From assembly GCA_003233055.1 (NCBI GenBank), contig QIKP01000005.1:1-64000 (forward strand): a stretch of DNA of 64,000 bases, given 5' to 3'. Shown one piece after another: positions 1 to 64,000 of this stretch. The position numbers and the translations under genes are program-made. This DNA is from Planctomycetaceae bacterium (GTDB lineage: Bacteria > Planctomycetota > Planctomycetia > Pirellulales > Lacipirellulaceae). The notes under the pieces were generated by a model. That model worked only from the letters and a program-made list of their open reading frames with translations, was not told the origin of the DNA and did no database searches. The first letter of the stretch is position 1. The number at the start of each line of letters is the position of its first letter.

Positions 1-429
1 AATGCGTAAAGGTTTGCGAGGGCCGAAGTTGCCGAGAATCGAGGAGGTGCTCGCGACGGTGGTTTTGGCACGCGAGTGGGGATTTCCTGGGGAAACGGGA
101 CAAAATTCGGCGCGATGAAGCCTGATTCCTCGAACGGCAGGTCGTTATTTGGTCGCTTCTGTCCGCTAAAGTGTTGACTTAAAACCGGCTCCGACGGTCA
201 GGAACAACACCGGCCCTACGGGACCCGGTCCCCCGTGGCGAACCTTCCGAAAGAACAGCCAACAAAACCTGGAACCTGAAGGGTGATTTTTTGGCGGAGG
301 TGGTGCTAGCGGGCACCCTCTCTCCGGCCTTGCTGGTTCGGGCCCAGTTTTGGTAGAAACCGCCACGTTTACTCTTGCATACGGTCGACGACCGCTAGTT
401 TCGCAGCTTCTTGCAGATATCCATTTCCC
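1..429. other. Left-edge region without a convincing gene
   Basis: I find no reading frame here with protein-like composition. A 66-residue minus-strand frame at 166-366 is rich in Pro, Gly and Arg and has no recognisable domain, so it is not called. The stretch directly upstream of 430 should hold the promoter of the following gene, but I see no clear -35/-10 pair and no strong Shine-Dalgarno sequence. Confidence 0.5.
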
Positions 430-1404
430 ATGTCTTACCTTCCGAAACTGCTTACGCTAATCCTCATTGGCCTGGCTGCCCTTCTCGTGGGGGCATCGGC
501 ACAGGCCGAGAGTCCTTCCCCCTACGCCGACTTGCTCCTATCGCCGGCGGTCTCGCCCTACCCATCGACGCAAACGCCGGAGACCTTACCGGCTGACCTT
601 AGCGGCCCGGCCATGCTGCCACCGATTGCTAGTGAACCACTGCTGTTGCTGCCGGAAGAGAGCCTCGGCGACAACGATTCCGAGCTAGCTATCGGAGTCG
701 GACCGGTGGCGGAGGCACCCAAGTGGTACCACGTCACCTATTGGCTCCAACCCTCGGGCTGGGACTCCGGCGTGGAGCTTGGCCTGAACGGGTCGAGCGG
801 CACGAGCGAAACGCTCAGCTTCCGGACCGGGGCCTTCGTCAAACGGGAATCGGACGCTCGAAAAGTCGACTTCGACATCTACCACAACCGAACACAGGCC
901 GAAGGGATTGAAACGCAGAACAATGCCCAGGTTAACTTTCGCCACGAATGGCTCTTTGCCGAATCGCCTTGGACCACCTACTTGCAGTCGCAAATGTACT
1001 ACGACGCCTTTCAGTCGTTTGACTACAACATCAACGTCAACACCGGTATCGGCTACCGATTCATCGACAACGATTGGACAGACCTTACAGGACGTGTGGG
1101 TGCCGGTACCTCCAGAGAATTCGGTGGCTTGGACGATCAGTGGGTGCCGGAAGCCCAATTTGGCCTCGACTGGGAGCAGAAATTCTCCGAAACGCAGAAA
1201 TTCTACGCCAACGTCGACTACTTCCCCGAATGGGAGAACTTTTCCCAATTCCGCCTGCTAACCGACGTCGGCTGGGAGGTCGAACTGGTCGTCCCTTCCA
1301 ACGTCAGCCTGAAAATCGCCGCAACAGACCGATACGACAGCGACCCAGGCGGGGTCGCACCTCACAACCTGAATTACTCGGTCTTGCTGATTTGGAAGCG
1401 GTAG
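430..1404 (+). CDS. DUF481-like outer-membrane beta-barrel protein
   Basis: This 324-residue protein starts with a clear signal peptide: a hydrophobic run at about residues 7-22 and a likely cleavage after ASAQA at about 27. A Pro/Leu-rich linker leads to about residue 95. The remainder (about 98-324) alternates polar and aromatic residues as expected of outer-membrane beta strands and ends in a hydrophobic strand with terminal aromatic/basic residues (VLLIWKR). The pattern of a barrel with 'GxxSGTSET' near its start resembles DUF481/YdiY (salt-induced outer-membrane protein). The substrate is unknown. It stands alone on the plus strand, converging on plsC 37 bp downstream. The fold assignment is inferred from composition and motif memory, not a search. 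Confidence 0.7.
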   Translation: MSYLPKLLTLILIGLAALLVGASAQAESPSPYADLLLSPAVSPYPSTQTPETLPADLSGPAMLPPIASEPLLLLPEESLGDNDSELAIGVGPVAEAPKWYHVTYWLQPSGWDSGVELGLNGSSGTSETLSFRTGAFVKRESDARKVDFDIYHNRTQAEGIETQNNAQVNFRHEWLFAESPWTTYLQSQMYYDAFQSFDYNINVNTGIGYRFIDNDWTDLTGRVGAGTSREFGGLDDQWVPEAQFGLDWEQKFSETQKFYANVDYFPEWENFSQFRLLTDVGWEVELVVPSNVSLKIAATDRYDSDPGGVAPHNLNYSVLLIWKR

Positions 1405-1441
1405 TTTGCATTGTTCGGGAACCCTGGAAAAATCCGTTTTA

Positions 1442-2131
1442 CTATTGCCAGGTTTTCCAGCCGCGCCCGGCGATCTGCGGTTCAAAGTCGTTTTGACCTG
1501 CTAGTTTGGCGATCTCCCGGACGCAGTCGACCGTCAACCGGGCGATCAGCTCGGAGTCTTTGTGCTGTCCGTGGTAGGGCGACAAGTCAATCGGATCGCC
1601 CACCCGGAGACGGACCCGCGCTCGCATGAAGACAGGCCGCCATAGTGTTTTGTGGTAGGGCGTTCCTTCGATGTAGCACGGAAGCACCGGCACCTTCGCA
1701 CGAAGCGCGACGACAATCGCACCGGGTCGGATCGGCTGCATCAAATCGTCCGTCGTATTGATCGACCCTTCGGGAAAGAAACCGACAAGGTGCCCCGCCT
1801 GGGCCATTCGTATGGCCCCCTTGAGTGGCGAGACATCGTTGCCCTCGCGGCGGACCGGAATCGTCTCGAAGAGTGCCATCATCCGGCCAATCAAAGTCTC
1901 GGGCGAATAGATTTGCGCGACGAGCCAATGCACGAGTCGCTTGCGGGCTGCCACTTGAATCACACAAGGATCGACACTGCTGAGGTGATTGCAAATGACG
2001 ACCCCCCCCTGGCCCTCTGCAAAGGGCCAATGCTTGGGAACTTTTGCTCTCCAAACCACGCGGACGAGGAATTGGTTGAAGTAATAAAAGCACCACTGGC
2101 GCAAACTGTATCGACTACGAAATCCAAACAT
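1442..2131 (-). CDS. plsC: 1-acyl-sn-glycerol-3-phosphate acyltransferase family (PlsC-like)
   Basis: The 229-residue product is a lysophospholipid acyltransferase, which transfers an acyl group to lysophosphatidate in phospholipid synthesis at the inner membrane. It has the HX4D catalytic motif (NHLSSVDP, about residues 48-55) and the glycerol-phosphate binding motif FPEGS. Downstream is the usual PxxxxGA segment with a conserved Pro-Cys-Tyr strand (VLPCYIEGTP). I chose the ATG at 2131; a TTG at 2200 would add 23 residues of poor composition and overlap the end of ispD. It is the last gene of the minus-strand run with ispD and pcp. Substrate specificity within the family cannot be read from the sequence. 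Confidence 0.88.
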   Translation of the reverse strand: MFGFRSRYSLRQWCFYYFNQFLVRVVWRAKVPKHWPFAEGQGGVVICNHLSSVDPCVIQVAARKRLVHWLVAQIYSPETLIGRMMALFETIPVRREGNDVSPLKGAIRMAQAGHLVGFFPEGSINTTDDLMQPIRPGAIVVALRAKVPVLPCYIEGTPYHKTLWRPVFMRARVRLRVGDPIDLSPYHGQHKDSELIARLTVDCVREIAKLAGQNDFEPQIAGRGWKTWQ

Positions 2132-2189
2132 AGAGGTTCGCCAACCCGTTGGGTGTCGTGTGGAGGTTAGTGAAGTTACCGATTGTCGT

Positions 2190-2909
2190 TCAGTCCCCAA
2201 AAATATCGAGTCCCGTTTTCTTGGGAGTCCGGAGAATCTGCGCCGCCAGTTTCAGGTCTCGCTGTGTTGTGATTTTGATGTTGAGTGTCGAATCTTCCAC
2301 GAGCGTTACCGGCGTGCCAAGCCGCTCGACGAGTTGGGCGTCGTCGGTGGCCGGCTCGTCGGATCTCTCGGTGTAGGCTCGCAGGATCAGGTCGCGGGAA
2401 AAGACTTGCGGCGTCTGGGCGGCCCAGAGTCCTTGGCGCGAGGCGGTTTCGGCAACGGTTGAAGGATCGCCAGGCAGGGCACGTTTGAGCGTGTCGGCGA
2501 TCGGCGTTGCAAGTATCGCGGCTCCCGATTGGATTGCCGCAGCGAAAACGGCGTCGATCGACTCTTTGTCGACACAAGGTCGGGCCGCATCGTGAATCGC
2601 CACGAACTCGACTTCTGGTTGGAGCATCGCAAGGGCGGCGGCTACCGAATCGGTTCGTTCTGCCCCCCCCGTTGCCACATCGATGCCGAGGAAAGGCAAG
2701 TTCGCGCCAAACTTCCGGTCAAACAGCTCGCGATCTTCTACCGCAATCACCACGATCACCTGGCAAACATCGCCGCGCTTGGAAAAATTCTCCGCCGAGT
2801 GGAGCCAAACCGCTCGATCCCCCAGCAGGACAAACGGCTTTTTGTAGTTCTTGTCGCCGAACCGCTGACTGGCTCCGGCAGCAGGCAAAATGACAGCAAA
2901 CTTCGGCAT
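2190..2909 (-). CDS. ispD: 2-C-methyl-D-erythritol 4-phosphate cytidylyltransferase
   Basis: IspD couples MEP with CTP to form CDP-methylerythritol in the non-mevalonate isoprenoid pathway. The 239-residue length matches the family. The N-terminal nucleotide-binding stretch reads PAAGASQRF followed by a Lys-rich segment (GDKNYKKPF). The conserved GGAERTDSV and AIHDAARPCV motifs are present, and the C-terminal half has the family TPQVF and TDDAQLVE motifs. The start at 2909 is fixed by the MPKFAVILPAAG N-terminus; the open frame upstream reads in the shadow of pcp. It lies 35 bp after pcp, so the two are probably co-transcribed. Confidence 0.95.
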   Translation of the reverse strand: MPKFAVILPAAGASQRFGDKNYKKPFVLLGDRAVWLHSAENFSKRGDVCQVIVVIAVEDRELFDRKFGANLPFLGIDVATGGAERTDSVAAALAMLQPEVEFVAIHDAARPCVDKESIDAVFAAAIQSGAAILATPIADTLKRALPGDPSTVAETASRQGLWAAQTPQVFSRDLILRAYTERSDEPATDDAQLVERLGTPVTLVEDSTLNIKITTQRDLKLAAQILRTPKKTGLDIFGD

Positions 2910-2944
2910 GAGGACCCCAAGCGTAGAACAGAATTCATTCCGTT

Positions 2945-3547
2945 CTACGCGCTCTGGGCGATATCGTCCAGGATGAGACGGACGCCGCGGGCGGTTGCCT
3001 CGGTCGATTGCGACGCCAAGTTGTTGCCTCCCTGGAGCACTTGCGACGGATCGAGTGGCAAATGGAGGAAGGTTGCCTTCGTCGGCAAGCCACGCTCGGC
3101 GGCGATGTGGTGCGACAGGTAATGAGCTGCGTTGCAGAGGTAAGCCCCTGCGTGGTGCGAGACCTCCGCAGGAATTCCGTCGGCACGCAGCAACCGTGCC
3201 CAACTCGCCAGCGGCAGCTCGCTCAAGTAAGCAGCGGGCCCCTCTTCAACCAGTCGTTTCGCTTCTTCGGGGCGCTCGTCTCGTTCGCAAGCCAAGTTGA
3301 GACCGATCGCCTCGAGCTCGATCCGCCCCAACCCGGGGGATTGCCCGAGATGAATCGCCACATCGACTCCCTCCGACAAGTCGTCCGCAAGCCGGCTCTT
3401 CACCTCGGCAAAGTCGACCGGATAGAGCCGCGTTAGCAATTCGACATTCGCAGGCGAATCGCGAGTCACTTCTTGCAGCACGAGCCAACTCGCATTGGTT
3501 GGCCAATCATCATACGGTCCGTAAGCAGTGAGCAGCACGCGTGGCAT
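2945..3547 (-). CDS. pcp: Pyroglutamyl-peptidase I-like cysteine peptidase (C15)
   Basis: This is a 200-residue C15 family peptidase, which removes N-terminal pyroglutamate from peptides in the cytoplasm. The start MPRVLLTAYGPY matches the family's opening strand and 'GFxPF'-like loop, here GPYDDW. The catalytic triad can be placed. The Glu lies in the RIELEAIGLN segment (about residue 80). The Cys lies in HHAGAYLCNAAHY. The His lies in the FLHLPLDP stretch. An ATG at 3547 is chosen over a TTG two codons upstream. It ends 35 bp before ispD and follows the YhaN-like gene by about 100 bp. Confidence 0.88.
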   Translation of the reverse strand: MPRVLLTAYGPYDDWPTNASWLVLQEVTRDSPANVELLTRLYPVDFAEVKSRLADDLSEGVDVAIHLGQSPGLGRIELEAIGLNLACERDERPEEAKRLVEEGPAAYLSELPLASWARLLRADGIPAEVSHHAGAYLCNAAHYLSHHIAAERGLPTKATFLHLPLDPSQVLQGGNNLASQSTEATARGVRLILDDIAQSA

Positions 3548-3646
3548 GGGCAATTCTCGCGGAAGGAGGAGATTCCACGTTAGTCAGAATCGGGCCACTT
3601 GACCAGCCGGGAGGTCATTTTCTCGTGATATTTCGGTCGCTCCGTG

Positions 3647-6600
3647 TCAATAACCAGCTTGACCGGCCAACGCCTTGTCGAAGCGTGAAGGCTCCGGCGG
3701 CGTGGCCTTCTTGAACCGATCCAACTCCGAAAAAGCACGCGGGTCGTCATGCTGCCAGTCGTATTCGATCTCCGTTGGTGGAGCAACGGAGGCCGGTGGA
3801 GCGACGGGGATCGGTGGAGCCGTCGGCTTCGGTTCGTACGCTGGGGGCTCAGGCTCTGCTCGTGGCAGGATGCCCGCAGCGTAGGTAAAGTCGACCGGCT
3901 CGGGCTCGGGCTCGATGGTTTCTTCTTCGTAAACGAACTCTTCGATGACCTCCGGTTCTGGTTCCGGCTCGACTTCGACCGATTTCACGACTTCGATTTC
4001 TTTCACTTCTTCCACGATTTCCACCCGCTCCGGCGCTTCTTTGATCAACTCGCCGGTACGGCTTGGCAGCCGGCGACAGTCGGCGCTGAGCTTCTTGAAG
4101 ATCGCCAGAATATGCTCGTGGCAGGTGAAGATCATGAGCTGGTGGCCTTGCGAGGCAAATTTGCAGAGCACCTTCGCGGCGAGGGCCGCACGCTGCTCGT
4201 CGTAGTTGACGAGCACGTCGTCGAGGATCATCGGAAGCTGAATCCCGCGACGGGCAAACATGGCCACCACCGCAAGCCGAACGCTCAGGAAGAGCTGCTC
4301 GCGCGTGCCGCGACTGAGCGAGTCGACTGCCAGCGACTGGCCATCTTCCCGATCGACGAAGAGCACGTCGTTGGCAAGCGGCGTCCAAATGCGTGTGTAG
4401 CTGCCGCCGGTAAGTTCTCGAAAATACTCGGTCGCCTCAAGCAAGGTTTCGGGCTGGCGGTTCTGCTCGTAGTCGTGGCGAACATGCTCGAGCATCCGGC
4501 TCACGGTGGCCCGCTCGCGCCACGCCTGCGTCGCCCGATCGATCTTCGCTTCGACGATTCCGAGCTCAATTTGCCTGTCGGCAAGCGAGTCATCATCGGC
4601 AAGCAGCCGCTGCTGCTCGACGAGGCGAGCTCGTTCTTCCAGCAGCAATTCCAATTCTTGCTCTACTTCTTCATGATCGGCAGTCAACTTTTTCCATTCC
4701 GCATCCAGCCCAGCGAGTGCCTCATTCAAGAAGAACGGTGCGAAGTCGTCCTCTTCGCCGAGCGCACCAATGGCCGCGATGATTTCTCTCGTCAGGCTGG
4801 TCCGCTCTTCTTGTAGCCGTTCGCATTCGGCCAGGTCCGCCGCTAACTTTCGGAAGGCCGTTTCGTGATCGACGCCCGCCCGTTGGAAGAGGGATTCCCG
4901 TTTTCGAGTCAGTCCGATGGCGGCCCGGGCGTGGCGAGCTTCTTCGGCTTTGAGTTCTTTGGCACTCTCGCGAAGCTTGTCGCGGTGGGTCAGGTGCGCT
5001 TTCTGCAGGCGGTTTTCGGCGAGTAGGTGCTCGAGTTGCTCCAGGGGCGACGCGCCGTCGACCACCAGACTCGACTCCTGCGCGAGCCGTGTAATTCGTC
5101 CAACGATACGGTCGAATTCTCGCTGCCGGCGTTCGGTTTCGTCGCGGCGGTTCTGCGCCTGAGTTTCGAGCTGTGCCAATTGCTCGTACTGCCCGGCGAG
5201 CAGGTTGAGTTCCTTCGGCGTGAGTGCTTCGGGCAGACCGAGCGCCTTGAGTTGCCCTCGCCAGTCGCGTTCGGAAGTGGCCATCCGTTCGCGTGCGGTC
5301 TCGTACTCTCGTTTGGCGGTTCGGCTCGCCTCGGTAGCACGGCGGCGGTCGCTTTCGATCGGCAAGATCTCTTCGAGGTCGGCCAAGTGCCGCTCGGCTG
5401 TCTGCAATCGTAAAACTACCGACCCATCGGCTACCGGCAAGTCTTCGTCGAGCTGCTCTTTCTCGGCTCGCGACTCGGCCAGCTGCCGGTTGAGCGTTTC
5501 GATTTGGCGATGGACGCCATCCAGTTCGTCGGCTACCCGTGCTTCGTTTGCCCACCGGAAGAACGGGATCGCCAGACTAATCACCGCAAGCACGGCACCT
5601 GCTTGGCCAAACTCAGGTCGGTCGCCCGAGAGTGCCCAGGTGGCGATCATCGCGGCGGCCCCAAAGACGCAGGCGCCCCAGAAAACGTAGAGCCGCAGCG
5701 GCAAAACCTGTCCATCGAGCATGTCGCGGGCTTGTTGTTCGAGCTCGACGCCGCTGCGACGAGTCTGTTCGATCTTCTGCTCGACGGACAGCCGACGCCG
5801 AAGCCTGGCGACCAGTTCACCGGCCGACTGCAAGTCGGTTGGCAGGCCCATTTTTTCGCTCGAGGTTGTCGCGGAATCGAGTTGGGCGCGGTGCTTTTCT
5901 TCCTCGCTCCGGTAACCCTCGAATTCCCCTTCGGCTGCGGAGAGCTGCTTCCGCGCCGATTCCATGGCCGTTCGCTGCGGGGCGAGTTGCTCGATCTGTT
6001 CGGTGGTGAGCACGAGCCGGCGTTTGGGGTCGTTGAACCATTGCTGCGCGAGCCGACTGGTTTCGCGACCGAACCGGTCGGCGAGTCGGTCGGCTTCGGC
6101 CTTCTGCTCTTTCGACTGTTGGGCCAGCGATTCGAGCCACTCCTGCTGCTCGGCGAGTCCCTCGACCCGGCAGCAGTTTTTCACCAAGACCTCGTTGATG
6201 CCAAGCTGCTCGGCCTCTTGGCGAAGCTGATGCCGCTGCCCCTTGTGAATGTCTCGTTGCCGCTCGTGTTCTTCGATGCGATCGTTCAGTTCATCGAGTT
6301 CGCCAATCGCGGTTTTTTCCAGTGAAAACAGTCCATGGAGCGATTGGATCTGACCGTCGATGTCGAGCCGCGTTGCCCACTGAGGACGGATCCCCATCGC
6401 CACCTCAACGCGTCGAGCCCGCCGCTCGCGGTCGCGAAGTTCTTTGCGAAGCTCGGCAACGCGGTCGTCGATCTCGGCAACTTCAACGCCGCGTTGGCAC
6501 CAAGTGCGAGTTTGCCCGGCGAGCTCGGCGATTTGGCTTTCGAGCTGTTCCTTTTCGCTCGTCAATCGTGAAAGTTCCGACAAGGTTGGCCCCTCGCCCA

Positions 6601-7144
6601 GCAGCCGCCGGCGCGACGACCGCAGGCCTTGAATCACATCATACAGCGAGATCCGATCGAGCCCCGAAGTGAGCCGATAGATCCACTGCGCTGCTTCCGA
6701 ACCACCGAGCGTCCCCAAGTGTTGGATCTCGTCGAGCCCGATGGCAAAGACGTTGTTGAAGGTCGGCTCGTCGACATGTTCGATCGCTTCGCGGAGCAGG
6801 CGGTCGCCTTGCTGGGTGCCATCAGGCAGTTCGACCGTCACCCGACCGATGTCGCCCGAGGTGGAAAAATCGGAGTCGCGATCGGCGAATCGCGACACGC
6901 GGAAGGGCCCCTCGTCGGTCACCATGCCAAGCGTCCCGCCAGGGCGTCCGCCCTCCAACGGCGGCAAATAACATTGTCGCCGATCACCGGAGATTCCGTA
7001 GAGCACCGAGCGCAAGAACTGCATCAGCGTCGTCTTGCCTGCTTCGTTAAGGCCGTGAAAAACGGTGATTTCGGGCGAAAGTCGGCGCAGGTCAAGATCG
7101 TGCCAAACACCAAAGCCGTCGATAGATAGGTCGGAGATACGCAT
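3647..7144 (-). CDS. SbcC/YhaN-like AAA+ coiled-coil ATPase with central membrane segments
   Basis: This 1,165-residue protein has an SMC/Rad50-type layout. The N-terminal Walker A is GLNEAGKTT (residues 31-39), long Glu/Arg/Gln coiled-coil arms follow, then an ABC signature (LSRGTREQLFLSVRLA) and Walker B with the catalytic acid (LPMILDDVLVNYD). The first residues (MRISDLSIDGFGVW) and FHGLNEAGKTT closely resemble YhaN of Gram-positive bacteria. Two hydrophobic stretches occupy the position of the Rad50 hinge, about residues 483-505 and 513-530, so the coils may be tethered to the membrane. The last 140 residues or so are a Pro/Glu-rich low-complexity tail with repeated EPEPE motifs. The SbcD-like partner gene lies immediately upstream. 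A role in DNA end processing or repair is inferred from the family. Confidence 0.85.
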   Translation of the reverse strand: MRISDLSIDGFGVWHDLDLRRLSPEITVFHGLNEAGKTTLMQFLRSVLYGISGDRRQCYLPPLEGGRPGGTLGMVTDEGPFRVSRFADRDSDFSTSGDIGRVTVELPDGTQQGDRLLREAIEHVDEPTFNNVFAIGLDEIQHLGTLGGSEAAQWIYRLTSGLDRISLYDVIQGLRSSRRRLLGEGPTLSELSRLTSEKEQLESQIAELAGQTRTWCQRGVEVAEIDDRVAELRKELRDRERRARRVEVAMGIRPQWATRLDIDGQIQSLHGLFSLEKTAIGELDELNDRIEEHERQRDIHKGQRHQLRQEAEQLGINEVLVKNCCRVEGLAEQQEWLESLAQQSKEQKAEADRLADRFGRETSRLAQQWFNDPKRRLVLTTEQIEQLAPQRTAMESARKQLSAAEGEFEGYRSEEEKHRAQLDSATTSSEKMGLPTDLQSAGELVARLRRRLSVEQKIEQTRRSGVELEQQARDMLDGQVLPLRLYVFWGACVFGAAAMIATWALSGDRPEFGQAGAVLAVISLAIPFFRWANEARVADELDGVHRQIETLNRQLAESRAEKEQLDEDLPVADGSVVLRLQTAERHLADLEEILPIESDRRRATEASRTAKREYETARERMATSERDWRGQLKALGLPEALTPKELNLLAGQYEQLAQLETQAQNRRDETERRQREFDRIVGRITRLAQESSLVVDGASPLEQLEHLLAENRLQKAHLTHRDKLRESAKELKAEEARHARAAIGLTRKRESLFQRAGVDHETAFRKLAADLAECERLQEERTSLTREIIAAIGALGEEDDFAPFFLNEALAGLDAEWKKLTADHEEVEQELELLLEERARLVEQQRLLADDDSLADRQIELGIVEAKIDRATQAWRERATVSRMLEHVRHDYEQNRQPETLLEATEYFRELTGGSYTRIWTPLANDVLFVDREDGQSLAVDSLSRGTREQLFLSVRLAVVAMFARRGIQLPMILDDVLVNYDEQRAALAAKVLCKFASQGHQLMIFTCHEHILAIFKKLSADCRRLPSRTGELIKEAPERVEIVEEVKEIEVVKSVEVEPEPEPEVIEEFVYEEETIEPEPEPVDFTYAAGILPRAEPEPPAYEPKPTAPPIPVAPPASVAPPTEIEYDWQHDDPRAFSELDRFKKATPPEPSRFDKALAGQAGY

Positions 7145-7232
7145 GGGAAGTAGGCGGGGAATCGGGATTCAGGAAACGGAATTCGGGGAAGGAAAGGGAT
7201 CTGCGAGCCAGGCCTCCGGTTCTTTAAAAAAA

Positions 7233-8486
7233 TCAATCTCCTACGGAAACAAGATCCAACTCTGCCGCCGCTTCGGGCGACGTCAACAGTTCGATGCCAA
7301 GTTTCTTGGCATTTTCCAACAGTTCGGCACGCTCAACGCTTTGAAGCTTGGCGATCGACCGCCATGACTCGTTCGAGAGTTGGTCGGGGAGCAAGCTTTC
7401 GAGATCGAGCTTGGTACTGGGGTCTTCCTCAAACGTACGAAGCTGCCGAAGGAAGTCCCCAAGGATCGTTTCTTGGTCGTACCATTCTTCGGGCGGGACG
7501 ACCGGCGAATGGCAATCGAGATCGACGCTCCAGCAGAGGGGCGAGCGCGTTTCGGCCCGGTCGCGGAGGCGATGGAGCAACCGATCGGTATCGCCCCCTG
7601 GGCGGAGCGTCGTTACCAGCGGTCCGGCACCTCGGATGTGCCAACTTACCAGCAGGCTGGTTCCTTGGCTCTTGGCACGCAGTTTGTCGAGCCGGGCGTC
7701 GAGCCGCTCTTCCAATTGTTCGAGGGTTGTCGACGCGGTAATTTCTAGCGACTCGTCGACCCAGCGCACGATGTCGGTCGAGATAAACTTGGTTGCCGTT
7801 TCGCCATCGTGAACATGCACGAGTGTGCATCCGGCGGGGCCTGTTTCCGTTGGCGAGCGACCCTGAGGCGTGCCGCTGTAGTGGGCGATGCCTGGCTCGG
7901 TGTCGACGGTCGCCCGGCGATGCCTTCCGCCAAGGGCCATGTAATCGACGCGATCCCCCTCGCGCCCTGGCGAGTCGCTGGTGCCGTAAGCCACGCCGAC
8001 CGTGAACAATCCGTTTGCGTCGCAATGAAACCCACTCGCCTCGACGGTGCCGTCGTCTTGACTGCTGATGCCTTGGATGCGGGCGATCGTCGTGCGATCC
8101 CGTTTCAAATCAAACTGCTCGACACGCCCGACAGGGAAGCGATGGACATTGTCGGGAAGCTGCGCGACCACGGGCCATGCATCGGGTCGATCGACCACGC
8201 CCCCTGCCCAATAGACTTCAACACCGCGCGCCGCGAGTCGCTCGAACTGTTCTTGCAAAAAGAGAATGGCGCGCGGCCCGGAGCGGGCGAGGTCGACAAT
8301 ATCGCCCGACAGGAGCAATGCATCGGCCCCTTCGACGAGCGCCGTCTCGACGACTTGTCGGGCCGCCCTGTAAGCAGCATCGCGCGCGATTTCGCGTAGC
8401 GCATCGGACAGCACCGGCAGCCCGGCGAGCGGTTGCTCGAGGTGCCAGTCGCTCGAATGGAGCAAACGAATTTCGGGCCGATCCAT
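7233..8486 (-). CDS. SbcD/YhaO-like metallophosphoesterase, degenerate active site
   Basis: This 417-residue protein has the calcineurin-like phosphoesterase opening HSSDWHL (residues 10-16) and a GD motif at 61-62. It belongs to the SbcD/Mre11/YhaO group that pairs with SbcC-type ATPases. The later metal motifs are altered: the expected GNHD is GGVVD (95-99), the central catalytic/metal His position reads VAYG, and the expected GHxH is GGRH (186-189). The C-terminal part (about 250-417) is probably the ATPase-docking region. The ATG at 8486 is preceded by an AGGGAGG ribosome-binding site; an upstream frame extension is discarded. The gap to the YhaN-like gene is 88 bp, consistent with one transcript. 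Nuclease activity is doubtful. Confidence 0.82.
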   Translation of the reverse strand: MDRPEIRLLHSSDWHLEQPLAGLPVLSDALREIARDAAYRAARQVVETALVEGADALLLSGDIVDLARSGPRAILFLQEQFERLAARGVEVYWAGGVVDRPDAWPVVAQLPDNVHRFPVGRVEQFDLKRDRTTIARIQGISSQDDGTVEASGFHCDANGLFTVGVAYGTSDSPGREGDRVDYMALGGRHRRATVDTEPGIAHYSGTPQGRSPTETGPAGCTLVHVHDGETATKFISTDIVRWVDESLEITASTTLEQLEERLDARLDKLRAKSQGTSLLVSWHIRGAGPLVTTLRPGGDTDRLLHRLRDRAETRSPLCWSVDLDCHSPVVPPEEWYDQETILGDFLRQLRTFEEDPSTKLDLESLLPDQLSNESWRSIAKLQSVERAELLENAKKLGIELLTSPEAAAELDLVSVGD

Positions 8487-8639
8487 AAACGCCTCCCTGC
8501 GTTGGTAGTTCGTTGTAGGTGGTCCGTTATCCGTAGCAGTTCCGATCTCGATCGTCGAAGACATCGGACCAATCCCCACAATCTACCCAGAACCGAGAAT
8601 TTAGCCAACTTCAATCTGCCGGCGGTGCTAGCACGAGGT

Positions 8640-8697
8640 CTGGGGGCAGGTGGTTGGGGAGTAGGAGGTCTGGGGCGTAGGAGTTCTGGGGCGGGGA
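8640..8697 (+). repeat. G-rich degenerate repeat downstream of the helicase gene
   Basis: Between the end of the helicase gene (8698) and the yhaO-like start is a G-rich plus-strand stretch with at least five runs of four or more G. Three of them sit in a loosely repeated TTCTGGGG/GTCTGGGG context spaced about 25 bp apart. The G runs could in principle form a quadruplex on the plus strand, although the loops are long. Confidence 0.4.
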
Positions 8698-10728
8698 TCA
8701 CTTGCGGCCAGACGTCCGCCCCTGCTTGCCTTTGGGGCGCTGGCCTTTGGCTCGTTTCTTTTTTGCCCGAAGGTTCTCTGCTTGCCCGGTCATTTCGTAG
8801 AGGAATCGGCTCGGGATGGTTTCCTTGGGCTTGCCCCATTTGCGGCGAGTGAGGGCCATCGTCATGGTCAGCTCGTCGCGTGCGCGCGTGACACCGACGT
8901 AGCAGAGGCGGCGTTCCTCGGCGATTTGTGTTTCGCCTTCGGCAAGCGAGCGTTTGTGCGGCAAGATGCCTTCTTCCATGCCGACGAGGTAAACGACCGG
9001 ATACTCCAGGCCTTTCGCACTGTGGAGCGTCATCAGGACCACTGCGTTTCGTTCCAGCTGCTTCTCTTTTTCGCGGCTTTCATCTTGCTGGCCGACCAAC
9101 AGGTCGTCGAGGAATGCGACGATCCGGTCGCGAGGTGATTTTTTTCGGTTCTTGGCCCGGGCGTCGTAACTTGCCGCGGCGTTGGTGATTTCTTCGACGG
9201 TCGCCCAGCGCGCGTCGCGGTCCATCGGGTCGTCGTAGAGTCGGCGGATTTCGGCTTCGTACTTCGCGTCGTCGGTGATGCGTCGGAGCATCTCCTGCAC
9301 GCTCAACTTCTCCGACAGTTCATGCCAACCTCGCACCATCCCGCGCAGTTGGGCGACTCCTTCGAGAGCCGCCTTGCTGAGCCCCGTTACACCTGTTGGG
9401 TTTTCGATCATGCTCCAAACGGGCTCCCCCCTGGCGGCAGCCTCCGTGACGAGCGCTTTGCGTGCCGCACCACCGATGCCTCGCGGCGGGGTGTTCATGA
9501 CGCGAAGCAGTGCTGGGTCATCGGTTGGATCGGCCACCAGTTTAAGGAACGCCAAAAGGTCACGCACCTCGCGCCGGTCGAAAAAACTCATCCCCCCAAT
9601 CAGCACGTAAGGCACGTTGGCAGCGCGGAGTTCCGTCTCAAAGGCCCTCGGCTGTTCGTTCGTGCGAAACAAAATAGCAATGTCGCTTGCCGCCCGGTTC
9701 ATCCCCATGAGTCGGCGAATGTCTTTGACCACCGCAATGGCCTCTTCCGTTTCGTCCTTGAACTGTAAAATGCGGGGTGCCGGTCCTTCGTGCCGGGCGG
9801 CGCGGAGGACTTTGTCGTGCCGCTCGGCGTTGAATTCGATGAGCGTGTTGGCTGTTTGGAGGATCGCGCCGGTCGAGCGGTAGTTGTCCTCCAGGCGGAC
9901 GATCTTTGCGCCGGGCCAATCTTTTCCAAAGCGCAGGATGTGGGTTACCTCGGCCCCGCGCCAGCCATAGATCGACTGGTCATCGTCCCCCACCACGCAC
10001 AAATTGCGGTGTCCCATCGCCAACCCACGGACGATTTCGTACTGGCTGTGGTTGGTGTCTTGGTACTCATCAATGAGCACATGGTCAAACCGGGCCGCCT
10101 CTTCTCGTCGCACGTCGGGGAATTGGGTAAAGAGTTGCTCGGTGAGGAGCAGTAGGTCGTCGAAGTCGACCACGCCATTCTCCTTGATCGCCCGCTGGTA
10201 ACGCCGGTAGCCAGCCGCCGCTAAGTGCTCGCGGTCAGTTTCTGACGCACCGATGGCAGCGGAGGGCGAAACCGACGCCATCTTCCACCGCCCGATGTAC
10301 CCCAGGAGGTCGCCTGGCTTGAGGCTATCGGCAGGGGCACGAATCTCGCGAAGCGCTGCCCGGGCGTAACCTTCCTGATCACCCCGATCGCAAATTGAAA
10401 AGTGCGCCGGATAGCCAAGCCGCTCGATATTCCGGCGCAGCACGCGGACGCAGAGCGCGTGGAACGTCGAGATTTCCGGTCGGGGGGCCTCCTTCTTTTT
10501 GCGGCGGCTTTTGAGCAGCACCCCGGCCCGCTCCTGCATTTCTCCCGCTGCCTTGCGAGTGAACGTCACCGCGAGGATGCGGTCAGGCGCGATGCCATGG
10601 CGGATGAGGTTGGCAATGCGGTAGGTCACGACGCGCGTCTTCCCGGTCCCCGCTCCGGCAAGAACCAGGAGTGGCCCCGAAAGGGTATCGACTGCTTCGC
10701 GCTGGGGTGGATTGAGTCCGTCGGCCAT
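8698..10728 (-). CDS. UvrD/PcrA-family superfamily 1 DNA helicase
   Basis: This 676-residue SF1A 3'-5' helicase acts on nicked or forked DNA in repair and replication restart. The motifs appear in order: Q motif and Walker A (LNPPQREAV, GAGTGKT), motif II DEYQDTN, motif III GDDDQSIYGWRGAE, motif IV with YRST, motif V TLHSAKGLEYPVVYLVG, and motif VI EERRLCYVGVTRA. The C-terminus ends in a short basic tail rich in Lys, Arg and Gly in place of the longer Tudor-like end of many PcrA proteins. The length and domain order fit Rep/PcrA/UvrD equally, so no single symbol is given. The ATG at 10728 sits just before the Q motif. Confidence 0.93.
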   Translation of the reverse strand: MADGLNPPQREAVDTLSGPLLVLAGAGTGKTRVVTYRIANLIRHGIAPDRILAVTFTRKAAGEMQERAGVLLKSRRKKKEAPRPEISTFHALCVRVLRRNIERLGYPAHFSICDRGDQEGYARAALREIRAPADSLKPGDLLGYIGRWKMASVSPSAAIGASETDREHLAAAGYRRYQRAIKENGVVDFDDLLLLTEQLFTQFPDVRREEAARFDHVLIDEYQDTNHSQYEIVRGLAMGHRNLCVVGDDDQSIYGWRGAEVTHILRFGKDWPGAKIVRLEDNYRSTGAILQTANTLIEFNAERHDKVLRAARHEGPAPRILQFKDETEEAIAVVKDIRRLMGMNRAASDIAILFRTNEQPRAFETELRAANVPYVLIGGMSFFDRREVRDLLAFLKLVADPTDDPALLRVMNTPPRGIGGAARKALVTEAAARGEPVWSMIENPTGVTGLSKAALEGVAQLRGMVRGWHELSEKLSVQEMLRRITDDAKYEAEIRRLYDDPMDRDARWATVEEITNAAASYDARAKNRKKSPRDRIVAFLDDLLVGQQDESREKEKQLERNAVVLMTLHSAKGLEYPVVYLVGMEEGILPHKRSLAEGETQIAEERRLCYVGVTRARDELTMTMALTRRKWGKPKETIPSRFLYEMTGQAENLRAKKKRAKGQRPKGKQGRTSGRK

Positions 10729-10895
10729 GGATCGTAATCGTGGAGGAAATCTGGCGGGCCTCCAATCGTAACGTGGTAAGGTCGGTTAAGCGACGGGGCA
10801 AAATTCGGAGATTCTCCCTAGGCAGCCGAGTGGCGATCCGTGGTAGACTAACCGGTCGCTTGGACCCGATTCGGAACAACCTGAAAGCCTCTGTC

Positions 10896-11255
10896 ATGCA
10901 AACGCAAACGACTGCCGAACTAGTGCAGAAAAAATGCCTCCCGTGCGAAGGGGGTGTCGACGCTTGTTCGCTCGAAGAAGCAACGTCCCAGCTTGGCCAA
11001 CTCGAAGGCTGGTATTTAACTCACGAAGGCCAGCGGATTCGGAAGGACTGGAAGGTCAAAAACTTCATGGCTGGCATCGACTTTTTCGGTCGATGCGCCG
11101 AGCTGGCCGAAGCCGACGGCCACCATCCCGACCTGCACCTCGAAAGTTACCGCAATCTTTCGGTCGAGCTTTGGACCCACGCCATTGGCGGGCTCTCGGA
11201 GAACGATTTTATCTTGGCTGCCAAGATCGACCAGTTGCCCATGGAGTGCGCGTAG
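10896..11255 (+). CDS. phhB: Pterin-4a-carbinolamine dehydratase
   Basis: The 119-residue protein dehydrates 4a-hydroxytetrahydrobiopterin, recycling the pterin cofactor of aromatic amino acid hydroxylases; in bacteria it may also serve other pterin or molybdopterin steps. The active-site segment DGHHPDLH (about residues 74-81) is intact, followed by the family strand SVELWTHAIGGLSENDF. The N-terminal 15 residues are variable and contain two Cys residues (KKCLPCEGG), a common arrangement in environmental members. I chose the ATG at 10896, which gives a family-length product; the frame is open further upstream but unlike the family. The next gene starts 6 bp after its stop, so the two are probably co-transcribed. 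Confidence 0.92.
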   Translation: MQTQTTAELVQKKCLPCEGGVDACSLEEATSQLGQLEGWYLTHEGQRIRKDWKVKNFMAGIDFFGRCAELAEADGHHPDLHLESYRNLSVELWTHAIGGLSENDFILAAKIDQLPMECA

Positions 11256-11261
11256 CAAAGC

Positions 11262-12269
11262 ATGGCCCCAATTTTGAAAGAATTTCCGTCGTTGCGAATC
11301 GAGAAAGTGGGCAACGGCCCTGCGATGGCCACCGCAACGAGCACAGCATTCGATGACTTGCCGCAGGGTGAGGTGGTGATTGAGGTGGCCTACTCGTCGC
11401 TCAACTACAAGGACGCTCTGGCGTGTACTGGCCACCCAGGCGTCGTTCGAGCCTTTCCGCATTTGCCGGGAATCGATGCGGCAGGGCAAGTGGTCTGGTC
11501 CGCATCGGAGGAATTTTGCGAGGGCCAAAGTGTCCTCGTCACCGGGTGCGGACTCGGATCGGAGGTTTGGGGAGGGTTTTCTCGCTATGTCCGTCTGCCG
11601 AGCGAGTGGGTTGTCCCGATGCCAGACGGGCTCGACGCGCGCCGTGCGATGGCGATTGGCACGGCCGGATTTACGGCGGCGCAGGCGGTGAGCGCGATTA
11701 TCCAGAGTGGAATCTCGCCCGACCGGGGGGAGGTGGTCGTGACCGGCGCAACGGGCGGCGTGGGCCTCTGGAGTGTGGCGATCCTGGCGAAGCTCGGCTA
11801 CCAAGTCACCGCTGTGACCGGAAAGCCGAAGCAGGCAGAACTCTTGCGTGCGGTCGGCGCCCGTCAGGTTGCGGGACGGGACATCGTGAACGACGACTCG
11901 GCGCGTCCGCTGCTATCGGGCCAATGGGCGGCCGCCGTCGATACGCTCGGCGGAGCGCCGCTGGCGACGATCCTTCGGCAGACCCAACATCGCGGCTGCG
12001 TGGCGGCGTGTGGCATGGCGGCCGGCGTCGATCTGTTGCTCACCGTTCATCCGTTCATCTTGCGAGGCGTGACGCTTGCCGGCATCGACTCGGCCAAGTG
12101 CCCACGCGAGTCGCGACTCGAGATATGGCGCAAGCTGGCGAACGAGTGGCGTGTGGAACTCCCTGAATCGTGCATCGCGGAAATTTCGCTCGGGGAGGTC
12201 CCGCAGCGTGCTACAGAGATGCTCGCAGGAGAAACTGTCGGTCGGGCGCTGGTGGTTCCAGAAGTTTGA
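11262..12269 (+). CDS. acuI: Acrylyl-CoA reductase / YhdH-type zinc-independent quinone oxidoreductase
   Basis: This 335-residue medium-chain dehydrogenase/reductase belongs to the YhdH/AcuI group, which reduces acryloyl-CoA to propionyl-CoA with NADPH. Diagnostic features are the SSLNYKDALACTG segment near the N-terminus, the FPHLPGIDAAG loop, and a nucleotide-binding GATGGVG motif at about residue 161. The typical C-terminal strand GVTLAGIDSAKCP, where the family has 'GIDSV', is also present. The zinc ligands of alcohol dehydrogenases are absent, as expected. It is translated just after the pterin dehydratase gene and converges with gluQ 35 bp downstream. The physiological substrate is inferred from the family. 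Confidence 0.88.
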   Translation: MAPILKEFPSLRIEKVGNGPAMATATSTAFDDLPQGEVVIEVAYSSLNYKDALACTGHPGVVRAFPHLPGIDAAGQVVWSASEEFCEGQSVLVTGCGLGSEVWGGFSRYVRLPSEWVVPMPDGLDARRAMAIGTAGFTAAQAVSAIIQSGISPDRGEVVVTGATGGVGLWSVAILAKLGYQVTAVTGKPKQAELLRAVGARQVAGRDIVNDDSARPLLSGQWAAAVDTLGGAPLATILRQTQHRGCVAACGMAAGVDLLLTVHPFILRGVTLAGIDSAKCPRESRLEIWRKLANEWRVELPESCIAEISLGEVPQRATEMLAGETVGRALVVPEV

Positions 12270-12304
12270 CCGCGAAAACGCAAGCGAAGATGGCCAGTTC
12301 CTCT

Positions 12305-13264
12305 TTATGCTTGCGTCTTCGCCATCAACCATTGGTGGTCCGCATGGTGAAACACGACGTCTTCCCTTGGCAGGCTCTCGATCTGGAAACTTTCGGCAAA
12401 CTCGGCTACCAACATCGGTCGCCGCTCGCCGCAGCCGCACCACTCGGCTAAGAGTCCGATCACTCGACTGGCGTCGACACCCACAGCCATGTAACTCGCG
12501 AGGCGGGTGTCGCCGTGCCGCTTGGCGAGCCGGCGGCCATCTTCGCCGCGCACGAGCGGGACATGCCAGTAGGCGGGTGCGGGGGAGAGATCGAGCGACC
12601 GATAAATCAACTGTTGCCGTGGCGTGGAATTCAACAGATCATTGCCGCGAACGACGCGATCGATGCCTTGCCGGGCATCATCAACCGCGACGGCCAGTTG
12701 GTAGCTAGGAATTCCCCCTTTCGTCCAGACTTGGAAGTCGCCGACCGTCTGGTCGATGTTCAATGCTTGTTTGCCGGCAAACTGATCGTCAAAGGTCGCC
12801 TCGCCTTCGGGGACTCGTAGCCGCCAGCCCGTCGCGTCAAGATCGATTGTCTCGGCTGCGATCGGGGTGGGCTCCGCCGGGCGGCAGGTGCCTGGATAGC
12901 GAAGATCATGCTCGTCGCCGTGCGGAGCGGAGCGGCTGGCCGCCTCAATCTCACGTCGTGTGCAGTTGCAGGGATAAACCGCGCCGGTCGCGGCGAGCTG
13001 CTGGAGCGCTTCGCGATACGGCACCAGATCGGACGATTGAAACGTCGGCCCGTAGTCCCAATCAAGCCGGAGCCATTCGAGTAGTTCGATCGACTGCTCG
13101 ACCGACTCCGCCTTGATTCGCGGCCCATCGAGGTCTTCGATTCTCAGAACGACTTGCCAATCGTTTTGGCGAGCGAGTGCCCCATTGATGAGAAACGTCC
13201 GTGCGTTGCCCAGATGCAAAGCGCCGGTGGGCGATGGGGCAAGTCTTGTGCGGTGAATGGGCAT
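12305..13264 (-). CDS. gluQ: Glutamyl-Q tRNA(Asp) synthetase
   Basis: GluQ-RS is a paralogue of the GluRS catalytic core that attaches glutamate to queuosine in the anticodon of tRNA(Asp). The 319-residue protein has the class I HIGH-like motif (GALHLGNARTF), the RIEDLD motif and a KMSKS equivalent (RLAKRHGD). It also has the family zinc site, seen as YPCNCTRRE followed later by RYPGTC. It lacks the anticodon-binding domain of true GluRS, which explains the short length. It is preceded by rsmD on the same strand with only 10 bp between them. Confidence 0.93.
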   Translation of the reverse strand: MPIHRTRLAPSPTGALHLGNARTFLINGALARQNDWQVVLRIEDLDGPRIKAESVEQSIELLEWLRLDWDYGPTFQSSDLVPYREALQQLAATGAVYPCNCTRREIEAASRSAPHGDEHDLRYPGTCRPAEPTPIAAETIDLDATGWRLRVPEGEATFDDQFAGKQALNIDQTVGDFQVWTKGGIPSYQLAVAVDDARQGIDRVVRGNDLLNSTPRQQLIYRSLDLSPAPAYWHVPLVRGEDGRRLAKRHGDTRLASYMAVGVDASRVIGLLAEWCGCGERRPMLVAEFAESFQIESLPREDVVFHHADHQWLMAKTQA

Positions 13265-13274
13265 CGTATGGGGG

Positions 13275-13955
13275 TCACCGAGCCTTCGCTGCTAAGCCGC
13301 CATCGTCCTTGCGCCAGACCCCTACGACCGCTGGCCGATAGGTTCTGACATCCCAGCCGGTGTCGCCCCGTTCTTCGATGACACCACCAGGCAGCAGAGA
13401 AAAATCAAACCGCTCGTCCGCTTCGACAACCAGGGTGCTTTCGGGCGGTGCGAGGTCGATCATCCTGGTAATCAGCGCAAGCATGTCGTCTTGTCGGTCG
13501 ACGAAAAACGCGTAGGGGGGGCTGACGAAAACCACCCAAGGGACCGCGGAAGCGGAATTGGTATTCCATTCCGCGTTGGGCAAATCTCGCTTTGCCCAAA
13601 CGAAGGCGCTCGCTTGCAACAGCTCGCATTGCGACTCCAAACCGAGGGTAGCGATGTTCTGTCGTACCACTCGGGCGGTGGGGATGTGGCGCTCGATGAA
13701 GGTGGCGCTTGCCGCACCGCGGCTGATCGCCTCGAGCCCGAGTGCGCCAGTACCTGCGAACAGGTCGATCGCGTGGCGACCTTTCGCCTCGATGCCGACG
13801 AGGTTAAAAATGGCTTCGCGAACCCGGTGCTTCATCGGACGGGTGACGGGGTCGCCATGGTAGTTGAGCTTGCTGCCCCGGAATTTCCCCCCGACGATTC
13901 GGAGTTCCATGTCGCGTGACGAGGCGGCGTTGGTGGCGGTTTTTCGTTGGCTCAT
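13275..13955 (-). CDS. rsmD: 16S rRNA (guanine(966)-N(2))-methyltransferase
   Basis: RsmD methylates G966 of 16S rRNA using S-adenosylmethionine. The 226-residue sequence has the family N-terminal signature LRIVGGKFRGSKL, the TRPMKHRVREAIFN segment, and the SAM-binding motif DLFAGTGALGLEAISRGA. Motif IV reads SPPY where RsmD usually has DPPF; the S and Y variants are accepted in related N-methyltransferases. A second ATG at 13910 would remove 15 N-terminal residues and starts exactly at the conserved block. It could be the true start, since neither site has a good ribosome-binding sequence. Confidence 0.92.
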   Translation of the reverse strand: MSQRKTATNAASSRDMELRIVGGKFRGSKLNYHGDPVTRPMKHRVREAIFNLVGIEAKGRHAIDLFAGTGALGLEAISRGAASATFIERHIPTARVVRQNIATLGLESQCELLQASAFVWAKRDLPNAEWNTNSASAVPWVVFVSPPYAFFVDRQDDMLALITRMIDLAPPESTLVVEADERFDFSLLPGGVIEERGDTGWDVRTYRPAVVGVWRKDDGGLAAKAR

Positions 13956-14071
13956 GCGGGAATTTCGGAGTTCTTTTTGTTCACCAGGAGGGGCGGCTGG
14001 CGCTCTGGCTTTGGTATGGTACCTTGGGTTGGTCTGCCTTCAGTGTGCAAATTCTTTGGAAAGGAATCAAT

Positions 14072-15337
14072 ATGCGACGCCGTTTCCTATTGGCGATACT
14101 CCCTTTTTTCGTGGTTTTTTCGGAGCCTTGCGACGCTCAGCCGGCCGCTGTCCCGGCCGCCAGCCCGGCCGCTGAAGCGGCCTCGCCAGATGCGAGGTTT
14201 GAGCAGGCGGTGGCGGACTACAAACGAACGGTGGGGGAGATTGAAACGCTTCGGCGAGAGTATCAAACAGCCTCCCCGGCCGCTCGGAAGCAAATCAACG
14301 TCGATCTCAAGGGGCTCATCGCGGCGGCCAAGCCGAAAGTCGACGCCATCTCCGCCGCCGCTCGCGAGGCGTACAAGGCAGCGCCGAACGCCAATCCGGA
14401 GATATCCCAACTACTCATCGCGATGGCTCACCACCTGGCTGTCGGGCATCGCGCCATCGATCCACGGACCGGTCGGCCCGCAGCGAAAGAAGACATGCTG
14501 GGGGGCGATTACCTCGGGGGGGACCAACCCGAAGAGGCACTCGAACTCATTACGATGCTGATCGACGGCAAGGCCGATGAGCCAAAGCTACTCGCTTGGG
14601 GAGGCGCATGTGCGGTTTGCGTGAACGACTTCGGTCTTGCGGAGAGGTACCTGACCCTGGCCGACGAGACGGGCCAATTCGACCGGTTGCCTCCCTTTCA
14701 AGAACCAGGAACCGATCCGGAGGTTGCCTGCCGGATGAAAGCGAAGGAGTGGTTCGCCAACCTCAAGGAGATGCGATCCAACTGGGAAGCGGAAGAAAAA
14801 ATCCGTGCTGCGGAGGCCGCAGCCGATGATTTGCCTCGCGTGAAGTTTACGACAAGTAAGGGCGATATCGTCATCGAGCTGTTCGAGAACGAAGCCCCCG
14901 AAGCGACCGCTAGCATGATCTCGCTCGTTAAGAAAGGGTTTTACGACGGCATCGTCTTTCATCGCGTCTTACCGAATTTCATGGCACAAGGGGGCGATCC
15001 GACCGGCACCGGCAGTGGTGGCCCCGGCTACAATATCAAGTGCGAATGCTACCAACCAAATGCCCGCAAGCATTTTCGAGGATCGCTTAGCATGGCACAC
15101 GCCGGCAAGGACACAGGCGGCTCGCAGTTCTTCCTTACTTTCGTCCCCACCGACTTTCTTAATGGCCGCCACACGGCGTTTGGTCGTGTCCTCGAAGGGA
15201 AGGACGTACTTGCCAAACTGCAACGAATCAACCCGCAATCCAAGCCACCCGCACCAACGCCCGACAAGATCATCGGAGCCGAGGTATTGCGCGATCGGGG
15301 GCATCCGTACGAGTTCGAGAAATTACCGGCACGGTGA
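14072..15337 (+). CDS. Secreted cyclophilin-type peptidyl-prolyl isomerase with N-terminal extension
   Basis: The 421-residue protein has a signal peptide (MRRRFLLAILPFFVVF, cleavage near CDAQ at about residue 23). A mostly helical Ala/Glu/Lys-rich region covers about 30-245, and a C-terminal cyclophilin domain covers about 252-415. The PPIase motifs are present: FHRVLPNFMAQGGDP, the GGSQFFLTF strand, and GRHTAFGRV. It would catalyse proline isomerisation in exported proteins in the periplasm. The ATG at 14072 follows AAGGAATCAA, a usable ribosome-binding site, and places the signal peptide at the N-terminus; the open frame upstream is discarded. The N-terminal extension has no domain I recognise. 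Confidence 0.9.
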   Translation: MRRRFLLAILPFFVVFSEPCDAQPAAVPAASPAAEAASPDARFEQAVADYKRTVGEIETLRREYQTASPAARKQINVDLKGLIAAAKPKVDAISAAAREAYKAAPNANPEISQLLIAMAHHLAVGHRAIDPRTGRPAAKEDMLGGDYLGGDQPEEALELITMLIDGKADEPKLLAWGGACAVCVNDFGLAERYLTLADETGQFDRLPPFQEPGTDPEVACRMKAKEWFANLKEMRSNWEAEEKIRAAEAAADDLPRVKFTTSKGDIVIELFENEAPEATASMISLVKKGFYDGIVFHRVLPNFMAQGGDPTGTGSGGPGYNIKCECYQPNARKHFRGSLSMAHAGKDTGGSQFFLTFVPTDFLNGRHTAFGRVLEGKDVLAKLQRINPQSKPPAPTPDKIIGAEVLRDRGHPYEFEKLPAR

Positions 15338-15792
15338 CTTGCTGGGGAGGGCACCGGCCCGCTGAAGCGGGCACGCCGTGAAGAGACCTCCATCGGCAGA
15401 GGTTCGGAGCGAGGCTTCCTCTGGCCGATTCGCCGTTGAACGCTTGTTTCACCGGGATTTTGTTGCGGGTGGTTGACGTATTGGGCCAGATTCTGGTACG
15501 CTAGCGGTCTTAGAAATCTATCGATTGCCGATATTCACCCCATTGATTCACGACCCTTTGGACTGGCTCATCAGGGCATCGATGGGGTGCCGCTTTTCCT
15601 GCGGCGCAAATTGACAGATGCATTTGCGAACCCTGCCTGCCGCGCGTTCGCCCGGCTAGGTGAACCCTCCAGGCTTTGCCAAGCAACGGACTCGGCAGCA
15701 ACGCTTGAAGAATGCGCAAAAGGACGATCTAGGCGACAAGGCAGATATCGAAATCGGGTCGAATTTAGCTGACGACGGAAAAGAAGGGCGAC
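15338..15792. other. Intergenic region: hairpins, gltB promoter and long leader
   Basis: No protein gene is supported here. Just after the cyclophilin stop is a CCCGCT-GA-AGCGGG hairpin (15358-15371), which may end that transcript although no T run follows. A second imperfect hairpin lies at 15392-15429. A promoter-like pair follows at 15473-15502. About 285 bases remain between it and the gltB start, long enough for a regulatory leader, but I recognise no known riboswitch in it. Confidence 0.5.
15473..15502 (+). promoter_or_regulatory. Probable sigma70-type promoter upstream of gltB
   Basis: TTGACG at 15473-15478 and TACGCT at 15497-15502 are separated by 18 bp. The -35 matches the consensus at five of six positions, while the -10 is weaker. 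It is the best promoter-like pair between the cyclophilin gene and gltB and would give a leader of about 285 bases. Confidence 0.45.
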
Positions 15793-18700
15793 ATGGAAAA
15801 TCGAATGACTCGAAAGCACTTGCCGGAAAAGCGAGGGCTCTACGACCCCGCCCTGGAGCACGATTCTTGTGGTGTTGGGTTCGTTGCCCATATCAAGGGT
15901 GAGCGAAGCCACCAGATACTACTCGACGCGGAGACGGTCCTTCGCAACATGGACCATCGTGGTGCGTGTGGCTGCGAAGCGAACACGGGCGATGGTGCCG
16001 GGATTCTTACGGCGCTGCCGCACGAGTTTTTTGCCGGGAGGGTGAGTGCGGACTTGGGTCTCTCGATGCCGGCCCCGGGACGCTATGCGGCAGGCAACGT
16101 CTTTCTTCCAAAGGACGCCAAGGAGCGAGCCTATTGCAAGAAGGTCGTGGAAGAATTGATCGAGGCGCAGGGCCAAAAGCTCTTGGGCTGGCGTTCCGTG
16201 CCGACCGACACCGAAGGTGCCGATCTGGGGCCCACCGCGCGCGCCGGGGAGCCTTGCATCGAACAGCTCGTGATCGAGGCGAGCGACCGCTTCGAGGGAG
16301 AAGCGTTCGAGCGACAAGTCTATCTCATCCGCAAGCAAGCAAGCAACAAGCTACGGGCCGACGAGTCGCTGAAGGAAGCGAAGCTTTTCTACATCTGCTC
16401 GCTGTCGACCAAGGTCATTATCTATAAAGGGATGTTCACCACCGATCAGCTCTTTAAGTACTATCCCGACTTGGCGGACGAATCGTACACGAGCCACCTC
16501 GCGATGGTTCATTCACGTTTTGCTACCAATACGTTTCCCTCGTGGGATCGCGCGCAGCCGCTAAGATTCATGAGCCACAATGGCGAGATCAACACCGTGC
16601 GTGGCAACGCCAACTGGATGTTTGCCCGTCGAGGTGTCGCTACGAGCGACCTCTTGGGGGACGATCTCTTGAAACTCTTCCCGATTGTCGAGCCCGACTG
16701 TAGCGACTCGGGAACTTTCGACAACGCGCTAGAATTTTTGCTGATGACGGGACGCACGCTCCAAGAGTCGGTGATGATGATGATTCCCGAGGCGTGGCAA
16801 AACCATGCCACGATGCCGGAAGACAAACGAGCGTTCTACGAATACCACTCCGCTGTAATGGAGCCCTGGGACGGTCCGGCGTCGGTGGCGTTTACCGATG
16901 GCAAGTACATCGGCGCGGTACTCGACCGCAATGGGCTGCGACCTTCTCGCTACTACATCACGCACGATGACCGGGTCATCATGGCGAGCGAAGTGGGGGT
17001 ATTGCCGACCATTGCGCCAGAAAACGTCAAGGAAAAAGGTCGGCTTCATCCAGGGCGCATGTTCCTGGTCGACTTCGAACAAGGTCGGCTCATCCCCGAC
17101 GAAGAACTCAAGCACGACTTTGCGACGCGACGCCCCTACGCGAAGTGGCTCAAAGAACAGCGAATCGAACTCAACGATTTGAACCCGAACGAAGAGTCGC
17201 ACGGTTTCGAGCCAAGCACTCTGTTGGAGAGAATGCAGGCGTTTGGGTATACGCGAGAGACGATGCGATTCATGCTTCTCCCGCTCGTGAAAGTCGAAAA
17301 AGACCCGATTGGCTCGATGGGCAATGACTCGTGCCTTGCTTGCCTGTCGGACAAACCTCGGATGTTGCAGGACTACTTCAAGCAACTTTTCGCCCAGGTG
17401 ACCAATCCGGCGATCGATTCGATCCGCGAAGAGGTCGTCATGTCGCTCGAGTGCTACATTGGTCCCGAGCACAACCTGCTCGAATCGACGGAGCAGAACG
17501 CCCACCGGCTGAGGCTTGCCCATCCCTTCCTCTCCAACGAGCAACTCGCGGCGATCCAACACATTGATGACAATCTCGAGATCGCAAAAGGCTGGAAGAC
17601 GCTAACGATCGACATTACGTGGTCCCGCGACGCGGGTAAATCGGGGATGGTGCAAGCGATCGATCGGGTTTGCGCCGAAGCGGAAAAGGGAGTCGACGAC
17701 GGCTACTCGCTGATCGTGCTTTCCGATCGCGCGACAAGCTCCGAGAGAGTGCCGCTGAGCTCGCTCCTAGCAACGGGTGCGGTGCATCATCGCTTGGTCC
17801 AGTGCGCGAAGCGAACCCGGGTTGGGTTGATCGTCGAAACGGGGGAGGCTCGGGAGGTTCATCACCATTGCCTATTGGTTGGCTACGGTGCCGATGCCAT
17901 CAATCCCTACTTGGCGTTCGAGTCGCTCTGGCAAGCTCGCCGTGAAGGGTTGCTCGAATCGGGGGAAGTGCAACTCGACGAAGTCGAATCGGGCGAAGGG
18001 GCCGTCCACCCGGCGATCGGAGTCGACGACGAAGTTTTCGACCCGGTGACCCAGGAAGACCATGTCTGGGCCTCCAAGTACCGAAAGGGCGTTTCCAAGG
18101 GGATGCTCAAGGTGATGGCCAAAATGGGAATTTCCACGCTGCAAAGCTACAAAGGCGCGCAAATTTTCGAGGCACTGGGCCTGAAGGACGAGGTGATCGA
18201 CCGCTGCTTTGTCGGGACCGCCAGCCGAGTGCAGGGGGTCGACTTCGACATCCTTGCGGAGGAAGCGCTCCGTCGCCATGCGCTCGGCTACCCCGAAAGT
18301 GGCAGCCAAGCGCTCACGGTGCTGCCCAATCCGGGAGAGTATCACTGGCGTGCGGAGGGGGAACGCCACATGTGGGACCCGACAGCCATTGCCGATATCC
18401 AAATCGCCGCGCGCGGCAACGATGCCCATGCCTACGAGCGCTTTGCAAAACATACGGACGACGATGCCCGAACCCGTTGTCAACTTCGCGGGTTATTGCA
18501 ATTTAAGCCGACTGCTGATGGCGGCCCGATCTCTATCGACGAGGTGCAACCCGCCAGTGAGATCGTCAAGCGATTTTGCACGGGTGCGATGTCGTTCGGC
18601 TCGATTTCGGCGGAGTCGCACGAATCGCTGGCCATTGCCATGAACCGGCTTGGTGGTAAGAGCAACACGGGCGAAGGAGGCGAAGATACCCGGCGATGGA

Positions 18701-20472
18701 CTCCCGACGCCAACGGCGATTCACGACGCTCGGCGATCAAGCAAGTGGCGTCAGGGCGGTTTGGCGTGACAATCAACTACCTTACGAATGCGGACGAATT
18801 GCAGATCAAAGTCTCCCAAGGTGCCAAGCCGGGAGAAGGAGGCGAATTGCCAGGGCGAAAGGTCGACGACACCATCGCTGCGATTCGTTACTCGACGCCA
18901 GGGGTTGGGCTCATCTCGCCACCGCCCCATCACGACATCTATTCCATTGAGGATCTCAAGCAACTAATCCACGATCTCAAGAATGCCAATCGCGAAGCCC
19001 GAGTGAGTGTCAAACTCGTTTCGGAAGTGGGCGTCGGCACAATCGCGGCCGGCGTGACCAAGGGATTTGCCGATCATATCTTGATTTCCGGCGATGGGGG
19101 GGGGACTGGTGCCTCGCCACTCACCAGCATCAAACATGCAGGGCTCCCCTGGGAGCTTGGCATTGCCGAGACACACCAGACGCTCGTGATGAACGATCTC
19201 CGAAGCCGTGTTGTCTTGCAAACCGATGGCGGACTCAAGACAGGGCGTGATGTGGTGATCGCCGCGATGCTCGGTGCGGAGGAGTTTGGCTTCTCTACCG
19301 CCCCGCTCATCACCCTGGGATGCATCATGATGCGGAAGTGCCACCTTAACACTTGTCCCGTCGGTATTGCCACGCAAGACGCTGAGCTTCGCAAGAAGTT
19401 CAGGGGTAAGCCAGAGCATGTGGTCAACTACCTCTTCATGGTAGCCGAAGGCGCTCGCAAGATCATGGCAGAACTTGGATTCCGAACCATTGACGAGATG
19501 GTTGGTCGGGTCGATTGCCTCGATACGAACGACGCGATTCGCCACTGGAAGGCGGATGGGCTCGACCTGACGTCGCTCCTCACGCCGGCTCAGAAGCCCC
19601 ACCCCGATGCCGGTACCTACCGCACGCAGGGGCAGGACCATGGGCTCGATCAGTCGCTCGATCTGCGCAGGCTCCTCGATCTGGCTCGACCGGCCATCGA
19701 AGAGGGAAAACCAGTACGGGAAGAACTCGAAATCATCAACACCGACCGGACCGTCGGCACGATCCTTTCCAACGAAATCGCCAAGAAGTGGGGGACCGAT
19801 CTCCTGCCCGACGGCACGATCCAATTCAAGTTCACCGGTTCAGCCGGGCAGAGTTTTGGGGCCTTTCTTGCCAAGGGCGTGACGCTCGAACTCGAAGGAG
19901 ATGGGAACGATTATGTCGGCAAGGGGCTCTCCGGGGGGCGAGTGATCGTTTATCCCCCCAAGGAATCGACCTTTGTACCGGAAGAGAACATCCTGGTCGG
20001 CAATGTCTGTTTGTATGGGGCGACGAGCGGCGAAGCCTTCTTTCGTGGCCAGGCGGCCGAGAGGTTTTGCGTTCGCAACTCCGGTGCAAGGGCCGTTGTG
20101 GAGGGGGTAGGCGACCATGGTTGCGAGTACATGACGGGCGGCCGCGTCGCGGTTCTCGGCCCAACCGGTCGAAACTTTGCAGCCGGCATGAGTGGCGGCG
20201 TCGCCTACGTTTGGGCCCCCGATCGTGACACCTTCCGCCTCCAATGCAACCTGGAAATGGTTGAAATCGAAGAGGTCGTCGACGAGCAAGACATTGCTGA
20301 GCTTCGTGGCCTCATCGAATCGCATGCAACCTACACCGACTCGACCGTCGCTACCGGCCTGCTCGCCCGATGGGAGGAAGTGCTTGGTGAATTCGTCAAA
20401 GTCATGCCAACCGACTACAAGCGAGTGCTCGAAGAGCGAAAGACTCAGTCCGAGGCGGCAGCAAGCGTTTAG
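15793..20472 (+). CDS. gltB: Glutamate synthase large (alpha) subunit
   Basis: GltB hydrolyses glutamine at its N-terminal amidotransferase site and channels ammonia to 2-oxoglutarate at the FMN site, making two glutamates. The 1,559-residue length is typical. The catalytic cysteine is Cys26 in DSCGVGFVAHIKG; the first 25 residues are the usual cleaved propeptide. The synthase domain carries the FMN-binding block (KPGEGGELPGRKV and following) and the 3Fe-4S cysteines in GCIMMRKCHLNTCPVGIA (Cys1177, Cys1183, Cys1188). The C-terminal glycine-rich beta-helix (about 1300-1520) is complete. The small subunit gltD follows after 66 bp, forming the gltBD operon. A weak ribosome-binding site (AAGGGCG) precedes the ATG. 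Confidence 0.98.
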   Translation: MENRMTRKHLPEKRGLYDPALEHDSCGVGFVAHIKGERSHQILLDAETVLRNMDHRGACGCEANTGDGAGILTALPHEFFAGRVSADLGLSMPAPGRYAAGNVFLPKDAKERAYCKKVVEELIEAQGQKLLGWRSVPTDTEGADLGPTARAGEPCIEQLVIEASDRFEGEAFERQVYLIRKQASNKLRADESLKEAKLFYICSLSTKVIIYKGMFTTDQLFKYYPDLADESYTSHLAMVHSRFATNTFPSWDRAQPLRFMSHNGEINTVRGNANWMFARRGVATSDLLGDDLLKLFPIVEPDCSDSGTFDNALEFLLMTGRTLQESVMMMIPEAWQNHATMPEDKRAFYEYHSAVMEPWDGPASVAFTDGKYIGAVLDRNGLRPSRYYITHDDRVIMASEVGVLPTIAPENVKEKGRLHPGRMFLVDFEQGRLIPDEELKHDFATRRPYAKWLKEQRIELNDLNPNEESHGFEPSTLLERMQAFGYTRETMRFMLLPLVKVEKDPIGSMGNDSCLACLSDKPRMLQDYFKQLFAQVTNPAIDSIREEVVMSLECYIGPEHNLLESTEQNAHRLRLAHPFLSNEQLAAIQHIDDNLEIAKGWKTLTIDITWSRDAGKSGMVQAIDRVCAEAEKGVDDGYSLIVLSDRATSSERVPLSSLLATGAVHHRLVQCAKRTRVGLIVETGEAREVHHHCLLVGYGADAINPYLAFESLWQARREGLLESGEVQLDEVESGEGAVHPAIGVDDEVFDPVTQEDHVWASKYRKGVSKGMLKVMAKMGISTLQSYKGAQIFEALGLKDEVIDRCFVGTASRVQGVDFDILAEEALRRHALGYPESGSQALTVLPNPGEYHWRAEGERHMWDPTAIADIQIAARGNDAHAYERFAKHTDDDARTRCQLRGLLQFKPTADGGPISIDEVQPASEIVKRFCTGAMSFGSISAESHESLAIAMNRLGGKSNTGEGGEDTRRWTPDANGDSRRSAIKQVASGRFGVTINYLTNADELQIKVSQGAKPGEGGELPGRKVDDTIAAIRYSTPGVGLISPPPHHDIYSIEDLKQLIHDLKNANREARVSVKLVSEVGVGTIAAGVTKGFADHILISGDGGGTGASPLTSIKHAGLPWELGIAETHQTLVMNDLRSRVVLQTDGGLKTGRDVVIAAMLGAEEFGFSTAPLITLGCIMMRKCHLNTCPVGIATQDAELRKKFRGKPEHVVNYLFMVAEGARKIMAELGFRTIDEMVGRVDCLDTNDAIRHWKADGLDLTSLLTPAQKPHPDAGTYRTQGQDHGLDQSLDLRRLLDLARPAIEEGKPVREELEIINTDRTVGTILSNEIAKKWGTDLLPDGTIQFKFTGSAGQSFGAFLAKGVTLELEGDGNDYVGKGLSGGRVIVYPPKESTFVPEENILVGNVCLYGATSGEAFFRGQAAERFCVRNSGARAVVEGVGDHGCEYMTGGRVAVLGPTGRNFAAGMSGGVAYVWAPDRDTFRLQCNLEMVEIEEVVDEQDIAELRGLIESHATYTDSTVATGLLARWEEVLGEFVKVMPTDYKRVLEERKTQSEAAASV

Positions 20473-20538
20473 GTGTCAGCGTAGGAATGGGTGGCAAAGA
20501 AATCGTTGCGCAGGAAAACGAAATAGCGAGAAACAAAA

Positions 20539-22110
20539 ATGGGTAAACCAACAGGCTTTAAGGAATTTGCTCGCGAGGTCGTGCCCTATCGCGATCCGCT
20601 GGAGCGCTCGGGCGACTACCTCGAGATATTCACGCCCGCCCCCGAGCAGCAATTGCGCACTCAAGGTGCTCGATGCATGGATTGTGGCGTGCCGTTTTGC
20701 CAGTCGAATCATGGATGTCCGGTCGACAATCTGATTCCGGAGTGGAACGACCTCGTTTATCATGGGCGTTGGCAAGACGCGCTCGATCGGCTTCACAAGA
20801 CCAACAACTTTCCCGAATTTACCGGTCGGACTTGCCCCGCGCCATGCGAGGGGGCCTGTGTACTGGGGATCACCAATCCCCCCGTCACGATCAAGAACAT
20901 CGAAAACGCGATCATCGATCGTGGTTTTGACGAAGGCTGGGTCCAGCCGGAACCTCCCGAATTGGAGACGGGCAAACGTGTTGCCATCGTCGGCTCCGGC
21001 CCGGCCGGTCTCGCCGCCGCTCAGCAATTGCGACGCGCCGGTCACGCGGTCACCCTTTTCGAGCGGGCCGATCGTATTGGTGGCCTTTTGATGTACGGCA
21101 TCCCCAACATGAAGCTTGGCAAAGAAGTCGTCGAGCGGCGCATCGACCAGATGCGGGCCGAGGGGGTGGAATTCCGCACCTGCGTTCACGTCGGCAGGGC
21201 CGATGAATTCGAGTCGGGCCACATGACCGGCATCATGCAAGAGCGGGGCCACGACGTTACCTTCGTCGACCCGAACGATCTCGCGAAGGAGTACGATGCA
21301 CTGCTTCTTGCCATCGGAGCCGCCAAACCGTTTGACCCGACTGGCCGATGCCCGGGGCGTGACTTGGGAGGCATTCACAACGCGATTGATTTTCTCACCC
21401 GCAACACCAAGAGTCTTTTGGATTCGGAACTTGCTGATGGCCACTTTATTTCCGCGAAAGGAAAAAGGGTGATTGTGATTGGTGGCGGCGATACAGGAGC
21501 CGACTGTATTGGAACGTCGCTCCGCCATGGAGCGACGAGCATCGTCAATTTCGAGCTGCTCGCCCAACCACCGGCGGACCGAACCGAAAACAACCCTTGG
21601 CCCGAGTGGCCACGCGTCTACCGCGTCGACTATTCCCATGCCGAAGTCGAAGCGCGCACCGGCAGTGATCCGCGTGCGTATCAAGTCCTCACGAAGGAGT
21701 TCCTTGGCAAAGGAGGCCAAGTGACGGGTGTCAAGACGGTCGAGGTCGATTGGTCGAAGCCGACCGAAAACGCACCGTTCGCCGAGATCGTCGGCAGCGA
21801 AAAGGTTTGGCCGGCCGAGCTGGTTTTGCTCGCTACCGGTTTCGTCGGCCCCGAGCCGGATGTTGGCGAGATGCTCGACCTCGACACGCAAGAACCACGT
21901 CGTGGATGGAACACGATCACCGCCGAGCATGGTAAGTTCACCACGAGCAAAACAGGGGTCTTCGCTGCCGGAGACTGTCGTCGTGGACAGAGTCTCGTCG
22001 TCTGGGCAATCAACGAAGGCCGCGGTGCGGCACGTGCGATTGACGAGTACCTGCTGGGTAGTACGACGCTGGCTGCGCCAGGGCTCAATTTACCCCAACA
22101 GGTGGTTTGA
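20539..22110 (+). CDS. gltD: Glutamate synthase small (beta) subunit
   Basis: GltD passes electrons from NADPH through FAD and 4Fe-4S clusters to GltB. The 523-residue protein has the N-terminal cluster cysteines in CMDCGVPFC...GCPVDN (Cys46, 49, 54, 59) and a second group in [13 protein letters not shown]. The FAD-binding motif is [17 protein letters not shown], the NADPH-binding motif is [15 protein letters not shown], and the C-terminal FAD strand is [19 protein letters not shown]. It is 66 bp downstream of gltB and followed almost immediately by slyX. All features match an active subunit. Confidence 0.98.
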
Positions 22111-22113
22111 CGC

Positions 22114-22329
22114 ATGCCTCTCCCCGACCGGCAAATCGCGATCGAAGAGCTCCTTGCCCATCAGCAACAGTTGATCGACGAACTCAACGGCGTCGTGACC
22201 GAGCAACGGCTAGAAATGGACTCGCTGATTCTAAAAGTCTCCCGGCTAGAAAATCGCTTATCTGGTCTGGCCCAGTCGACAGCGCTGGCGAGCGACGATT
22301 TGCCGCACGAGAAGCCGCCCCATTATTGA
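22114..22329 (+). CDS. slyX: SlyX family small coiled-coil protein
   Basis: This 71-residue protein is a predicted short coiled coil with heptads such as [16 protein letters not shown]. It ends in the diagnostic Pro-Pro-His-Tyr of SlyX proteins. Function in the family is unknown. Its ATG lies only 3 bp after the gltD stop, so it is almost certainly translated from the gltBD transcript. That neighbourhood is not one I associate with the enterobacterial slyX locus. Confidence 0.88.
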
Positions 22330-22629
22330 CCTTCTCGCGATATCACCCTCCCTATCAAGAGCGCCCGTTTCTCGCGGCGTTGGCTGTCCGAGCGAGGTAT
22401 TCGCGGTCGATTGGTGCCGATGCCGCCTGGGGACATAGACCGATTGGGCAGTTCTTGCCGCTCCGCCAAAGGCCGCTAGTCGCGTAGGCTGTTCGGTTCC
22501 TTCGTGATTTCCGGAAGTTTCCGTGCGCATCGGTCCGACCGATTAAGTACACGGACGAACAGGTTGCGCACCGAAGTGCGCTCCTAGATTTAGTTGCCAT
22601 GTCCCCACTCACACACGAGGAACTCAAGG
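22330..22629. other. Leader/intergenic region with stacked hairpins before the MORN gene
   Basis: No gene is supported in these 300 bases. Near the right end are two compact inverted repeats. The first has an outer CCGTG/CACGG pair (22521-22525, 22550-22554) enclosing ATCGGT-CCG-ACCGAT (22529-22543). The second is GCGCAC-CGAA-GTGCGC (22566-22581), with a CGAA tetraloop. Both lie within 110 bases upstream of the next start codon and could fold in its mRNA leader. Confidence 0.5.
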
Positions 22630-23853
22630 ATGAAATCCTGCACCCCCCATTGGATATTTCACCACCGTTTCCCCTCCCTCGTTACCGCAGCCCTTCTGCT
22701 GTCTGGCAGCAGTGGCCTTGCCGACGTCTCGGATACCATGCGGCTGCATAATGCCTTTGACGATTCGATGGCCATCATCACGGACCAGCCCTACTCCGAA
22801 ACCAACTCTCCCGAAGAAGACATCCAGGCCGTCGAAGGGACCACGGAGATTTTTCGCGAGCGATACGCTGACGGCAAAGTCAAGATCGAGCGCGAAGTCG
22901 CTCTGGATGCCGACGGCAACTACGTCAACCATGGGTCTTGGAAAATGTGGGACACCACGGGGCTCCTTATCGCGGATGGGCCGTTCGAGATGGGAAAACG
23001 CGTTGGAAGCTGGACTCGAATGCTGAACCGTTCCAACACTCCGCTCTTGCAGCAACCACAATTCAAGCGATTTAAGGCTCCTTTCATTTCGCAGGTTTCT
23101 TTTGCAAACGACAAGATGGATGGGGAGTGGACTCTCATTGACCTGGAACAGCGCAAGTGCAGCCAAATATCTTTGGAAAATGGAGTCCGTCATGGTCTTG
23201 CGACCCTTTGGCTCCCCAATGGTAAGGTGTTGCGACAGACTCGCTACAACCAAGGCGTGCCGGTTGGCGACGTGCTTCAAACCAACCTCAAAACGGGCGA
23301 ACTCGAGCGAGTGGCGACGTTCCTTGACGGACGCCGTATCGCAAAAAACGTGACCAAGCAGGGTCGTAATCAGCAAAAGCAAACGGAAGAAATGTATCTT
23401 GCTCCGACGACGGTGCAGAGTTCTTTCGACAATTTTTGGAACTCCCGGCTCGCGCAGTACCAGGCGGAAGGTGAGTCGCTCCTTCACGGGAAATCACGCG
23501 CTTGGTACTCGAACGGCCAACTGCAATGGGAAGGCGAATACCAGTACGACAGCCGCATTGGTCGATTTCAATACTGGCACGCCAATGGTCAACTTGCGGC
23601 CGAAGGAAACTACCGCAAAGGGGAGTACGACAGTCGATGGAATTGGTGGCATGAAAATGGCCAGAAGGCGATCACGGGCAACTACGACGACGGGCAACTC
23701 ATCGGCGAATGGCGATGGTGGGATGAAATGGGAAAACTCGCCAATCGGATGACGTACAATGGTACGGAGTCGCTCAGTTCCCAAGACTTCGCTAACGACG
23801 ATTTGGTAGAAGAGTTGGGTAGCCGACTTCCGGAATTGGAGTTGATCCGCTAG
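22630..23853 (+). CDS. Secreted MORN-repeat (YwqK-like) protein
   Basis: The 407-residue protein has a signal peptide (hydrophobic core SLVTAALLLSGSSGLA, cleavage near residue 32). Its C-terminal third has about five MORN-type repeats of the form W-x-x-NGQL-x-x-EGxY (for example YSNGQLQWEGEY, HANGQLAAEGNY, HENGQKAITGNY). Weaker repeats occur at about 75-125 and 180-220. Proteins of this shape are often annotated as YwqK antitoxin-like, but I see no toxin partner beside it, so no toxin-antitoxin role is claimed. The ATG at 22630 has a GAGGAA sequence ten bases upstream and places the signal peptide at the N-terminus. A strong hairpin follows the stop. Confidence 0.8.
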   Translation: MKSCTPHWIFHHRFPSLVTAALLLSGSSGLADVSDTMRLHNAFDDSMAIITDQPYSETNSPEEDIQAVEGTTEIFRERYADGKVKIEREVALDADGNYVNHGSWKMWDTTGLLIADGPFEMGKRVGSWTRMLNRSNTPLLQQPQFKRFKAPFISQVSFANDKMDGEWTLIDLEQRKCSQISLENGVRHGLATLWLPNGKVLRQTRYNQGVPVGDVLQTNLKTGELERVATFLDGRRIAKNVTKQGRNQQKQTEEMYLAPTTVQSSFDNFWNSRLAQYQAEGESLLHGKSRAWYSNGQLQWEGEYQYDSRIGRFQYWHANGQLAAEGNYRKGEYDSRWNWWHENGQKAITGNYDDGQLIGEWRWWDEMGKLANRMTYNGTESLSSQDFANDDLVEELGSRLPELELIR

Positions 23854-23893
23854 ACGTGCGACAAAGTGTTGCCCAAAGGCGTGGCATGAATAC

Positions 23894-23929
23894 AGCCCCC
23901 CGCCAGCGAATTTCGATTGGCGGGGGGCT
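23894..23929 (+). terminator. Hairpin after the MORN-protein gene
   Basis: A perfect 12-bp inverted repeat (AGCCCCCCGCCA / TGGCGGGGGGCT) with a 12-base loop begins 40 bases after the stop. The stem is very GC-rich. The run of T expected of an intrinsic terminator is missing (only TACCTGTTT follows), so it may instead protect the mRNA 3' end. Confidence 0.65.
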
Positions 23930-24045
23930 TACCTGTTTCGGAAGCCTTGCCAGACTTGTGGGCCCATACTGGCGGGCCCACACTTGCGGAACAACAAGGA
24001 TTTCGGCATGATGGGGCCGCTGGCGGCCTCCCGTTCCGCCCCCAT

Positions 24046-24119
24046 GCACCCCTAGCTCAACTGGATAGAGCATCGGACTACGAATCCGAAGGTTGCAGGT
24101 TCGAATCCTGCGGGGTGTA
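24046..24119 (+). tRNA. tRNA-Arg (anticodon ACG)
   Basis: A full cloverleaf folds over 74 bases. The acceptor stem is GCACCCC with GGGGTGT (a G-U pair at 1-72). The D arm is GCTC/GAGC. The anticodon stem is TCGGA/TCCGA with loop CTACGAA, giving anticodon ACG. The T arm is GCAGG-TTCGAAT-CCTGC. The discriminator is A and the CCA end is not encoded. A34 would normally be deaminated to inosine to read CGU, CGC and CGA. Confidence 0.96.
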
Positions 24120-24156
24120 CTTCGTAAGAACCTGCCGAACCCAGGTTTCTATTTCC

Positions 24157-24174
24157 CTGCCGACGTTCCGGCAG
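24157..24174 (+). terminator. Small hairpin downstream of the tRNA
   Basis: CTGCCG and CGGCAG flank a six-base loop 38 bases after the tRNA. It may mark the end of the tRNA transcript; no T run follows, so confidence is low. Confidence 0.35.
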
Positions 24175-24277
24175 TGCAGAGCTCCTCCTCTCTCCGAGCG
24201 ATTATCGCGTTTGGGCGGCATCACGTTTGGGCCAGTTCCCTACTTTTTGTCGGCTCGGATTTTTGTCGACTCGAAAA

Positions 24278-24312
24278 CAAAAAGGCCAGTCGCCTAAGTG
24301 GCGACCGGCCTT
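24278..24312 (-). terminator. Intrinsic terminator of the TadE/TadG operon
   Basis: Read on the minus strand, a 13-bp stem (AAGGCCGGTCGCC / GGCGACTGGCCTT, one G-U pair) with a five-base loop is followed by a short T-rich tail (TTTTTGTTTT). It lies 50 bases after the tadG-like stop. Confidence 0.85.
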
Positions 24313-24361
24313 GCGGGGTGCTCGCAAGGAGAGGGCGAGCATCGGAGTAGGAAGGGGTGCG

Positions 24362-26125
24362 TTACTCGGCCTCGAGGTTGAACACCAATTTGGCGGGTGG
24401 GACCTTTGCGGCGATCTGGCCGAAGGCGTCGAGCATCTGCGATTCGAGGTCGGCGATGTTCGCTCCGCCCGGCACGTTGATGAAGATGCCATTACCGGCG
24501 AAGGCGATCGCACGCATCAGGTTGCGGTCGGCGTTCTGGCCGACGGCCATCGTGTGGACGGTGATGCCAAGTTTAATTGCCTCGGTCGCCTCCCAAAACG
24601 CGTATTCCTTATTGCTGTCGGAAGTCGAGTAGTCGGCGGTTCCGTCGTCGTCGTAGTCGGTCCAGTTGGCCCAGTCGAAGCCGCCGGGCAAACTCCAGCC
24701 CGACTTTTTCACGTTGGCGCGTCCATCGGTCATGACGATGAGCGTCGGACGAGCGCCGTACCGGGTATGGCCGTCGTCGCTTGGATCGGTTGCTGAGCCG
24801 ACAAGCATCTCGCGTCCTTTGAGGATGCCATCGCCCATGCCAGTGGTCAAGCTGTAGTGACCGGCTTGGTGGCGGCGCTGAATGGTGTCGATGGCGGCGT
24901 AGTCGGGAGAGATCGGATCGGCAGAGAGGTCGATGGAGACCTCGCCATCGTCGTGACGATCCTCCCACTCGGCCCATGCACCGTAACTCACGAGGCCGAC
25001 TTCATCGCCGAAGTCGAGATCGGTGAGGAAGTTGAGGAAGAGCGATGCTCCCTCCTTGACCGCATGGTACGGGTAGTGGGAAGTCCGCCAGAGGTCTTCC
25101 GATTGGTAGGTACGCGGGCGGGAATTCTGCAAGTAGCTCATCAGGGTTCGGCGACCATATTTTTTCTGGTAGGGACCGGAGAGATTCTTGGTGTAGTCGA
25201 TATAATCTTTCCAAAGATTCTCGCTAGTGGAAGCACTAGGCATGTTGTTAGGAGTATCGTCGCTAGCACGACCCGACTGAGGGAAGGGCCACTTAAGAAC
25301 ACCATTGTTGTTGGTCTCGTCGAGGTTCAGGGTGTTGAAAATGGTGTTTGTGCTACTGCTGCTGATGTAGGTCCCTTCGGCAGTGCGAATTTCGCCAAAA
25401 CGATTACGCCACTTTTTTCGATTGGGTTTGTTCGGCCAACGGACATCCGAGTCGCGAACTTCCTGCCACATGTTGTCAAGCGCGGCTTCGACCTGATCCA
25501 TCGATAGTGAGGAGTTGAGCGAGCTATCGTCGTTCATCGAGGCAGAGAAGTCCAGCACGAGGACCATGTCGCGGGCTTCGACGAATGCAGTAGCGCCGGA
25601 TTGAATCGGCACGCTCTCTCGGCCAATCGCCCAGCCAAACGCCAGCGGTAGCTTCGCGTCAGGAGCCCCTGAGTCGGAATTGGTTTTTCGGGCGGTGACT
25701 CGCACGACATTCACTGGCGATCCGCCCCAGGTGATGGGCCAAGTGTTGGTCGTCGTGTCGTAGGTTCGTTTACCAAAGGAGACGTCGATGGCGGGGTCGA
25801 TGTAGACACCATTCGCTGCGGCGACTTGGGCTGCCATGTCGCGAGCTGCCTCGGCGGCGATTGAATTCGGGTCGACTCCGGGGGCGCCTCCGCCTTGTCC
25901 CGCTTCATACACGGCGGCGGCGATTTCTTGCGAGGCAGCGAGCGCGGCGGCGTCGACGGCGTTTTGCATCTGCGTTTCGGTAAGCACGATTCGGCCACTA
26001 TCGACCGCAAGGGCCATGAAGGCGAAGATAATTACCAGCAAGAAACCGGTAAGCACGATGATCACACCGTGCCGGTCGTCGGCACGCCCACGATGAGTAA
26101 GCAGATTGATGGATGGTTTTGACAT
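24362..26125 (-). CDS. TadG-like protein with VWA domain
   Basis: The 587-residue protein begins with a TadG/TadE-type N-terminus: a basic stretch (HRGRADDRHGV), a single hydrophobic helix (IIVLTGFLLVIIFAFMALAVD, about 22-42), and the helix QMQNAVDAAALAASQEI that typifies TadG. A von Willebrand factor A domain follows from about residue 186, with the MIDAS motif DFSAS. The central loop (about 200-330) is Asn/Ser-rich. The VWA region probably sits outside the inner membrane. The ATG at 26125 has GGAG nine bases upstream. It is the last of three clustered genes with two TadE-like proteins, and a terminator follows. Flp-pilus assembly is a family-level inference; no Tad ATPase or secretin is in the window. 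Confidence 0.85.
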   Translation of the reverse strand: MSKPSINLLTHRGRADDRHGVIIVLTGFLLVIIFAFMALAVDSGRIVLTETQMQNAVDAAALAASQEIAAAVYEAGQGGGAPGVDPNSIAAEAARDMAAQVAAANGVYIDPAIDVSFGKRTYDTTTNTWPITWGGSPVNVVRVTARKTNSDSGAPDAKLPLAFGWAIGRESVPIQSGATAFVEARDMVLVLDFSASMNDDSSLNSSLSMDQVEAALDNMWQEVRDSDVRWPNKPNRKKWRNRFGEIRTAEGTYISSSSTNTIFNTLNLDETNNNGVLKWPFPQSGRASDDTPNNMPSASTSENLWKDYIDYTKNLSGPYQKKYGRRTLMSYLQNSRPRTYQSEDLWRTSHYPYHAVKEGASLFLNFLTDLDFGDEVGLVSYGAWAEWEDRHDDGEVSIDLSADPISPDYAAIDTIQRRHQAGHYSLTTGMGDGILKGREMLVGSATDPSDDGHTRYGARPTLIVMTDGRANVKKSGWSLPGGFDWANWTDYDDDGTADYSTSDSNKEYAFWEATEAIKLGITVHTMAVGQNADRNLMRAIAFAGNGIFINVPGGANIADLESQMLDAFGQIAAKVPPAKLVFNLEAE

Positions 26126-26181
26126 GAGTAAGGTCTCCAGGGAGCAAGGGTAAATCGTCAAAAAATTAGGTCGCTGTCAAA

Positions 26182-26661
26182 TCAATCTGAGAGAGTGGCA
26201 CGCCCGTTGCGGAAGACCACCGAACCGGTAAGGGCATAGTCGCTTCCGGAAGTAACCGGCGTGTAGCTCACGGCCGAGTAGTCGACCGATACGCTTACCT
26301 CGAATAGCTTTAGGTCGTTCGCGGGATCGTCGACGTCGAAGTCGAGCGTCGGGTCCTCGAAATCCTTCACTTGGACCTCAATGCTTTCATGAGGGATTCC
26401 GTTGGAGGCGAGGAAATTCTTGACGTCGGCCTTCAGTTTGTCGGTTGCCGATTGTCCCTCGGCAACGAGCCCATCGCGATCCATCGATGCGAATCGGGCG
26501 CCCTCGCGAGCGGCTGTCTCGAGCAGGGTTTGCGATTCGAAGGTGCGGTTGAGCGTCATCATGCCTAGCATCATGGCAACCAGCACTGGCGCAACGATCG
26601 CAAATTCGACGGCTACGACGCCCCGTTGGTTCGTTTTCTTGGAAAGGGAATAGCTGAGCAT
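26182..26661 (-). CDS. TadE-like pseudopilin family protein (second of two)
   Basis: The 159-residue protein has the TadE architecture. A short basic leader (LSKKTNQRG) is followed by VVAVEFAIVAPVLVAMMLGMM, a single N-terminal helix with the conserved Glu at the +5-like position. A helix ending ETAAREGARFA follows, then a beta-rich C-terminal domain. TadE-family minor pseudopilins assemble with Flp pili or related surface structures. The ATG at 26661 is preceded by GAGGAG at eight bases, a strong ribosome-binding site. It lies between the other TadE-like gene and tadG, with spacings of 31 and 56 bp. Confidence 0.87.
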   Translation of the reverse strand: MLSYSLSKKTNQRGVVAVEFAIVAPVLVAMMLGMMTLNRTFESQTLLETAAREGARFASMDRDGLVAEGQSATDKLKADVKNFLASNGIPHESIEVQVKDFEDPTLDFDVDDPANDLKLFEVSVSVDYSAVSYTPVTSGSDYALTGSVVFRNGRATLSD

Positions 26662-26692
26662 CGGGTCGCTCCTCGTGAAGGGCAGGAGTGGT

Positions 26693-27172
26693 TTATTCGT
26701 GACGCATGAACGACTGGCCGTCGAGTACGACACCTTGCATGAACGCCATGGGCACGAGAGCCACGTCGTTGTAGGCAACTCGGGCACGCACCATGAAGAG
26801 TTGCCTTGGCTCCGTGTCGTTTAATTCGATCGAGGGGAGTGCCTCGAGTTCCGTGCCGTCCGCCGGTAACGTGCTGCCATCGTCGTAGACACCGGCATTC
26901 TTCACGCCGACGTAGACTTCGCTCGTATCGATCGCGCCGCCAAGCAACTGCCGCACGTAGGCTTCCACATCCGCAGTGCTTCGCCCCTCCGTGGAACCCA
27001 TCCTGGCACCGGCGCGGGTCGCGCTACGGAGGACGTTCTTCACCATCAGTGCATGGCCAAACTCCACCATCGAGAGAACAAACACGAAGAAAATGGGGAG
27101 CACGAGTGCGGTCTCGACGAGGCTTGTCCCTCGGCGATCGCGCTGTCGGCTGTGGAATGTGTAAGATTGCAT
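26693..27172 (-). CDS. TadE-like pseudopilin family protein (first of two)
   Basis: The 159-residue product has the same length as its neighbour but is clearly diverged. The basic leader RQRDRRG is followed by TSLVETALVLPIFFVFVLSMVEFGHALMV and the helix VLRSATRAGARMGS. The conserved Glu after the leader (SLVETA) fits a TadE prepilin-like N-terminus. The C-terminal 80 residues are predicted beta-rich. It is the promoter-proximal gene of the TadE-TadE-TadG set, so the operon promoter should lie just right of 27172. Confidence 0.87.
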   Translation of the reverse strand: MQSYTFHSRQRDRRGTSLVETALVLPIFFVFVLSMVEFGHALMVKNVLRSATRAGARMGSTEGRSTADVEAYVRQLLGGAIDTSEVYVGVKNAGVYDDGSTLPADGTELEALPSIELNDTEPRQLFMVRARVAYNDVALVPMAFMQGVVLDGQSFMRHE

Positions 27173-28037
27173 CGGCCCAGGGCCATTTACTGCTAGAGGA
27201 AGACGGAAGGGTAGCCATCGTTCGACCTGCGGAATCGATGCAGGGGAGCGGGGAGCAGTCGAAACCAGCGTTGGGAAAAGTGGAGCGAGGAGGCAAGCAG
27301 GAATCGGGTCGCCAGTGGAGTCAGGTTTTGCACCAACTCGGTCGGAAAGGACTCTGCTTGTACTAAAAACCTAGTTCACAATTCGGGTCCGTGCGCTGGC
27401 TCTTCTATGATTTTCCGGATTGAGGGGGCATTTCCCAATTTTTAGGGGGTACAGGCGTTCGGTTTTCCGCTAGGGGGCTGAGGGGATGGCGAGTGTTTTT
27501 CGGCATTCGGATTTCCACTGCGTGTGATGCGGGCTAGCCGGAAAATCTATCACGATCGGGGAGGGGAGCTAATCTCGCCTCCCTGACCGTAGCGCAAGTC
27601 GAAGCCCCTAGAGATCTTACGAATCCACAGGCCTGCCTGGGAAAGAGGGGTGGTCCAGGGGCGAGAGCGTGACAGGTGCCTCCTGCTGTCGGCCTCTCTT
27701 TTCCAGGGATCGCTCCTTCCCATTTCCCCCAATCAGGAAAAAACCCCAAATCTTGGTAATAGGTGCTTCCATGCATCTCATGTCGAAGCTATTCTGATTG
27801 GAAGTCCTATCAGTTCTGAGGGGCGAGGTCTGCCTCGTCTCCTTGGCTGCTGGGACCTCAGTATAGTTTTTTAGTGGGGGTTTTCTGGTGGTCGCCGCGC
27901 GGTAGCCGCAGTTCCCCTTAGCTCTCTCTCTAACCCGAAGAATCTCCCTCCTAGGTGCCAAGGCATGGCAGGCTGGGTGTGGAAAAACGGGATTGGAGTG
28001 GGTCGGTTTTTTACATCCTTGGGATGGGAGGACACTT
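27173..28037. other. Long divergent intergenic region between the Tad trio and the YTV gene
   Basis: About 865 bases separate the divergent TadE-like and YTV genes. I see no frame of protein-like composition and no known RNA family. Visible structure includes a hairpin at about 27557-27579 (GGAGGGGAG / CTCGCCTCC, one mismatch, loop CTAAT) and a small GAGG-TCTG-CCTC hairpin near 27825. A TATAGT -10-like hexamer lies at about 27860 without a convincing -35. Several runs of five G occur at 27424-27476. The region must contain both promoters and probably a long leader for the YTV mRNA. Confidence 0.5.
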
Positions 28038-29825
28038 ATGTTGCGTCGTTCGATGATGATGCTTCCAGCAGTTGCACTGCTGGTCGCGATGGCTCAGGCG
28101 AATGCCTGTGATCGTGGCTGTGCCACGCCTTGTGACGGTGGTTGCAGCGATACCGTTGTTAGCGCCGGTTGCGGTGGCTGCAGCGAAGGTGCCGCTTGCG
28201 GTGATGCAGCCGCCTGCGGCTGTGGACCCACGATGGTTACCAAAACCATCTACGTGCCGACCTACGAGACCGTCATGCGTACGGTTACGTCGACGCAGTA
28301 CCGTCAAGAGCAACGCACTCGGACCTACACGGTCTGCAAACGCGTTCCGCGGACCGAAGAGCGGACTTCGACCTACACGGTCAACGTCTCGGAGCCCCGC
28401 ACCAAGACCGTCTCTTACACCGTCATGAATCCGGTGCAGGAAACCAAGACCCAAGAGTACACGGTTCAGGTCCCCTATACCGAGGACAAGACCCAAGAGT
28501 ACACGGTCATGGTTCCGGTCCAAGAGACCAAGACCCAAGAGTACACGGTTCAGGTCCCCTACACCGAGGACAAGACCCAAGAGTACACGGTCATGGTTCC
28601 GGTTCAAGAGACTAAGACGCAGACCTACTCCGTCAATGTCCCTTACACCGAGCAGATCGAGCAGCCTTACACGGTGAGCGTCCCCGTTTACGAGGACAAG
28701 CAGGTCAACTACACGGTGATGGTTCCAGTTCAGGAAACGAAGACGCAGACCTACTCCGTCAACATTCCTTACACCGAGCCTGTCACCAGCACCTACACCG
28801 TGCAGGTCCCTTATACCGAGACGATGACTGGCTCGCGCACGGTAACTCGTCGCGTTCCCGTTCAGTCGTTCCGTACCGTGACGGTTAACGGCGGCCACTG
28901 GGCAACCCAGATGGTTGAAGTTGGCTGTGGTAGCGCAAGCTACGGTGGTGGAAACAGCCGCGGTCGCATTCTCGGTGGCCTTCGTGGCAACTGTGGTGGT
29001 GGGTGCGAAAGCGCTTGCGACTGTGCCCCTGCCACCCGCACCGTTTGCAAGCGGACTTGGGTCCCGAGTTGCGAAACTCGCCAGGTTCCTTACACCACCT
29101 ACCAGTGCTCGACCGAGCAGGTGCCTTACACCTACAACGTCAACAAGTGCCGCACTGAGCAGCGTTCGCGTACCGTGAACGTGACCAAGTGTCGTACGGA
29201 GCAGCGGACTCGCGAATGCACCGTCACCAAGATGGTGCCCGAGACTCGCACCAAGACCGTCAAGACTTGTCGCATGACCACGGAACAGCGTTCGCGCACC
29301 GTGACCGTGAACAAGTGCCGTACGGAGCCTCGCACCCGCGAGTACACCGTCACCAAGATGGTGCCCGAGACCAAGACCCGTACGTGCCAGGTTACCAAAT
29401 GTCGTACGGAGCCTCGCACCCGCGAGTACACCGTCACCAAGATGGTGCCCGAGACCAAGACTCGCACGTGCCAGGTTACCAAATGTCGTACGGAGCCTCG
29501 CACCCGCGAGTACACCGTCACGAAGATGGTTCCTGAGACCAAGACCCGCGAGGTCAGCTACACGGTCTGTGTCCCGCAGCAGCGGACTCGTACGTACACC
29601 GTCACTCTGTACGACACGGTGTCTGAAGAGAAGACCAGCACCTACACGGTCTGCGTCCCTCATCAGGTTACCCGTGAAGTACCGAGCCAGGTTTGCCGTA
29701 TGGTTGCCCAGGAAATTACTGTTCCTGCCAGCAGCAGTTGCGGCAGCAGCAGCTACAGCGTTGGTCGCTTCGGTGGCGGACGTGGCGGTTGCCTCAGTGG
29801 CCTCCGCGGTGGTTGCTGCAACTGA
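28038..29825 (+). CDS. Planctomycete YTV-repeat cell-surface protein
   Basis: The 595-residue protein has a signal peptide (MMMLPAVALLVAMAQANA, cleavage near 23) and a Cys-rich segment (24-63, many CGG/GC pairs). Two long arrays of the YTV motif follow: an N-terminal array (about 64-275) built of YTVxVPxxExKTQE units and a C-terminal array (about 330-560) built of CRTEPRTREYTVTKMVPE units. A Gly/Cys-rich spacer lies between them, and the end is GGRGGCLSGLRGGCC-like. This matches the YTV domain described from Rhodopirellula and other planctomycetes. Many cysteines suggest a disulfide-linked, insoluble wall or surface layer. The ATG at 28038 follows GGGAGG at seven bases. Both arrays have a 28-residue period at the DNA level. 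Confidence 0.92.
   Translation: MLRRSMMMLPAVALLVAMAQANACDRGCATPCDGGCSDTVVSAGCGGCSEGAACGDAAACGCGPTMVTKTIYVPTYETVMRTVTSTQYRQEQRTRTYTVCKRVPRTEERTSTYTVNVSEPRTKTVSYTVMNPVQETKTQEYTVQVPYTEDKTQEYTVMVPVQETKTQEYTVQVPYTEDKTQEYTVMVPVQETKTQTYSVNVPYTEQIEQPYTVSVPVYEDKQVNYTVMVPVQETKTQTYSVNIPYTEPVTSTYTVQVPYTETMTGSRTVTRRVPVQSFRTVTVNGGHWATQMVEVGCGSASYGGGNSRGRILGGLRGNCGGGCESACDCAPATRTVCKRTWVPSCETRQVPYTTYQCSTEQVPYTYNVNKCRTEQRSRTVNVTKCRTEQRTRECTVTKMVPETRTKTVKTCRMTTEQRSRTVTVNKCRTEPRTREYTVTKMVPETKTRTCQVTKCRTEPRTREYTVTKMVPETKTRTCQVTKCRTEPRTREYTVTKMVPETKTREVSYTVCVPQQRTRTYTVTLYDTVSEEKTSTYTVCVPHQVTREVPSQVCRMVAQEITVPASSSCGSSSYSVGRFGGGRGGCLSGLRGGCCN
28455..28622 (+). repeat. 84-bp tandem repeat, N-terminal YTV array
   Basis: Two near-identical 84-bp units (28455-28538 and 28539-28622) encode 28 residues each, alternating a 'VPYTEDKTQEYTV' half and a 'VPVQETKTQxYTV/S' half. 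Most differences between copies are synonymous. More diverged copies flank them. Confidence 0.85.
29316..29550 (+). repeat. 84-bp tandem repeat, C-terminal YTV array
   Basis: Units start at 29316, 29400 and 29484, exactly 84 bp apart; the third is incomplete. Each encodes CRTEPRTREYTVTKMVPE plus KTRTCQVTK. The copies are almost identical in bases, and the period equals that of the unrelated-looking N-terminal array. Confidence 0.85.
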
Positions 29826-29883
29826 TCGTTGCCGATGCAATCGCACTATAGTTGCTTCACTCGCAACTTAATGTAAACTACAA

Positions 29884-29921
29884 AGCGGGCCCGCTTCTTC
29901 GGAAGTGGGCCCGCTTTTTTT
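29884..29921 (+). terminator. Intrinsic terminator of the YTV gene
   Basis: A 14-bp GC-rich stem (AGCGGGCCCGCTTC / GAAGTGGGCCCGCT, one G-T pair) with a TTCG tetraloop runs into seven T. It is a textbook Rho-independent terminator on the plus strand, 59 bases after the stop. Confidence 0.95.
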
Positions 29922-30285
29922 CCAGGCTTGTTTTGTAGCGAGGGCTTACCGATTTAGTCGGCCCCCCGAGACGGATCTAAATTCGGTTGCCAGGTACGAG
30001 CCGAACCAAAGTCTGCCTTGGAGTTCATTGCTTACTGCATTGGCGCCAGCAGACATGGGGCCAGCGGACATGGGGCCTGGCGAAAACCGGCCTTCCCCAA
30101 CCCTGGCAGAGTAAAACGAGCGAAAACAAGAACCGGCGGAGTGCCAGATCGAGGTTTCCCCTACCTTGGCTTCCGTGAACGGTGCAGCAAACGCCCCGGC
30201 ATCAGCAGCGTGATTTCATGAACCCGGCGCTGTCTGAAAGAGGTGGGCTACTGCGATTCGATCGTGGCACGCGCAGCGTGGGCTG
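29922..30285. other. Intergenic region between convergent surface-protein genes
   Basis: No gene is supported. It contains a short tandem duplication around 30053-30080 (ACATGGGGCC appears twice, 15 bases apart). It also contains a 19-base motif at 30164-30182 that recurs, with one difference, at 36410-36428. Confidence 0.5.
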
Positions 30286-33200
30286 TCAGGCGGCTGGCGT
30301 TTCCTGGGTGCCTGACTCGACGGGGGTGTAGACTCCCGGCTGGTCTCGGCCATCGCCGTTCCAGTCGCCGGCCACGGGGAGGTCGCCCTCTTTTCCCATC
30401 TCGAAGACACGATCGACGGCATCGAGCTGGCGGTCGCCATTCGAATCGATCTGCCAACTGCCGGCGACGAACAGGCCAAGGTCGTCGATTCCGTCGCCAT
30501 TCCAGTCGCCGACAACAGGAACGCCCTTGGAGTCGAAGTCGGTGCCAAACTCCGCGGCCACGTCGGCATCGGTGAAGCGGCCATCCCCATCAAGATCGAG
30601 ATGCCAAACCCCGGCGCGATAGAGACCGATCGTCGCGATTCCGTCGCCGTTCCAGTCACCGGTGACCGGTTGATCGCCTGGCACCCCGTAGTGGAAGACA
30701 TGGTCGATCAAATCCGTGCGCTGCTCCCCTCTGCTGGTCCGTTGGAGCGTGCGAGCCCCCAGGGTAGCCTCCTCTTCAGTCGGCGGGACGTTCTTTGCCT
30801 TGCCGGCGATCGGGCCAGGGTTGTTTTGCATGTCGGGAAGTCCAGGCTCATGCCGGATCGCCCAAGGGTCGCCAGCCCAAGCCGGTCCGAAGATGGCGAT
30901 GTCGGTCTTTCCGTCGCCGTCCCAATCGCCGGTGGTTGGCAAGTCGTTGTGGCTTCCAAGATTCGCGACCATATCCCCGGAGTCCCAGTGGCCGTTTCCG
31001 TTGAGATCAAAATACCATCTCCCATTGATGAAGACGGCAATTTCGTCGTCGCCATCGCCATCCCAGTCGCCCACCACAGGAATAGCGCCAGCGTTTCCGA
31101 AGAGGATTCTTTCGGTTGCCTCTCCGTCACTCGACGAATCTTCTCCAAGCCGCCACATGGCTTGATCGATATCGGTCGGCTGCCAAGCGGCTGCGTCGAT
31201 CGTTTGGGCCGTGAGCAGCATGGCTGCTTCCTCGCTAAGAGGTGTGGAGCGGGGCTGGCCCGCGTCGACGAGGCTCAGGTGCCAGGTGTAACCGATCACT
31301 TTGCTCGAACCGCCAAAGATCAGCGGACTGGGGCTCGGATTGGCGACCAAAGGGAAGAGGAATTGCGGGACAAACGGGTTCGATCGGCTAAAGACCGGCG
31401 TCTCCTCGATCGGGTCGTCGGTCGGGGGAATGAAGATCGTCGTCCGGGAGATCTCGCTAAAGTTGTTTTCCTCGGACTGCTCGCTTGCGCGCACCACCAC
31501 CCGGAAGATCACGTCATTGCCAAAGCGAGCTCGCATGTCGTTAATCGCCTGCTGTTCCAGCTCGGTCACTCCGCCTGTCTGACGTAAGATAGGGTCGTTG
31601 GCAGAACCGGGAAGGTTGACAACCAGTCCGCCGAGGGTTCCTTGCGTATCGATTCCGTCGATCAATCCCTCGGGTTGAATTTCGACGATCGAGTAATTTC
31701 CGCCCGGTAGGTTGGCAAACTCGTAGAACCCGTTGGCGTCGGTCACGGTGCGAATCGGCCCGTCGGAGTACGCACCAGGCAGGGCCTCGCTGCCTAAAAT
31801 CGGATCGCCCGAAATGCCATGCCGTAATTCGATGGTAACTCCGGCGAGGGGGGTATCGTCTGGAGTTCGCTGGCCATTGCGGAGCAGCGAAAGATCGTCC
31901 GGCAAACTGCCAGCGACCAAGATTGGCGCGCCGTCGATAAAGACGTAGCCCGAGATTCGAGCGGGCGGCACCTCGCAGAAATCGTAGTTGACGAGGTCTT
32001 GGCCCGAGCCGACAGGGATATCGCCAATCACGTCTTCGCCGAGGAACGATCCGCCGCCGGAGCCAACTTGCAGTCCGCCATCAAAGAAACCAGTCGGTTG
32101 CTGCTCGCGAATGCTGTAGTTACCAGGAGCCAGATCCTCGAAGGCGTACTCTCCGTTCGCATCGGTTTTGGTTGTGGCGATGACTTCCCCTTGCTCGTTG
32201 AGCAAGTCGATGACGACCTCGGCGATCGGCGGTTCGTCGAGATCGGGGTCGCAATCGCCATCGGTGGCGATATGGACGCGGCCGCGGATGCTGCCAGGCT
32301 GCAACTCACCAAAATTGTAATTCGTGCCCGACTGGCCAAACGCAATCATAATCTCGCTAATCATGTCGCCCCGCAGGGCGGAGTCCGCGACGCCCCCGAG
32401 ATTCCCCGGCGTGTCGATACCATCGAGCCAGCCATCGGGTTGGACTTCCATCACCGCGTATTCGCCTGCCGCAAGGTTAGCGAACTCATAATAGCCCTCG
32501 CTGTTGGTCACAGCGCGGCGTCCAGTGTCGTTGCCGTTGCCATCGAGCAGCCTGAGCGTTACCTGGGCGATCCCTTCCTCGCGAGTTCCATTCGGACCCG
32601 AGCGATCAAAGCTCCCATCGTTCGAACGGTCGTGATAAACCCAGCCCGAGAGGCTCACGCCCACGTACTCACAAAAATCGTAGTTCACCGCGTCTTGGCC
32701 ACTCGCTAGTTGAATGCCGCCGATCTGGTCGTTGCCCACCAATTCGCCGCCGGCAGTGCCTAGGCGCTCGTCGCCATCAAAATAGCCGTCGGGTTGATGC
32801 TCGCGAATCTGGTAAGTCCCAGGCACGAGATTGTTGAAGCTGTATTCGCCCTCCGCATTGGTGAAGGTCGTGGCAATGGTGTTGCCCAATTCATCGAGCA
32901 GATCGACTTGCACCCCTTCGAGCAAAATTTCTGGATCGTCGAATCCGCAATCGCCATCGGTGCTTGCGTGGACACGTCCGGCAATCGACGCGGCGCGGAG
33001 TTCGCCAAAGTTGTACTCTTGGGCCGCATCGCCGAAGCGAAGCGTCGCGCCGGTGATTCGATCGACCCGGCCATTCGATTCGCTGGCTGCCGTGCCGCCG
33101 CGAGTACCGGGCGTATCGATGCCGTCGATCCAGCCAGCCGGTTGCAGCTCGCGAACGCCATAGGTACCAGGCGCAAGATTGGTGAATTCGTAGTAGCCGA

Positions 33201-34848
33201 CGCTCCCCTCTGCCGTCGAGGTGACCGTCGTCACTCCTGTTGGGACGCCGTTCTCATCGAGCAATTCTACCACCACGCCTCCGATCCCCTCCTCGGAGCT
33301 TCGGTTAAAGGTCCCTTCGTTCGAACGGTCGTGATAAACCCACCCAGAGAGCGACGGGCCGACGTACTCGCAGAAGTCGTAACGCACGGCATCGACGCCC
33401 GAGCCGAGTTCGATGCCGGCGATCAGGCTGAACTGATCGCTCGGGTCTGATGCAACGCCGCCCGCGGTGCCAATTTGTTCATCGCCATCGAAGTAATTTT
33501 CCGGCTGGTGCTCGCGGATTTGGTACTCCCCCGGAGCCAAGCCATCAAATCGGTATTCGCCCGCATCGTTGGTCGTTGTCGACTCGAGGAGATTGCCATC
33601 GGAATCCAAGAGGTCGACCCTCACGCCGGCGAGCGGAATCTCGGGATCGTCAAAACCGCACTCAGGACCGGTCGTGGCGTGAACGCGACCGGCGATCGAG
33701 CCGACGAGCAGCTCACCAAAGTTATACTCCACGCCATTGTCACCAAAGCCAAGAGCCACGCCCGTGATGATATCAACCCGTCCCCCCGATTCGTCGGCTG
33801 CGGTGCCACCATGGCTGCCGGGAGTGTCTTGACCATCGATCCAACCAGTCGGCTGGACTTCGCGCACGCCGTAGGTGCCAGCGGTCAGATTACGAAACTC
33901 GTAGAAGCCGACCAAACCAGGCTCGGTCGACGTGGTCGTTGTGATGCCCGTTCCGTTGCCGTCTCCATCCAAGAGCTCAAGCGTGACCCCACCGATGCCT
34001 TCTTCGGTGCCACGATTGAACAAGCCATCGTCGGACCGGTCGTGATAGACCCATCCCGAAAGCGTTGCGAGAGGGACTTGGGGGGCGTGGGCGACAGCGC
34101 CGGCGGTCCGATCTCTAAAATCTTGTTGTTCGGAATAGGTGTCGTCCGGCAGCGCGAGCGACACGCCGGTGTTCCCCTCGGCCGTATCGCGTCTTCCATC
34201 GAAGGCATCCCAGAACCTGCCGGTGAGCGCAAGATCGACGTACCCGTTGGCGGAGAAATCACCGACAAGGGTGCTTCGCTCGAACTCGGCCCCTTCGACG
34301 AGCGAATTCACGCTATCGCCCGCCGGATCGACGAATTGCAATTCATCGACGTCGACGGAGAATCGGAGGGTTTCGCCCGCGTCGAAACCGTCAAAGGTAA
34401 AGACGATTTCTGAGCCACCATCGACGACCGTGACACTCGTGACGGTGAATCCATTGCTCTCGACAATCGATAATCCAACCGACTGAAACGCCCCCGCGCC
34501 ACCCTCCGCGATGTCGAAGAAAATATCGCCATCGGTACGTCCGTCACCCCGTTTGTCGCCCGAGATGACGAGGCGATCGAGCGTCGTGCCGGCAGCGCCA
34601 CCGGAAAAAGTAATGTCGATGACATCGGGCTGACTGTCGTCGCCGGTCGCTTCCTCGAAGTAGACACCCCCTAAGAGTACCTCGGGGGCGATCCCATCGC
34701 CCGAAAGCATCTGCCGCGGTTCGAGAACTTCGACGCGCCCGCGGACAGGGCTCGCACGACGCCGGTCACGCCGTCGCCTGCGAGACGAGGGTGGAGCGGT
34801 TGCCTGCGGTGGGTCTTGGCGTCCGAACATTGCTTGAAGAAGTCCCAT
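30286..34848 (-). CDS. Giant surface protein: LEPR motif, SdrD-B-like repeats, FG-GAP-like C-terminus
   Basis: This 1,520-residue protein starts with a basic region (SSRRRRRDRRRASPVRGR) and then VLEPRQMLSGDG (residues 41-52), the LEPRxxLS motif found at the start of many large exported planctomycete proteins. After a beta-rich region come alternating prealbumin/SdrD-B-like modules. Type A modules (LSGWVYHDRS...) begin near 261, 497 and 729. Type B modules (SIAGRVHA/SIRGRVHI...) begin near 386, 619 and 852. A variant (ISGYVFIDG) starts near 963. From about 1256 are five FG-GAP/VCBS-like units with VTGDWNGDGxxxxG calcium-loop motifs. No C-terminal sorting signal is obvious. The ATG at 34848 has GAGGAG at eight bases. 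A role in adhesion or envelope structure is inferred. Confidence 0.9.
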   Translation of the reverse strand: MGLLQAMFGRQDPPQATAPPSSRRRRRDRRRASPVRGRVEVLEPRQMLSGDGIAPEVLLGGVYFEEATGDDSQPDVIDITFSGGAAGTTLDRLVISGDKRGDGRTDGDIFFDIAEGGAGAFQSVGLSIVESNGFTVTSVTVVDGGSEIVFTFDGFDAGETLRFSVDVDELQFVDPAGDSVNSLVEGAEFERSTLVGDFSANGYVDLALTGRFWDAFDGRRDTAEGNTGVSLALPDDTYSEQQDFRDRTAGAVAHAPQVPLATLSGWVYHDRSDDGLFNRGTEEGIGGVTLELLDGDGNGTGITTTTSTEPGLVGFYEFRNLTAGTYGVREVQPTGWIDGQDTPGSHGGTAADESGGRVDIITGVALGFGDNGVEYNFGELLVGSIAGRVHATTGPECGFDDPEIPLAGVRVDLLDSDGNLLESTTTNDAGEYRFDGLAPGEYQIREHQPENYFDGDEQIGTAGGVASDPSDQFSLIAGIELGSGVDAVRYDFCEYVGPSLSGWVYHDRSNEGTFNRSSEEGIGGVVVELLDENGVPTGVTTVTSTAEGSVGYYEFTNLAPGTYGVRELQPAGWIDGIDTPGTRGGTAASESNGRVDRITGATLRFGDAAQEYNFGELRAASIAGRVHASTDGDCGFDDPEILLEGVQVDLLDELGNTIATTFTNAEGEYSFNNLVPGTYQIREHQPDGYFDGDERLGTAGGELVGNDQIGGIQLASGQDAVNYDFCEYVGVSLSGWVYHDRSNDGSFDRSGPNGTREEGIAQVTLRLLDGNGNDTGRRAVTNSEGYYEFANLAAGEYAVMEVQPDGWLDGIDTPGNLGGVADSALRGDMISEIMIAFGQSGTNYNFGELQPGSIRGRVHIATDGDCDPDLDEPPIAEVVIDLLNEQGEVIATTKTDANGEYAFEDLAPGNYSIREQQPTGFFDGGLQVGSGGGSFLGEDVIGDIPVGSGQDLVNYDFCEVPPARISGYVFIDGAPILVAGSLPDDLSLLRNGQRTPDDTPLAGVTIELRHGISGDPILGSEALPGAYSDGPIRTVTDANGFYEFANLPGGNYSIVEIQPEGLIDGIDTQGTLGGLVVNLPGSANDPILRQTGGVTELEQQAINDMRARFGNDVIFRVVVRASEQSEENNFSEISRTTIFIPPTDDPIEETPVFSRSNPFVPQFLFPLVANPSPSPLIFGGSSKVIGYTWHLSLVDAGQPRSTPLSEEAAMLLTAQTIDAAAWQPTDIDQAMWRLGEDSSSDGEATERILFGNAGAIPVVGDWDGDGDDEIAVFINGRWYFDLNGNGHWDSGDMVANLGSHNDLPTTGDWDGDGKTDIAIFGPAWAGDPWAIRHEPGLPDMQNNPGPIAGKAKNVPPTEEEATLGARTLQRTSRGEQRTDLIDHVFHYGVPGDQPVTGDWNGDGIATIGLYRAGVWHLDLDGDGRFTDADVAAEFGTDFDSKGVPVVGDWNGDGIDDLGLFVAGSWQIDSNGDRQLDAVDRVFEMGKEGDLPVAGDWNGDGRDQPGVYTPVESGTQETPAA

Positions 34849-34888
34849 GCGAATTCTCCTCGTCGTTGATTGCACGACCCCGGGATCG

Positions 34889-34906
34889 CACCACACCGGT
34901 GTGGTG
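34889..34906. promoter_or_regulatory. Perfect 18-bp palindrome upstream of the surface-protein gene
   Basis: CACCACACCGGTGTGGTG is identical to its reverse complement. It lies 40 bases before the start of the surface-protein gene and 43 bases after the WD40 stop. TGGTGAAGTG overlaps its edge and is repeated at 34920-34929. It could be an operator for a dimeric regulator or a small transcript hairpin; no T run follows on the minus strand. Confidence 0.6.
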
Positions 34907-34949
34907 AAGTGACTCGGGGTGGTGAAGTGGTCACCAGTGATCGATTGGG

Positions 34950-36014
34950 CTAGCGCGCCGGTAGGGTCGTGCCGGCAGCGGTTTTTTCGGTCGGTTGCAA
35001 AGGGAATCGCCAAATGCGGATCGTTGTGTCGAAGCTTCCCGAAGCGAGTATCGTGCCATCGGCGTTGATCGCGAGCGATGTGACCGAGCCGGTGTGGCCG
35101 CAAAGTTTGTGGAGTAGCGATGGCCCGGAAGTCTTCCAGATGGCGACGCAGTTATCGCTTCCGCCAATCGCCAGGTCTTCGTCATTCATGAATTTCAGGC
35201 AGAAGACCTTTGCAGGGCGAACTGGCAATGCCCTCTCTTGCTGGCCTGTTTCTGCGTTCCACAGCCGAACTTCCCCCCCATCGCCGCCGGTAGCAATCTG
35301 CCGGCTGTCGGTTGAAAACGCCACGGCGCGGAGCCTGCGGACGTCGGCCGGAATGTCGTAAAGGACCACACCACTTGCTGCGTTCCAGACGCGGAGGGTT
35401 CCGGCAGCCCCCACCACAGCAAGCTTGGTCCCGTCGGGGGAAAAGGTAATGGCGTGGGAGTCGCGGCATGGGGAATCTGCTTCGAGCGTTAGTTCCCCAC
35501 CTGAAAGGTTGTAAATACGAGCCGGGCAGCAAAATCCGGCGGTTGCCAACTGCAAGCCATTCGGATGAAAGGCGACCGCTCGCAATGGGTTCTTGCAGTC
35601 GTGAGGGGCCTCGACCGAAGTGCCGGACGAAAGCTGCCACAGTCGGTAGGTATGGTCTCCCGCTACCGAGGCAAGTGTATCGCCGTCGGCGGCAAGGCTC
35701 AGTCCGCGAATCCAATCGCGATGCCCGACAAGGCGGTGCTCCATTCTCCCATTCGCCACCTCGAACAATCGGACGACATGGTCGTCACCCCCTGCGGCCA
35801 ATCGCTGACCATCGGGCGACAGCGCCACTGCCGTCACCACGGCGGTCCGCCGCTGAGGATTGCTCGGCTTGGCATCCGGATCACCAAACTCAATCGTTCG
35901 GATCGGAGCCATCGAAAGCGCGACGGCTCTGGCCGGGGGGCAATGAGCAACCGCTCCCGAAAACAATAGCACTGCTATCAGTCCAATGCGGCCCGGTATT
36001 GTTGTCGCATCCAT
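34950..36014 (-). CDS. Exported WD40-repeat protein
   Basis: The 354-residue protein has a signal peptide (GRIGLIAVLLFSGAVAHC, cleavage near 30 after PARA). It then fills one seven-bladed WD40 propeller, with blades ending in motifs such as HVVRLFEV, HTYRLWQL, GTLRVWNA, GEVRLWNA, NCVAIWKT and TTIRIWRF. WD40 propellers act as protein-interaction platforms. I chose the ATG at 36014, which has GGAGAAGG at six bases; an ATG five codons upstream is less well placed. It reads in the same direction as the giant surface-protein gene 101 bp downstream, so they may be co-expressed. The Cys near the predicted cleavage site (AHCPPA) could allow lipidation, but the lipobox is poor. Confidence 0.87.
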   Translation of the reverse strand: MDATTIPGRIGLIAVLLFSGAVAHCPPARAVALSMAPIRTIEFGDPDAKPSNPQRRTAVVTAVALSPDGQRLAAGGDDHVVRLFEVANGRMEHRLVGHRDWIRGLSLAADGDTLASVAGDHTYRLWQLSSGTSVEAPHDCKNPLRAVAFHPNGLQLATAGFCCPARIYNLSGGELTLEADSPCRDSHAITFSPDGTKLAVVGAAGTLRVWNAASGVVLYDIPADVRRLRAVAFSTDSRQIATGGDGGEVRLWNAETGQQERALPVRPAKVFCLKFMNDEDLAIGGSDNCVAIWKTSGPSLLHKLCGHTGSVTSLAINADGTILASGSFDTTIRIWRFPLQPTEKTAAGTTLPAR

Positions 36015-36529
36015 GCGCACCTTCTCCATGCACGGGTAAGAGTCCTTCCTCTTCTCTATCGACTTGGAAGCCAGCCGTTTACAGTCGAACTCGCTTCATC
36101 GCCCGATTCGGGAAAGATAGAGGGTCTACGCAAAGATGGATGCGTTCGATGCCCGTGATGCCCAGGACGATTACAAAGTCCTTTTTGAACCGCCAAGATC
36201 ACCAAGGACGCCAAGAAAAATGTCGACGGAAGCAGGAAAGCATCGGGATTTGTAACCCTGCCACCGTTCACGAGACGGAAGAAGAAACCACGAATGACAC
36301 GAATCCAACAAATCGTTGACGAAGGAGGTTGCAGAAAGAAGGGAAACCAAGCATTTCACTCCTTTTCTTTCCGTATTCGTAAAATCCGTGTAATTCGTGG
36401 TTCTCCCGGCCTTGGCTTCCATGAACGGGTACCCCGCCGCCCTCTGCCCTCTGCCCTCTCCCTCTGCTGTGACTTTGCAGTTCTCCTGACGTGATGCCGC
36501 AAAAACGGGCGTTTCAAGTCGGCCGGCCG
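36015..36529. other. Intergenic region with a composite inverted repeat element
   Basis: No protein gene is supported. At about 36180-36220 is an A-rich stretch with a loose 'CCAAGATCACCAAGGACGCCAAG' pattern of about 11-base periodicity. At 36286-36304 and 36384-36402 are two arms of a 19-bp inverted repeat (17 of 19 matching; core ACCACGAAT and ATTCGTGGT). Near 36440-36470 is a short CCCTCTG tandem run. Small frames here translate to Asn/Thr- or Arg/Gln-rich repeats and look spurious. Confidence 0.6.
36286..36402. repeat. Inverted repeat with ACCACGAAT arms
   Basis: The arms AACCACGAATGACACGAAT (36286-36304) and ATCCGTGTAATTCGTGGTT (36384-36402) pair at 17 of 19 positions around a 79-base loop. 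From general knowledge, intergenic elements with such arms recur in planctomycete and related genomes; a genome search would be needed to count copies here. Confidence 0.7.
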
Positions 36530-38119
36530 CTAGCGGCTTCGCCAGAAACCGGGGATGAGCAGCACCAGAATGGCGAACAACTCGAGCCGGCCGAGCATCA
36601 TCAGGAAGACAAAGAGCATCTTCGCCGGGGAGGAGAATCCGGCATAGTTCTGCTTGGCACCGACGGTCCCTAGCCCAGGGCCAATGTTGTTGAGCGTCGC
36701 GGCGACGGCGCTAGCCGAGTCGATCAATTTGTTCTCGACCGGCTGGCCGGCATCGGTCCAGGTCGAATCAGGTTCGATGGCAACGAGCGTAATCCAGCTC
36801 AGCATGAAGATGAAGGTGATGAGCCCAAAGTAGAGCAGTATCTGGTTCTTAAGTTCGGCGTCGCCGATGACTTTATCCCCCAATTTAAGGGGGCGAATCA
36901 CGGAAGGGTGAAACGAACGCTCGACTTCCATCCCCAGAATCTTAATGAATAGCACGTGGCGAATCACCTTCATGCCTCCCCCCGTGCTGCCAGCGCATCC
37001 GCCCACAAACATCAAGAGAAACATTAGCGATCGGGCAAACTGGTGCCACTGGTCGAAGTCGTGGGTTCCGAATCCGGTGGTCGTGACAATCGCTGCGACC
37101 TGGAAAGAGACGTATCGCACGGCGTCACGAGCTTCCTGGCCAAAGCTAAGGCTCCCATCGGGATTGAAGTCGTGGTAGACGAAGAGCGAAAGCCCGACAA
37201 CCAGAGCCGTCGCCCCAAGCAGGATTCCGATGTAGGCTCGCCACTCCACGTCATGCCACATCGTCCCAATCCGGCCGATCAAGGCTAAATAGATGAGCGT
37301 GAAATTGATTCCGGCAATCACCATAAATAGCAGGAGGGTGTAGTCGATTAATTCGCTTTGAAAATGCCCCACACTGGCGTTGTACGTACTAAAACCACCC
37401 GTCGCCATCGTTCCGAAGGCGTGGCAAAGCGCGTCGTAGGGGGTCATCCCCTCAAGAAGGAGGACGAGGGTTAGTAACACGTTGAGCCCGATGTAGATTG
37501 CGGCAAAGTTGAGCGCCGTGTGTTGCATGCGCTCTTGGGAACCTTCCTTACTAGGTCCCGGCATTTCAGCCCGCATGAGTGCTTTGCCTGCCGAGCCTTG
37601 CCCCAAGACAGCAACAAACAGCACAATAATTCCAAGGCCCCCGAGAAAGTGGGTGCTCGACCGCCAAAACAGGATCGATCGTGGAACGATCTCGGGGTCT
37701 TCCAGCTCGGTGAGAACTGTCGCACCGGTCGTGCTAAACCCCGACTGCGATTCAAACAGGCAATCGGCGACGGTCATCGGCTGCTGCACCCCGCGAGATG
37801 GGTCGACCCAACCGCGAGCAGCACCACTCAGATAGAACGGGAGCGCTCCGAGAATCGTGGCCAGTACCCAGCTCAATCCGACGACCGCCATCGCTTCTTT
37901 GCGATAGAGGAGCGTGCGAGCATCGCGGCCCACCCAGCGGAGGATCGTGCCGACACCAAAGCAAATCGCCATGGAGGCGACGAGCGCCCAACATCCATCC
38001 GACTCAAACTGTTCGGCTACTTGAAGCTGAGGGAATGCCCAGGGGATGCTACCAAGCATGGCAATCCCCATCAGCCAGCAGAGGCCACCGAGTAGTCTGG
38101 CAACGAGTGGGTAATTCAT
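36530..38119 (-). CDS. trkH: TrkH-type potassium uptake channel subunit
   Basis: The 529-residue membrane protein has about ten to twelve hydrophobic segments arranged as four M1-P-M2 units. Typical TrkH/KtrB stretches are visible: the first pore region SQSGFSTTGATVLTELED, the second HAFGTMATGGFSTYNASVGHF, the third around VAAIVTTTGFGTHDF, and the fourth SAVAATLNNIGPGLG. The glycine-containing filter loops are all present. It imports K+ with the TrkA regulatory subunit. The ATG at 38119 begins directly at the first membrane helix; upstream frame is discarded. It follows trkA after 103 bp on the same strand. Confidence 0.95.
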   Translation of the reverse strand: MNYPLVARLLGGLCWLMGIAMLGSIPWAFPQLQVAEQFESDGCWALVASMAICFGVGTILRWVGRDARTLLYRKEAMAVVGLSWVLATILGALPFYLSGAARGWVDPSRGVQQPMTVADCLFESQSGFSTTGATVLTELEDPEIVPRSILFWRSSTHFLGGLGIIVLFVAVLGQGSAGKALMRAEMPGPSKEGSQERMQHTALNFAAIYIGLNVLLTLVLLLEGMTPYDALCHAFGTMATGGFSTYNASVGHFQSELIDYTLLLFMVIAGINFTLIYLALIGRIGTMWHDVEWRAYIGILLGATALVVGLSLFVYHDFNPDGSLSFGQEARDAVRYVSFQVAAIVTTTGFGTHDFDQWHQFARSLMFLLMFVGGCAGSTGGGMKVIRHVLFIKILGMEVERSFHPSVIRPLKLGDKVIGDAELKNQILLYFGLITFIFMLSWITLVAIEPDSTWTDAGQPVENKLIDSASAVAATLNNIGPGLGTVGAKQNYAGFSSPAKMLFVFLMMLGRLELFAILVLLIPGFWRSR

Positions 38120-38222
38120 GGGGGGGTCCTGAGATAGCCTTCCGCGTTCAGCCGATCCTAAGCAACGGTAGCATCGCAACAAGAGAGGGGCAGGCAGAGG
38201 AAAAGAGGTCTTCGGCTCCGAC

Positions 38223-39566
38223 CTAAGTCTCTTCCCCAAACTGACGCACGACGCTATTGATCTCGTCCTCATCCACCATCACGACTACCGTGTCGCCCGG
38301 CTTGAGACGATCGTCACCTCCCGGCACAAAAGCGAATTCGTGTCGCATGACCGCTGCGATCAAGCACCGAGCGGGGAGCTCAATTTTTGCCAAGACATGC
38401 TCGGTCACGATCGCCCCCTCCAGAACCTCGATCTCCAGCACCGCGATTCCGGCGTTTCCTAGTACCGTTCGCGAAATCACGGGGCCGGTGTTTAAGTAGC
38501 CAAGTATCTGCTTGGCTATCACTTCCCTGGGGCTCACCGTCACGTTGATGCCGAGCTTCCCGACGACTTGTGCGTAGTCGGGCCGGCTGACCAACGCCAT
38601 GACGGTTTGGGTGCCGCAGTCGCGTGCTTCGACGGCGGCCATGATGTTGTTCTCATCGTCACCCGTACAGGCAACGAAGACGTCGGCCGAGCCAACCCGC
38701 TCTTCCTCCAAACTCGCGCGGCGAGTCGCATCGCTATGAACGATGGTCGTCTCTTGCAGTTGCCCAGCGAGCACGTCGCATCGCTTGCGATCGGTATCGA
38801 AGAGCGACACATGGAACCGCTGCGTCTCCAGAATACGGGCCAGGTGGTAACCCGTTTCGCCCCCCCCCGCGATCACCACGCTGATCCGCCGGCCTGAGTC
38901 GCCGCAGAATTTTGCCCTCACCGCGTCGACTTCCTTCCGCGTGCCGATCACGGTCAGGCGATCGCCCGACTCGATCTTGTCCTCGGCCGACGCGATTCGG
39001 CTCTCGCCATCGCGGACGATTGAACCGACAAGGACACGCCCCGGCAGCGCGATATCTCGGATCGACTTTCCTAGGCTCTTCGATTTCGGAGAGACCAGCA
39101 TCTCGTGGACTTCGATTTCTCCCCGAGCCAAGTTCTCCAAGACGACCGAACCAGGATGATGGATGCTCCGTGCCAGCTCCATCGCCGAAAGGTGCTCCAG
39201 GCTGATGAGTCGGTCGATGCGGAAGTGGCGTTGGTAATCGAACGTGCTCAGATCACGGAACACCGGGGCATAGACTCGGGCCACCGTTCGGTGAGCCCCC
39301 ATTGCCTTGGCCATGCTAGCGGACACCATGTTCACTTCATCGTCACCGGTGACAGCCAAGCAAAGATCGCAGCTTCCGACCCCCGCTTGAAACAGCACGC
39401 TCGACTGCGATGCCGAGCCATGAAGCCCGCGGACGTCGAGAGTCTCGTTCACCTGCCGGATTTTTTCGGAGTTGCTATCAACAACCGTCACGCTATGGCC
39501 ATTGCGACACAAGAGCGCGGCAACGGAATAGCCAACAGTTCCCGCTCCTAGTAGGGCGATTCGCAT
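38223..39566 (-). CDS. trkA: Trk system potassium uptake protein TrkA
   Basis: TrkA is the cytoplasmic NAD(H)/nucleotide-binding regulator of TrkH. The 447-residue length fits two tandem RCK (TrkA-N plus TrkA-C) units. The first Rossmann motif is IALLGAGTVGYSVA at the N-terminus; the second is VVIAGGGETGYHLA at about residue 228. Each is followed by a C-terminal TrkA-C fold (about 140-220 and 365-447). I chose the ATG at 39566; a TTG three codons upstream is possible. Together with trkH it forms a complete uptake system. Confidence 0.95.
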   Translation of the reverse strand: MRIALLGAGTVGYSVAALLCRNGHSVTVVDSNSEKIRQVNETLDVRGLHGSASQSSVLFQAGVGSCDLCLAVTGDDEVNMVSASMAKAMGAHRTVARVYAPVFRDLSTFDYQRHFRIDRLISLEHLSAMELARSIHHPGSVVLENLARGEIEVHEMLVSPKSKSLGKSIRDIALPGRVLVGSIVRDGESRIASAEDKIESGDRLTVIGTRKEVDAVRAKFCGDSGRRISVVIAGGGETGYHLARILETQRFHVSLFDTDRKRCDVLAGQLQETTIVHSDATRRASLEEERVGSADVFVACTGDDENNIMAAVEARDCGTQTVMALVSRPDYAQVVGKLGINVTVSPREVIAKQILGYLNTGPVISRTVLGNAGIAVLEIEVLEGAIVTEHVLAKIELPARCLIAAVMRHEFAFVPGGDDRLKPGDTVVVMVDEDEINSVVRQFGEET

Positions 39567-39600
39567 CGAGTCCAACCTATCGCGTGTGTGGTTTGGGCGT

Positions 39601-41292
39601 TCAAGAAAGAGGAGATTTCCCAGTGGGGTCTGTTAGCTCTTTCGGAGAACCCGATTCGGAGTCGTCCTGTGAAGCTGCCTCAGGATCCTTCGCTTGGGGC
39701 GGCTCGACTCCGGAAGTCTCGTTGTTGACGCGAAGTTTTCGCTGGCGGATCTCTTCGACAAATTCTTGCTCTGTGTCGAAGTCTTCGATGATGTCCCACA
39801 GAGGAAAATCATCGGGGATCGGTTCCTCTTGAGAGTCGAGGACCTTCCTGTATTTAAGGATAAATACCATCAAATCATCCCCGGTCGTTCCCTCCCTGTC
39901 TCGAAGCGTAGGGAATTGGTCGAGGACCTGACGCCACAGGGCGAATCCCTCCTCGTACAGTTTCCTTGCTTCGATCGGCGACTGGCCATCCGCGGACTCT
40001 TTCTTGGCAAGGTACATCTTCTGTCGCGCCTTGACCGCTTCGTCGGACTGCTCAAACTCCGCACGAAGTTTCCAGTAATCGTAATTGGCCATGTCCTTGT
40101 AGCGTTGGGTGTAGATCAGATCGACCCGCAAATTGGCAATCTCCGATCCGAGAGACCCTGCCTGCTTTCGGAGTTGGGGATTCTTCTCCAGGATTCGATC
40201 AACGATGTCTTGATCGGTAACCAGCAACAATTCTTTAGCTTCGTAGGCCTGGTTCCAATCGTCCCTACTTCGTTCATTGTCAGGCTTGTCGATGGCGGCT
40301 CGCTGCTTGGCGGAGAGGGTGCTGCGGCGTTCTTCCAAGAGTTTGCTTCGTAGCCCAGGGGAGAGCGAGTCGAGTTCCTTTTCCTTCAGGGCAATCTGGT
40401 CGGCGACTTGCTGCTCATGGCCCAGTTGTAGCCTGCGACCTGTGGAGTGGGTAATCCAGAGATCGCCAAATCTCTTCCATCCATCCGCCGCCACTTTCCA
40501 AGCCGCTCGCCCCAATTCAAACTTCCCTTCGTTTCCGGTCGCTTCGGCGTAGCTCATTTGCGACTTGCTGGGACTCGCATAAAACATCTGCTCGCTCTTC
40601 TTTCCCAAGCTTTTGTGGCGATCATCGACCGCGGCAATGGCATTCTCGTACTCTAATTTGGAGACACGCCAGTTGTCACGTTCTTCGCTCCCACGGGGTG
40701 GATCGTCGCCATGGAACGCGTCGTCCGCCTTGAAGAGCCGACGATACTGAACGACCTCATCCGCGCGACCAATCTTCTGCCCGACGAACCAACCAAGGTC
40801 CCAAAGCAGTTGGGGGATGTCACGGTTCTCGCTATTCTTTTCAATGCCTTCCTGGAGGAACTCCATTCCGCGACGAACATAGTAGTAGCGATCGCGGTAA
40901 TCATCGAACTGGACGGACACGTTGTAGCTGACGTTCCACGATTGGTATTTCCAAAACGTGATGAAGTTGGGCTGCAAAAGGGCCAGTTGTTCAAGCGTGG
41001 AGGTGAGGTTCGACCAATCTTCCTTCTTCTTGTATTCGTCCGCCTTCCCCCAAAGAAGATTCACCGCCAACCCTCGGAGGCCGAGCGTAGCGAGTTTCAT
41101 CGTGGCGCTGGCAGGGTCGATTTCGCCCAGATCGGCCTGGCTGAGACCTCCGGCGCTCCGCATTTCCGAAAGAAGCCCTCCCTTGGGATCGAACACCGTC
41201 GCAGGACGGCTCAGGAGCAGCAAAGGATAAAGCAACATGGCAATCGCGATGCCATAGGCCAGCTTTCGCTGGAACACTTTGCGCTTGTTCAT
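39601..41292 (-). CDS. Hypothetical membrane-anchored protein co-translated with an ABC permease
   Basis: I do not recognise this 563-residue protein. It has a basic N-terminus, one hydrophobic helix (LAYGIAIAMLLYPLLLLS, about 11-28), then a long, mostly helical region rich in Trp, Tyr, Lys and Glu. This has helical hairpins that look TPR-like (for example around 85-180). The final 60 residues are acidic and disordered (SETSGVEPPQAKDPE-like). It would be anchored in the membrane with the bulk exported. Its ATG overlaps the permease stop codon by 4 bp (ATGA), so the two are translationally coupled. The gene order ATPase, permease, this protein suggests a third component of the ABC system. Confidence 0.8.
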   Translation of the reverse strand: MNKRKVFQRKLAYGIAIAMLLYPLLLLSRPATVFDPKGGLLSEMRSAGGLSQADLGEIDPASATMKLATLGLRGLAVNLLWGKADEYKKKEDWSNLTSTLEQLALLQPNFITFWKYQSWNVSYNVSVQFDDYRDRYYYVRRGMEFLQEGIEKNSENRDIPQLLWDLGWFVGQKIGRADEVVQYRRLFKADDAFHGDDPPRGSEERDNWRVSKLEYENAIAAVDDRHKSLGKKSEQMFYASPSKSQMSYAEATGNEGKFELGRAAWKVAADGWKRFGDLWITHSTGRRLQLGHEQQVADQIALKEKELDSLSPGLRSKLLEERRSTLSAKQRAAIDKPDNERSRDDWNQAYEAKELLLVTDQDIVDRILEKNPQLRKQAGSLGSEIANLRVDLIYTQRYKDMANYDYWKLRAEFEQSDEAVKARQKMYLAKKESADGQSPIEARKLYEEGFALWRQVLDQFPTLRDREGTTGDDLMVFILKYRKVLDSQEEPIPDDFPLWDIIEDFDTEQEFVEEIRQRKLRVNNETSGVEPPQAKDPEAASQDDSESGSPKELTDPTGKSPLS

Positions 41293-43109
41293 TTGGCCAC
41301 CTCGCGAGTGCGGAGTAAGAAGTAACCGACGATCGACAGGCCGATCACGTAGGCAGCGCCCATCGTCAATTGCTGCGCGATTTGATTTGCCGGGATGTCA
41401 AACCCGTAGGCCACGTACTTCGTTGCGTTGAACTCGCCAAAATCAGGCAGCACGTTCGCTAGCAATTCCATCGCCCCTAGGAAGACACTATCCACACTGC
41501 GCATGATCCAGAGGGAGGTTGTTTCGCTTTCCCCCCGAAAACCGGCAGTCAGATTCATTTGTGTCACCAGCCGCACCAATGATTCGACGGGCCCTCCCCC
41601 TTCCTGGATTCCCCGGGCAACGCGGACAAAAAACTCGCGGTAGAATCCGAGAAGAATAAAGGAAACGGTGAACATCATCGCGATCGGGCCACTCAACACG
41701 GTGCTCCCGGTCACGGCGATGGCGATGACCAGAACCATTTGCACCCACATGCTGATATAGGCTTTGGTGAAATTCCAAAGGGGGGACCCCTCCTTCATGC
41801 GGACGTAGCAATCCCCCTGGGCAAAACCAAAATACTGGGAACGGTCAAGACATTGCACCACCACCTCAATTTGCCCTTGTTCATCGACCAGATCGTCGAG
41901 CAGGTCAATCGGCTGGTTGTTGGTGTCGGTCAGCGTTCTGGGGAAATACCTTTGATCGATGGTGGCGTCTTTGGCGGAGAAAAACTCCGGGGCCGTTTTG
42001 AGATCGCTACCAGGCCGCTTGAGCTGAATGACCCCTTGAACGGGCGTATTGATGTCGGCTTTCCAGGTGCGGAATACGCGGACGACAAGCTCCAGCCGCA
42101 AGGCTTCGCCTCCATCGTCCTCGTCATGGAGCGTTTTTTCGTCAATGCCGTCAAACGTCCAGATGGCAGCTGCTTGGGTCCCCCCCTCGATAAAGCTGCG
42201 ATAACCCCATTCCTTTCCGACGCTCACACCGCGTGCCACCTGCACACCCTGACGATCTTTAAATCGCAAAGTCCCGCCTCTTGGGACACGAGCTCGAATG
42301 GTCTCATGGGGAGAAGAAACCACCAGCCTGCCATTGGATTCGCCAACATGGTGATCGTGGTCGTGAGCGAATTCGGCAAAGAGGTGTCCATCGTCGTCTT
42401 GTTGGATCGTGTGCCGGTGTCCCTTGTCCAGCGAGGTTGTCTCGGGAAGGTTCCCCTCTGCGTCGCCCCCTTTTGCAAGGACGGAACCGACGACTGTATG
42501 GGTATGGTCGAGCGCCCGAACCACAAAAAGGTAGCTGCAAACTCCCATGATCGCCAAGAGCACCGTTCCGACCAGGGAGAATCCAAGTATCCGGCCAATG
42601 ACCACCTCTCCTGCTCGGACCGGTTTCGTAAGGACAGTATAGATTGTTTTCGACTTAAAATCATTCGGCAGACTAAAGACGGCGAGCAATAAGGCCACGA
42701 AGAGCCCTAAAAACGATGTGGCGGTGAGGACAAAGCTAAAGTAAAGCCTGGCCGGCTCGCGTTCCGTCTTCAGAAACCAGCCGGCAAAGAGCAGCAGCAA
42801 GACAAAAACGGCGACCGCAATCAGCACTCGACCTCGGAGCGACTCCTGGATAGCCAGTCTCGCCAGTGCCCAGACTCGGCGAAAGGAGAGGGAAAATAGC
42901 TCGCGAAAACCGTTAACCACCACGCGGTAAACCTTGTCGCCTGCCTTGAGCGGTCCGTACAGAACGGTCCCCACAAGTAGGCTAAGAAGCAGGGTGGCAA
43001 TCGCGATGACCAAGAGCGTCAAAAGAAAGTGCGGGAGCGCCCCCCATCGCGTCTTGTCAAACTGCAAGAGCCACTCGAAATAAGGCAACAGTGGCTTTTC
43101 AAGAATCAT
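41289..43109 (-). CDS. ABC-2-type transporter permease with a large His-rich extracytoplasmic loop
   Basis: The 606-residue permease has membrane helices at about 26-50, 95-113, 126-147, 175-198, 450-473, 475-493 and 585-600. The block LARLAIQESLRGRVLIAVAVF (about 82-103) is typical of ABC-2 exporters, as is the KTIYTVLTKPVRAGEVVIGRILG cytoplasmic loop. Between about 200 and 445 is a large non-membrane domain. Its first part (201-254) carries nine His residues plus many Asp/Glu (DHTH, HRH, AHDHDHH), a possible metal-binding segment. It is preceded by its ATPase (65 bp) and overlaps the next gene by 4 bp. The substrate is unknown. Confidence 0.88.
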   Translation of the reverse strand: MILEKPLLPYFEWLLQFDKTRWGALPHFLLTLLVIAIATLLLSLLVGTVLYGPLKAGDKVYRVVVNGFRELFSLSFRRVWALARLAIQESLRGRVLIAVAVFVLLLLFAGWFLKTEREPARLYFSFVLTATSFLGLFVALLLAVFSLPNDFKSKTIYTVLTKPVRAGEVVIGRILGFSLVGTVLLAIMGVCSYLFVVRALDHTHTVVGSVLAKGGDAEGNLPETTSLDKGHRHTIQQDDDGHLFAEFAHDHDHHVGESNGRLVVSSPHETIRARVPRGGTLRFKDRQGVQVARGVSVGKEWGYRSFIEGGTQAAAIWTFDGIDEKTLHDEDDGGEALRLELVVRVFRTWKADINTPVQGVIQLKRPGSDLKTAPEFFSAKDATIDQRYFPRTLTDTNNQPIDLLDDLVDEQGQIEVVVQCLDRSQYFGFAQGDCYVRMKEGSPLWNFTKAYISMWVQMVLVIAIAVTGSTVLSGPIAMMFTVSFILLGFYREFFVRVARGIQEGGGPVESLVRLVTQMNLTAGFRGESETTSLWIMRSVDSVFLGAMELLANVLPDFGEFNATKYVAYGFDIPANQIAQQLTMGAAYVIGLSIVGYFLLRTREVAK

Positions 43110-43174
43110 GGTAAGGAAGCATCGGGAGTCGAGGGTTTTTACGAGCCAGGCCGTCCTCGGCCCTGGCCATCAAG

Positions 43175-44143
43175 CTAGGACTTCCCCTGCTTGGTCGGTT
43201 CCTGCTTGACGATACGTCGCCCCGGGCGGGCTTCGCTGTCGCGGACGATGGAAAGGAAAAGCTCTTCGAGCGTGGTTGTTGGATTCTCCATCGAAACCAA
43301 CTCGCCCTGATGACGCTCGATCACTTGTCGAATCTCGTCCTGGCAGTCGGCAGACAACCCGCGGGCTTTGACTTGGGTCACATCTTCTACTTTGAGCAAT
43401 TCATCGACTCGGCCCAGCTCCTTCAATTCGCCTTGATGCAAAATAGCGATGCGATCGCAAACGTCTTGGACATCTGCCAGCAAGTGGCTGCACATGACGA
43501 TGGTCTTGCCTTGGTCTCGCAGCTCCAAAATCCAATCCTTCATCTCGCGAGTCCCGATCGGGTCGAGCCCGCTCGTCGGTTCATCAAGGAGGATGAGATC
43601 CGGCTCGTTGATGAGCGCCTGCGCGAGCCCTATTCGGCGAGTCATTCCCTTGGAATATTCCCGTAACTGTCGTCGTCGCGCCGCGTCGAGTTTGACGAGC
43701 TTGATAAGTCGGTCGATTCGCTCTCGCCGAACATCGGCGGGGATGTTGAAGAGGCGGCCGTAGAAGTCGAGCGTTTCTTCGGCGTTGAGAAAGCGATAGA
43801 GGTACGACTCTTCCGGCAAATAGCCGATGCGTTCATTCTTGCTGACTTCCGTTGCATTTTGGCCGAGAACGATCGCCTCGCCCTCGGAGGGAAAGAGCAA
43901 TCCCAGGAGGAGCTTGATGGTGGTTGTTTTCCCCGAGCCGTTGGGGCCGAGCAGACCGAAGATTTCGCCCTTGTGGATCTCCAAGTCAAGCGACTTGAGT
44001 GCACGGACTTTCTGGCGTCCCCAAAAGTCGCGGTAGACTTTCGAGAGGGCCCGCGTTTCGACAACGACCTGGGCTTCGTCTGGCTCGCGCGCTCGACGCT
44101 CGCCGTTCTTATCGGAGTTAGGAATCTCTGGTGTGGCCGCCAT
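43175..44143 (-). CDS. ABC transporter ATP-binding protein
   Basis: The 322-residue ATPase has Walker [10 protein letters not shown] (about 69-77), Q-loop [13 protein letters not shown] signature [15 protein letters not shown], Walker [13 protein letters not shown] and the switch His in MCSHLL. A C-terminal extension (about 240-322) is typical of DrrA/CcmA-type exporters and ends with a Lys-rich tail. It energises the permease encoded next on the same strand. The ATG at 44143 is preceded by GAGGT at seven bases. A 30-residue acidic/basic N-terminal extension precedes the nucleotide-binding domain. Confidence 0.95.
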
Positions 44144-44389
44144 GCGTGGACCTCGTTTGCTCCGCGGAATTCGCCTCTAAAAAAGTGGGCGCTGTCGCGT
44201 AGGGAGCCAACTCCTGTTGAGTTTTGGGATGGTAGGATTACCGGAACGGTTGAGTTTCTGAAAAGGTCGGCATCCAGGGCCGCTTCCGTCATCGCGACGA
44301 TCCGCCCCTATCGCGCGAAGAGGGGCCAGTATAAATGCCCCGCACAGAGATCGCAAGCGGTCAAACCCTGCTCGGTCCCCAAGCCTTCG

Positions 44390-45664
44390 CTAGACGAATC
44401 GCAGTAAGGCGTATTTTTTTCGGCCGCTACGGAGGACCATCACCGATTCGCTGGCAAGGTCCGACTCCGTCAATTGGGCGGCCACGTCGGGAAACCGCCG
44501 ATTGTTGACGTACGCCCCCCCTTGCAGGATCGTCCGACGGGCTTCGCTTTTACTCTTGGCCAACTTGGCCGCATGGAGGGCGTCGATAAGTGGCAACCCC
44601 TCGCGGAGCTGCGAGCGAGGAAGCTCATGGCTCTGCACGTCGGCAAAAATCTGATTGAGCTGCTGATCGTTGAGATTGGCAATCTCCGCGCCAAAGAAAA
44701 TATCGGTCGCCTGTTGGGCGGTCGCCAGTCCCTCGGCGCCATGCACCAATTGGGTGAGCGACTCGGCGAGCCGGCGCTGGCTCGCCCGCTTCTCGGGGGC
44801 CGACTCCCGAGCGGCATCGAGTTCGACGATTTCCGGCTGCTCCAGCTCGGTCAGCATCCGCAAGCAATTCCCCGCGTCGGCGTCCTCGGTGTTGAGCCAA
44901 TACTGGTAGAATTGATAGGGACTCGTTCGGTCGGCGTCGAGCCAGATCGCCCCTTGCTCGGTCTTGCCCATTTTGGACCCGTCCGATTTGGTGAGCAGCG
45001 GGCACGTCATGCCGCGCAGCTGGGTCGACTCCATCCGCCGGCCCAGGTCAATGCCGGCGGTAATGTTCCCCCATTGGTCGCTCCCACCGACTTGCAGCTC
45101 GCAATGGTAATTCCTGTAGAGGTGGACGAAGTCGTACGCTTGGAGCAGCATGTAGCTAAACTCCGTGTAACTCATCCCGACATCGTCCCGCCCGAGTCGC
45201 CCTTTAACGGAATCTTTCGCGAGCATCACGTTCACAGGGAAGTTCTTTCCGACATCGCGCAAGAACTCAATGTACCCGAACCCCTTCATCCAATCGAAGT
45301 TGTTGACCAACTCCGCCGAAGTGGAGCCGCCAAAATCGAGGAATCTTCCGATCTGGCCGCGAAGGCCCACAACGTTCTGCTCGAGCACCTCTGGCGAGAG
45401 CAACTTCCGCTCCGCGGACTTGCCGCTCGGATCGCCAATCATCCCGGTTGCCCCGCCGACCAAGGCAATCGGCCGATGCCCTGCCTTCTGAAATCGCCGC
45501 AGCAGCATCAGCGGCAGCAGGCTCCCGACATGGAGACTATCGGCCGTCGGATCGAATCCGGCGTAGAGCGTGCGAGGCTTCTCATCGAGCCAATCGGAGA
45601 GGCCCTCGTCGTCGGTCGACTGATGGAGCAGGTTCCGCCAACGGAGTTCTTCAAGGAATTTCAT
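44390..45664 (-). CDS. tyrS: Tyrosyl-tRNA synthetase
   Basis: The 424-residue class Ic synthetase charges tRNA(Tyr). The HIGH-equivalent is DSLHVGSLLPL, preceded by LYAGFDPTA, and the KMSKS equivalent is KSDGSKMGKT. The tyrosine-binding region (YTEFSYMLLQAYDF, GGSDQWGNI) is complete. An S4-type RNA-binding domain forms the C-terminus (LAKSKSEARRTILQGGAYVNN). This is the bacterial TyrRS form with the S4 domain. The start at 45664 matches the family opening MKFLEELRWRNL; the longer upstream frame is discarded. The glycosyltransferase gene starts divergently 279 bp away. Confidence 0.97.
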   Translation of the reverse strand: MKFLEELRWRNLLHQSTDDEGLSDWLDEKPRTLYAGFDPTADSLHVGSLLPLMLLRRFQKAGHRPIALVGGATGMIGDPSGKSAERKLLSPEVLEQNVVGLRGQIGRFLDFGGSTSAELVNNFDWMKGFGYIEFLRDVGKNFPVNVMLAKDSVKGRLGRDDVGMSYTEFSYMLLQAYDFVHLYRNYHCELQVGGSDQWGNITAGIDLGRRMESTQLRGMTCPLLTKSDGSKMGKTEQGAIWLDADRTSPYQFYQYWLNTEDADAGNCLRMLTELEQPEIVELDAARESAPEKRASQRRLAESLTQLVHGAEGLATAQQATDIFFGAEIANLNDQQLNQIFADVQSHELPRSQLREGLPLIDALHAAKLAKSKSEARRTILQGGAYVNNRRFPDVAAQLTESDLASESVMVLRSGRKKYALLRFV

Positions 45665-45942
45665 GGAGGCGATTTTCGTTCTCGGCTGGCTAAAAGACAA
45701 GCCCGCACCTCGCAGTCGCCCCGAATTCGCTTTTTCTCTTTGATTCTGCGATTCTGCACCAGAATTCTGCACCAGGGATGAGGACCGCGAGAGACTGGCC
45801 CGGATCGAGCGGAGCCCGCCCCCTTTTGGCCCGGCCAGCATGGAATTGCTAGCAGAAGAGTTGGCGTTGGTCGCTTGGCGGCGGTTTGGTACCGTTTGCT
45901 CCTCTGGCCTCCTTTCGACCACTGGACTCGCGACTCCTAGCC

Positions 45943-46749
45943 ATGTCTCACCCTCTCACGGTCCTGATCCCCTGCAAAGATGAGCAGCACAACATTCTCG
46001 ATTGCATCGAGTCGGTCCGCTCCGTGGCTGACGAAATACTGGTAGCCGACTCCGGTTCGACCGACGGGACGCTCGAACTGATTCGCGGCTTGCCCGACGT
46101 TCGGGTGATCGAACGAGAGTTTGTTGGCTACGCCGACTTTAAGAATTGGGCAATTCCGCAAGCGGCCAACGAATGGGTGCTGATTGTCGATGCGGATGAA
46201 CGAGTGACGCCTGAGCTGGCAATGGAGATCGGTCGCCTGTTGGTCGATTCCCCGGCAAGCGATGCTTACTCCGTCCGTCGTGAAAACTACCTGCTGGGAT
46301 ATCGATTGCGGTATTCGGGAACCCAGTCTGCCAGATGCACTCGGCTCCTTCGTCGCGAACTTCGCTACCGAGACTGCCGTGTTCACGAAGACATTGATGT
46401 TCCTTCGTCGCGTTGTGGCCAGCTTACCAGCAAGCTGGAACACCACACTTGCCAGTCCCTTGACCAGTTTTTTCAAACGCAAAACCGCTATGCCTCCCTG
46501 GCGGCACGGGATGCTTACGATCGAGGCAAACGTGCCCGATGGTGGAGCGTCGCGGTTCGGCCTCCTCTCAAATTCTTCCAGTTTTTCTTCCTGCGAGGCG
46601 GCCTTTTTGATGGCACTCCGGGGCTCCTGTGGTGCGGGATCGTCTGCTACTACAACTTCATGAAATACGCCAAACTCTGGGAACTCTCCCGCAGTCGAAC
46701 CCAAAGAGCCGAACAGGACCAATCGCCCCCGACGCTAAAGATCGCGTAA
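45943..46749 (+). CDS. Family 2 glycosyltransferase, WaaE/KdtX-like
   Basis: The 268-residue GT-A enzyme has the opening strand LTVLIPCKDEQHNI, the VADSGSTDGTLEL motif, and the metal-binding DADER. Its overall pattern (YADFKNWAIPQAANEWVLIVDADERV) closely follows the WaaE/KdtX group, beta-1,4-glucosyltransferases acting on lipopolysaccharide inner core. The C-terminal amphipathic and hydrophobic segment (LLWCGIVCYYNFMKY) suggests membrane association. The ATG at 45943 is used. Acceptor specificity is inferred. Confidence 0.85.
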   Translation: MSHPLTVLIPCKDEQHNILDCIESVRSVADEILVADSGSTDGTLELIRGLPDVRVIEREFVGYADFKNWAIPQAANEWVLIVDADERVTPELAMEIGRLLVDSPASDAYSVRRENYLLGYRLRYSGTQSARCTRLLRRELRYRDCRVHEDIDVPSSRCGQLTSKLEHHTCQSLDQFFQTQNRYASLAARDAYDRGKRARWWSVAVRPPLKFFQFFFLRGGLFDGTPGLLWCGIVCYYNFMKYAKLWELSRSRTQRAEQDQSPPTLKIA

Positions 46750-46982
46750 GCTCGGGCCTTGGCGGCAACCGACCCGGCTGGAATTTCCGGCCGATCACGC
46801 GGAACTCGGAAAAGAGGCTCGCTCGGCAGGGCCAGCGATCACTCAGTCGTTACCCCGGGGAGGGTTGGAACGAGGGATTTGTCATCCCCGCCGCAGGAGC
46901 GGCGTTTCACGGCCAGGCAGTCTTTACCTGGATGCTGTTTGAGTAGCGAGAGAGTCAAGCGGTTGAGCCACCAATCCATTCC

Positions 46983-48119
46983 TTACGCGGCCATCGGCAC
47001 GGCCGTGCCGTAGAGCAACCCACAGCACTCCTCTGCAATCATCTCCGCGGCGTCAGGCGAGGCGAGCGATCGCATGGCCCGGGCCATCTCTCGGCGGCGC
47101 TGGTCGTCGGCGGCAAGTAGGCGAATTTCGCTGACCAAGGCCTCGGTCAACTGGTCGCCGGCTGCCCATTCATCGACCACGGTACAGGCCCCCGCTTCTT
47201 GGTAAACCAGGGCGTTAGCCATTTGGTGATTCTCGGCCGCATCGGGAAACGGCACGACCACCGCCGGGACACCTGCTAGCGCCAGTTCCGCAAGCGTTGT
47301 TCCCCCGGCGCGACAAACGACAATATCGGTTTCAGAAAGCAGCGAAGCGAGTTCATCGATGTAAGAGACGGTGAGGATCTGTGGATGATCTTCGCCATAC
47401 CGGTCTTCGGTCTCCTGGAGTTGTCCTTCGCCCGTTTGATGGACCACCCTCCAGTCAGCCAGATCGCTTCCCAACTGCGCCACCACCGCCGGCATGTGCC
47501 GGTTAAGCGTTTGCGCACCGCCAGCACCACCAAGGACCACGAGTCGCCGTTCTCGCAGCCGGTCGTCGTGGTCGGTGTTGTTCCCTTGCCGAAACTGTTG
47601 GACAAACCGGGGCCGGGCGGGAGTTCCGGTGTGATGAATCTGCGCCATGGGAGAGAGATTCGAAGCAACCTGCTCGAACCCCGTGCAAACACTCTCCACC
47701 ATTCCGGAAAGCCATTTGGTGGCCCGTCCCGCGACGGCGTTCTGCTCAAGCAATAATGTGGGAATGCCCCGGCCGACAGCGGCGCGGATCACGGCCGCGC
47801 TCGCAAATCCGCCAAGCCCGACCACGAGCGAAGTCTGTTGCTCACGCAACATCCAACCCGCTGCCATAAAGCCGACCATGTTGTCGGTGACGAACCGGAA
47901 AGCTTCGAACGGATTGTGCGGCGCAGGCTTCGCAGGCAAGGAAACGTAGTTGTAACCGGCGGCGCGAACCAAATGTCTTTCAAGAGGACGCCCTGTGCCG
48001 GCAAACATGAGGGAAACGTCGGGGATCCGAGCTTCCAGAGCTTCGGCAATGGCTAGCCCGGGATAGACGTGCCCCGGCGAGCCGCCACCGGCGATGACAA
48101 CTTGCAAAGTGCTGGACAT
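46983..48119 (-). CDS. murG: UDP-GlcNAc:lipid I N-acetylglucosaminyltransferase MurG
   Basis: MurG makes lipid II from lipid I on the inner face of the cytoplasmic membrane in peptidoglycan synthesis. The 378-residue GT-B protein has a variant of the first glycine loop (GGGSPGHVYPGLA, where most have GGTGGH). It also has VVGLGGFASA, the LEQNAVAGRATKWL segment, and the donor-binding CRAGGTTLAELALAGVPAVVVPFPDAAENHQMANA region. All catalytic landmarks are recognisable. A Mur-ligase-like gene lies upstream on the same strand beyond a 372-bp structured spacer. Confidence 0.93.
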   Translation of the reverse strand: MSSTLQVVIAGGGSPGHVYPGLAIAEALEARIPDVSLMFAGTGRPLERHLVRAAGYNYVSLPAKPAPHNPFEAFRFVTDNMVGFMAAGWMLREQQTSLVVGLGGFASAAVIRAAVGRGIPTLLLEQNAVAGRATKWLSGMVESVCTGFEQVASNLSPMAQIHHTGTPARPRFVQQFRQGNNTDHDDRLRERRLVVLGGAGGAQTLNRHMPAVVAQLGSDLADWRVVHQTGEGQLQETEDRYGEDHPQILTVSYIDELASLLSETDIVVCRAGGTTLAELALAGVPAVVVPFPDAAENHQMANALVYQEAGACTVVDEWAAGDQLTEALVSEIRLLAADDQRRREMARAMRSLASPDAAEMIAEECCGLLYGTAVPMAA

Positions 48120-48491
48120 GGCGAGGACCGGGTAAGAGGCGAGGGAGGGTAGAAGAAAGAAGAAGGGGAATCGCTACGCTTCCACCTTTCCGCTTTCCGT
48201 TGTTTCCACTGAGACGCCAGGGTGGCGGAGGTCCGCCACCCCGACGCTCAGTTCTTGTAGCTTCATCGCGAAGCGCCTGCTGTTGGCGATTGACCCAGTA
48301 ATCGCCGCTCAGCAGGGTTCGATGCTCCAACCCAGGGGAGGGTAGTTACGCAAGATCCCGCAATCCGCGCAACCGACGAAGAAGCTACAGCATGATTTGT
48401 TCGTTATTAGGTAAGTTGATCCATCCTCGGACCCCAATTGGTCCCTTCGTGGAGTCTCTTTCGTAGGGACGTCCACAACTTGATCTTTCAG
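48120..48491. other. Structured spacer between the Mur ligase and murG genes
   Basis: No gene is supported. Several nested inverted repeats lie close together. GGGTGGCGGA/TCCGCCACCC sits at 48220-48241 inside ACTGAG/CTCAGT (48208, 48252). CCTGCTG..GGCGATT / AATCGCC..CAGCAGG sits at 48276-48316. TGTAGCTTC/GAAGCTACA (48256-48264, 48381-48389) encloses the second one. Confidence 0.65.
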
Positions 48492-49961
48492 CTATGCCGC
48501 GCTCCTTGCTGGGAGGCGATCGGCTAGTTCTTTCAGTAAGTCTTTCACAAGATAAGGAACCTGAACATTTTGAGCGGCCCAATTCTCTTGCGGCGACACA
48601 CTTCCCAGACCGCAGACGACGACGATGTCGCCCTTTTGCGCACGGAGGACTGCCGCTGCGATCCCGCTAAGCTTGGCTGCAATGGTTCTCAGCACGCCTT
48701 CGTCGGTGACTTCGAGCACGGCGAGTACTTTCGCCACGGCTTGTGTTATTACGGCATCCTTGGAAAACCCGCAAGTCGAAATAACATGGTCTGCTAGCGA
48801 ACCCGATACCGAGCAGGCCTGGTCGACGACAGCAATCACTTGTCCCTCGGTGAGCGCGCGAGCGGCCGACAGCGCCCCACTCTTCGCAACCGGTGACCGG
48901 CCGCGATCGAAATAGAGGGGAACTCCGAGCCCTGTGTCGAACCGATGCATCACGCCGGGAATTTGCTTTACTTGCTCAATCCCAAGAGCAATATCGCGGA
49001 GCGGCACGCCATAGACGCGGGCAATCGAAGCAGCGGCAAGGCAGTTTTGGACATGCGCCTCGCCGACGATCGAAGTGACCACTGCGGCCGTATCGTCGTC
49101 GATGGTGAGGAAAAACATCTGCTCGTTGGTTTGCCGGTCGACGACCGTCGCCGAGACATCCGCCGGATAGTTCATTCCAAAGGTAAGCGTCGGCCCCTCG
49201 TGCTCGGAGAGTATTCTCATGGAATTTTGATCGTCAGCATTCAGCACCACCATGCCGCCTACAGTGAGCAGCTCCAGTGCCGAGGTCATTGCCTGTCGAG
49301 AATCTTGCGGAGAGCGGTTGCCGTCCGGCTGATCGCCATGCAGATTGGATAGGCAGACAACATCGAAATTGGCAGCACTTGCAACGCGAGTGCGCAGCGA
49401 TTCTTCCGAGAGCTCGACCACCGCGTGGCGGCAACCGGAAGCGAGACTTTCGTCCATGAACTCCGCGATGCCAGGAGCGGTCGTTGGCAGCACAAAACGT
49501 GACTTGCATCCGTCGATGCGAGTGTATTGGCTCGTTTGGCAACCAACCGACTTGCCGGCAACAAGAAAAATGGACTCCAGCAACTGGGCAATCGACGTCT
49601 TGCCGTAGCTGCCGGCGATCGCAATGGCGTTGAGCGAGGCCGAGGGGTGATCGAGCAGGGCGTGACAAATTTCGCTGTACGCCGCTTGGCTATTTTCCAC
49701 GACGTATTGGGTTACGCCAAAAACGGGCAGATAACGCTCGCAGACAATGGCGATCGCACCCCGCTCCACTGCTTGCCGAGCCGCATCGTCTCCCCGGCCC
49801 TCGGTATCCATTTCCACAAAAACATCCCCCGGTCGCACCTTATCACTACTGGAAGTGCAACTGGTGGCAACGATATCCCCCCCTCCAAGCAGACGAGCGG
49901 AGGGAATCGCTTCAGCAAGCGACTTGCCGTGGTTTTGAGAGGGGAGCGTGGGGAGTAACAT
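48492..49961 (-). CDS. MurE-like Mur ligase family protein, degenerate catalytic motifs
   Basis: The 489-residue protein has the three-domain Mur ligase layout: N-terminal UDP-binding-like domain (RPGDVFVEMDTEGRGDDAARQAVERGA, about 43-69), an ATPase domain with P-loop GSYGKTS (118-124), and a C-terminal Rossmann-like domain. Several MurE hallmarks are altered. EVSSH-like becomes ELSEE, the NLTRDHLDYHG region is NLHGDQPDGN, the carbamylated-Lys position appears as Met, and DYAHTPD is FDRGRSPV. A nonstandard substrate or a non-ligase role is possible. The ATG at 49961 follows AAGGAGGTC, the best ribosome-binding site in the window. It shares strand and neighbourhood with murG. Confidence 0.85.
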   Translation of the reverse strand: MLLPTLPSQNHGKSLAEAIPSARLLGGGDIVATSCTSSSDKVRPGDVFVEMDTEGRGDDAARQAVERGAIAIVCERYLPVFGVTQYVVENSQAAYSEICHALLDHPSASLNAIAIAGSYGKTSIAQLLESIFLVAGKSVGCQTSQYTRIDGCKSRFVLPTTAPGIAEFMDESLASGCRHAVVELSEESLRTRVASAANFDVVCLSNLHGDQPDGNRSPQDSRQAMTSALELLTVGGMVVLNADDQNSMRILSEHEGPTLTFGMNYPADVSATVVDRQTNEQMFFLTIDDDTAAVVTSIVGEAHVQNCLAAASIARVYGVPLRDIALGIEQVKQIPGVMHRFDTGLGVPLYFDRGRSPVAKSGALSAARALTEGQVIAVVDQACSVSGSLADHVISTCGFSKDAVITQAVAKVLAVLEVTDEGVLRTIAAKLSGIAAAVLRAQKGDIVVVCGLGSVSPQENWAAQNVQVPYLVKDLLKELADRLPARSAA

Positions 49962-50229
49962 CGGCGCGACCTCCTTGTCTTGCCGTCGAAACCGCCGACC
50001 TTGGGCGGCTGCTCGAAGCATGCTACCATCCTTGGCAGCGAGTGTCCGCAACGAGCAGGTATCTGTTTCGCAAATTTGCACACCACTGTCAAGGCGGCTT
50101 TCAAAACCACTGCCTGCCTCGACGACACGCACGCACTTGCGCACTCACGACTCGACACTCACTGGAATTTGGCCCTTGACCATCGCCCCTTATATCGACC
50201 CTTATCAAGCCAATCCGATTCAGGTACCT

Positions 50230-51039
50230 ATGCGAAATCGCCCACGCCAATCGATTCCCCGTTCCGCGATGAAACGCTCGCTAAAAGTGCTAGCGGTCGG
50301 GGACCTAGAGAATACCGAATGGAGTGAAGCACTTCAGGCGATCGACAGGGATGCAACGCTTACCCTCGCCAATAATTCTGAGCAGCAGGCTGACCTGGTG
50401 GTCGTGTTTCAAATGCGGCCAGGGAATTTTTCTGCCGATTGGGTACGAGCGGCGCGCGAGCGCTTGCCGCTCGCGGGATTCGTGACCGTCCTGGGGACTT
50501 GGTGCGAGGGGGAGCAGCGGACGGGCACCCCGCTTCCCTTCTGCGAACGAATCTACTGGTATCACTTTGAAACCTGGTGGCAAACGACGCAGAGGCAATG
50601 GCGGGCTGGTCGCCCCACTAGTTGGCAGAACCTCCATACAATGCCAATCGAAAACAGAGAGAAAACGGCCTCCGCCGCCGAGACTCCCTTCCAGGCTCCC
50701 AAGCTCGTTGCCATCGATGCCCCGGATGCCGATGCCCCGGACGCGCTCCTCGTCGCTTGCGATGCGATTGGCTATTCCGCCCTTTGGACGCCCACCTGGC
50801 GTGCCGGGCCGCTCAGCTCACCACCTTCGGCAGGTATTTGGGTCGGCGGGCAGTTGAATCAAGACGAAGAGCAACGGCTCGCCCGTTTTTGCAAGAGATT
50901 ACCAGCGGATGTTCCGCTTGTCGCGCTGCTCGACTTCCCGCGGCGCGACCGCGTGGAGCGCGCGACAGAACTCGGCGCCACGGCCGTACTCGGCAAACCA
51001 TGGCGGCTCGACGACTTGGCGACCTGCTTGAGAGGCTAA
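50230..51039 (+). CDS. Hypothetical protein with receiver-like C-terminal domain
   Basis: This 269-residue protein has no confident family. Its N-terminus (LKVLAVGDLENTEWSEALQAI) and C-terminus (VPLVALLDFPRRDRVERATELGATAVLGKPWRLDDLATCL) each resemble alternating beta/alpha response-regulator folds. The 'GATAVLGKPW' stretch recalls the conserved Lys-Pro of receiver domains. The phospho-acceptor Asp is not evident, so it may be a pseudo-receiver. The middle (about 100-170) is variable and Ala/Pro-rich. I chose the ATG at 50230; another ATG 13 codons later is possible. It is divergent from the Mur-ligase-like gene, 268 bp away. Confidence 0.65.
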   Translation: MRNRPRQSIPRSAMKRSLKVLAVGDLENTEWSEALQAIDRDATLTLANNSEQQADLVVVFQMRPGNFSADWVRAARERLPLAGFVTVLGTWCEGEQRTGTPLPFCERIYWYHFETWWQTTQRQWRAGRPTSWQNLHTMPIENREKTASAAETPFQAPKLVAIDAPDADAPDALLVACDAIGYSALWTPTWRAGPLSSPPSAGIWVGGQLNQDEEQRLARFCKRLPADVPLVALLDFPRRDRVERATELGATAVLGKPWRLDDLATCLRG

Positions 51040-51096
51040 TCTTGGGCGAGGCTGGCGCTCGCTTGCCTCTTCGCGTCGCGATTTTTGGCCCTCCCG

Positions 51097-51891
51097 TCAC
51101 TCCCAGATTGGCATATCCATTCGCAATATCTCCCGTTTCCACTCCGGCTCATGCACAGGCCAGCAGCGGAGGGGGATCGTGCTAAACTCCTCGCCGACGA
51201 TCTCTCCATAAGTCGCCAGCCCCAGGTCGTGGCATTCTCGCCAGCATTGCAATTCCTGGTCGCAGATCGGTTGAGAGCGGGTGCCGGTATTGGAGCGGCG
51301 CCAGGTGACATGGCCCTGGTCGAACAGGGTGAGAACGATCCGATCCGGCATGTCGAGCATTCGCCGGGCGATCAGTTCATGGCTGGCGGTGGTGAAAACT
51401 TTTTTGAGTTCCCTGAGGTCCCAATCGCACGCAAGGCCCTGCTCGCGAAACCATCGCCAGGGCAACAGCAATCGCCCCGCAATCGCGTTGGCGACCTGCT
51501 CGCGACTTCCGATCGGAGCGTGGTGCGGCTCGATGCCCAAGCGGTTGAAGACCCTGGCGGCGGAGAATTCGCCCAGCTCGTGCGCCACCGCAAACTGCCG
51601 GCGCTCGAAACGCTCCTCCTCGCCCAGGACGATAACCGAAGTCCCTCGCGGCAGGCCCGTTTCCCCCGCCTGGGCTACTCCAGACTGGGCTACTGAAGTC
51701 GGTTCGCCGGCGAGACGCGCGAATTGGGCACGGACAGGCAACGCATCGTTTTCGGTGACGAGAAGACCGAGCCGCATCGCAAACAAGAACGCATCGACGG
51801 GCGGATCAGCGATGCCCGCCTCCCAGAGCAATTCCTCGGCGGTCGCTTCGAAGGCGTCGGCCCATTCTTCATAAGGGATGTCGGCAAGCAT
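51097..51891 (-). CDS. ImmA/IrrE-like (M78) putative metallopeptidase
   Basis: The 264-residue protein contains the IrrE/ImmA pattern RRQFAVAHELGEF followed by REQVANAIAGRLLLP, equivalent to the family's HExxH helix and 'ExxANxFAxxLLMP' segment. The zinc helix reads HELGE (104-108), so the third ligand of HExxH is Glu instead of His; Glu131 could still be a ligand. ImmA/IrrE proteases cleave phage-type repressors or DdrO in stress responses. No helix-turn-helix repressor gene adjoins it. The C-terminal 90 residues have a Cys/Trp-rich segment (CDQELQCWRECHDLG). The ATG at 51891 is chosen over upstream frame. Confidence 0.75.
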   Translation of the reverse strand: MLADIPYEEWADAFEATAEELLWEAGIADPPVDAFLFAMRLGLLVTENDALPVRAQFARLAGEPTSVAQSGVAQAGETGLPRGTSVIVLGEEERFERRQFAVAHELGEFSAARVFNRLGIEPHHAPIGSREQVANAIAGRLLLPWRWFREQGLACDWDLRELKKVFTTASHELIARRMLDMPDRIVLTLFDQGHVTWRRSNTGTRSQPICDQELQCWRECHDLGLATYGEIVGEEFSTIPLRCWPVHEPEWKREILRMDMPIWE

Positions 51892-52110
51892 GGTTCGAGC
51901 CTTTCGTGGCAAGTGACCGAATAGTAAACAGGCGTACACTATACCGAGGACCGGACGGATTGCAACCGAATTGCCGAGAAAAACCGTAACTATTTTGCCA
52001 CGCGAGGACGCCAACGAGGGGACAACACCCCTCGTTTCTTGTGCCTTTGCCTGCGTTGGCCGCTTCGCGGTCCCTCGCCACAAGTTGCCGCATCGACTAC
52101 GCTAGAGGCC

Positions 52111-53511
52111 ATGCAACCACTCCCCATCATCGCCAACCAGCCGTCGGCAGCAGGCTCGCCTTCTTCCACCCCAACCGAGACCAAGGGGCGGTATGCGTTT
52201 GTGAGTCTTGGGTGCCCGAAGAACCTCGTCGACAGCGAACGGATGCTGGGGCTCTTGCAGTTGGATGGGTACGAGCTGGTCCCGTCGCCCGAAGGGGCCG
52301 ACTTTGCCATCGTCAACACGTGCGGGTTCATCGAGTCGGCCCGCAACGAATCGTTTGCGGCGATCGACGAGATGCTCGAACTTAAAAAACGAGGCGACCT
52401 GCGCGGCCTGATTGTCAGCGGCTGCCTCGCCGAACGGCAGAAGGAGCAACTGCTGGTCGATCGTCCCGGCATCGACCACCTGGTCGGTGTCTTTGGGCGG
52501 GAGGAAGTCACCAAGGTCGCCGACCGGCTGATTGGTGGGCTCGATGAACAACGGCTCGTCTTCAAGCCCGCACCCGTCCGGGCACTTGCCGACACCGGGC
52601 GACTGCGCGTCACGCCGCGACATTTCGCTTATCTAAAAATCTCCGAAGGGTGCGACCGGCTTTGCACGTTTTGCGCGATCCCCAAGATGCGTGGCAAGCA
52701 TGCGACAAAACCGATCGAAGATGTCCTGACCGAAGCGCGCGAGCTAGCGGCCGATGGTGTCAAGGAGTTGGTGATCGTCGCCCAAGACACCACCTACTAT
52801 GGCAAAGACCTGTACGGCGAGCCTCGGCTCGTCGAACTGCTTCGTGAGCTAGAACAAGTCGAGGGGATCAAGTGGATTCGGCTGATGTATCTTTACCCAA
52901 TGTACTTCACCGACGAATTGATCGACGTGGTTGCCAGCTCCGAAAAAATCCTCCCCTACCTCGACATGCCTCTGCAGCATATCAATGACCGAATGCTCAA
53001 ACGGATGCAGCGGCGGGTGAATCGCCAGGAGACCGAGGCGTTGCTTGGCAAACTTCGCAGCCGAATCGATAACCTGACACTGCGGACCACCATGATTACC
53101 GGTTTCCCAGGCGAGACCGACCAAGAATTCACCGAGTTGGCCGAATTCATAGCGGAGCAGCGATTTGAGCGGCTCGGCGTGTTTACGTATTCGCTCGAGC
53201 CCGACACACCCGCCGCCCGCTTACCGAATCACGTCGACGAGGCGACCATGCAGGCCCGGCATGACGAATTGATGGCCCTGCAACAATCGATTGCTTTTGA
53301 GTTTGCAGAATCGCAGATTGGTACCCAGCAAGACATCCTCATCGACCGACCGGTGCCCGGCGAAGAAAACGCCTGGATTGGCCGAACCAAATTCGACGCA
53401 CCCGATGTCGATTGCGTAGCGTACGTCACAGGCGACCAGATCGCGACAGGACAAATCGTCCAAGGCGAAGTCGTCGCCCGAAACGATTACGATTTAGTAG
53501 CGGCCTGCTAG
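52111..53511 (+). CDS. rimO: Ribosomal protein S12 methylthiotransferase RimO
   Basis: RimO is a radical-SAM enzyme that adds a methylthio group to an aspartate of ribosomal protein S12. The 466-residue protein has the UPF0004 domain with its cluster cysteines ([22 protein letters not shown]), the radical-SAM motif CDRLCTFC, the family [15 protein letters not shown] stretch, and a C-terminal TRAM domain. It groups with RimO rather than MiaB by the [12 protein letters not shown] opening. The ATG at 52111 follows AGAGG. The first 25 residues are a variable leader. It is divergent from the IrrE-like gene. Confidence 0.96.
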
Positions 53512-53569
53512 ACGGCGATCACTTCTTCGAGACTTGGCGACTTTTCATCCTTGGGAACCGGACAGCGCT

Positions 53570-54160
53570 ATGAGGACTGAACCTACCGCGCCCGCACCAA
53601 CTGTCTGGAACATCCCCAACCAACTTTCCGCCTCGCGAATCGTACTAGCCCTTGCGTGCTTTCTAACGATCGCGTTGGGCTGGTATTTCGTGAGTCTCGT
53701 ACTCTTCCTGCTCGCAGCATTGACGGACTGGCTCGATGGCTACTGGGCTCGCAAATTCGGAATGATTACGCAGCTTGGCCGTATTCTTGATCCCTTTGCC
53801 GATAAGGTCATCATTTGCGGCACCTTTATCATGCTTGCCGGGATCGAAGGCTCGCAAATCTTCCGATGGATGGCCGTGCTCGTGACGGGGCGCGAGTTGT
53901 TGGTCACCGCCCTTCGCGGATTGTGCGAAGGACGCAACATCGATTTTTCGGCCAAGTGGGCGGGAAAAGTAAAGATGGTGTTTCAATGCCTGGCAGTAGC
54001 GCTGAGCCTTTGGGGACTCAGTGCGTGGAGCGGAGAAAATACGCCTGGCTTCAAGAGTCTTCTCATCGCAAGCATCTGGTTGTCCCTCGCCGCGACCCTT
54101 TACAGCGGATGGGGATACATTCGGCTCGCCTCCGAAATGATGACGGAGAAATCGACCTAG
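53570..54160 (+). CDS. pgsA: CDP-diacylglycerol-glycerol-3-phosphate 3-phosphatidyltransferase
   Basis: PgsA makes phosphatidylglycerol phosphate, the precursor of phosphatidylglycerol and cardiolipin. The 196-residue membrane protein has NIPNQLSASRIVLA at its N-terminus and the CDP-alcohol phosphotransferase signature DG-x2-AR-x8-G-x3-D-x3-D in the stretch beginning DWLDGYWARKFG and ending LDPFADK. Four to five hydrophobic helices are visible. The ATG at 53570 starts shortly before the conserved block; a TTG at 53534 would add 12 residues. It follows rimO after 58 bp on the same strand. Confidence 0.94.
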   Translation: MRTEPTAPAPTVWNIPNQLSASRIVLALACFLTIALGWYFVSLVLFLLAALTDWLDGYWARKFGMITQLGRILDPFADKVIICGTFIMLAGIEGSQIFRWMAVLVTGRELLVTALRGLCEGRNIDFSAKWAGKVKMVFQCLAVALSLWGLSAWSGENTPGFKSLLIASIWLSLAATLYSGWGYIRLASEMMTEKST

Positions 54161-54267
54161 TGCGAGCCGCACACGCATGTTCCGGTCACGGCGCTGCTAT
54201 TTCAGCGTCAAACGATTGCCTTAGCGGAACATCCGAGTGATCACTGCAATCTGGTGTGCAAGCTGCC

Positions 54268-55293
54268 ATGTTGGATCCCGAACTTAGCTCTCGAATGGCC
54301 CTGATCGTCGCCATCGGATTGGTTGCGAGCCTCGTCGCCTGGGGATGGCTCGCAAGAAAGTGGGCCCAATCGGGAACCGTGCTGGAGTTGGAACCTCGGC
54401 AGCCCGTCCCCTGGATGCTTGGCGGCACGTTGCCAGCGATTCTCATGACGTTCGCCGCGTTCTTCATGGCCCTAGCTCCCCCAGGGCAACCGGCGAGCCC
54501 TACCACCTCGGCGGACGATTTCACCAGTCGTATTTTCTCGCTTTGTGTGACCAATCTGTTCTTTGCGGTCGTGATTGTTGCAGTGCTGGTGATGCTGCTG
54601 GGGGCGACTTGGCGCGACCTTGGCTGGCCAGTTTCGATGCGTCAACTCCTGGGGGACATAGGCATGGGGATCGGCTTGGCTTCGGCAAGCTTGATTCCCA
54701 TTTACCTCATCCAGGCAGCCGCAGCCCATCTGCTCGGAATTCCCCCCACCCATCCTCTGCTCGAAAGCATGCAGGAAAACAGGGAGCCGATGGTCTTCCT
54801 CGCCGCGATACTGGCGGCCGTTGTCGTCGCTCCGATTTTGGAAGAGCTACTCTTCCGCTTGCTCTTGCAAGGGGGATTGGAACGATGGGAAGACCAAATT
54901 CTCGGACTTGGCCCCCACCAACCCCAGCAAGAGGAGACGTCGCCGCTCCCCATGGAAAGTGATCGGTCTCCCGAACGATGGATCGGCGCGGCAGACGATT
55001 CGTTGCACGAGGTTTCTCTGCCCGCTGGTGCACATTTCCAAGCACCTGCCACCGTCGGTGCGGTACTGGGCCTTCGGCATGGTTGGGCACCGATCCTTGC
55101 TTCTTCGTTCCTGTTCGCGCTGGCGCACTTGGGACATGGGCCAAGCCCGATCTCGCTTTTCGTCTTCGCCCTCTTTCTTGGCTACGCTTATCAGCGGACG
55201 CATCGCATTGTCCCCTCCATCGTCGCCCACCTCATGCTGAATCTCTACTCCATGACGACCATGATTCTTCTTCTCTTGCCCAAGTCCGGCTGA
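54268..55293 (+). CDS. CPBP family intramembrane metalloprotease (CAAX protease-like)
   Basis: The 341-residue membrane protein has the CPBP/Abi motifs: EELLFR (motif 1, EExxxR), FALAHLGHG (motif 2, FxxxH) and a final IVAHLMLN (motif 3, HxxxN). About eight hydrophobic helices are visible. The membrane-embedded site is complete, so protease activity is plausible. Between motifs 1 and 2 is a polar insertion of about 55 residues (HQPQQEETSPLPMESDRS-like), longer than usual. The ATG at 54268 is chosen over a GTG four codons upstream. Substrate unknown. Confidence 0.88.
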   Translation: MLDPELSSRMALIVAIGLVASLVAWGWLARKWAQSGTVLELEPRQPVPWMLGGTLPAILMTFAAFFMALAPPGQPASPTTSADDFTSRIFSLCVTNLFFAVVIVAVLVMLLGATWRDLGWPVSMRQLLGDIGMGIGLASASLIPIYLIQAAAAHLLGIPPTHPLLESMQENREPMVFLAAILAAVVVAPILEELLFRLLLQGGLERWEDQILGLGPHQPQQEETSPLPMESDRSPERWIGAADDSLHEVSLPAGAHFQAPATVGAVLGLRHGWAPILASSFLFALAHLGHGPSPISLFVFALFLGYAYQRTHRIVPSIVAHLMLNLYSMTTMILLLLPKSG

Positions 55294-55359
55294 CGACGGT
55301 CGAACGACTCCAACCTCCGCGAGGCCTCCTCTTGCCGGTTCGAACGGGAGGCTGCGTTG

Positions 55360-55388
55360 TTGCCGGGTGACTTCCCACCGATTACAAT
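55360..55388 (+). promoter_or_regulatory. Probable sigma70-type promoter of the RND pair
   Basis: TTGCCG (55360-55365) and TACAAT (55383-55388) have a 17-bp spacer. The start codon lies 63 bases downstream. Both hexamers match the consensus well (four and five of six). Confidence 0.55.
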
Positions 55389-55450
55389 GGGAGTAGTGGT
55401 ACCCTCCACGATTCCGGCCCCCGTTCCTTCCCCTCCCTAGTCGACTTCTC

Positions 55451-56749
55451 ATGACGAAATGGATGCGAGAGTCGATTCGCTACACCGCGCTCCTCACCCT
55501 AACGGTCATGGCAATCGGTGTGATGATGTGGGCGAGCCGTCGGGACGATTCGGCCGCCACCTTAGCAAAAAAACAGGTCACGACCGAAGTCCCAATCGTC
55601 GCTCAATCGAAACCCTTGGTCGCGGTCAAAAGGGTCGAGGCATCGCTCCACGAGGTCGTCTCGAAGTACACCGGAAAAATTCGCCCCTGGGAAACCTACT
55701 CGATCGGGTTTGAAGTGGGGGGGCGGCTTGTAGAACTTGGAACCGACAAGGAGGGAAACCCCCTCGACGACGGTAGCCGAGTCGTCGCAGGGCAGCTTCT
55801 GGGACGTCTCGACGACCGCATTCTTGTCGCCCGACGAAGCGAAGCATCGGCGCAGCGCGAGCAAGCAGCCACCGACCTGAGACGTGCGAGAAATGTCCGA
55901 GAAGCAGGTTTGGGCGCCATTACCGAAGCGGATTTCCAACAGGCCCTCACCGATCAGGCACTCGCCACGGCGCAGCTCGAGATCGCGACGAAGAACTTAG
56001 AAGATGCCACGCTCACCACCCCGGTAGATGCGACGATCTCTCGACGTTTGGCCGAGCCTGGGGAGTCGGTCGCGCCCAACCAAACGGTTTTTGAACTCGT
56101 CCAGAACGACCCTGTGCTCCTTGTCGTGGATGTCCCGGAGGCCGACATTCCAGAAATCCAGCGCCGGATGCGGAGCGTCCAAGTAGCGAGGAAAAAGGGA
56201 GAGCAGGGGGACCCCGAATCTCGGCTGTTTCGTGCCCGAGTTTTTCTTCAAAGCCGGGATCGTTATGGCGAGCGGATGCCCCCCATCGATGCCGAGGTGT
56301 TTCGCATCTCGGAATTAGCCGACAGCCGCACCGGACTCTTTGAGGTGGAAGTCCGCGTCTCCAACAGCCAGTACTTGCTTCGCCCCGGCATGGTCGCGGT
56401 GGCCGAGTTAGTTGTCGATCGGATCAGTGCTTACCGTGTTCCCGAAACAGCCGTTCTGTTTCGGGGTGACCAGACCTATCTCTTTTCGTTAGCGACAACC
56501 TTCGAGCCGCTGACGCTCATGTTCTGGGATATTCGACAGGTCCCCCTCGAGACAGCTCGTCAGGTCTCGTTGACCGAGTGGATTGATGGCGGCGATCACT
56601 TGCTAGTCCCCTCGACGTCCGTGAACTTGGATCGAATCGTTGTCCGAGGGCAACAGCGTCTTTCCGACGGGCAGCATGTGCGCGTGGTGGGCGGTCGCTC
56701 CGCAGAGCCGGTGGTCGCAAGGCGTTTGGGAGAACGGACCGCCGACTAA
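55451..56749 (+). CDS. RND efflux periplasmic adaptor (HlyD/MFP family)
   Basis: The 432-residue membrane-fusion protein has one N-terminal hydrophobic helix ([16 protein letters not shown]), a lipoyl/barrel-sandwich half ([19 protein letters not shown]...[12 protein letters not shown]), and an alpha-helical hairpin (about 115-190). The returning lipoyl half ([20 protein letters not shown]) and beta-barrel ([19 protein letters not shown]) follow. It bridges the inner-membrane pump to an outer-membrane channel; no TolC-like gene is in the window. The pump gene follows after 103 bp and the two should form an operon. Confidence 0.92.
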
Positions 56750-56852
56750 GAGGAGAGGATTGGGACATCAGCCGGCTCGTCCCCGAGTCGGGAGACTTTG
56801 CTTCTGAAAACTCCGTGGAGGGGGACGCCACGGGCCCCCGACGCCAATCCTT

Positions 56853-59800
56853 ATGAAAATTAGCAACTATGCCATCGAACGCCCCCGGCTAGTGCTGGTG
56901 TTGACGCTGCTTGTTCTGCTCTTGGCTGGCTTCGCCTGCTTTTTGACGCCGGTTCAGCGTTCGCCGGCCATCACCAAAGCGGTCATTCTGGTTGCCATCC
57001 CTTATCCCGACTCTCAACCAAGGGAAGCGGAGAACGAAATCGCGCGAAAGGTCGAGGAGGTACTCAGCGATTTGCAGCGAGTCGATTTCATCGCGTCGAC
57101 CAACATGCGAGGTTCCTCCGTCACACAGATCATCTTTCTTGACGGAGTCGATCCGGACGACGCTCGGCGGGAAGTCAAGGACCTGGTCGACCGCATTCGC
57201 AACGAATTGCCGCTTGGTCGAGAAGTCCAACCGGTCGTTACCGACATCGACTTTGAGAATGCTCCGCTGATGCTGGTGAGCATCACCGCTCCCGAGGGGG
57301 TCGACGATCGGACACTCAAGCAGATCGCGGAAGACGTGCAGGAGCAAATCGAATCGGTCGATGGCGTGGCGAACACGCAACTTTTTGGAGGAAAGGAACG
57401 GGAGATCCATGTCGACGTCAATCCTGATTTGATGATGCAGTACGACGTGACACTCAGCCAGTTGCGGCAGTCGCTGGCCGACTTTCACGCCGAGGTTCCT
57501 GCAGGATCCTTCAATACGGGAGAATTCAATCGCCAGCTTCGCAACGAGTCGAAACTCCGAGGCGTGGAGGACATCCGGGAAGCGATCGTCAGCAGCCAAG
57601 GAGGCCGAGTAATCCGTGTGCGCAACGTGGCAAAAGTCTGGGATACCCATCGCCGGGTTCTCAATCTAGCGCAGCTCAATGGCCACAAATCAGCCACGAT
57701 CGTCGTCAACAAGGATGCCGACATCAACACCCTTGGTGCAACAAAACTCCTTCAAAGGAAAGTAGAGGACCTTCGCCATCAGTTCCCTGACTTGGAGTTC
57801 TATACGTCGCGCGATGCGGCTGATGAGATCTGGACCATGTTCCGTGTGCTCGGATCCAGTGCCCTTTTTGGCGCGATGCTGGTGCTGGTCATCCTCGCCT
57901 GGTCGATGGGACTGCGAATTTCGATTCTCGTCCTCATTGCCATCCCCTTTAGTACGGCCGTTGCGCTCATGTTTCTGTTCTCGGCGGGCATCCCGGTCTC
58001 CAACATGGTGGTGTTTAGCTTCATTCTGGTACTCGGCATGGTCGTCGACGGAGCGATCATCGTCGCCGAAAATATCCACCGTCATATCGAGCGGGGCGAA
58101 GACCCGGTCGAGGCTGCAAAAATCGGCATTGAAGAAGTCGGTCTGCCGGTCATTGCTGCCGACCTCACCACCGTTGCCGCCTACCTCCCCATGCTTCTTG
58201 TCCCCGGTATCATGGGCGACTTCATGAGCGTGATGCCCAAAGTCGTGTCGGCGGCATTGTTGGGGTCCGTTCTGGTCGACCACTTCGTCATTCCGGCGCT
58301 TGCCGCGCGCTGGTATCGCCGGCGAGAGCCGAAGGGAGAGGAGTCGCAAGCCTTTGCTACACTTACTGCAACGCACGGCGCCGACACCAACCACGATTCC
58401 CGCGTACGCCCTCACGTCGGCCCCGTAACACGAGGCTACGCTTGGTTACTCCGGTCGGCCCTGCGCGGTGCGACTCCTGTCTTTGTGATCGTCTGGTGCC
58501 TGGTCGGTGTTTTTGGGGCGAAAATACTGATGGGCTACCTTGGATTCAATTTCTTCCCGGCAAGCGATCGTGGTCAGTTTATCGTCAAGTACGAGTTGCC
58601 CCTTGGATATAGCATCGAAGCAACCCTTGCCGCATCAAAAGTGATTACCGAAAGACTCGACGACTGGAAGGATACCGGTATCCTGGTCAATTACGTCACC
58701 TCGGTCGGATCGGCCTCAGGCATGACAACGCGAGTGGACGATGACCCCGCGATCGGGCCTGAATTTGGGGAGGTTCAAGTTGAACTGGTCCCGCCAATGG
58801 ACCGCGCGATTCATACCCGCGAGGTGATGAATTACCTCCGGCAGCATGTGGAACTGCTGCCAGGGATGAAAATGACCCTCACCGAAGTCGAGGATGGACC
58901 TCCAGGCGGCGCGAAAGTTTCTGTGCGACTCACCGGCAAAAACCTGGACCAGCTCGGAGCGCTCGCGCGACGAATTAAACATCGGCTTGGTGAGATACCA
59001 GGAACGGTGGACGAGTCCGTCGACTTCCGCGATACCGTGCCGATTCTCATCCTCGAACCTAAACCCGATTTGGTCGGGCTGTTTGGACTTACCGAACGGA
59101 GGATTGCTAGCGCCATACAAACGGCGATTGCGGGAGACACTTCGATCCAGATCACGCTCGATGACGAGGACATCAATCTCCGCTTGCAACTCGCGCCCGA
59201 GTACCAAAAGCACCCTAAAGATATTAAGCGACTTCTATTAACGGGGCTCGATGGGCAAAAAACATCGATTGGGTCGCTTGCCGATATCCGGCGCGATGTC
59301 GATCTGTTTAGCGTGAATCGGTACGAACGGAACCGGGCGACGGTGGCCCGGTGTGACATTGACGACTCGATTCAAGCGGCGGATGTTTTTGGAGTGCTTG
59401 CCGAGGAAATTTTACCCGACCTTGGATTTCGACCCATAGAGGGAGCCAAGAAGACGGTCGAAGGGTTTGCCAAGCAGTACCTGGGCCGTGCTGCCTCGGA
59501 AGCCGAGGGAATCCGCGCCGAATTCACCGGTGAAAACGACGAACGGGACAAGAATTTTGGTTACCTCATTCGCAGCATGGCGATCGGAGTGGTGCTGATC
59601 GCGGTCATCTTGGTGGTCCAATTCAATAGTTTTCGCCAGGCAGCGGTGGTGATGTTTACGGTTCCCCTGAGTTTTATCGGCGTGATTCTAGGCATGTGGG
59701 TAACCGGATTTCCCTTTAGTCTCGCGACGTTCATCGGCCTGGTAAGCCTCACCGGGATCGTGGTGAACGATGCGATCGTGCTGGTCGACTTTACCAACCA

Positions 59801-60083
59801 GGCCCGCCGGCGCGGGCTGCCTGTACGGGAGGCGCTCGTCGAAGCGGGCGTCAATCGGCTGCGTCCCGTACTCTTGACCACCATCACCACGTGCGGTGGC
59901 TTGATGCCTCTGCTACTCAACATCTCGGGCGGCGCGGAATTCTGGCAACCCCTCACCGGGGCGATTGTTTTTGGCCTTGCGTTCGCAACGGTCTTGACAC
60001 TGATCGTGGTGCCCTGTGCGTACTATTTGGTCTATCTGTTCCCAACGATCGGTGGCGCGCGTTCGAGCGTGAAGAAGGGATAG
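56853..60083 (+). CDS. RND family efflux permease (AcrB/HAE-like)
   Basis: The 1,076-residue pump has the duplicated RND layout: helix 1 at about 12-30, porter domain to about 335, helices 2-6, a helix near 540, a second porter half and the C-terminal six helices (about 890-1060). In the TM4 relay region the sequence is [14 protein letters not shown], so the second Asp of the AcrB DD pair is Gly400 while Asp399 stays. The heavy-metal pump signature DFGxxxDGA is only half matched because the DFG part is missing. The TM10 region reads [10 protein letters not shown]. The substrate class is therefore uncertain between organic and metal ions. Confidence 0.92.
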
Positions 60084-60162
60084 CCGATTCGCAAAAACCC
60101 CCGTAATGGAGTCGCAAGCGATGGAGCGCAAGGCGACCGGGTCGCAAGCAATCGGCAAACGC

Positions 60163-60645
60163 TCACTCGTCATCGAAGCGGATTTCTAGAATCTCGAATC
60201 GGTTGGTGCCGGCCGGGACTTCGATCTCGGCTTTGTCGCCCACCTTTTTGCCGACGAGCCCCTGAGCGAGGGGGCTCGTGATGTTGATCTTCCCCGCATC
60301 GAAATCTTCGTCCCCTGCGCCGACCATCGTAAATTCCTCGTTATCACCAAAGTCCAGGTCCTTGACCACGACCGTACAGCCAAACACGACTTCATCCTTC
60401 GGTAGTTTGGACCGGTCGACGATGTCGGCCCGTTTGAGCTTGTCTTTAAGCATGTTAATTTTCGCCTGCAACATACCTTGCGATTCGCGTGCCCCATGGT
60501 ATTCGGCATTCTCCTTGAGATCGCCCTCGGCGCGAGCTTCGGCGATTCGCTTTTCAATCTCAGGCATCTTTTCGTTTTCAAAGTCGTAGAGCTCGGCTTT
60601 GATTCTATCGTAACCGGAACGAGTCATGGGAATGCGGTCGCTCAT
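60163..60645 (-). CDS. greA: Transcription elongation factor GreA
   Basis: GreA binds in the secondary channel of RNA polymerase and stimulates cleavage of backtracked RNA. The 160-residue protein has an N-terminal antiparallel coiled coil (residues 1-75), with the acidic tip recognisable in [18 protein letters not shown], and the C-terminal FKBP-like domain with [27 protein letters not shown]. The ATG at 60645 has AGGAG at nine bases, better than a GTG nine codons upstream. It converges with the RND pump gene. Confidence 0.96.
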
Positions 60646-60777
60646 GACATTTATCTCCTGTGTTGGGATCACGGATGTGAACCGGTCGGCTCACACCATC
60701 GATGGGACTAGCGGCAGTCGTGCGACAAGGCGGGTCGTGCGGCGAACGGCAATGGGTGTCGAGGGAAGACGAAGGGT

Positions 60778-61479
60778 TTACTCTGGCAGGTAGAGCAGCC
60801 GACCGCACGACTTGCAAAAGACCGGTTTGGAAAGGAGTAGCTCGCTCTGCATGTTGGTGGTGATCTTCTGGCCACATCCGGTACAGACCGATTCCTCTGC
60901 CTCAGCAAGCCCATCGGCCCCTTTCGCATGGATCACTCGGTTGTAGTCCGTACGGAAATCAGAAGGAAGGGACGACTCCGCCTGCTGGAGGTCCGCCGCG
61001 AGGCGTTCGATATCGCCACGGATCGAGTCAGCCGCTGCGTCGATTCTACTTCGGACTTTGTCGAGCTCCTTCTGGGTCATCTCAACGGTCGACTCCGCCT
61101 GGCGCACTTTTTCGCCTAATTGGTCAATGCGTTCAAACGCTTCGAGGATCTCGTCGGAAAGTACGCTGTTGGCCATCTCGGCCGCAGCGATTTGCTCCTT
61201 GAGAGCCTGAAACTCCTTATTGCTGCTGCAACTATTGAGTTTAAGCCCCCAATCGACGAGCCGTTGCTCCGAACTCTTCAAATCGAGCTGTTTCCGGTCG
61301 GCCAGCAGCCTTACCTGTTTCTCCGTCTCGCGGGCCGTCTCCAGATCGACCTGGCGCGCGGCCACGTTCTCCTCGCGGATAGTAATCTGTCTCGGGCCGC
61401 GACGGAGCCGATCGCGGAGGTCGGTCAGTTGAAGGTGGAGTCGGTGGAGAGTGCGAAGCGTTGCCGCGGTAATGGTCAT
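60778..61479 (-). CDS. C4-type zinc-ribbon coiled-coil protein
   Basis: The 233-residue protein is an antiparallel coiled coil (about 10-180) with a central hinge around SCSSNKEFQALKEQI. It ends in a zinc ribbon with two CxxC pairs (CTGCGQ near 200 and CKSCGR near 221). This matches the DUF164/CT398-like family of bacterial zinc-ribbon proteins thought to act in macromolecular assembly, for example with secretion or flagellar components. The function here is unknown. The ATG at 61479 begins at the coiled coil. It lies downstream of rpoD but separated by a terminator and about 245 bp. Confidence 0.87.
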   Translation of the reverse strand: MTITAATLRTLHRLHLQLTDLRDRLRRGPRQITIREENVAARQVDLETARETEKQVRLLADRKQLDLKSSEQRLVDWGLKLNSCSSNKEFQALKEQIAAAEMANSVLSDEILEAFERIDQLGEKVRQAESTVEMTQKELDKVRSRIDAAADSIRGDIERLAADLQQAESSLPSDFRTDYNRVIHAKGADGLAEAEESVCTGCGQKITTNMQSELLLSKPVFCKSCGRLLYLPE

Positions 61480-61660
61480 AGAGGTTCGTTTCTTTTCTTC
61501 GCTGCCAATGCACCCTCTCCCTGGGCCCTTTTCCTGGCGAGGGGCTCGGGAAGAGGGTTTCTGCGACACAAAGCACAGTTGGAAGAATTATCCAGATTGG
61601 CGGCGAAACTGCCAAGCCCCCAAGCGAGAGGAAAGAGGTCCGTATTTCTCCGGTCGCACA

Positions 61661-61705
61661 AAAAAAAGGCGAGGACGCAAAATGTTTTTTTCACGCCCTC
61701 GCCTT
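61661..61705 (-). terminator. Intrinsic terminator after rpoD
   Basis: On the minus strand a stem AAGGCGAGG / CCTCGCCTT, extended by three further pairs, encloses an A-rich loop and ends in seven or eight T. It starts about 20 bases after the rpoD stop. Confidence 0.9.
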
Positions 61706-61725
61706 CAGTGGGGGTAACGACCGAA

Positions 61726-63375
61726 TTACGCCGCAATCGGCTCTTGCGGGACGAAGCTCGCGAGCATCTGACTCCGGACCGGGTGCTGAAGCTTGGCGAC
61801 CGCCTTCGCCTCGATTTGCCGGACCCGCTCGCGGGTAACGCGGAAAATCCGCCCCACCTCTTCGAGCGTATAGGAATAGCCGTCCGTCAGGCCATACCGC
61901 AAACGGATGATCTCCCGTTCGCGGTAGGTCAGCGTCTTGAGCAGTTCTTCGATTTGCTCACGCAGGAGCCCGTTGTTGGCCAACTTGTGGGGACTCTCCG
62001 TATGTTGGTCTTCGACGAACTCACCGAAGCTACAATCCTCGCCATCGCCAATGGGGCGATCGAGACTTACCGGGTGCCGACCGATGTCGAGAACTCGCTC
62101 CGTTTCCTCGAACGAAATATCCGCCGCGGTGGCAATCTCTTCGATGGAGGGCTGCCGTCCAAATTGCTGCTGCAACTGCTTGGACGTGTTTCGGAGTTTC
62201 GTCAGTACGTCGATCATATGGACCGGGATACGAATCGTCCGGGCCTGGTCGGCAATCGCTCGGGTAATGGCCTGCCGGATCCACCAAGTGGCATAGGTCG
62301 AAAACTTAAAACCACGACGGTATTCGTATTTGTCGACCGCTCGCATGAGCCCCGTATTGCCTTCCTGAATTAGATCGAGAAAGCTGAGACCACGGTTGCG
62401 GTACTTCTTGGCGATCGAGACCACCAGCCGCAAGTTGCCGCCAGAGAGTTCCCGCTTGACGTCCTCGAATTGCTGGAACTGCTTGCGCAGCTTCTTCGTT
62501 CGGTTGCGCAGGCTCGTGGGGCTTTCAATCACATGCGCCAGGAGTTGCCTCAGCTCCGCTTTGACCGAGGCGATCTTATCGCTCGGCGCGTCTTGCTCGC
62601 GCAATTCACGAATCTGTTCGCGGACTTCGTCGATCTGTTGACTGAAGTCCTCCAGTTCCTGAATCAGCGGCTGCACACGGCGAGTTCGTAGGCTTAGTTC
62701 TTCGACCAAGACCAGCATCTTCTCGCGGCGGCGCAGGTAACGCTGACGAGTCTCGCTCCGCTCCCCCTCAGGCAAGTCGCGACGGGTGAGCTGTGCGAAG
62801 TCGCTCCGCTGCGCCTTCAGAAGATGCTGAAGCGTCGACAAATTGACTGGCAGCCGGGCTTGCACCTGCTCCTTCGTGAGATGCTCGGTGAGCGACACCT
62901 TGATGGTGCGGTCGAAAGGGAGCTCGCCCCGTTGAACCTGCTCCAAAGTCTTGACGGTCGCTTCGAGTGCATAAAACGATCGCAAGATGTTGCGGCGGAA
63001 ACGCTTCCGGGTGATCTCGATTTTCTTCGCCAGGGCGATTTCTTCTTCCCGCGACAGCAGGGGAATTTCCGCCATCTGAGAGAGGTACATGCGAATCGGG
63101 TCGCTCGTGTACTGAGGCATCGCCTCGGCCAAAAGCCGTGCCCGATCCTCGGTACCAGGCGTGACGGTCTCTTTGGCTTCCGCAGGTTGGCTTTTGGTTG
63201 GCTCCTCCACGATCTCGATACCGACCGCATCGAGCGCTGAGAGAAGCCGCTCAATTTTTTCCGTGCCGTAGGTTTCGTCGGGTAGATAGGGCCCGACTTG
63301 TTCGTAGGTGAGATGTCCCTGCTCTTTTGCGAGTGCGAGCAGTGTCTGCAGTTCTTGATCGAACGAAAGGGTCAT
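61726..63375 (-). CDS. rpoD: RNA polymerase primary sigma factor RpoD (sigma70)
   Basis: The 549-residue sigma factor has a short region 1.1 ([30 protein letters not shown]), region 1.2 ([29 protein letters not shown]), a long charged spacer (about 130-290), and region 2 ([38 protein letters not shown]). Region 3 and region 4.2 ([27 protein letters not shown]) complete it. All primary-sigma determinants are present. The ATG at 63375 with GAGGAG eight bases upstream is preferred over one seven codons earlier. It follows dnaG with a structured 128-bp spacer, the classic dnaG-rpoD order of the macromolecular-synthesis operon. Confidence 0.96.
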
Positions 63376-63422
63376 CGTCTTGCTCCTCGCGTACATCCTG
63401 TACGCCTGGGGTGAGGTGACGA

Positions 63423-63485
63423 AGTTCGCCCTGTTGTCAGCCCCCTGGTGGGGCCCCCCTAAACGGGTAACGGGGAGGGCGAACT
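63423..63485. repeat. Inverted repeat between dnaG and rpoD
   Basis: AGTTCGCCCT (63423-63432) and AGGGCGAACT (63476-63485) are perfect inverse arms around a 43-base insert that itself contains GCCCC-x-GGGGC. It sits in the transcribed gap between dnaG and rpoD and could be a processing or attenuation hairpin. Confidence 0.75.
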
Positions 63486-63503
63486 ACTAACCGGCGAAAC
63501 ACT

Positions 63504-64000
63504 CTAACCATCCGTGGATAGAGACCCTGCCTGCCGGCGTTTCAAATTATCAAAAAACTTGTTAAGTACTTCCTCCTCTTGGTCCGGTGCGAGTTGGCCC
63601 TCGCGTAAATCGGCCAGGTGTTGGTGCTGGTCGGCCTGCTCGTGCTGCTTTCGGTAACCTTCGACCAGATCAAGCAAGCGTTGATCGTGGTCACTCTCCT
63701 GCTTTCGTTCCGCGTCTTCTTCCAAATCAATCAGGAGCTTTTGCCCTTTTTCGGATTGGGCACTCGCCAGGAGGCGATCGAAAGTAACCGCTTCATGGCT
63801 CCCATGCATCTTTTGGCAAAGCCCATACAACCAAGTCGCCGGAGCACTTTGCATCGCGGCAATTGGTATCGATTGAATGATTGGACCCACAAGTTCTGGT
63901 TTCGACAAGACCAGCTCGAAGATTTCTTTCTCCCACAATGATAGCACTGCTGGCGCGGCCGATTTCGTATCCTGGAGCGGCGGAGTCGGTGTTTCCTCGT
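63504..64000 (-). CDS. dnaG: DNA primase DnaG, C-terminal part (gene continues past the right edge)
   Basis: The frame is open from its stop to the end of the window, giving about 165 residues of the C-terminus. A Pro/Thr-rich linker is followed by a helical domain beginning LSLWEKEIFELVLSKPELV and ending KFFDNLKRRQAG. That pattern matches the helicase(DnaB)-binding C-terminal domain of bacterial primase. Position directly upstream of rpoD on the same strand supports the call. Only the catalytic and zinc domains are outside the window. Confidence 0.82.
   Translation of the reverse strand, partial: EETPTPPLQDTKSAAPAVLSLWEKEIFELVLSKPELVGPIIQSIPIAAMQSAPATWLYGLCQKMHGSHEAVTFDRLLASAQSEKGQKLLIDLEEDAERKQESDHDQRLLDLVEGYRKQHEQADQHQHLADLREGQLAPDQEEEVLNKFFDNLKRRQAGSLSTDG

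Follow-up and report, generated by a model that had tools for sequence, protein, structure and literature searches.

The 489-residue MurE-like protein encoded in the window (the whole 64,000-nucleotide stretch of DNA analysed here) is the native murE product of an old dcw locus and has been vertically inherited. Its descent, the loss of the surrounding pathway at the level of genes, the loss of its catalytic motifs, the lack of any other MurE, purifying selection and the predicted fold are all computed results and are set out below. An earlier note on this DNA, made from the sequence alone, had suggested either a ligase with a different substrate or a regulatory pseudo-ligase; of these, ‘pseudo-ligase’ fits best. 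Our best explanation, to which we would give about an even chance, is that the protein is a MurE-derived pseudo-ligase: a folded protein, perhaps able to bind nucleotides, that acts as a scaffold for, or a regulatory partner of, the MurG-like protein encoded next to it.

Locus and descent of the MurE-like protein

Alignment, profile searches and the map of open reading frames agree on a Mur-ligase-fold protein with lost catalytic motifs beside murG, as the earlier note had described (Table 1). The Pfam model Mur_ligase_M matched the product with an E-value of 4e-21, with a sub-threshold match for the C-terminal domain, and the top NCBIfam models were those of MurE, although at less than half of their curated cut-offs (PRK00139.1-4, 156 against 373 bits; TIGR01085, 126 against 257 bits). 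The strong ribosome-binding site that had been remarked upon was also found: AAGGAGGT, 7-8 nt 5' of the murE-like ATG, is the top Shine–Dalgarno match among the window's ATG-initiated open reading frames with 100 codons or more, and a comparable region lies upstream of the gene in two congeners. A promoter scan around the locus gave no signal above chance.

Table 1. Features of the murE-like locus (positions in the window).
Feature	Position	Strand	Basis
MurG-like glycosyltransferase (GT28), retained partner gene	46983..48119	-	profile
Gap between the murE-like and murG-like genes, 372 bp; site of murF and mraY in peptidoglycan-making relatives	48120..48491		synteny
Putative MurE-derived pseudo-ligase, 489 aa	48492..49961	-	ORF, profiles, alignment, tree, fold model
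Asp352, conserved Asp of the former DYAHTPD (now DRGRSPV)	48906..48908	-	alignment
Met225 at the carbamylated-Lys column (E. coli Lys224); catalytic Lys gone	49287..49289	-	alignment
Glu183 (Mg ligand, from the former EVSSH motif); no variation in alignments A1 and A2	49413..49415	-	
P-loop GSYGKTS, aa 117-123, GxxGK intact	49593..49613	-	alignment
Protein without Pfam match, divergent murE neighbour in relatives too; synteny marker	49948..51039	+	
Shine–Dalgarno AAGGAGG, 8 nt upstream of the murE-like ATG	49970..49976	-	sequence
IrrE/M78-type peptidase, synteny marker	51097..52083	-	
RimO-type radical-SAM protein, synteny marker	52039..53511	+	
PgsA-type CDP-alcohol phosphatidyltransferase, synteny marker	53534..54160	+	named from sequence
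CAAX-protease-like membrane protein, synteny marker	54256..55293	+	named from sequence

In a relative that carries a PBP (G057), the gene order is PgsA-RimO-peptidase-receiver-murE-murF-mraY-murG, and the window has the same flank and the same order minus murF and mraY; a tblastn search of the 372-bp gap for remnants of these two genes gave chance-level matches only. The IrrE/M78-type peptidase is conserved in the murE-flanking block across Pirellulales. The MurE-like and MurG-like genes are adjacent on the same strand at 30 of 35 Lacipirellulaceae loci, at four of the remaining five the contig stops no more than about 2 kb from murE, and in the fifth (G017) MurG lies on a separate contig. The phylogeny of Mur ligases with Pirellulales genomes, which had been proposed as a check, was run, and the window protein grouped with its own genus (100/100); this clade belongs to a Lacipirellulaceae group of 34 members (99/99), itself nested in Pirellulales MurE and apart from MurF and FolC. 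The protein thus branches with MurE and occupies the murE locus, and because synteny and phylogeny coincide we identify it as the native MurE, of the MurE lineage by descent. The same two lines of evidence rule out a paralogue that arose by duplication, so that the label ‘paralogue’ in the earlier note cannot be kept: the gene lies at the ancestral murE position, its product branches inside Pirellulales MurE and no other MurE was found in the genome.

A stand-alone C-terminal domain of MurF, a conserved remnant in an open reading frame of about 170-280 residues, lies between MurE and MurG at 14 of the 35 family loci (L067, L069, L073, L078, L080, L084, L085, L087, L088, L090, L091 and L116-L118), the window not being among them. 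G017 (locus L077) is transitional, with a MurE above the MurE cut-offs, a MurF minus its central domain and a true Ddl, the one Ddl above cut-off in a Lacipirellulaceae genome; profile searches of G017 found no PBP, true MurA or SEDS protein.

Motifs, fold and selection

Motifs were compared in an alignment that also contained MurE proteins from E. coli and from other members of the Pirellulales. The P-loop, the carbamylated lysine and DNPR have the roles described in PMC3829189; the motif positions of the MurE and MurG of E. coli, which served as alignment rulers, concur with that source and with PDB alignments. The earlier note was correct both in reading the P-loop as intact (GTNGKTT is now GSYGKTS, in which the Walker pattern GxxGK(T/S) is preserved) and in listing SSH, DHLDYHG, the carbamylated lysine and DYAHTPD as altered, each of these changes being seen in the alignment. 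EVSSHG has become ELSEES, with the Glu preserved and SSH replaced by SEE, and SRDHLDYHG has become HGDQPDGNR (DHL to DQP), so that both the SSH and the DHL elements of the UDP-MurNAc-dipeptide and acyl-phosphate motifs are gone. The carbamylated Lys of the Mg-ATP site is now a methionine, GKGHE reads GLGSV, and GGDRDKGKRP is missing together with DNPR, the meso-DAP-binding motif. The TT pair itself and the NADD motif are preserved. The losses are common to all four congeners, and in Aeoliella Val replaces the Arg of GRME.

The same erosion is seen across the family when the E. coli residue is counted in 35 Lacipirellulaceae and in eight wall-making or near-complete genomes. All eight of the latter have each residue, whereas Lys224 is present in only six of the 35 Lacipirellulaceae, the His of SSH in one, the His of DHL in 11, the His of DYAH in four and the Arg of DNPR in none; the P-loop Lys and the Mg-binding Glu183, in contrast, are present in 31 each, and the Asp of DYAH in all 35. 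In genus g8 (the f and g labels of families and genera are internal to this analysis) the P-loop Lys is gone in all four species and the murE-like gene is still kept. Among the columns newly fixed in the family we found no shared set of new residues that would hint at a new substrate, the changes being mostly conservative ones in the core; a Trp stands at the uracil-site Ser in some genera. The sites for UDP-MurNAc-dipeptide, for the second metal (carbamylated Lys and DHL His) and for diaminopimelate have been lost from the MurE-like protein, and because of these losses MurE ligase function is not expected. Judged from its sequence, this MurE copy is probably catalytically dead, and complementation of a murE mutant by the window protein, which the earlier note had named as part of what would refute it, is not expected.

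Structural modelling, also proposed by the earlier note, was run at the level of the fold and gave a confident AlphaFold2 model of a three-domain Mur ligase (mean pLDDT 86). In structure comparison the model came equally close to its two leading matches, PAP11 of plants (Z 35.3) and MurE of bacteria (Z 35.1, the M. tuberculosis enzyme over 437 residues). Pairwise dN/dS values for the MurE-like protein were mostly 0.05-0.26, with one pair at 0.40 and the worst-eroded genera included, many of the values being rough because dS is near saturation in many pairs. The frames are almost full-length in most family genomes, and a detectable MurE copy is missing from two of 60 relatives. Taken together, the near-full-length frames, the dN/dS values and the confident model indicate that selection acts on a folded protein. 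The C-terminal domain of MurE is 60% identical between wall-making families against 33% between Lacipirellulaceae genera, whereas for the two halves of MurG the corresponding identities are 48 against 49% and 46 against 45%.

The MurG-like protein scores 245 bits against the TIGR01133 cut-off of 250 bits, and in Aeoliella it retains the GH of its N-terminal loop as well as the donor motifs TLAEL and HQ. In several genera with strongly eroded MurE, the GGH loop of MurG is gone and the active-site Ser/Cys of MurB is replaced. MurB is followed by an FtsQ-like protein at all 20 family loci that were read. One MurB above the curated cut-off, in a MurA-less genome (G000:C4:32408-33229; L165:8400-9368), is likewise followed by an FtsQ-like protein.

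Peptidoglycan genes in the genome and its relatives

The genome from which the window comes is Aeoliella-like (family Lacipirellulaceae, order Pirellulales), and its assembly of 2.78 Mb in 79 contigs is 90% complete. It encodes two Mur_ligase_M proteins, the window protein and FolC. A check for a second intact murE had been proposed, with a genome lacking one as the first half of the refuting outcome; no second murE was found in the rest of the assembly, and the bona fide MurE that had been expected elsewhere gives way to FolC as the sole other protein of this kind. Profile searches of the same genome found no MurA, MurC, MurD, MurF, MraY, PBP or SEDS protein. These absences come from searches with positive controls, and although many of the assemblies are drafts, the single-contig genomes of the family are concordant.

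The comparison set consisted of 60 relatives, including 36 other Lacipirellulaceae genomes, and in the latter, single-contig assemblies included, FtsW/RodA, true MurA and true MraY were absent and no genome had the full set of Mur ligases. Strong PBP transpeptidase matches occurred in seven of the 60 relatives, none of them Lacipirellulaceae, and weak ones in five more, four of which belong to the Lacipirellulaceae genus g3 (25-32 bits). FtsW/RodA was present in eight of the 60, again with no Lacipirellulaceae among them, and MurA and MraY were above cut-off in seven each. Lacipirellulaceae genomes have at most one MurA-profile match of 50-90 bits, which is of AroA grade, and wall-makers carry the same weak match beside their true MurA; the weak MraY matches of the family lie in long frames and were read as WecA-type enzymes. 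Extra Mur-ligase matches in the relatives, MurD-like ones included, resembled PgsB, CphA or FolC in the cases read, as judged by motif and by length or sequence, with MurD found only in the wall-maker G056 among those read. Two Aeoliella congeners (L185, L186) have relatives of the PgsB-like poly-gamma-glutamate synthase, as judged by motif.

The proteins lost by the family are therefore MurA, MurC, MurD, the catalytic part of MurF, MraY, FtsW/RodA and those giving strong PBP matches, and the dcw and wall proteins retained are the MurE-like and MurG-like proteins, MurB and the FtsQ-like protein, with MurB above cut-off in 56 of the 60 genomes and MurG present in most Lacipirellulaceae. On this gene content, the whole of the Lacipirellulaceae appears to have lost the peptidoglycan-making genes. 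At the level of genes, this family thus contradicts the statement of the earlier note that planctomycetes make peptidoglycan, FtsW/RodA, true MurA, MraY, MurC/D/F and strong PBP matches all being missing; for some other planctomycetes there is chemical evidence of peptidoglycan (PMC5147048, PMC4432640), and those reports and the gene content need to be reconciled.

Among 199 genomes of the class, PBPs were found in 64, and 196 had a match to the MurE profile, although many of the lowest-scoring matches are at the level of FolC; because of this difference, loss of wall genes with MurE kept is, judged from profile matches, a repeated pattern in the class. In family f21 PBPs are mostly missing and a MurE of intermediate score is often kept, in family f23 there are no PBPs bar one weak match and MurE is apparently mostly lost, and other PBP-less Pirellulales families have a murE-murB-ftsQ block without MurG (L096, L099, L102, L114). 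That murB and murE outlast the other genes is already known from PMC10632474, which, in the section concerned, describes murB as ‘very conserved’ and murE as ‘semi-conserved’ in Planctomycetia, with losses among the other genes, and both as non-essential in a transposon study of Planctopirus limnophila; similarly, Isosphaeraceae are reported to have ‘several but not all’ of the genes, including murB and murE (PMC5352709). The retention of murE in Planctomycetia is common to that section and to our results, whereas active-site erosion, co-retention of MurG, MurF domain remnants and synteny do not feature in it.

Possible roles and known counterparts

In the explanation that we favour, the murE product would have been kept at its ancestral dcw locus after the rest of the peptidoglycan pathway disappeared, with the three-domain fold retained and, in most of the family although not in all of it, the P-loop and ATP-contact residues as well. 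The residual set of MurE-like, MurG-like, MurB and FtsQ-like proteins, joined in several genera by the free C-terminal domain of MurF, may then act in budding or in the growth of the envelope, and not in making a wall. We infer in this way that catalysis is dead in vivo, that MurG is a partner and that the role lies in the envelope or in division. That the four proteins form a largely non-enzymatic complex for envelope growth or budding in peptidoglycan-less planctomycetes is a more tentative suggestion, possible but doubtful. Several points complicate the favoured explanation. Most genera have a conserved P-loop and conserved ATP contacts; this is compatible with residual nucleotide-dependent activity, and a nucleotide-dependent role is possible there, but g8 keeps the gene without the P-loop Lys. 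MurG is under the same constraint as in wall-makers, so that it might still act as a glycosyltransferase, with the MurE-like protein as an enzyme that modifies a substrate. A carbamylated lysine is, moreover, dispensable in some Mur ligases, MurC being without it. In addition, partnership with MurG would not explain retention everywhere, because other PBP-less families keep MurE without MurG.

A ligase with a different substrate, the other suggestion of the earlier note, is disfavoured by the erosion of the substrate, second-metal and amino-acid sites and, in one genus, of the P-loop too. The conserved P-loop, Glu183, NADD and Asp352 would suit an enzyme that joins a new acid to a new amine at the expense of ATP, but the uracil-site, UDP-MurNAc, second-metal and amino-acid motifs have been lost with no common replacement set, and g8 still has the gene, making such a repurposing unlikely. 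On the same reading, with an almost intact MurB and a normally constrained MurG, the three proteins would form a short non-peptidoglycan pathway to some other lipid- or nucleotide-linked sugar, with which the loss of the MurB active-site Ser/Cys in several genera does not sit well. Conservation of the main ATP-contact residues in 31-35 of the 35 family members is what would be expected of an ATP-binding regulator that senses the level of a nucleotide or UDP-sugar and controls the MurG-like protein or another target without catalysis. Yet sensing is not the common function in g8, because the P-loop is lost there, and the GRME Arg is Val in Aeoliella, so that we regard this reading as quite improbable.

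Slow decay of a functionless gene, its loss still under way, would account for the graded loss of motifs across genera, the fast-evolving C-terminal domain and the two relatives with no detectable copy; it is very unlikely in view of the low dN/dS values, the almost full-length frames and the preserved gene order and Shine–Dalgarno sequence. Finally, peptidoglycan might be made with highly diverged enzymes, the window protein being a working MurE. In describing a new Aeoliella species, a 2026 paper states generally that planctomycetal walls have peptidoglycan (PMC13315336), and the chemical evidence from some other planctomycetes (PMC4432640, PMC5147048) points the same way, but SEDS, MurA, MraY, MurC/D/F and strong PBPs went undetected where seven or eight relatives of the same order were clearly positive for each, and the catalytic motifs are lost; we consider this reading scarcely credible.

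Returning to the pseudo-ligase, three known systems are instructive. The window protein has the orthologous locus, fold, P-loop, Mg-binding Glu and NADD of the DAP-adding MurE of wall-making Pirellulales, but lacks its carbamylated Lys, SSH, DHL, DYAH, GGDRD, DNPR and GKGHE, falls far below the MurE cut-offs and has no surrounding pathway. The top PDB match by sequence (5e-28), and by fold in a tie with MurE, is PAP11 of the plastid RNA polymerase. Angiosperms have few Mur genes left, MurE and MurG among them, and in plants, whose Mur genes have mostly disappeared, MurE turned into a subunit of the polymerase, PAP11, whose retention of catalysis is debated (PMC12681378). PAP11, too, has been kept where most wall genes disappeared, and it has changed in several of the same columns (SSH to SPQ, DHL to EDS, Lys224 to Glu and YAH to HAN). 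It differs in its independent origin, in keeping GTNGKTT and, in most plants, DNPR, and in a plant-specific extension, PAP11 chains matching from residue ~230-252 of ~768, whereas the window protein consists of 489 residues of ligase core without an extension of this type. The third system, from Bordetella, provides a precedent for a scaffold: MurE-MurF binds MurG with a sub-micromolar KD (PMC6420597), which makes a partnership of MurE and MurG plausible, although there the enzymes are catalytically active and the bacterium makes a wall. Our best reading, by analogy with PAP11, is that the window protein may be a structural partner of MurG.

These results bear on whether all planctomycetes have peptidoglycan and on how division works without FtsZ. 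The literature still assigns peptidoglycan to planctomycetal walls, the Aeoliella description included (PMC13315336), whereas in this family the gene content speaks against it and suggests that Lacipirellulaceae bud without a peptidoglycan wall. If this is confirmed, the cultured Aeoliella and Adhaeretor would be free-living bacteria without such a wall and would allow what became of each Mur enzyme to be tested. The analysis also suggests that old wall enzymes can persist as structural proteins, and the fact that several of the same MurE columns have eroded independently in plants and in planctomycetes would suggest a tendency of MurE to become structural. If the residual dcw proteins do form a largely non-enzymatic complex, this would be a bacterial counterpart of the PAP11 case in plants, in which a wall-making machine outlives its product as a scaffold.
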